In this document: one piece after another, positions 1 to 23,569 of the stretch | Layout: every line of letters starts with the position of its first letter | How positions within the stretch are numbered: position 1 is the stretch's first letter | Virus record (IMG/VR): IMGVR_UViG_3300009405_000178 | Coordinates: 1 to 23,569 of that record | Length of the DNA stretch: 23,569 nt | Reading direction: 5' to 3' (one strand) | DNA from: a virus | Translations under genes and position numbers: made by a program | The notes under the pieces: model-generated | Databases searched by the model: none | What the model saw: the letters and a program-made list of their open reading frames with translations, nothing else | What the model was told of the DNA's origin: nothing

Positions 1-138
1 ATTAAGATTTTATTAAAAGAACAAAATGGTCGAGTACGAAATAATGAGAATAAGTTAAGTGCTATTACTGCAATAGGTGGTGTATTGAGTGTAGTATTTT
101 CTGGATTTATTGCTTGGCTATTTAAAGGGAGAATGTAA
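1..138 (+). CDS. C-terminal end of a small membrane protein, holin-cassette type (partial)
   Basis: Open from the left edge in frame 1 and ending at TAA 136-138. The 45 visible residues start with a polar stretch containing KEQNGRVRNNENKLSA, followed by one hydrophobic segment (ITAIGGVLSVVFSGFIAWLF) and a short basic tail (KGRM). A coiled or polar head plus one C-terminal membrane helix is the layout of XhlA/hemolysin-like phage accessories found beside holins and endolysins. The start codon is outside the window. The family assignment rests on layout and motif flavour only. It is immediately followed by another small membrane protein at 140, which supports a lysis-cassette setting. Confidence 0.6.
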   Translation: MKILLKEQNGRVRNNENKLSAITAIGGVLSVVFSGFIAWLFKGRM

Positions 139-139
139 T

Positions 140-373
140 ATGGAATGGTTAAGTTGGGCTAACGTAGCATATATGGCTGCTATACTTATTGGTGGATATT
201 TAACAATATCTACAAATAAGTACCGCAAAGTAATTAAAGAAGTACAAGAAGCTTTAGAAGTATACCACAAAGCTGCTGAAGATGGTAATATAACTAAATC
301 AGAGCGTGATGCTATTGTAAAAGAAGTATTAGATATACTGTCATCTAGTATTAAAATATTTTGGAAGTTCTAA
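140..373 (+). CDS. Small single-span membrane protein, possible holin or lysis accessory
   Basis: 77 residues. The frame extends upstream to a TTG at 110, but ATG 140 is preferred because GGGAG at 127-131 sits 8 nt ahead of it and it follows the previous stop by one base. Residues 5-24 form one hydrophobic segment (SWANVAYMAAILIGGYLTI). The rest is charged and predicted helical, with an acidic/basic pattern including EDGNITKSERDAIVKEVLD. Small phage proteins with one N-terminal membrane helix and a tail of the type 'DG.IT..E...I..E..D' are common next to holins. No enzymatic motif is seen. Holin function is inferred from size, topology and neighbour, not shown. Confidence 0.6.
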   Translation: MEWLSWANVAYMAAILIGGYLTISTNKYRKVIKEVQEALEVYHKAAEDGNITKSERDAIVKEVLDILSSSIKIFWKF

Positions 374-477
374 ATTTACGTTTTAACGAGTTATTATTGT
401 TTATTCGATACTTATGTCGTATTTTACATAAAACCTTGTTTAAACTAGTAAATATCGCTAAATAAACGTATTGTAGT
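374..477 (+). promoter_or_regulatory. Intergenic control region ahead of the virion operon, with 17-bp element copy 1
   Basis: This 104-nt gap separates the lysis-type genes from the 1015-aa structural gene. Bases 374-390 read ATTTACGTTTTAACGAG, which occurs again as an exact reverse complement at 19704-19720. Aligned without gaps in the same reading direction, the two copies also share ATAAAAC (428-434 here) and AAATATC followed by AAATAA and TATT (450-472 here). The gap also holds a weak hairpin (TTATGT 412-417 with ACATAA 426-431) and the palindrome GTTTAAAC at 438-445. No convincing Shine-Dalgarno site precedes ATG 478. A promoter or operator role is inferred from position and repetition; no confident sigma-70 pair was found here. 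Confidence 0.5.
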
Positions 478-3400
478 ATGCCAAAACAAATATATAAAAT
501 AGAAAACTTTCATGGCGGGTTAAATAGTAACTCTGACCCTAGAGATATTGCTGATTCACAATCGCCTGATTGTAATGATGTTGCTATTAATAATGTAGGA
601 CGTATTACGTTAATGGGTAAAGATAGCAATACTGGTAATGTCTTGGACTATGGTAATGATTTACCATGTGTGTATAATTCTGGGTTATTTTCATATTCAC
701 ATGATTATAGAATATCAGACGGCTCAGAAGGAAGTGAGTTTTTATATGTTAACTATGATGGGACTGATGACGTAGAAGTAACTGGGTCAGATGGGGATAA
801 CTTAGATTTTTCTCTATCTTCTAGTGTCCCTGGTATACCTCCTTCATACTCATTAGCCGATGGAGATTTAAGGGTGTCTGATACTGGTCTAACGAGAGAC
901 ACTAAATGGTTTGGTCATATAAAAAGCGCTAGATGGGATAATGTATCTAAACTAGCATTAACTTCTCCTGGATGGACATCTTCTGACGCATCCCTTTTAA
1001 AACCAACTGCTGGTAATTGTATAGTTAGCACTCCAGTTGCAGGGACTGAAACAGGTAGTACAAATCCAGACTGGGACAATACAAATAATGGAGGTGTTAA
1101 CAGCTCAAGCTCTGAGTTGATTGGGCCCGTTTCAAACGGCTTAATTGATGATGCGGCTATTAATTTGAGGGTTGGAGTTGACTATACTAGTAATGCTATA
1201 TACGACACTTCAACGTCTTATCACAAATGGAACTCATCAGCTGATAATCTTAATGGGTCCATGTCGGATGATACTGATGTTATACCATTCATTGGCACAA
1301 CTGCTGACCCGTCTACGGTTGTAAAAGTTTTTGATAACTCAGTTACTGGTACTTTAAACGGAATTGGTCTTTATAATGCAGGTACTGATAATGATTTTAC
1401 CATTGATGATGACTACGGGATACTGATTCCAATATATTTTATATCGTCTGAGTTTACAAAGCTTGACAAAGTTTATATAAAAGTTGGAACTATTGTAGGG
1501 TCAAGCGACGATGTTTATACTTGGAATATACCCTCAACAGATTTAAAAGCAGATATGTGGAATTTGATTTTGTTAACAACTGATAATTACACAGGGAAAA
1601 TAGGAACCCCTAATGATTTTGGTTCGCAGTTCAACTCCCTTGAAATTGACGTATACCAAAAGTCTGTGCATTCATCGGATGTTGTTCCTAATTATTATGT
1701 ATCTGGAGTATCGACTATACCTTATAATATGACACAGGGTTTTCCCATTGGTAGTTATACATTTCATTATACTTGGTTATACGACAATATTAAACAGGAG
1801 TCATTACCATTCCAGCTTGAAAAACCTTCATTAACTAATACAACTGGTGTAGATTTTAAAGGTGAAATTAATATTGTTAATGGAAATATTCCATTAACAT
1901 TTCAAGTTTATTTAAGCAAAGGTAATGGTTCGTATGATATAAATAAACGTATTACAGGGTCTCGTATATATTTTCAAACTGATGCTAGTGATGAGTATTA
2001 CTTAATAGGTGAGGTAGATTTTGTTAAGGAGCATGGAAATGATATGGGAGGGTTTAAGTTTTTAGCTGATTCAGATGTTATTGATTATACATTTGCTAAT
2101 GCGGTTGATAGTAATGGTAATTTAAATGATACTGGAGTTTCTCAGTTAATACAGCCTGTTGGAGCTAATGGAGTGGACACTTTTAAAACTATTAATGGTT
2201 TTTCTACTAATACTAATGATATAACAGCTAGGTATAAAACATCTACGTTACAAGGTCGAAGAATGTTTATAGGAAATGTTAAGCATGATGCAGATGGTGA
2301 TGGTACTTCGGAATTATATGGTGATAGAATGTTAAAAAGCGTTGTTAATAAATTTGATACATACCCATCAGAGACATCTATTGTCGATGTTGCTATAAGG
2401 GATGGTGAAAGCATTGTTAAGTTAGAGTCATACGCTGATAGGATACTTCAATTTAAACAGAAATCATTATATATTGTTAACGTATCTGAGACAGTAGAGT
2501 TTTTAGAAGATATATTTAGGCATAAGGGGGTTAATAATGAATACCATGTAGTTAAAACAGACTATGGTGTCGCTTGGTTTAACCAATATGGTGCTTATTT
2601 TTATGACGGGCAGAATGTTAGTAATTTATTAGAAAATAATGGTATACCAGTTATAGATATTGATACATGGCAAGCATTTTTAGGACACAAACAAGTCTTA
2701 ACAACTGTAAGTGAGACAGTTAATACATCTGAACTAGAGATTGACGTGACTGATTATTCATTGCTAACATCAAAAAGATATATACAAATAGGTAGTGAAC
2801 ATATGTATATAACAGCAGTTACTAATCCCACAATTACTGTGGTAAGGGGAGTCCAAAATTCAAGTATAGATGCCTATGATAGTGGCAGTGATAATATATA
2901 TGATTCAATAAATAATTCATCTATAGGATATATACCAAAAACAAGGCAGTTGATTATATCTAATGAAGATGAAAATGTATACATATATGATTTTACATTA
3001 AAAGCATGGACAAAGGGAACTGATAGATTAACATCATCATCATCTGCAAGTACAAGAACAAACTTTGTTTTAAATCAAGACGATGATTTAATATATGGAG
3101 GAGCTGAGGATTATGAAGTAGTAGAATATAAGTGGAGTGGGTCACCTTCGTCATCAGCTGGAACATATTCATATAAAACAAGAGATATTGATTTCGCCAA
3201 CCCTGGTATAAGAAAAAAGATTTTTAGAGTAAGAATATCATACAAAGGTGATGGGTCAGGTGTAACAGTTGCATATGCTGTTAATGGGGACACAAATACA
3301 ACGGCTAATTTTTATGGTACAACGTCAAGTGGTGTTCCGACAGGCGCTGAGGATTCAACTCCTTTGTTAAATCCAGGTACGGATGATTGGTTACATTGTG

Positions 3401-3525
3401 AACTAAAACCATACGCATCTATTAATAATATATACAGTTTTCAGCTTATTTTTGGAGGAACAGCTGCTTCTGATTTTGAAATAAATGATATATCAGTAGT
3501 TTACAGATTAAAACCAGTTAAATAA
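478..3525 (+). CDS. Large virion structural protein, probable tail nozzle/DNA-stabilization type
   Basis: 1015 residues, beta-rich, without signal peptide or membrane segment. The N-terminus (FHGGLNSNSDPRDI, about residues 12-25) has the form of marine-phage structural proteins whose first strands read 'F.GGLN...PRDI'. The core includes LQGRRMFIGN (591-600) and DRILQFKQ (654-661), followed by a stretch ending in GAYFYDG. These resemble the repeated strands of beta-propeller nozzle or stabilization proteins (P22 gp10 / T7 gp12 functional class). Residues about 742-800 form a separate module with IQIGSEHMYITAV and VVRGVQNSSIDAYDSG, similar to the 'E.m.Vt..RG..gT.A..H..G' element of phage tail proteins. 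Roughly residues 100-420 are low-complexity S/T/D/N-rich and may be an inserted or surface domain. It begins the virion operon directly after the 17-bp element. The structural role is well supported; the exact subunit is inferred. Confidence 0.7.
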   Translation: MPKQIYKIENFHGGLNSNSDPRDIADSQSPDCNDVAINNVGRITLMGKDSNTGNVLDYGNDLPCVYNSGLFSYSHDYRISDGSEGSEFLYVNYDGTDDVEVTGSDGDNLDFSLSSSVPGIPPSYSLADGDLRVSDTGLTRDTKWFGHIKSARWDNVSKLALTSPGWTSSDASLLKPTAGNCIVSTPVAGTETGSTNPDWDNTNNGGVNSSSSELIGPVSNGLIDDAAINLRVGVDYTSNAIYDTSTSYHKWNSSADNLNGSMSDDTDVIPFIGTTADPSTVVKVFDNSVTGTLNGIGLYNAGTDNDFTIDDDYGILIPIYFISSEFTKLDKVYIKVGTIVGSSDDVYTWNIPSTDLKADMWNLILLTTDNYTGKIGTPNDFGSQFNSLEIDVYQKSVHSSDVVPNYYVSGVSTIPYNMTQGFPIGSYTFHYTWLYDNIKQESLPFQLEKPSLTNTTGVDFKGEINIVNGNIPLTFQVYLSKGNGSYDINKRITGSRIYFQTDASDEYYLIGEVDFVKEHGNDMGGFKFLADSDVIDYTFANAVDSNGNLNDTGVSQLIQPVGANGVDTFKTINGFSTNTNDITARYKTSTLQGRRMFIGNVKHDADGDGTSELYGDRMLKSVVNKFDTYPSETSIVDVAIRDGESIVKLESYADRILQFKQKSLYIVNVSETVEFLEDIFRHKGVNNEYHVVKTDYGVAWFNQYGAYFYDGQNVSNLLENNGIPVIDIDTWQAFLGHKQVLTTVSETVNTSELEIDVTDYSLLTSKRYIQIGSEHMYITAVTNPTITVVRGVQNSSIDAYDSGSDNIYDSINNSSIGYIPKTRQLIISNEDENVYIYDFTLKAWTKGTDRLTSSSSASTRTNFVLNQDDDLIYGGAEDYEVVEYKWSGSPSSSAGTYSYKTRDIDFANPGIRKKIFRVRISYKGDGSGVTVAYAVNGDTNTTANFYGTTSSGVPTGAEDSTPLLNPGTDDWLHCELKPYASINNIYSFQLIFGGTAASDFEINDISVVYRLKPVK

Positions 3526-3529
3526 TATT

Positions 3530-4357
3530 ATGGCGTTAGATAGCAAACAAAGAAAACTATTACATCAGAAGGGTCAGAAACCTATTACTGGCAAGGGGTC
3601 TCCTAGTAAGTCAGATGGCAAAGATGGAGATATTGCTTATAAAGATATACAGGGTCAAGGCACAGTCCACTTTGTAAAAGCAAAAGGGGAATGGAAGCCA
3701 TTATCGTCATCAGGTTCAATGCCTGCTACAAGAACTATTATAGGTGGGACATCAAGAAGAACAAGTTCTGGTATTACATCTCACGGTGACTTAACAGGGT
3801 TAACAGATAACGACCATACCCAATATTTAACAACTCCTGGTGACGGTATAGATGTAACAGGTCAAACGGTAGCTGTAGATGTTACAGATATTCTTGGAAC
3901 TGGATTAACTGAAAGCAGTAACAATATTGATGTTGTATACGAGGCTGACAATCCGATTACAATAAATGCTGGCGACGTCGTTGCACCAGTTGGGGCAGCT
4001 GACGAAGCATCACGAGGTGACCATCAGCATCCAGTATCTACTGGAACACCTAATAATTTATCAGTTAATTTAGCAGCGTCTACCGAAGGTTCAGCTTCAA
4101 GTCTTGCCCGTTCTGACCATACCCACGATTTAGATGAAAGTATTGCTCCAACATGGACAGGGCTACATAAGTTCGATGAAAAGATTGAAGTAAATAGAGG
4201 TGGAAGTTCTTATATAACTGATTATGCAATTAATAGTGAACCTGAATCAAACGGTAGGCATTTTGCCAGTGGGGAAGCTGACTACCAGCAGAATTATTCT
4301 TGGTTGGGTGTCTATGATCAAATTAGTGATTATGATACTGGATATGGAGATTGGTAA
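3530..4357 (+). CDS. Tail fibre/receptor-binding protein, proximal part
   Basis: 275 residues starting 4 nt after the previous stop; no strong Shine-Dalgarno site is seen. The N-terminus (residues 1-60) contains KSDGKDGDIAY and a GEWKPL end, a small beta module common at the head of phage fibre proteins. Residues 85-100 read HGDLTGLTDNDHTQYL, a classic fibre motif. Two later histidine motifs, RGDHQH (162-167) and RSDHTHD (194-200), are like the metal-coordinating His repeats of trimeric fibres, and PTWTGLHKF (208-216) is another fibre signature. The C-terminus is D/Y/G-rich. Its stop TAA overlaps the next start (TAATG), suggesting translational coupling with the next protein, which may be the distal part of the same appendage. 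Confidence 0.75.
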   Translation: MALDSKQRKLLHQKGQKPITGKGSPSKSDGKDGDIAYKDIQGQGTVHFVKAKGEWKPLSSSGSMPATRTIIGGTSRRTSSGITSHGDLTGLTDNDHTQYLTTPGDGIDVTGQTVAVDVTDILGTGLTESSNNIDVVYEADNPITINAGDVVAPVGAADEASRGDHQHPVSTGTPNNLSVNLAASTEGSASSLARSDHTHDLDESIAPTWTGLHKFDEKIEVNRGGSSYITDYAINSEPESNGRHFASGEADYQQNYSWLGVYDQISDYDTGYGDW

Positions 4358-5424
4358 TGGGAGATAATCCAAAAACATATAGTTATTATTCTCGGGTAAT
4401 CCCAGAAAGAATTACATGCGGATTTTTACATATTATTGTTAGAAATGATATGGACAGTGATGATGATTGTGTGGAGGAATATTATAGACATTGGGACGGA
4501 ACTGGTGGATATAATGCCCCTGATGCAAATGCAAGAAACGCACATCCTTTTAATAATACTAAAATAGTCAATGACCCAGGCAGAGAAAATCTCGGACATG
4601 CAATCGGTGATTATGATTCATTTTTATTTTTTGTTACAGTCGCGGGGCATTTAGCACCTCATACGCAGGCTGGTTCTGCTATGACAGGCACACATACAGG
4701 GGGAAATGGGGCGACTTCTTTAACTGATGGTGAAAGTCCCACATGGATAACGTCGAGTTTGCAAGGGCAAGTATTATATAATGACTCACAGACAACTTCA
4801 AGTACAATATCAGAAAATTCATCAGGTATAATTTCTACAAATGATGGTATTTCATGGAATAATGGTGATTCATATACTATAAGAAACACAAGTGGTAATA
4901 CTTGGTATGATGATATACCATCCCATGTAGCTTGTCAGCATTTTGTAAGGTATCAGTTAATTGGAAGGCATAATAACGCATACGGACATGATACAAACAA
5001 TTATTTGCATTATACACAAAATGACAAATGGTGGATTGCGGAAGATGGGGCTGTAACAAATCCTGTTTATCAAAATACACTTATTAGAAATACTGGTTCA
5101 ATAGAGTCTGGTTTTGGGACAGATTTATCACATACTCAATCAAATAATACATATTTTTCACCAGTAAAAAATATAACAGTTTATGGGAAACATGCATTGG
5201 GATTTGATTCTACATCTACAGGGGAGTTTGTAGCATCAACCCAACATCATGCTATTACGTCACACCCAACAACGTTTTATAATTTAGTTGTATCAATTAA
5301 TTTACATGGGTTTACTCAATCAGGAGATCAAGTGGCATTTTTTAGAGACAGAATAAACATATTCTTCCAGCCATTTGGGGAGACAGCAGATTTTAAATTT
5401 TCAACTACAGAGTATACGAGTTAA
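4357..5424 (+). CDS. Probable distal tail fibre/adhesin protein
   Basis: 355 residues. The frame opens earlier at TTG 4351, but ATG 4357 is chosen because GGAG (4346-4349) lies 7 nt upstream and the ATG overlaps the preceding TAA. The protein is rich in aromatic residues, His, Asn, Thr and Gly and looks all-beta, with several short His-containing stretches (TQHHAITSH, HTHTGGNG-like segments). It has no signal peptide or membrane helix. I do not recognise a specific family. The overlap with the upstream fibre gene, the composition and the virion-operon position suggest a receptor-binding tip or a separately translated fibre head domain. A capsid decoration protein is a less likely alternative. 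Confidence 0.55.
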   Translation: MGDNPKTYSYYSRVIPERITCGFLHIIVRNDMDSDDDCVEEYYRHWDGTGGYNAPDANARNAHPFNNTKIVNDPGRENLGHAIGDYDSFLFFVTVAGHLAPHTQAGSAMTGTHTGGNGATSLTDGESPTWITSSLQGQVLYNDSQTTSSTISENSSGIISTNDGISWNNGDSYTIRNTSGNTWYDDIPSHVACQHFVRYQLIGRHNNAYGHDTNNYLHYTQNDKWWIAEDGAVTNPVYQNTLIRNTGSIESGFGTDLSHTQSNNTYFSPVKNITVYGKHALGFDSTSTGEFVASTQHHAITSHPTTFYNLVVSINLHGFTQSGDQVAFFRDRINIFFQPFGETADFKFSTTEYTS

Positions 5425-5473
5425 AAAATGTATAGTATTATATACAGCAACTATATTAAATTAATAGGAAATC

Positions 5474-6430
5474 ATGCCAAAGTTAAGTAAATATAAAGCA
5501 GCAGGAAGAACTGCAAGTTCATATCAAAAGAGTATTGGTGATGTAAATAAGCTAGGTCTAGGATTACAACATGCTCAATGGAAAGGCGAAGAACAACGTT
5601 CTTTATATGGTGCTATAGGAGCTACAACTGCTAATATACTAGGTATAGTTAAAGAACAAAAGATGATGGGTGAGCTTAATAAGCTAAAAGAATCAGCTGG
5701 TAATCTTCCTGGTGTAGTAAAAGAATCACAAGAATACCAACGTGGTGGTAAGATTGGTGAGATACTAGGGATGGGTAAAGGTTCTAGAGATGTATATAAA
5801 AGTGCTTTTACAGGAGAAGAACTGTCAGATAGTACGCTGTATGGAATTGGTAAGATGGAATCGTTGTCGCCAGGGGCTACACGGTATAGTGACTATAAAG
5901 AAATATTGAGCGAAGAGTTTCCAATAAAGGAAGGCAGTGGTAAATATAGAACAGCTACAGAATCTAAAACAACTCAATTTGAACCTCCTCAACAGCCTAG
6001 CGCAGAAGATAATGTTATTAATGCCTTTTCAAAATCAGATAATAACAATATTTTTAAAGAAGAAATTGATTTTGATAAGACAAGATCATTAATTAGTATT
6101 GCTGAATATGAAGGAAAAGGAGGAATTGTTTCTGGTGAGAATTGGGCTCAGATGACAAGACCAGCTATAGAGACAGCGTATAAGTCCATTATTGGTATTG
6201 ATTTAGGACCAAATAAAATTGACCCTTCGGTATTAGCAAAAGATGTTAATTCATATGATAAATTTGTAAATTCTTATATAGGTACAGTCTCTGATATTAT
6301 AGGGAGTAAAGACCCTAGAGAAATAGCAATGGCTTGGTATTCACCTTATGCATATAAAAAAGATTCGTCTGAATGGACTAATGAACAGTCTAAAATTTTT
6401 AAATCAAGAGATACAAGGTTGCCGAGGTAA
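5474..6430 (+). CDS. Virion/ejection-type protein with possible degenerate lysozyme-like C-terminus
   Basis: 318 residues. AGGAA at 5466-5470 is only 3 nt from the ATG, so the ribosome site is weak. The first ~100 residues are helical, polar and Ala/Gly/Gln-rich (YGAIGATTANILGIVKEQ), like small internal virion proteins. A proline/glutamine linker (EPPQQPSAEDN, about 168-178) leads to a C-terminal domain of about 120 residues. That domain has SIAEYEGKGGIV near its start and DPREIAMAWYSPYAY near its end. An early Glu and a late 'A.AW....Y' recall transglycosylase/lysozyme folds carried into the cell envelope by ejection proteins, but the usual AYNAGPG-type motif is not intact. The enzymatic role is therefore tentative. 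It starts the ejection-type block. Confidence 0.5.
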   Translation: MPKLSKYKAAGRTASSYQKSIGDVNKLGLGLQHAQWKGEEQRSLYGAIGATTANILGIVKEQKMMGELNKLKESAGNLPGVVKESQEYQRGGKIGEILGMGKGSRDVYKSAFTGEELSDSTLYGIGKMESLSPGATRYSDYKEILSEEFPIKEGSGKYRTATESKTTQFEPPQQPSAEDNVINAFSKSDNNNIFKEEIDFDKTRSLISIAEYEGKGGIVSGENWAQMTRPAIETAYKSIIGIDLGPNKIDPSVLAKDVNSYDKFVNSYIGTVSDIIGSKDPREIAMAWYSPYAYKKDSSEWTNEQSKIFKSRDTRLPR

Positions 6431-6435
6431 TTAAT

Positions 6436-7008
6436 ATGAATATTCTAGACACAACATCACAAGCAGCTTCAGTAGGCTCATTGTTAGGTATGTCAAATCC
6501 TTTAATGTTAGGGCTTGGTGTTGGAATGGCAGGTATTAGTGCATTCAGCAGTATGAAACAAGCAGAAGAAGAAGTAGATATACTAGGTGATCAAATATCT
6601 TCATTAAAAGGTGCACAAGGCTCTCTAGATGAGTCATATGGTCAAAAGAAGGGACTAGCCACTGATAAGTATTCAGAACAGTTAGAACAACTATCGTATG
6701 GAGCTGGTCAGTCTTTATATGATATATCTACCCAAGGGAGTCAAGCTGCTGGCAGAACTGGAATGGCGAGGTCTGGGACTGTAGAAACTAATATAGAAAG
6801 AGCTCGTGGGACTGTTAGAGATAAATTTGGGTTTGAACAAACAGGATTAGAAAGCATGTTAGGTGAGAGTTTAATGAATATAGAAGAGTGGTACGGTGCA
6901 CAATCATCTGATTTAAGTACTCAAATGGAAGGATTAAAATATCAAAAGGAACAAGCTCAATCACGTACTGGTTTAGGTGGTTTTGTTAAATCATTTTTAG
7001 GAGCATAA
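6436..7008 (+). CDS. Small internal virion/ejection-type protein
   Basis: 190 residues. GAGGT (6424-6428) lies 7 nt ahead of the ATG and overlaps the end of the previous gene. Residues about 13-37 are a glycine-rich hydrophobic segment (LMLGLGVGMAGISAF). The middle is helical with Q/E/A/S-rich heptad-like spacing. A motif around AGRTGMARSGTVETN (about 104-118) followed by RARGTVRDKFGFEQ is typical in style of small T7 gp14-like or marine podophage internal proteins. No enzymatic residues are apparent. Its size, hydrophobic N-terminus and place before two longer helical proteins and a giant match the gp14-gp15-gp16 order of T7-like ejectosomes. That is position-based inference, not sequence homology I can demonstrate. 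Confidence 0.55.
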   Translation: MNILDTTSQAASVGSLLGMSNPLMLGLGVGMAGISAFSSMKQAEEEVDILGDQISSLKGAQGSLDESYGQKKGLATDKYSEQLEQLSYGAGQSLYDISTQGSQAAGRTGMARSGTVETNIERARGTVRDKFGFEQTGLESMLGESLMNIEEWYGAQSSDLSTQMEGLKYQKEQAQSRTGLGGFVKSFLGA

Positions 7009-7009
7009 G

Positions 7010-8203
7010 ATGGCTGGTTTACCAGATATATTAAGTGCATATAGAGAAGGTCTTGCAAGTGAAAGACAGTTTCGCACTAGTCAAATGCAGATGTCACTAT
7101 CGCAGTTACAATATGAATCAGAAAGAGCATTTAGAGAAGAAGGCAGACGTAGAGAAGATGCGTTTAGAGGTCTAACATTAGCTAACCAGACTATGAAAGA
7201 AAGTCAGGCTAAAGACGCCTCATCTATATATTTATTAATGAGGAGTTTAGATTTTATTGACCGTGACAGCGATGGCAAAATAAATAAATTAAAATTAAAT
7301 AAAGCAAAGCCACATGGGTTTAGCGATATCGAAGCTCAATCTATCTATAATATGGTACTTATGTATGAAAGCGAAAGCCCTGTATTACAACAACAAGCAC
7401 AGTTTGCTGCTACAAACATAGGTAAGTTAGTGTCTGCATATAAGGATTCATGGGTATCAACTGGCAAACAACCTGATTATTTAAAAGCTTTATCTAAAGC
7501 TGGTATATTATACGCTGGCGATGAAGTAGATGGTAAAGTTGTATATGATGAAACTAAATTTGACTTATCATATGAACCATTTGTCAATGTGTCTAAAGCA
7601 ACTGATGTATTAGCTAATATATCTGATGAATTAGGTGAAATGGCTCGTGGTGACTATGAAATACAACGTGGTATTGGTATTGATAGAAAGTTTACTAAAC
7701 AACAGTCATCTGATGATGTTGCTAGTAGAATGGCTGATATTGTTGAAGCAAATTTAGACAAGTTAGAAACTGATTTAGACTATGATGATACAGATAGCGA
7801 ATACATTGATAGCGTTAGGGAATTAAGAATGTTGAAGTCACTAGTTAAAAAAGGGTATGGTGGTTTTGATGATGACATTAAAAATTTAACTATTGAGATT
7901 GGTAAACATAAAGAAAATTTGGCTTTAGCAAAAGAAAATAAAAGAGTTGCTGAAATTAAAGATATGATGAACTATATATTTGAAACAACGGGAATGGAAA
8001 GAACATCTGAAAATGAACAGTTAGCGCTTGGAAGGGCTCTTGATTTGCTTGGCTCAAAAGGTTATCAATATGAAAGAGCATATTTCCTAGGACAAAGAGA
8101 AACGGGTGGTGATGAAGATAGACAAATACATCAAGAAGTGAGAGATTTGTCTAGTGTCGAAAGGGACATTTATCAGTTGTCAAGAAGTCTTACTAGGCGT
8201 TAA
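7010..8203 (+). CDS. Internal virion/ejection-type protein with an EF-hand-like loop
   Basis: 397 residues. A clear AGGAG at 6999-7003 lies 6 nt before the ATG. Residues about 15-65 are a charged Q/E/R/S-rich amphipathic helix or coiled coil. Residues 84-95 (DRDSDGKINKLK) match a calcium EF-hand loop at positions 1, 3, 5, 6 and 8. Position 12 is Lys instead of Glu, so calcium binding may be weak or lost. The rest is mostly helical and acidic, with no catalytic motif I recognise. It follows a gp14-like small protein and precedes the giant protein, so an ejectosome component is the best reading. A scaffold or tail-associated protein is the alternative. Confidence 0.5.
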   Translation: MAGLPDILSAYREGLASERQFRTSQMQMSLSQLQYESERAFREEGRRREDAFRGLTLANQTMKESQAKDASSIYLLMRSLDFIDRDSDGKINKLKLNKAKPHGFSDIEAQSIYNMVLMYESESPVLQQQAQFAATNIGKLVSAYKDSWVSTGKQPDYLKALSKAGILYAGDEVDGKVVYDETKFDLSYEPFVNVSKATDVLANISDELGEMARGDYEIQRGIGIDRKFTKQQSSDDVASRMADIVEANLDKLETDLDYDDTDSEYIDSVRELRMLKSLVKKGYGGFDDDIKNLTIEIGKHKENLALAKENKRVAEIKDMMNYIFETTGMERTSENEQLALGRALDLLGSKGYQYERAYFLGQRETGGDEDRQIHQEVRDLSSVERDIYQLSRSLTRR

Positions 8204-8206
8204 AAT

Positions 8207-11200
8207 ATGCCAACAGATAACCTAACTGCAAGGGTCAGACAAGAGCTTGAACGTAGAGGCAAAATTGTATCTGACTCACAAATAGAACAAATACTAAAAG
8301 ACAATGAGATTACTACAAGTAGTCGTAATGTCGGGATACCGTTTTCTGCGGGTCCTATTTCAACTAGAGATAAAAAAGAAGTAAGGGGTGATAATGTATT
8401 AGACCTTGTAGGGTCTATGTTATGGCATGGCTTTGATACAGCTGCTTTTGGTTTACCAGGTATTGCATTAGGCGAAGAAGCTCCTTACCAATGGGAAGAA
8501 ATGGGTTCGTTTGGCAACGTAGGGGCTGTGTTAGGTGAAGCTGCTGGTTTCCTTGCCCCACTAGGCGTTATTGGTAAATTAACTGGTAAAGGAGTAGCTG
8601 CCGCAACTAAATATGGAACAAAGGCTGCTAAAACAAGGGCTGTGGACGCTGCTAAATTATTTGCAAAACCAGAAGATGCCGTTAGAACAGGTAAGGCAGT
8701 TGAAAAAGCATTTAGTACAAAAGCATTTAAAAGAACAATCCCTAGTTATGAAATAAGCACTGCACAAATAGAAGCTGCTCGTATACAGATGGGTGGATTA
8801 ATACGTGGTGGATTAAAGAAAGAGTTCCCAAAAGCTGGTGACGATATAATTGAAGGTATTACAAATTCTGCATTAGAAGGTCTTGCTAAAGAAGGAGTCC
8901 ATGTAAACAAAATTGGTAAGTGGGTAGAGAGGTCTTTAAATACTAAATTTAGCATTGCAGATAAAAGTAAAATAACTGCTTATATTGGCAAGGTTGCTGA
9001 AATGACTTCTAGTTTCTCATTGTATAATCTTATTGATGATGGTATTAAATCAATGGCAGTTGAAGGACATGAGTTTGACCCCGTTGGTGATGTTGGCAGT
9101 GCATTCATGTTTTCTGCTTTCTTACCAGCTGTTGAAATGATACCATATGGTGGTAAAATGAAGATATTTAAGACTCGCAAAGATGTTAAAAAGGGTCTTA
9201 ATAAGATTAAAACAATGGACTATGATAAATTAGAGGTCAGTGAAATTAATGCATTGTTTAAAATTGTATCTAATAATAATAAACTAAAGCATTCTACATT
9301 TGCTGTAGAGGCTGCTAAAAGATTCGGTAATGCATTTAAAGATACACCCGCGGATAAAGCAGAAGCCGTTAAACATTTAAAAGCATTATTTAGTAATTTT
9401 AATCCAAGTAAAGTATACGCTGAGCTACGTAAAGAGATTGGACTTGACCTTGTAAAATCTATACCAAGAATGACGATAGGGGCTGCTTACTTTAATTCTT
9501 CTACGTTACTTGATGAAAATATGTTAAGAAATGTTGACCCTGAAATATTAGGCGCTCATTTACTTGTAGGTGCATTATTTACACGAAGATATAAGCCTTT
9601 GTTTCCAGAACAATTCCCTACATTAAAAGATTTTGACAGGAAAGTTGAATTTCTAAAAGTGCTTGGTTTTGACGGTGAGCAAATTAAATACCTCGGAGAA
9701 GCATATGGTTTAAGAGGCGATTTAGGCGCTGCCTACACGGGTCTCCTCTCTCATCCAGTAATGTCTCAAATATCAGAGGCAATTAATACTGGTGAGCATA
9801 AATTACAGAGTAAAGAAGGAGTTGGTGGAGTTGGAGAATTACAAAGCGAACCACATTCCCTTATACAAAGAGTTCAAAATTTATATGTACTTGCTGAAAA
9901 CTCAAGAAAAGTTGGGAAAGAAGATGCAGATGTAAATCCAGATGTTAGATTAAAACATCTAACTGACAGCCAATTAACAAAATTAGATGCTAAATTAAGA
10001 AAGATTAAATTGCCAGATGGTGAATTTTTAAATGAGAGTAATTTTCATAAGTTTCGTGAATCAGTGTTTAAAGATATTTCAGAAGGAACGTATGAAGGTA
10101 ATATGAAGACTCTTCTCAATATTGCGAAAGAAATTGGACTACAGACTGATTATAAAGATGGTGACCCTCTTGATATGACTAAATCTATTGGATTTGCTTC
10201 AATTAGAGGATTAAGCAGAACTGACGGGAACGATAACTATACTTCAATTAGAGAGTTTCAGAAATTAAGAAACAGAATGGAGGCTCTTGGGTTTATACAT
10301 GAAATTAGACAAACAGCTGAACAAAGTTTAATAGCTTCTCATATAAATGCTAAAGAAAAAGGCGTTTTTGCAAGGGAACAATTGGACAACCTTGTAAATA
10401 AAATTCGTGAAGATAACTATAACCTTGAAGAAGGAACCGTTGTTACTATTGACCCAACTGAAAATCAATTTCTTAATGCCCTTGGTAACTACAAGCGTGA
10501 GCATTCTTTAAATACCTTGTATAATTTTGTAGAAGGAAGGATTGAGAACCTATCTAAATCCGATGCAGCTGTTTATAATGAAATATTAAATGTTCTGCCT
10601 GAAGGTACAAAAATTGGTAAAATTACAATATCAGACGATATGACACAAAAGGATTGGAATAAATTAAAGACTGATGGTGATTATTTTGAAGTAGAAGAAG
10701 GAATTAAATCTCTTTCTGAAATGATGAATATTAGTAGCCGTGGTGAATCAAGGTCTGTTGATATAGAATACGAAGATGCTAAAACAGTTATGAGTGTGTT
10801 AAGGCGTGGTGGATTTAAAGTTGATGTAGACATGGCAAGAACATTTGAAAGCCATTACTATAAAAACTTACTTAGCTCTATGGAGATTGGTTCAAAACAC
10901 ATAGCTATTATTGAACAAGGTCTTACTTTTAAAGCATTTAGATTAGAGCAAAGAAATGGTAAACGAGTATTAGTAGTCCCTGATAAAAAAGCAGTTGAGC
11001 GTATGCTTTCAAAAGAAATGGGCAAAGAAGAACTTATTCAGGAGATGGAACGATACGATGCTATTATGTCTGATATGAGGGCTATTAATGGTTCGTTTAT
11101 GAGAGTTGAGACTGAAATGCCATTGTCAGAATCGTCTTCTGGTGACATGCATAGTTTTATTTATGAAACATATGGGATTACTTCAAGGTTTGATAAGAAT

Positions 11201-14200
11201 ATTGTTGGTGACTATAGAAAAGTTAGAGATGCTGGTATTGATAGAGTTGATACATTAGCGTCTGTTAAAGAAGTATTAGAAAAAATAATTGATTACACAG
11301 ACCCTAATAGAGAAGAAGCAAAGAAATTAACATTAGAAGAGGTTAGTGATGTAATTAGTTCTTTACGGTCTGTACAGCGTACATCTGGTGATAATATGTC
11401 AGGAGAATTAAGTCTTCTTGTAGACCAATTAGTTAAAAAGATGAGTTTAAAGAACGTTGGTGAAGATGGAATGATGGCTGTTCATGGAGACCAAGTATTA
11501 GCATTAGAGAGGGCATTGACCCCAGAGTTTGATAGAATTAATTATGTAAATGAAGTTGTATCAAAGATTATTTTTGGATTAGATAATTATGTTGGAGACA
11601 GGATACATGCTAAAAAGAGGATGGACTTTCTTGTCGCTAGGATGACTAAACAGTTAAGAAAAGCTGGTATTGAAGTAACTGATGGTGAAAACCTAAACCA
11701 ATTATCTACAAAATATTTTAATAGCGGGCTGTCTATAAAAGAGAAAATAGATAAAAGGATAAATATAACATTAGATGATTTTGCTAATGAATTAAATAGG
11801 CATATTGACGCATGGGCAAGCTCTATTTCAGATGTTGAATATTATGAAAATGTACATAGGTACGAAAAGCAATTATCTGATAGTTCATTAAAAGATAAAG
11901 ATACGGATATATTTGCAAAGTCAAGTAAAACAGTTAGTAAACTTAGTGATTATAATGAGTTCTTTAGCGCGAAAGAATTTGCACCATTTAAAGAAATGAT
12001 GAAGCTTTATATTGCAGAAGGTGATATATCATCAACATCAAAGCTCATTGATGCGATTATATCCGAAGCCGACAGAACATATGGTGAGATACATAAAGAC
12101 TCGCCTAAATCAGCTAAAGAGGAAATGAGGGCATTTAAACATTCTGTTATTAAAGAATTGTTGTTTGGCGTCGCTGGTACACATACAGTTAGATCGGTTA
12201 AGTTAAAGTACGCAGGAATGAAAGATGGTAAACCAAGATATTTACTTACTGAATCAAAGATGGTTGCTGCTGATAATGGAGCTTCTAAAATAATTAGAAA
12301 GTTTGAAAAAGCAGGTGTGTATGTTGCAATGGCAGAAAGCGAAGGTATTATACTTGACGCTTTTGGAAAGCCAACTAGTGTAAGTAATATATTTGCAGAA
12401 AAAGATATAAATACAAGATTCTTTAATGATGCTGATTTAACACAGACAAGGGAGTCTGCAAAAGAGAGGGAAGAAAAAGGCTTATTAGCCCCTGAAGGCT
12501 CTAAATCAATAAGAATACCAATTAGCTTTAGCACTCAGTTAATTGTTGAAAAAAGGGGATATAGTAAAGCAAAAGGAGTATTAAAACAATGGTATAATAG
12601 TAAGATTGCTAAATTAGAAAAAGCTGTTAAAGATAATCAGATAAGTAAAGATGTTGTAGATAATTTTAAAACATTATATAGTTCAGTATTAAAAGAAGGT
12701 GAGTTTACAGATAGTGAACTAAAGCAGTTTGTAAGGGCTATGTATTGGGATAATATGAATAGCTCGTCTTTTAATAAGTTAATGGAATCTCCAGTTACAG
12801 GAAGTGAAGTAAATCCGATATTAGCTTCCATGTTTAAACGTTTAAGTGTATCAGAAGGGATAGGGACTAAAGTTATTGGTAGTGACACAGCTTTAAAGGC
12901 AATAAAGGAAGCAAATAAAAGCGGTGAATACAAAGGCGAACTATTAACATCTGAACAGTCTAAATCTATAGATTATTATTTAGATAAGGATAAATTAGAA
13001 GTATTGTCAATAAATGATTCTAAAATGTTTGATTCATTTGGTATTGTTGAACGACAACTAAAAGAACTTGCTAAAAATAGTAATTTAAAAGCTGATGCTA
13101 ACAATACACTTGGCATTGCAAAGACACTTATGGAAAGTTTAAGAAACAAGTCAGGATTAGATGGCGCAACTTATGTTGGTACTCATATGTGGAATTTATC
13201 ATTGTTGCAAAAAGGTAGGGAGGGCAATGATGGTTCAGGAGGCATAAAACAATCTATTTCATATAATGATGGTGTTAATACGATGTTGCTTAAACAGAAC
13301 TTTACTTATGACCCCAATATAGCTGCTGTTATAGATGCTCTTGGAGTTGATATACTTACGTTTGATAGTGCTGCTAAAGTATACGCTAAAAAGCAATTAG
13401 AGCCTAATAAACAATGGGAAGGTGAATCATTACCAATATTTTTTAGTAGGACTATAGGGACAGACGCTAAAGCATTAAGAGACAATGGTAATATACAAGA
13501 TATTAAAATGGAAAATATTATGTTTGTTAAGTCAGAAGATAGACATAATGTTACAAATATTACATATTCATTATCAGAATATTTAGATAGAGCAGGGTAT
13601 ACACAGTATATAAAAGATTATGCAAATTATGATGGCATCTTATCATCTGGTAATGAAATGCTATCAGGTATAGTGTCAAGAGGAGGTCAGAGACTTGGTA
13701 TATCATCGTTTGTATTAAATGCACTCGCTGAAAGCGGTAATTTAGTTAACGGCTCTACGAACTTATTTGTTAAAATGATGGTGTTAGCTGGTGTTGACCC
13801 TAAATCAAGTCTTATATCTGATAATGTTAATAGAGTTATATATAGACAAATAATTAACAGAGTAAGAAAACCACAGACAGATGGAGGTTCATATTCTACT
13901 CTGATTCCATTTCTTGAAGGTTCTCCGCCTGTTTATAATAAAAGTAGAGTCCAAGTAAGATTTGGAGGTAAGAAGCTTGCGCATGCTGATGGGAGTATAA
14001 AAGTACAAAACTTTGATAAACTTCAATATATAGTAGATGTTGGAGGTCGTGAAGTTCTTATTGGTAAAAATACAAAAGGTAAATGGGAAGTTACTGGCGA
14101 AGAAAAACTAAATATGTCGACTTCCGAGAAAAAGATTTTAAATGAAAAGAAACTGTTGCTAAATAAATTACCAAAAAGATTTAGCAAAGGAGTTACATTA

Positions 14201-16798
14201 TCAGTATTATATGAACACCTTAAAAATGAAGGTATATCTTTAGATTCTCTTTCACTTCGTATGCCTAACCTAGCCGCTGATGTTGCAATACATAAGATTG
14301 AAGGCTTCTATTCTCCAGAGATGGGTAATGTTGTTGGTATTAATGTTATGGATTTAGCAACAAAGCACCAAGGCGATTTTGACGCTGATATGGCTTTTAA
14401 TTACCATGATACAAAGTTTGAAATAACGAATGCAGTCGCAGGTCTTGTTCCAAGAAGGATGGATGCATATGTGTATGATTATACTGATTATGATTTTAAA
14501 GATATATTTGCCAATGGTAATGAGTTAAGACCAGTCGGTAGTTTACCAGACCCTATAGACCCAATGGATTTACATATTGAAAATTATAATGCAGGTAAGA
14601 ATAATTTTGGTCAAATAAAAAGATTGTCAGCTGGTATAAATTCATTAAATAGAATTAATATGATGATGGACAATTTGCCGATGTTAGAACTAAAAGGTGA
14701 GAACATGAATGCGTTCTTACAGAGGTTAGCTACTACATTACAGAGTTTAATTGATACAACTCAACGCCCTAATTTCACGAATAAAAGCACTGCTAATGAA
14801 TTAAAGAGATTTATACTATTTGGGGATGAACCTAGTCGTTTCGATATAAAACTCGAAGATTATAATGAATCTAGTAGTTATAGTGGAATATTTGATTTAC
14901 CTAAGGTAGAAAATAATACAACAAGGGAGATTTATAAAGATAGCATTATTGAGATTATAGACACTCTTGGCAGACCTTCTCGTATTATGAGTGATTTATT
15001 TGATGGTTCAGGCAGGAGAGTCCCTGACCAAAATGACCTTATTAATATGCGTAGAGAAATAGGCTTTCTTGGTTCTAATCCAAGTCAATATATATTTAAT
15101 AAGCTTGTACGTAGATATAGAGGCGATAAAAGAGATGCATTGTTAAAGATGTTTTATGACTTCCCAGAAGGGACTACGACAGATGCATTAAGAAAAAGAA
15201 TATTAGAGAATAATTTTGGCAAAGATGTCCAAGTCGAAAAGTATCCATTTTCTTTTAATAAATCACAACTAGGTGAAATGTATGACTCAACACCAGCTGG
15301 ATATGTTTTAAACAGGATTGGTAATGTTAAAATGTCATATGAGAGGACAGCTGCTAGATATGGAGCTTCGACAAAGTCGCTTGCAAGAAACCTTGATAAC
15401 ATAGAGAACTTTATTGCCCTTTCAAATGCTAAAACACATGAAGAAATAATGAAAGCTTTAGAAGAAGGCGACTTTGAAAATGGTATTTCTATTGCTTTAA
15501 CTGGTGATATATTTAATACAAAGATTTCTGATATTAAGTATGCTGAAAGGTATTCTACTGCTTATTTCCTTCTTGGCAGGAATGCTTCTAGCATAAGACA
15601 GTCGTTAAGAAGAAATGGTAAATCGAATGATGGAACAAGGGTTTTCTTGACAGAAAAGCTACATCGTATAAACGCTATAATGGAACATATGCGAAACAAA
15701 GAAGATGGCTTAATTGGTGAAATGATAAAGGGAGAGTCTGATAAAAACATATTAAATCGTTTTGATTTAAGAGAGATTAATATTACTAAAAAAGCAAAGT
15801 ATATCCCAAATATGGAGAATAATAGGGTTTATTTATACAAAGAGTCAAGGACTAAAGGCAAGTGGGAACAAGTTGGGGAGATATCCCCTAAATCAAGAAA
15901 AAGACTATACCCTGGTCGGTACGTTGTTCTTAAAAACCCGATTAGATTTGAGGCTATGAATACATCAGATGTTATTGATTCATATGCGATGTTAAGCGTT
16001 GTAGGTGATATACAAGTAAACGATATTAGGGGGTTTAAGGGTGGTGAATCTCAAGAGACATCTTTTATTGCTGACTCTAGGATATTAAAATCACAGATAA
16101 GCGCATTATCACAGCAGGCGTATAGAATGAGCGAAGGTCACCCTGAGGGGTCTGAAAATTGGTCACTTGAAAAAGAAGCTGAAGATATGTTGGTTGATGC
16201 ATTTATGAAAAGAAACGTGCCTGAAGCTAGGATGGATGTAAATGTATTAAGTGAATCTGAATTAAATACAATACATGATGTAATTGGGTATATGATTAAA
16301 CCAGAGCCTGTATTTGGTAATGTTACATATATACAAGACAGAAACTTTGCTCTACCTTCATTTAAAATGAACAAGCGTATGTCTAATGCAATGTTAAGGT
16401 GGCTTATTAACAATGGGCATGACTTGATATTCCAAGATATTATGAAAGCATATGGCACAAACTTTAGACGTAGATACGATAATATTCCAGACCTTCAATA
16501 TTCAGCTATGTTTTCATCAGGTATACACAGGAGCAGAAATGTATCTCACGAGGGTAAATCAGAAGTATATAATATGATTGCAGATACTAACCCTGACTTC
16601 TTATATACACCTGCTATTTCAGAAATACTAAAGAATGAAATGTCATATAGAAGTGCAAAGGTTGCAGATGTTAAAGATATTAATGGAGATTTATATAAGA
16701 TTATGAGATTTGGTAAATATGAAGATATAAATGTAGGTCTTGATGTATTTCTTGACCCTAAATCGACTAAAAATGATTCAAACTTGGATTGTTACTAA
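8207..16798 (+). CDS. Giant virion protein with a two-barrel (beta/beta-prime type) RNA polymerase core
   Basis: 2863 residues, the longest gene here. The start has only a weak AGG (8195-8197), so translation may be coupled to the previous gene. The N-terminal ~320 residues contain Gly/Ala-rich hydrophobic stretches (about 106-132 and 298-318), like membrane-penetrating ejection or polyvalent phage proteins. Residues 1652-1730 hold a candidate beta-like barrel: DGATYV, K1696 and a DSAAK motif ending at K1724. Residues 2018-2067 hold RMPNL followed after about 35 residues by GDFDADMAFNYH, the DxDxD metal-binding loop of beta-prime-type RNA polymerases (D2057, D2059, D2061). LQSLIDTTQRPN (2178-2189) follows, as in crAss-like giant polymerases. 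The triad is intact, suggesting an active enzyme. The large remainder is helical and unassigned. Virion packaging and injection are inferred from position after ejection-type genes. Confidence 0.75.
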   Translation: MPTDNLTARVRQELERRGKIVSDSQIEQILKDNEITTSSRNVGIPFSAGPISTRDKKEVRGDNVLDLVGSMLWHGFDTAAFGLPGIALGEEAPYQWEEMGSFGNVGAVLGEAAGFLAPLGVIGKLTGKGVAAATKYGTKAAKTRAVDAAKLFAKPEDAVRTGKAVEKAFSTKAFKRTIPSYEISTAQIEAARIQMGGLIRGGLKKEFPKAGDDIIEGITNSALEGLAKEGVHVNKIGKWVERSLNTKFSIADKSKITAYIGKVAEMTSSFSLYNLIDDGIKSMAVEGHEFDPVGDVGSAFMFSAFLPAVEMIPYGGKMKIFKTRKDVKKGLNKIKTMDYDKLEVSEINALFKIVSNNNKLKHSTFAVEAAKRFGNAFKDTPADKAEAVKHLKALFSNFNPSKVYAELRKEIGLDLVKSIPRMTIGAAYFNSSTLLDENMLRNVDPEILGAHLLVGALFTRRYKPLFPEQFPTLKDFDRKVEFLKVLGFDGEQIKYLGEAYGLRGDLGAAYTGLLSHPVMSQISEAINTGEHKLQSKEGVGGVGELQSEPHSLIQRVQNLYVLAENSRKVGKEDADVNPDVRLKHLTDSQLTKLDAKLRKIKLPDGEFLNESNFHKFRESVFKDISEGTYEGNMKTLLNIAKEIGLQTDYKDGDPLDMTKSIGFASIRGLSRTDGNDNYTSIREFQKLRNRMEALGFIHEIRQTAEQSLIASHINAKEKGVFAREQLDNLVNKIREDNYNLEEGTVVTIDPTENQFLNALGNYKREHSLNTLYNFVEGRIENLSKSDAAVYNEILNVLPEGTKIGKITISDDMTQKDWNKLKTDGDYFEVEEGIKSLSEMMNISSRGESRSVDIEYEDAKTVMSVLRRGGFKVDVDMARTFESHYYKNLLSSMEIGSKHIAIIEQGLTFKAFRLEQRNGKRVLVVPDKKAVERMLSKEMGKEELIQEMERYDAIMSDMRAINGSFMRVETEMPLSESSSGDMHSFIYETYGITSRFDKNIVGDYRKVRDAGIDRVDTLASVKEVLEKIIDYTDPNREEAKKLTLEEVSDVISSLRSVQRTSGDNMSGELSLLVDQLVKKMSLKNVGEDGMMAVHGDQVLALERALTPEFDRINYVNEVVSKIIFGLDNYVGDRIHAKKRMDFLVARMTKQLRKAGIEVTDGENLNQLSTKYFNSGLSIKEKIDKRINITLDDFANELNRHIDAWASSISDVEYYENVHRYEKQLSDSSLKDKDTDIFAKSSKTVSKLSDYNEFFSAKEFAPFKEMMKLYIAEGDISSTSKLIDAIISEADRTYGEIHKDSPKSAKEEMRAFKHSVIKELLFGVAGTHTVRSVKLKYAGMKDGKPRYLLTESKMVAADNGASKIIRKFEKAGVYVAMAESEGIILDAFGKPTSVSNIFAEKDINTRFFNDADLTQTRESAKEREEKGLLAPEGSKSIRIPISFSTQLIVEKRGYSKAKGVLKQWYNSKIAKLEKAVKDNQISKDVVDNFKTLYSSVLKEGEFTDSELKQFVRAMYWDNMNSSSFNKLMESPVTGSEVNPILASMFKRLSVSEGIGTKVIGSDTALKAIKEANKSGEYKGELLTSEQSKSIDYYLDKDKLEVLSINDSKMFDSFGIVERQLKELAKNSNLKADANNTLGIAKTLMESLRNKSGLDGATYVGTHMWNLSLLQKGREGNDGSGGIKQSISYNDGVNTMLLKQNFTYDPNIAAVIDALGVDILTFDSAAKVYAKKQLEPNKQWEGESLPIFFSRTIGTDAKALRDNGNIQDIKMENIMFVKSEDRHNVTNITYSLSEYLDRAGYTQYIKDYANYDGILSSGNEMLSGIVSRGGQRLGISSFVLNALAESGNLVNGSTNLFVKMMVLAGVDPKSSLISDNVNRVIYRQIINRVRKPQTDGGSYSTLIPFLEGSPPVYNKSRVQVRFGGKKLAHADGSIKVQNFDKLQYIVDVGGREVLIGKNTKGKWEVTGEEKLNMSTSEKKILNEKKLLLNKLPKRFSKGVTLSVLYEHLKNEGISLDSLSLRMPNLAADVAIHKIEGFYSPEMGNVVGINVMDLATKHQGDFDADMAFNYHDTKFEITNAVAGLVPRRMDAYVYDYTDYDFKDIFANGNELRPVGSLPDPIDPMDLHIENYNAGKNNFGQIKRLSAGINSLNRINMMMDNLPMLELKGENMNAFLQRLATTLQSLIDTTQRPNFTNKSTANELKRFILFGDEPSRFDIKLEDYNESSSYSGIFDLPKVENNTTREIYKDSIIEIIDTLGRPSRIMSDLFDGSGRRVPDQNDLINMRREIGFLGSNPSQYIFNKLVRRYRGDKRDALLKMFYDFPEGTTTDALRKRILENNFGKDVQVEKYPFSFNKSQLGEMYDSTPAGYVLNRIGNVKMSYERTAARYGASTKSLARNLDNIENFIALSNAKTHEEIMKALEEGDFENGISIALTGDIFNTKISDIKYAERYSTAYFLLGRNASSIRQSLRRNGKSNDGTRVFLTEKLHRINAIMEHMRNKEDGLIGEMIKGESDKNILNRFDLREINITKKAKYIPNMENNRVYLYKESRTKGKWEQVGEISPKSRKRLYPGRYVVLKNPIRFEAMNTSDVIDSYAMLSVVGDIQVNDIRGFKGGESQETSFIADSRILKSQISALSQQAYRMSEGHPEGSENWSLEKEAEDMLVDAFMKRNVPEARMDVNVLSESELNTIHDVIGYMIKPEPVFGNVTYIQDRNFALPSFKMNKRMSNAMLRWLINNGHDLIFQDIMKAYGTNFRRRYDNIPDLQYSAMFSSGIHRSRNVSHEGKSEVYNMIADTNPDFLYTPAISEILKNEMSYRSAKVADVKDINGDLYKIMRFGKYEDINVGLDVFLDPKSTKNDSNLDCY
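13154..13396 (+). other. Candidate DPBB-A (beta-subunit-like) segment of the giant polymerase
   Basis: Residues 1650-1730 of the giant protein read GLDGATYV, then a Gly/Asp-rich turn, then YNDG, MLLKQNF (K1696), then GVDILTFDSAAK (ending K1724). In crAss-like giant polymerases as I remember them, a 'DG' segment, a Lys-bearing strand and a 'GiD.l.f.SA.K' strand come in this order upstream of the DxDxD barrel. The two lysines would correspond to the nucleotide-binding lysines of bacterial beta. The match is by eye and weaker than for the second barrel. Confidence 0.5.
14234..14416 (+). other. DPBB-B (beta-prime-like) catalytic segment with DFDAD metal-binding loop
   Basis: Residues 2010-2070 of the giant protein. 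R2018-MPNL corresponds to the NRAPTL strand of beta-prime. AIHKIEGF and the hydrophobic VVGINVMDLAT correspond to the following strands. G-DFDAD-MAFNYH corresponds to A-DFDGD-QMAVH. The distance from R2018 to D2057 is 39 residues, against about 35 in E. coli beta-prime. All three Mg-binding aspartates are present. This ordered set, not the DxDxD triplet alone, is the reason for the call. Confidence 0.75.
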
Positions 16799-19419
16799 TG
16801 GGCTGCGCTGTACAAACATTATCACAATTAGAGACAAAAGAAGGTCTAAAAACATTACGGTCATTATTTAATGGCAACACTGTAAAAGACATAGATGGGA
16901 AGACAAGGTCTATCGGTAAAGAAATATACGGTAGTACAAAAGATGGCTTTGGTGAAAAGATGTTTGAAGAAATTGTATGGAAGTCTACGTATAAACCAGC
17001 AGATGAAGGGTTTGCTACATTTGATAAAGGTGACTTTAGAAGGGTTGCAAATGAAATAGAGAAAGAGGCTAAAAGATTAAGGAATCCAAAATTAAGTATA
17101 CTAGAAAGGCTTGGGTTTGTTAAGCGTGGTGTAATGGGTAAATTTGCAGTTACGAGGTGGATGAATAAACATATAAATCTTTCTACAAACTATGAAAGGA
17201 CTAAATTTAATACATATTTAGTTCATAATAATAGAATATCAAGTTTGCTACGGGCTGAATTAATAATTCGTGACCCATCACTTAAATATAGATTTCCATG
17301 GATTAAAGCAGGAAGTGATTTAGATAAATTTGAAAGAAAACTGATATTTGAAATGTCTAATTTAAAGTTATTAAAAGGCGATGCGAGAGAGGCTAAAAGA
17401 GCCGAAATTGAGGATACTAGGAGTAAAATTGCAGAAGCATTAGTTAAAGACGGAGGCAAGGTTTTAACTGAATTAGTTACTTGGCTACAAACAACACCTG
17501 ATAAAAATGGTATTAGATATAAAGAAAATGGTGAGACATATTCGACGAACATAAACAAAGCAGGTAACGAAGCAAGGGCATTGCTTAACGATATGGGAGG
17601 TGTTCTTGTTAATGGTTTAAGGAATCATAAAAAAGCATTAAAAATATCATTTAACAACTTATCAACTAGTAGATTAAAGAAATATTTTAAAACAGTGGAT
17701 AAACATATTAACAGTATTGAAAAGCGTATTGAAAAAGGTAACTACTTCCCTCATTTTATAACAGAAGGATTAACAACGATTGAAAGAGTTATGGATAAAA
17801 TAGACAGTGCGGAGTCTATTAAATCTAAAAATGTATTTCTTGGTGACCTTGAGTCTACGTTTTCAGCTGTAAGGCAGTCAATTTATTCAACTCCTCAATC
17901 AGCTAAAGAAAGAAGTGCTTTTGAATATGATAATTGGGTAAAGAGTCCATTAACTGTATTAAGAAAATATTCTATGGATGCCATTTCTTTTAACAGGACT
18001 AATTACTTAAAATCTATTTATTTAGAAGGTATGAAGAACTTACCTAAAGAGGGTGAATCATCTAGAGGGTTAAATGATTATCTTAATGATGTGTTTACAT
18101 TAGCAGGTCATGGTTACAAAGATAGACCAAATTGGGTAAATAAAACTGTTCGTATATTGACTGGTTATGAGTTCTTTTCTAAAATAGGATTTGGAGTTGC
18201 GACAGCTGCTCGTAATACAATGTCTGGTTTATATTATATACAGTCTGTAGGCAATAGAGCGTTCTTTAACTATTTAAGAGACCAAAATAAAGATAGTGAA
18301 GAATATAAAACAATGATGCATAGAATAGAAGGTGAGCAGGGATTTAGATTTGAAGATTTATCAAGCCCTATATTTACAGAAGGCTTACTGCCAACAGAGG
18401 GATTAAGAAGTGATGTTCGTGATATGGACATTATAATCGACCCCCAAACAAAGCAACCATCATTGCAATATAAAACAGATAAAGGATGGCAAACATTTGA
18501 TAGTATATTAACCAGAGCAACAGGTGCTGGTGCAATATTTCAGAAAGTTACTGAGAACTTCCTTCGTAAACACATGTTTAGGTTTTCATTTAAACAAAAA
18601 TATAATGAGCTTATAGATGGTGGTGTGCAGAAAAGTAAGGCAGAGATGGGAGCAAAAACATACGCTCTTGATATAGTAAATAAATATGCATTTGAATATT
18701 CAGCTTCACAAAAAGCACCTATAGTTGGTGGTACAAGTAAAAATTTAGGAGCATTTGGACAAGTAGCATTTCAATTTATGCACTTTCCAATGTCATTTCT
18801 TCAATTACAGTCTGAAATACTGCGTAATTCTAAAGATGCTGTTATAGCAAAACAATGGAGTAATCCAGATATGTATATCCCTCTTAAATTTGCAGGGTTA
18901 TATTTATTTACACAGCTAGCGAGTGGCATTGGCAATGTTAATTTTAATAGGTTAATGGAAAATGATACAGTTGACCGTATTAAAGATTTAGTAGATGTTG
19001 TTAGTGGTAAAGGTGATATTAAAGGTCGTGGGTATATTGGACCTGCTGTTGGTGACTTGTTTTTTCTAGCGACTATGAAAGACTGGGTAGAATTGCCAGA
19101 TAATGAAATAACAAATCTAATCGTTGGATATAATAATGCCTATAAATTAACAGATGAGCAAAAAAGCATGAGACTGTTGTCTACGTTTAATGTAGAAATG
19201 GCTAAAATTCCACGAAATTGGAAAGCGTTACAGAATGGTACTATATGGAATGTTATGATGCATGAATTTGGTCTATACCCTAGTTCAATGACTCGTGAAA
19301 TGAGAAAACATCAGCCATTAAAACCTTTATTTCCCAAACAAAAGAAAAAGAAGAAAAAAGTTAAATCTGATAAACAACAAGATGAATTAACTAAACTGTA
19401 TAGGGCTATGGGAGTCTAA
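16798..19419 (+). CDS. Large membrane-active virion protein, companion of the giant polymerase
   Basis: 873 residues from ATG 16798, which overlaps the giant's TAA (TAATG). An in-frame TTG at 16789 also exists, but the ATG is preferred. The N-terminal ~400 residues are helical and very basic (many K/R). Residues about 458-484 (KIGFGVATAARNTMSGLYYI), 653-670 (FGQVAFQFMHFPMSF) and 695-714 (PLKFAGLYLFTQLASGIG) are hydrophobic or amphipathic. The KYAFEYSASQKAP stretch (about 629-641) followed by a Phe-rich segment resembles the C-terminal part of large phage polyvalent or ejection proteins. The C-terminus carries a run of six lysines (about 849-854). No catalytic motif is seen. It could be a physically separate C-terminal half of an ancestral giant, contributing DNA binding and membrane passage. 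That is inference from layout. Confidence 0.55.
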   Translation: MGCAVQTLSQLETKEGLKTLRSLFNGNTVKDIDGKTRSIGKEIYGSTKDGFGEKMFEEIVWKSTYKPADEGFATFDKGDFRRVANEIEKEAKRLRNPKLSILERLGFVKRGVMGKFAVTRWMNKHINLSTNYERTKFNTYLVHNNRISSLLRAELIIRDPSLKYRFPWIKAGSDLDKFERKLIFEMSNLKLLKGDAREAKRAEIEDTRSKIAEALVKDGGKVLTELVTWLQTTPDKNGIRYKENGETYSTNINKAGNEARALLNDMGGVLVNGLRNHKKALKISFNNLSTSRLKKYFKTVDKHINSIEKRIEKGNYFPHFITEGLTTIERVMDKIDSAESIKSKNVFLGDLESTFSAVRQSIYSTPQSAKERSAFEYDNWVKSPLTVLRKYSMDAISFNRTNYLKSIYLEGMKNLPKEGESSRGLNDYLNDVFTLAGHGYKDRPNWVNKTVRILTGYEFFSKIGFGVATAARNTMSGLYYIQSVGNRAFFNYLRDQNKDSEEYKTMMHRIEGEQGFRFEDLSSPIFTEGLLPTEGLRSDVRDMDIIIDPQTKQPSLQYKTDKGWQTFDSILTRATGAGAIFQKVTENFLRKHMFRFSFKQKYNELIDGGVQKSKAEMGAKTYALDIVNKYAFEYSASQKAPIVGGTSKNLGAFGQVAFQFMHFPMSFLQLQSEILRNSKDAVIAKQWSNPDMYIPLKFAGLYLFTQLASGIGNVNFNRLMENDTVDRIKDLVDVVSGKGDIKGRGYIGPAVGDLFFLATMKDWVELPDNEITNLIVGYNNAYKLTDEQKSMRLLSTFNVEMAKIPRNWKALQNGTIWNVMMHEFGLYPSSMTREMRKHQPLKPLFPKQKKKKKKVKSDKQQDELTKLYRAMGV

Positions 19420-19598
19420 TGGATTATAAAAGTTAGATTAATATCAAATTTATCAAATAATGATATACTGTACATTATATAGCTATGTTCAATTTGTATT
19501 GTAAATGAAATAAATAATAGTTTTACTGTAAAACACTTAACTGGTGTATTTGGTAGCTCACCAGTCCCAATATGTAAATATTTACTTCCTAGTAACAT
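19416..19598 (-). CDS. Small unknown protein at the convergent junction
   Basis: 60 residues on the minus strand. AAAAAGGAGTACTA immediately precedes the ATG at 19598, giving a strong GGAG Shine-Dalgarno with 5-nt spacing, which is why I accept this short gene. Its TAG (19416-19418) overlaps the stop TAA (19417-19419) of the convergent plus-strand virion operon. The product is mildly hydrophobic and beta-like (KCFTVKLLFISFTIQIEH), with an N-terminal GTGELPNTP turn. There is no signal peptide, no clear membrane helix and no known family. It lies about 105 nt downstream, in its own direction, of the second copy of the 17-bp element, so it may have its own promoter. Confidence 0.6.
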   Translation of the reverse strand: MLLGSKYLHIGTGELPNTPVKCFTVKLLFISFTIQIEHSYIMYSISLFDKFDINLTFIIH

Positions 19599-19778
19599 TA
19601 GTACTCCTTTTTAATTATTATAATATACTTATTTGTTGATATTTGCTATGTATACGCTTGTTTTATTACTTAAGCTATACTTTATACTATATTTTACTAA
19701 CAGCTCGTTAAAACGTAAATAAATGAGCTAAAGCATAAACCTATATTGTGCGAAAGGATAATTCACAATACTTCAAAA
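19599..19778 (-). promoter_or_regulatory. Junction intergenic region with inverted 17-bp element copy 2
   Basis: Reading leftward on the minus strand, 19720-19704 is ATTTACGTTTTAACGAG, identical over 17 nt to 374-390. A TAAAAT lies 17 nt after its TTTACG, so a sigma-70-like pair can be drawn here; the plus-strand copy lacks an equally good -10. At the same offsets as in copy 1 come ATAAAAC (19666-19660) and AAATATC (19644-19638), then AAATAA and TATT with mismatches between. The element points at the 60-aa gene (start 19598). The rest of the gap (19721-19778) holds a nested inverted repeat described separately. No tRNA or other RNA gene was recognised. Confidence 0.5.
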
Positions 19779-19793
19779 TTACTCTAGCTCATT
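19722..19793. repeat. Nested inverted repeat at the 3' end of the resolvase gene
   Basis: The outer arms AATGAGCTA (19722-19730) and TAGCTCATT (19785-19793) are perfect 9-bp complements; the right arm lies in the last codons of the resolvase gene. The inner arms TATTGTG (19744-19750) and CACAATA (19764-19770) are perfect 7-bp complements around a 13-nt loop. The spacers between the arms are nearly symmetrical (13 and 14 nt). No T-run follows, so it is not a classical intrinsic terminator. It could be a 3'-end processing or stability structure of the minus-strand operon, or a protein site. Confidence 0.4.
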
Positions 19794-20243
19794 GTAATAC
19801 TTTGCCATTAATATAGCATCTGCAGTTTTTAGTGTAACTCTTGCATCTGGGAATAAACTTTTAGCAAGTTCTTTTAAATACTTTTTCCTTTCTTGTTTTG
19901 CTTTAGGCATATCACCAAATGATTTCATCCATGTATAAGGGTTTACTTGTACTACATTTAATTTATTGCTTGCAAATATACCTAACCACATGCCAAAGTT
20001 CCTGCCAAATTTAAACGCACTGCTTCTACCATCTGTTGGGAATGCATGTACGTTTTCTATTACAGCTGTTATATTACTTTTAGTTATGCCATCTGTTTTT
20101 AAATTATGTATAACAGTTTGTATTAAATCAGCCATCTTATTAGCATTGTCAGGACATGGCATTGCTTCTATAACTGTATTATTGCTATATACACACAATC
20201 CTCCACTTGCTCCTGGGTCTATTGATATAATATGTTTATTCAT
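19779..20243 (-). CDS. RuvC-like Holliday junction resolvase, phage type
   Basis: 154 residues from ATG 20243. Another in-frame ATG lies at 20249. The frame stays open to 20315, but that longer start would add an atypical helical extension and overlap the upstream Cys-rich gene by 80 nt. The RNase H-like fold is shown by SIDPGASGGLCVY with D9, AVIENVHAF with E63 and KTADAILMAKYY with D142, the D-E-D metal triad expected for RuvC-type nucleases. The length is normal for phage or bacterial RuvC. It would cleave branched replication or recombination intermediates, clearing DNA before packaging. It is the last gene of the minus-strand operon and its start overlaps the end of the preceding small gene (7-13 nt), suggesting coupled translation. 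The last codons form one arm of the nested inverted repeat. Confidence 0.85.
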   Translation of the reverse strand: MNKHIISIDPGASGGLCVYSNNTVIEAMPCPDNANKMADLIQTVIHNLKTDGITKSNITAVIENVHAFPTDGRSSAFKFGRNFGMWLGIFASNKLNVVQVNPYTWMKSFGDMPKAKQERKKYLKELAKSLFPDARVTLKTADAILMAKYYNELE

Positions 20244-20469
20244 TTTCATTGCCAAATAGTTTATTTTTTCTAATATGTCGTTTATACTTTCTAGTGCTTT
20301 TACCTTTACTGCCATAGTATTCCCTTATTGCACATTTTTTACATATAGTAAGTTTAGTTTTTGACACAGGGCTTATATAAGAGCATTTAACTTTTTGTTT
20401 TATATCTTCACCACACATTCTGCATTCATTGACATAACTTAAGCAATTTTCTCTTATAATAGGGTACAT
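20236..20469 (-). CDS. Small Cys-rich, basic protein, probable zinc-binding
   Basis: 77 residues, starting 6 nt after the helicase stop. Two CxxC pairs, CRMC (16-19) and CKKC (43-46), with further Cys at 9 and 29, indicate a zinc ribbon or knuckle. The C-terminal third is strongly basic (KGKSTRKYKRHIRKNK), suggesting nucleic-acid binding. No Shine-Dalgarno site is visible, so translation may be coupled to the helicase. Placed between a helicase and a resolvase, it probably assists DNA replication, recombination or transcription control. The exact family is not recognised. Small phage HNH nucleases also have paired CxxC motifs, but no HNH His/Asn set is seen. Confidence 0.65.
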   Translation of the reverse strand: MYPIIRENCLSYVNECRMCGEDIKQKVKCSYISPVSKTKLTICKKCAIREYYGSKGKSTRKYKRHIRKNKLFGNENE

Positions 20470-20475
20470 GGTAAT

Positions 20476-21822
20476 TTACCAGCGCTTACTTCCTTTAGAT
20501 GCTTCTTCAATAGTATTAAAGAACTTACATATATTACCATCATATCCAACTGTATATCTACCAATATTACCATACCTTGATTTAGCTACAATAATACGTG
20601 ATTCATACTTATCATACACTTCAGGGTCTGTATTATATGGATAATATACAAATGCTGCCATCTCTGCTGTTTGTTCTATAGCTCCACTTTCAGCAAAGTC
20701 AGACATTTGAGGGACTGGTTCATCTCTACGTTCTATTTCTCTATTTAATTGACTAATAAGTATAGCGCTACAGTTCATTTTTTTACATAGCCATTTATAT
20801 TCATACATAATCTTTTCAACTTCAAGTCTACGTTGGTCAGCTGTGCCTTCCATATCAATTAATTGTATATAATCATCTATGACTACATCTGGTTTGTGTC
20901 TTTTAACTTCACGTATGCTTTCAGCTAATGTTCTTATGTTATCATACATTGTTAAATTACTATATGTATCTTGTATAATATCAGATGTCTTTAGTAGTTC
21001 TTTTTTAGATTTAGCATCTAATTCATGCCTTCTAACATCATTATAGTTTAATTTAGTAGACTCCATACATATAAGCTTTTTCATCATTTCAGTATTAGAC
21101 ATTTCACGATTAAACAACATTACTTTTATACCATTATTGACTAAATGTTTAACAATGTTAATCATAAGTGTACTTTTACCATGACCTGGTCTACCGCCTA
21201 TAACTGTCAGCTCTTGTCTTGTCATCCCTCCAGCCGCATCATCTAAAAACTTTATATTAAATGGGATAACATTGTCTTTTCTGTTAATATGGTCAATAGT
21301 ATCATCTACAATATTACTAATACTTACTTTAGTTGAAGGTTCTAAGCTTCTTAATTCTTCTGCAAATCTTTCATGTTTATAAAGTAAGTCGGATATAGTT
21401 TTACTGCTATCTTCAGCTGTTTGAGCAAGCACTCTTGCTGAGCTTATAGCTTGTCGTTTAATAAATCTTTCCCACACTATTTTAGCATATTCTTCTACAT
21501 TAGCAGATGAAGGACATGTATCATATAGTCCTGTTATATAATATCCCATATGTTTAGCATTTTCATGTACTTCTAACATCTTTCTTGTCTCATTGGATAT
21601 AGTTACACAGTCCATTATCTCATGGTTTATATATAAATTTTGCATAGATTTCCATATTTTTGCATTATCACCATGATAAAATGCTCTTGTATCTTTTATC
21701 CATCCACTTGCTAATTCAAATGTATTAGTACCCCCTAGTAATACAGCTCCTAACACTGCTTGTTCTGCTTCAAAGTTATTAGGCTGTACTCCATCTTTAG
21801 AACCATTTAATGATATTTTCAT
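20476..21822 (-). CDS. dnaB: DnaB-type replicative DNA helicase
   Basis: 448 residues from ATG 21822, chosen over ATG 21834 because GGAG lies 6-7 nt upstream of it. It has full DnaB architecture. The N-terminal domain (about 15-120) begins with NNFEAEQAVLGAVL, as in DnaB. A linker leads to the RecA-like ATPase with Walker A GGRPGHGKST (209-218), the FNREMS segment carrying the catalytic Glu (about 237-242), Walker B VVIDDYIQLI (313-322), and SQLNREIERR (357-366) followed by SDFAESGAIEQ. It would unwind DNA 5'-3' at the phage fork as a hexamer. All key residues are intact and the length is normal. No separate primase gene is seen in this window. Confidence 0.95.
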   Translation of the reverse strand: MKISLNGSKDGVQPNNFEAEQAVLGAVLLGGTNTFELASGWIKDTRAFYHGDNAKIWKSMQNLYINHEIMDCVTISNETRKMLEVHENAKHMGYYITGLYDTCPSSANVEEYAKIVWERFIKRQAISSARVLAQTAEDSSKTISDLLYKHERFAEELRSLEPSTKVSISNIVDDTIDHINRKDNVIPFNIKFLDDAAGGMTRQELTVIGGRPGHGKSTLMINIVKHLVNNGIKVMLFNREMSNTEMMKKLICMESTKLNYNDVRRHELDAKSKKELLKTSDIIQDTYSNLTMYDNIRTLAESIREVKRHKPDVVIDDYIQLIDMEGTADQRRLEVEKIMYEYKWLCKKMNCSAILISQLNREIERRDEPVPQMSDFAESGAIEQTAEMAAFVYYPYNTDPEVYDKYESRIIVAKSRYGNIGRYTVGYDGNICKFFNTIEEASKGSKRW

Positions 21823-21840
21823 GTATGTCTCCATTCTGTG

Positions 21841-22680
21841 TTAAAATATTGTAGATTGTACATATATCGGAGGCTGATAATTTGTAATAACAAGTTCTGT
21901 TCTTTCTTTTTTATCAGATGTTCCTGCATATACACATTTAATTTCATTTATTATATAATTTTTATATAATGTTTTTATTTCATCTCTGTCGTCATAGCTA
22001 ACCATAAACAGCCCATTTTTACTATTTATTTCGTTACATAAATTTCGTAAATCATTATGCATGTTAGATGTAAAATCATGAAAGTAATAGTCTTTTCTTT
22101 CACCAGCAACTACATATGGAGGGTCCATATACCAGAAGTCACCTTCTTTAGGTTCGTATCTTTTAACAAGTTCTCTAAAGTCAAAGTTTTCTACAATAAC
22201 TCCATCTAGCTGTTTTTTAGACCATTTTATTTTTTCAAGTAGTTCAGAGTGCCATATACCATTCTTTTCAGATTTTGAAAATGGGTTATATGGGTTTCTG
22301 TTAAATGAGTTTTTAATAACATAATAATAAATAGCAGCTCTACGTGCATCAGGTGTTTGTACTTTTGCTTTGGTTGTCATTATTTCCTTACGGAAGTCAT
22401 CAAATAACTTCCTTGACCGAGGTAATAAATCAACGTATTTACTAAATTCATCGAACCTTTCGAGTACTGAAATATACAAATTTACTATATCATTATCAAA
22501 GTCATTTACTATATTAAACGGTGCTTTTTCTTTACGAAAATACATACTAAGACCACCTGCAAACATTTCTATATACCTATTATGTTGTGGTATCATGGGA
22601 ACTAACTGTTTAGATAGCTCCCATTTACCACCATAATATGGGAAAATTACAGGACATCTTTCAAATCCTATATGTGCCAT
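21841..22680 (-). CDS. dam: D12-class DNA adenine N6-methyltransferase
   Basis: 279 residues, starting one base after the previous stop, without a visible Shine-Dalgarno site. The AdoMet site is FPYYGGKWELSK (13-24) and YIEMFAGG (36-43). NDFDND (59-64) fits the third AdoMet-contact region, and the catalytic motif IV is DPPY (186-189). This is the D12/Dam family, which methylates adenine at N6 in short sites such as GATC; the actual target cannot be read from sequence. No restriction enzyme gene lies beside it, so it is an orphan phage methylase, most likely protecting phage DNA from host restriction or marking replication status. It is complete and of normal length. Confidence 0.93.
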   Translation of the reverse strand: MAHIGFERCPVIFPYYGGKWELSKQLVPMIPQHNRYIEMFAGGLSMYFRKEKAPFNIVNDFDNDIVNLYISVLERFDEFSKYVDLLPRSRKLFDDFRKEIMTTKAKVQTPDARRAAIYYYVIKNSFNRNPYNPFSKSEKNGIWHSELLEKIKWSKKQLDGVIVENFDFRELVKRYEPKEGDFWYMDPPYVVAGERKDYYFHDFTSNMHNDLRNLCNEINSKNGLFMVSYDDRDEIKTLYKNYIINEIKCVYAGTSDKKERTELVITNYQPPIYVQSTIF

Positions 22681-22681
22681 G

Positions 22682-23446
22682 TTACACTGTTACCATTTTC
22701 TTTATAAAATGATATATTTCTGATTCCAGTTTATGAGTTGTTTCATGATCTCTATTTGCTCTATGTGTTAAAATCCATGTACATAGATTAAATAAATCCC
22801 AATATGTTTTAGGTTTATGTGTTAATATATAGTTAACTGTATCTTCTGTATATTTAGAAGGTAGTTTTTCTATAACTTTAACAACATCTTTTTCTTTTGT
22901 TTCTGTGTTAAACAATATAGGGAACTCATTAGTAAATACTTTATCCATGCTGTCAATAGTATTTTCAATCATATTGCCAATATGTCCATTGCTTAAATGA
23001 GAGTTCCATACTGTATGCTTTTCAGAATGTGATTCAAATATCTTACCGATAATTGCACCGTTTTCACATATTAGTCTATATACACCACCTAATATTGCAA
23101 CAACTGATGAGCCATCATAACTATTGCGTATATTTAACTGTGGATATAATATATCATCTTGTACTGTTACTGGATGTTCTTTAAATTGAAATGTCCATGA
23201 TGCTCTAGCTCCATTACCAAATGTTTTACATTCAGTAAGTACACCGCCTCTTTTTTCAATATGTGGAAGGGATTTATCTATTACTTCTTGATTTGATACT
23301 AGTCTGTAATCTTTTGTCATACAGCTAATAACCTCAGATGTATCGTTTCTAACAATTAGTTTATAATCATCAGAATTTACGATACCATCCATTAGTATTG
23401 GGACTTCTGTTACACCAAACGTAGAACTTTGTAGTTGGTTTTGCAT
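22682..23446 (-). CDS. DUF932 family phage/plasmid protein
   Basis: 254 residues. AAAAAAGGAGAATAAA precedes ATG 23446, a strong Shine-Dalgarno site. The sequence has the layout of the DUF932 / 'phage/plasmid-like protein TIGR03299' family: an N-terminal strand region with DYKLIVRNDT and MTKDYRLVSNQEV, a central beta region (QLNIRNSYDGSSVVAILGGVYRLICENG), and a helical C-terminus ending in the NYILTHKPKTYWDLFNLCTWILTHRANRD segment. The family is widespread in phages and plasmids but its biochemical role is not established; neighbours suggest DNA metabolism or modulation of host replication. It is placed upstream of the methylase and helicase in one operon. Confidence 0.8.
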   Translation of the reverse strand: MQNQLQSSTFGVTEVPILMDGIVNSDDYKLIVRNDTSEVISCMTKDYRLVSNQEVIDKSLPHIEKRGGVLTECKTFGNGARASWTFQFKEHPVTVQDDILYPQLNIRNSYDGSSVVAILGGVYRLICENGAIIGKIFESHSEKHTVWNSHLSNGHIGNMIENTIDSMDKVFTNEFPILFNTETKEKDVVKVIEKLPSKYTEDTVNYILTHKPKTYWDLFNLCTWILTHRANRDHETTHKLESEIYHFIKKMVTV

Positions 23447-23463
23447 TTTATTCTCCTTTTTTA

Positions 23464-23569
23464 TTAGTTAATTCTAAACATTATTAAATTGCCTATTTCA
23501 GTTTCGCAACCATCATAACTTGAAAGTGCGTGTCCTCTACCATCAACTATTGCATCTCTTTCCCATTTT
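23464..23569 (-). CDS. C-terminal end of an unknown phage protein (partial)
   Basis: A minus-strand frame enters from the right edge and stops at TAA (23466-23464), giving 34 residues that include DGRGHALSSYDG and end in MFRIN. The stop is 17 nt upstream of the DUF932 start, whose Shine-Dalgarno lies in the gap, so the two look co-transcribed. The 'DGRGH.LSSYDG.E' tail resembles short proteins I have seen next to early phage genes, but I cannot name a family. The start is outside the window. Confidence 0.55.
   Translation of the reverse strand, partial: KWERDAIVDGRGHALSSYDGCETEIGNLIMFRIN

Follow-up and report, generated by a model that had tools for sequence, protein, structure and literature searches.

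A giant virion-block protein of podovirus-like phages as a predicted, deeply divergent single-chain RNA polymerase of the crAss-like type

The locus analysed here raises the question of whether a giant protein encoded in the virion gene block of an uncultured phage is a multisubunit-type transcription enzyme built as one chain. The window is a whole virus record of 23,569 bases, which is probably a genome fragment because the contigs of its relatives reach about 51 kb. We consider it very probable that the product of the giant open reading frame (ORF) in this window is a crAss-like, virion-type DNA-dependent RNA polymerase with two barrels in a single chain, one that would be ejected and would transcribe early genes. 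The ORF and its catalytic motif are located as follows.

8207-16798, + strand: giant ORF, predicted virion RNA polymerase (vRNAP), 2863 aa
14258-14389, + strand: catalytic motif R2018-x-P-N-L ... D2057-F-D2059-A-D2061 with three predicted metal-binding Asp, from translation and family conservation

Translation of positions 14234-14416 gives ISLDSLSLRMPNLAADVAIHKIEGFYSPEMGNVVGINVMDLATKHQGDFDADMAFNYHDTK, which corresponds to residues 2010-2070 of the 2863-aa ORF and places R2018, D2057, D2059 and D2061 exactly where the original prediction had put them, with a spacing of 39 from R2018 to D2057. The R-x-P...DxDxD pairing occurs only once within the protein.

Thirteen distinct relatives with 20-61% identity to the window protein were found in IMG/VR (L001, L003, L065, L066, L067, L068, L069, L070, L075, which is identical to L076, L078, L081, L082 and L083), giving a family of 14 together with the window protein. 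The complete relatives are 2864-3015 aa long, and the homologue of 61% identity (2864 aa) sits in equal gene order. As L083 ends before the Asp motif, motif counts cover 13 distinct members, the window included. The residues K1681, K1696, S1721, A1722, K1724, R2018, P2020, D2057, F2058, D2059 and D2061 were invariant wherever covered, so that the three aspartates, whose conservation had been proposed as a check, were retained in every homologue that reaches them; A2060 is replaced by V in the more distant members (DFDAD/DFDVD). The spacing from R to D was 39 in all of these members except L070, where it was 40 (12/13 with 39). Invariant residues form two peaks along the protein, at about residues 70-490 and about 1460-2300. 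Searches of Pfam, PHROG and PDB sequences with the giant protein gave no match, and among 50,697 phage records and 84,980 genomes of bacteria and archaea no relative turned up.

The assignment to polymerases is carried by profile comparison with the crAss-like enzymes, which delineated two barrels.

13154-13384, + strand: DPBB-B barrel, residues about 1650-1726, with invariant K1681, K1696, S1721 and K1724, from profile matches and conservation
13871-14476, + strand: DPBB-A barrel, residues about 1889-2090, from profile and structure matches

The reference enzyme, phi14:2 gp66, was taken to be gp077 (2180 aa, GenBank KC821624) by its length, its crAss relatives annotated as 'putative RNA polymerase' and its motif, and hhalign of the family against this single sequence picked out the catalytic stretch (RIPNQG...GSDFDIDKMY). 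When eleven crAss-like enzymes served as the profile, DPBB-B alone matched with P 5e-5 and DPBB-A alone with P 3e-5 (1e-5 for DPBB-A in a further profile comparison), and for either barrel 0/100 column shuffles reached the score. With a larger profile of 69 crAss-like vRNAPs from IMG/VR, the family core (residues 1600-2330) matched across 358 columns spanning both barrels (Prob 95.9, E 5.2e-9), in a comparison of the kind that the original prediction had proposed as a check, and the match persisted at E 5.3e-7 when L070, the most crAss-like member, was left out. As controls, the reversed profile gave 0.24, the best of 40 shuffles scored 21.3 against the real score of 82.5, and the N- and C-terminal family regions gave 0.44-0.62 against the crAss profile. 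A family HMM search retrieved crAss enzymes at up to E 2e-7, with reversed sequences no better than 0.008. The matched motifs follow equal order in the family (NAQSYLST, GVKP, LLK, IDILTTESAAK, RMPNL, DFDxD) and in the crAss enzymes (TDAQ, QPLKP, P..K.S, IDMVTFESAVK, RIPTQG, SDFDIDK), and the sequence profiles place DPBB-B N-terminal to DPBB-A in one chain, with conserved lysines. When 80 sequences were aligned, R2018, P2020 and all three Asp proved invariant and K1681 and K1724 were conserved in at least 90%, while the alignment of K1696 with crAss lysines is less sure. The R-to-D spacing of the crAss enzymes was 39 in 79/79 sequences measured.

Structure prediction, also suggested at the outset, gave a mixed outcome. 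The first AlphaFold model (1111 residues, from the 14 family sequences only) left both barrels unfolded and its Foldseek matches were meaningless. The second covered residues 1630-2330 and was built from 80 sequences, 67 of them crAss-like; its top PDB match was 6VR4, the phi14:2 vRNAP, over 470 residues with Z 6.8, a moderate value (below 8) within the range flagged by the tool. The next PDB rows were almost all largest subunits of RNA polymerases, cellular and viral, matching at about residues 1870-2090, and maize RDR2 matched the DPBB-B end. The mean pLDDT was 65, mostly 74-94 at about 1920-2010 and about 45-80 at the catalytic loop. Because crAss sequences were part of its alignment, the second model supports the two-barrel fold as a crAss-dependent prediction and not as independent proof. 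It also predicts a long helix behind the second barrel.

14564-14656, + strand: long helix after DPBB-A, residues 2120-2150, candidate bridge helix, from the model helix and the conserved G2135 and L2140

From the model, this helix is a candidate bridge helix; in the region after DPBB-A, no crAss profile match to bridge helix, trigger loop or clamp was obtained. A Foldseek search of BFVD returned two strong matches, the unnamed proteins A0A516L9L2 and A0A516M3R5.

We then considered the remainder of the giant protein and the genes that surround it.

8207-9676, + strand: N-terminal conserved region of the giant ORF, residues 1-490, with a membrane-like hydrophobic stretch at 105-125, from the peak of invariant residues and hydrophobicity
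478-3525, + strand: 1015-aa gene heading the virion block, conserved in relatives, no convincing family match
5474-8203, + strand: three genes (318, 190 and 397 aa) directly upstream of the giant ORF, in conserved order
16789-19419, + strand: 876-aa partner gene, immediately following the giant ORF in every member examined, no database match

The hydrophobic stretch at residues 105-125 (VGAVLGEAAGFLAPLGVIGKL) is compatible with membrane insertion, which makes the N-terminal region a candidate envelope-inserting or ejection part, and the products of the 318-, 190- and 397-aa genes are candidate ejected proteins. The common gene order runs from an 860-1015-aa protein (split over two frames in the relative G001) through one to three appendage-like proteins and a few small ones to the giant ORF and a protein of about 880 aa. 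On the opposite strand, after the gene of about 880 aa, follow a RuvC-like gene (by eye), a DnaB-type helicase (PF03796, PF00772), an adenine methylase-like gene (by eye) and DUF932. The longer relatives (G001, 51 kb; G002, 51.7 kb; G004, 43 kb) encode small and large terminases, a P22-like portal (PF16510, 4e-47) and an SU10-type major capsid protein (PF17236, 3e-18), a set that is podovirus-like. The top-ranking matches of their terminase are to Campylobacter and Vibrio phages at 24-25%, and comparison of their proteins with the virion proteins of crAss001 and phi14:2 as single sequences gave nothing above the reversed-sequence background. As the crAss001 portal is likewise annotated as P22-like, a very distant link to Crassvirales is conceivable, and on these single-sequence comparisons we set the phages apart from the known Crassvirales, though with reservation. 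The N-terminal (1-1300) and C-terminal (2110-2863) parts of the giant protein gave nothing trustworthy above reversed background against the same crAss001 and phi14:2 virion proteins; a match of the 1300-1640 region to phi14:2 gp079 (1e-4) was discarded, as its two short segments are out of order. The analysis shows, at sequence level, a confident homology to the crAss-like enzymes, both barrels in profiles, the invariant catalytic residues and the gene neighbourhood, and the original reading, of a multisubunit-type polymerase with two barrels in one chain within a podovirus-like block of virion genes, is supported.

Could the enzyme be of crAss type and yet be made in the cell, as is gp64 of P23-45, with no injection? 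Non-virion two-barrel enzymes do occur in phages (PMC10770324), and the present phage is known from sequence alone. The gene, however, sits in the virion block beside structural-type genes, and the polymerase is fused to a non-polymerase part of 1300 residues, like some crAss vRNAPs, whereas P23-45 gp64 is small (616 aa) and absent from virions, which makes this possibility unlikely. A giant protein of the virion block could also be an inactive polymerase descendant retained for a structural or ejection role, as podoviruses need large ejection proteins, but some loss of catalytic residues would be expected in a dead enzyme and all are invariant down to 20% identity, so we regard this as highly improbable. 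The short motif is by itself weak, non-diagnostic evidence: in a scan of 2.9 million viral contigs, GDFDADM was found in 35, nearly all in unrelated proteins and most of them in one recurrent such protein, and the longer pattern R-x-P-x-L-39-GDFDxD matched 25 contigs, of which roughly half were polymerase-like, with phage beta-prime-like proteins and members of the window family among them, and the rest were chance matches. GDFDADM was dropped as a family search string, as it recovers mainly unrelated proteins. That an unrelated virion protein carries the motif by chance, as the presence of GDFDADM elsewhere and the empty single-sequence searches of known families might suggest, is scarcely credible, because the catalytic residues are conserved family-wide and each barrel matches the crAss vRNAP profiles while the controls stay clean.

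The crAss-like virion polymerase thus preferred would act in a series of steps. DPBB-B (about 1650-1726) would contribute lysines and DPBB-A (about 1889-2090) the three aspartates holding the catalytic Mg2+. By analogy with phi14:2 and crAss001, from which packaging, ejection, early transcription and a DNA template are inferred, the polymerase would be produced alongside the virion genes, packed in the head and ejected with or ahead of the DNA, as an ejection protein and a polymerase fused in one chain. The conserved N-terminal part may help to form a passage through the envelope, and once ejected the enzyme would most likely transcribe the early genes of the phage independently of the host enzyme. 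The virions of crAss phages carry the polymerase and its giant partner proteins as cargo, which is believed to leave the particle partly unfolded, either together with the DNA or before it (PMC10136315, PMC10172136). According to the cited accounts, the phi14:2 vRNAP makes RNA in vitro and accounts for rifampicin-resistant early transcription (PMC10136315, PMC10172136). The fusion of a polymerase to the tape measure protein in P23-45 follows the same idea (PMC10770324).

The kind of enzyme is known; the family is new, the phage lineage probably is too, and the protein is deeply divergent from the crAss vRNAPs. With it, the range of the crAss-type virion polymerase widens to phages whose capsid and packaging proteins differ, at 10-18% identity to the crAss enzymes, which is too remote for standard family databases to detect. 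With 14 members and clearly separated domains, the family is useful for tracing the origin and spread of giant ejected polymerases, and for asking if entry of the DNA and its transcription are coupled through the fused N-terminal part. A tentative and rather doubtful extension is that the crAss-type vRNAP is an old module of short-tailed phages and no crAss hallmark, and that here, in a lineage of its own, one chain uses its conserved N-terminal 490 residues to build part of the envelope passage and also transcribes the DNA as it comes in; if so, transcription at the exit of the passage would help to draw the genome in.

Among the known systems, beta-prime of E. coli carries NADFDGD at an R-to-D spacing of 35 and is a subunit separate from the beta barrel, whereas the window family has DFDAD or DFDVD, a spacing of 39 and both barrels in one chain; the beta-prime likeness first proposed was right in kind, with crAss-type enzymes as the nearest kin and a spacing of 39 rather than 35. 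The vRNAP of coliphage N4 has a T7-type single-subunit fold and not a two-barrel one. Together with the vRNAPs of Schitoviridae it is, as far as the cited account goes, alike in being a giant ejected podovirus polymerase that works in a similar way (PMC12633501). YonO of SPbeta and QDE-1/RDR are, on the cited descriptions, likewise single-chain two-barrel polymerases (PMC5467207, PMC10770324), and differ in not being giant virion proteins. Gp96 and gp64 of Thermus phage P23-45 are two-barrel polymerases too, gp96 lying within a giant virion protein (PMC10770324); no profile match to either was found with single sequences only on the P23-45 side. The original view that phage cases are few was too narrow, as many crAss-like phages carry enzymes of this type and a few other phages are known to have them. 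The crAss vRNAPs (phi14:2 gp66, PDB 6VR4; crAss001 gp50) differ from the window family in their DFDIDK, where the family has DFDAD/DFDVD mostly without the following K, and in flanking regions without detectable match, and the portal, terminase and capsid of the window-type phages have no detectable similarity to those of crAss001 and phi14:2. They are alike in a single chain with DPBB-B before DPBB-A, in the R-x-P..39..D-F-D-x-D, K-P and S-A-x-K motifs, and in being encoded by a giant virion-block gene of a short-tailed phage.

The pair of motifs that marks the polymerase core, R-x-P followed by an aspartate loop, arises easily. Within the window itself, an adenine methylase-like gene (21841-22680, minus strand) encodes R-x-P and then NDFDND in the same order as in the polymerase, and is a decoy. 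In the scan of viral contigs, the DNA pattern for R-x-P-x-L-39-GDFDxD was also matched at five loci (L042, L046, L054, L059 and L062) which carry an in-frame stop within the matched place, and these matches are therefore pure chance. Apart from these, GDFDADM was found close to the C-terminal end of an abundant family of viral proteins of 600-1034 aa (GSDLRNIGVSTGDFDADM; loci L005-L007, L009, L010, L012, L014-L018 and others). This family has no relation to the polymerase and, by a resemblance judged by eye, is a candidate T4-type portal protein.

Among predicted structures in BFVD, two unnamed predicted viral proteins, A0A516L9L2 and A0A516M3R5, strongly matched the second AlphaFold model (E 5e-13 and 1.5e-9, respectively) and may perhaps represent additional family members in UniProt.

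Some crAss-like genes with the polymerase core (L089, L090, L093, NC_055868, NC_055872, NC_055896 and NC_055898) bear the RefSeq names DNA helicase, exonuclease V, DprA-like or nuclear pore complex protein, and are probably misnamed giant fusion proteins. The crAss-type polymerase core is also carried by BOX09_gp33 (L098), a 13.2 kb gene of Flavobacterium phage Fpv1 for which the only annotation is virion structural protein; the Fpv1 record does not assign the phage to Crassvirales. The motif of BOX09_gp33 in the alignment is DYDID, and the gene product matches the Cellulophaga phage virion RNA polymerase phi14:2 gp66 at 25% (E 1e-21).
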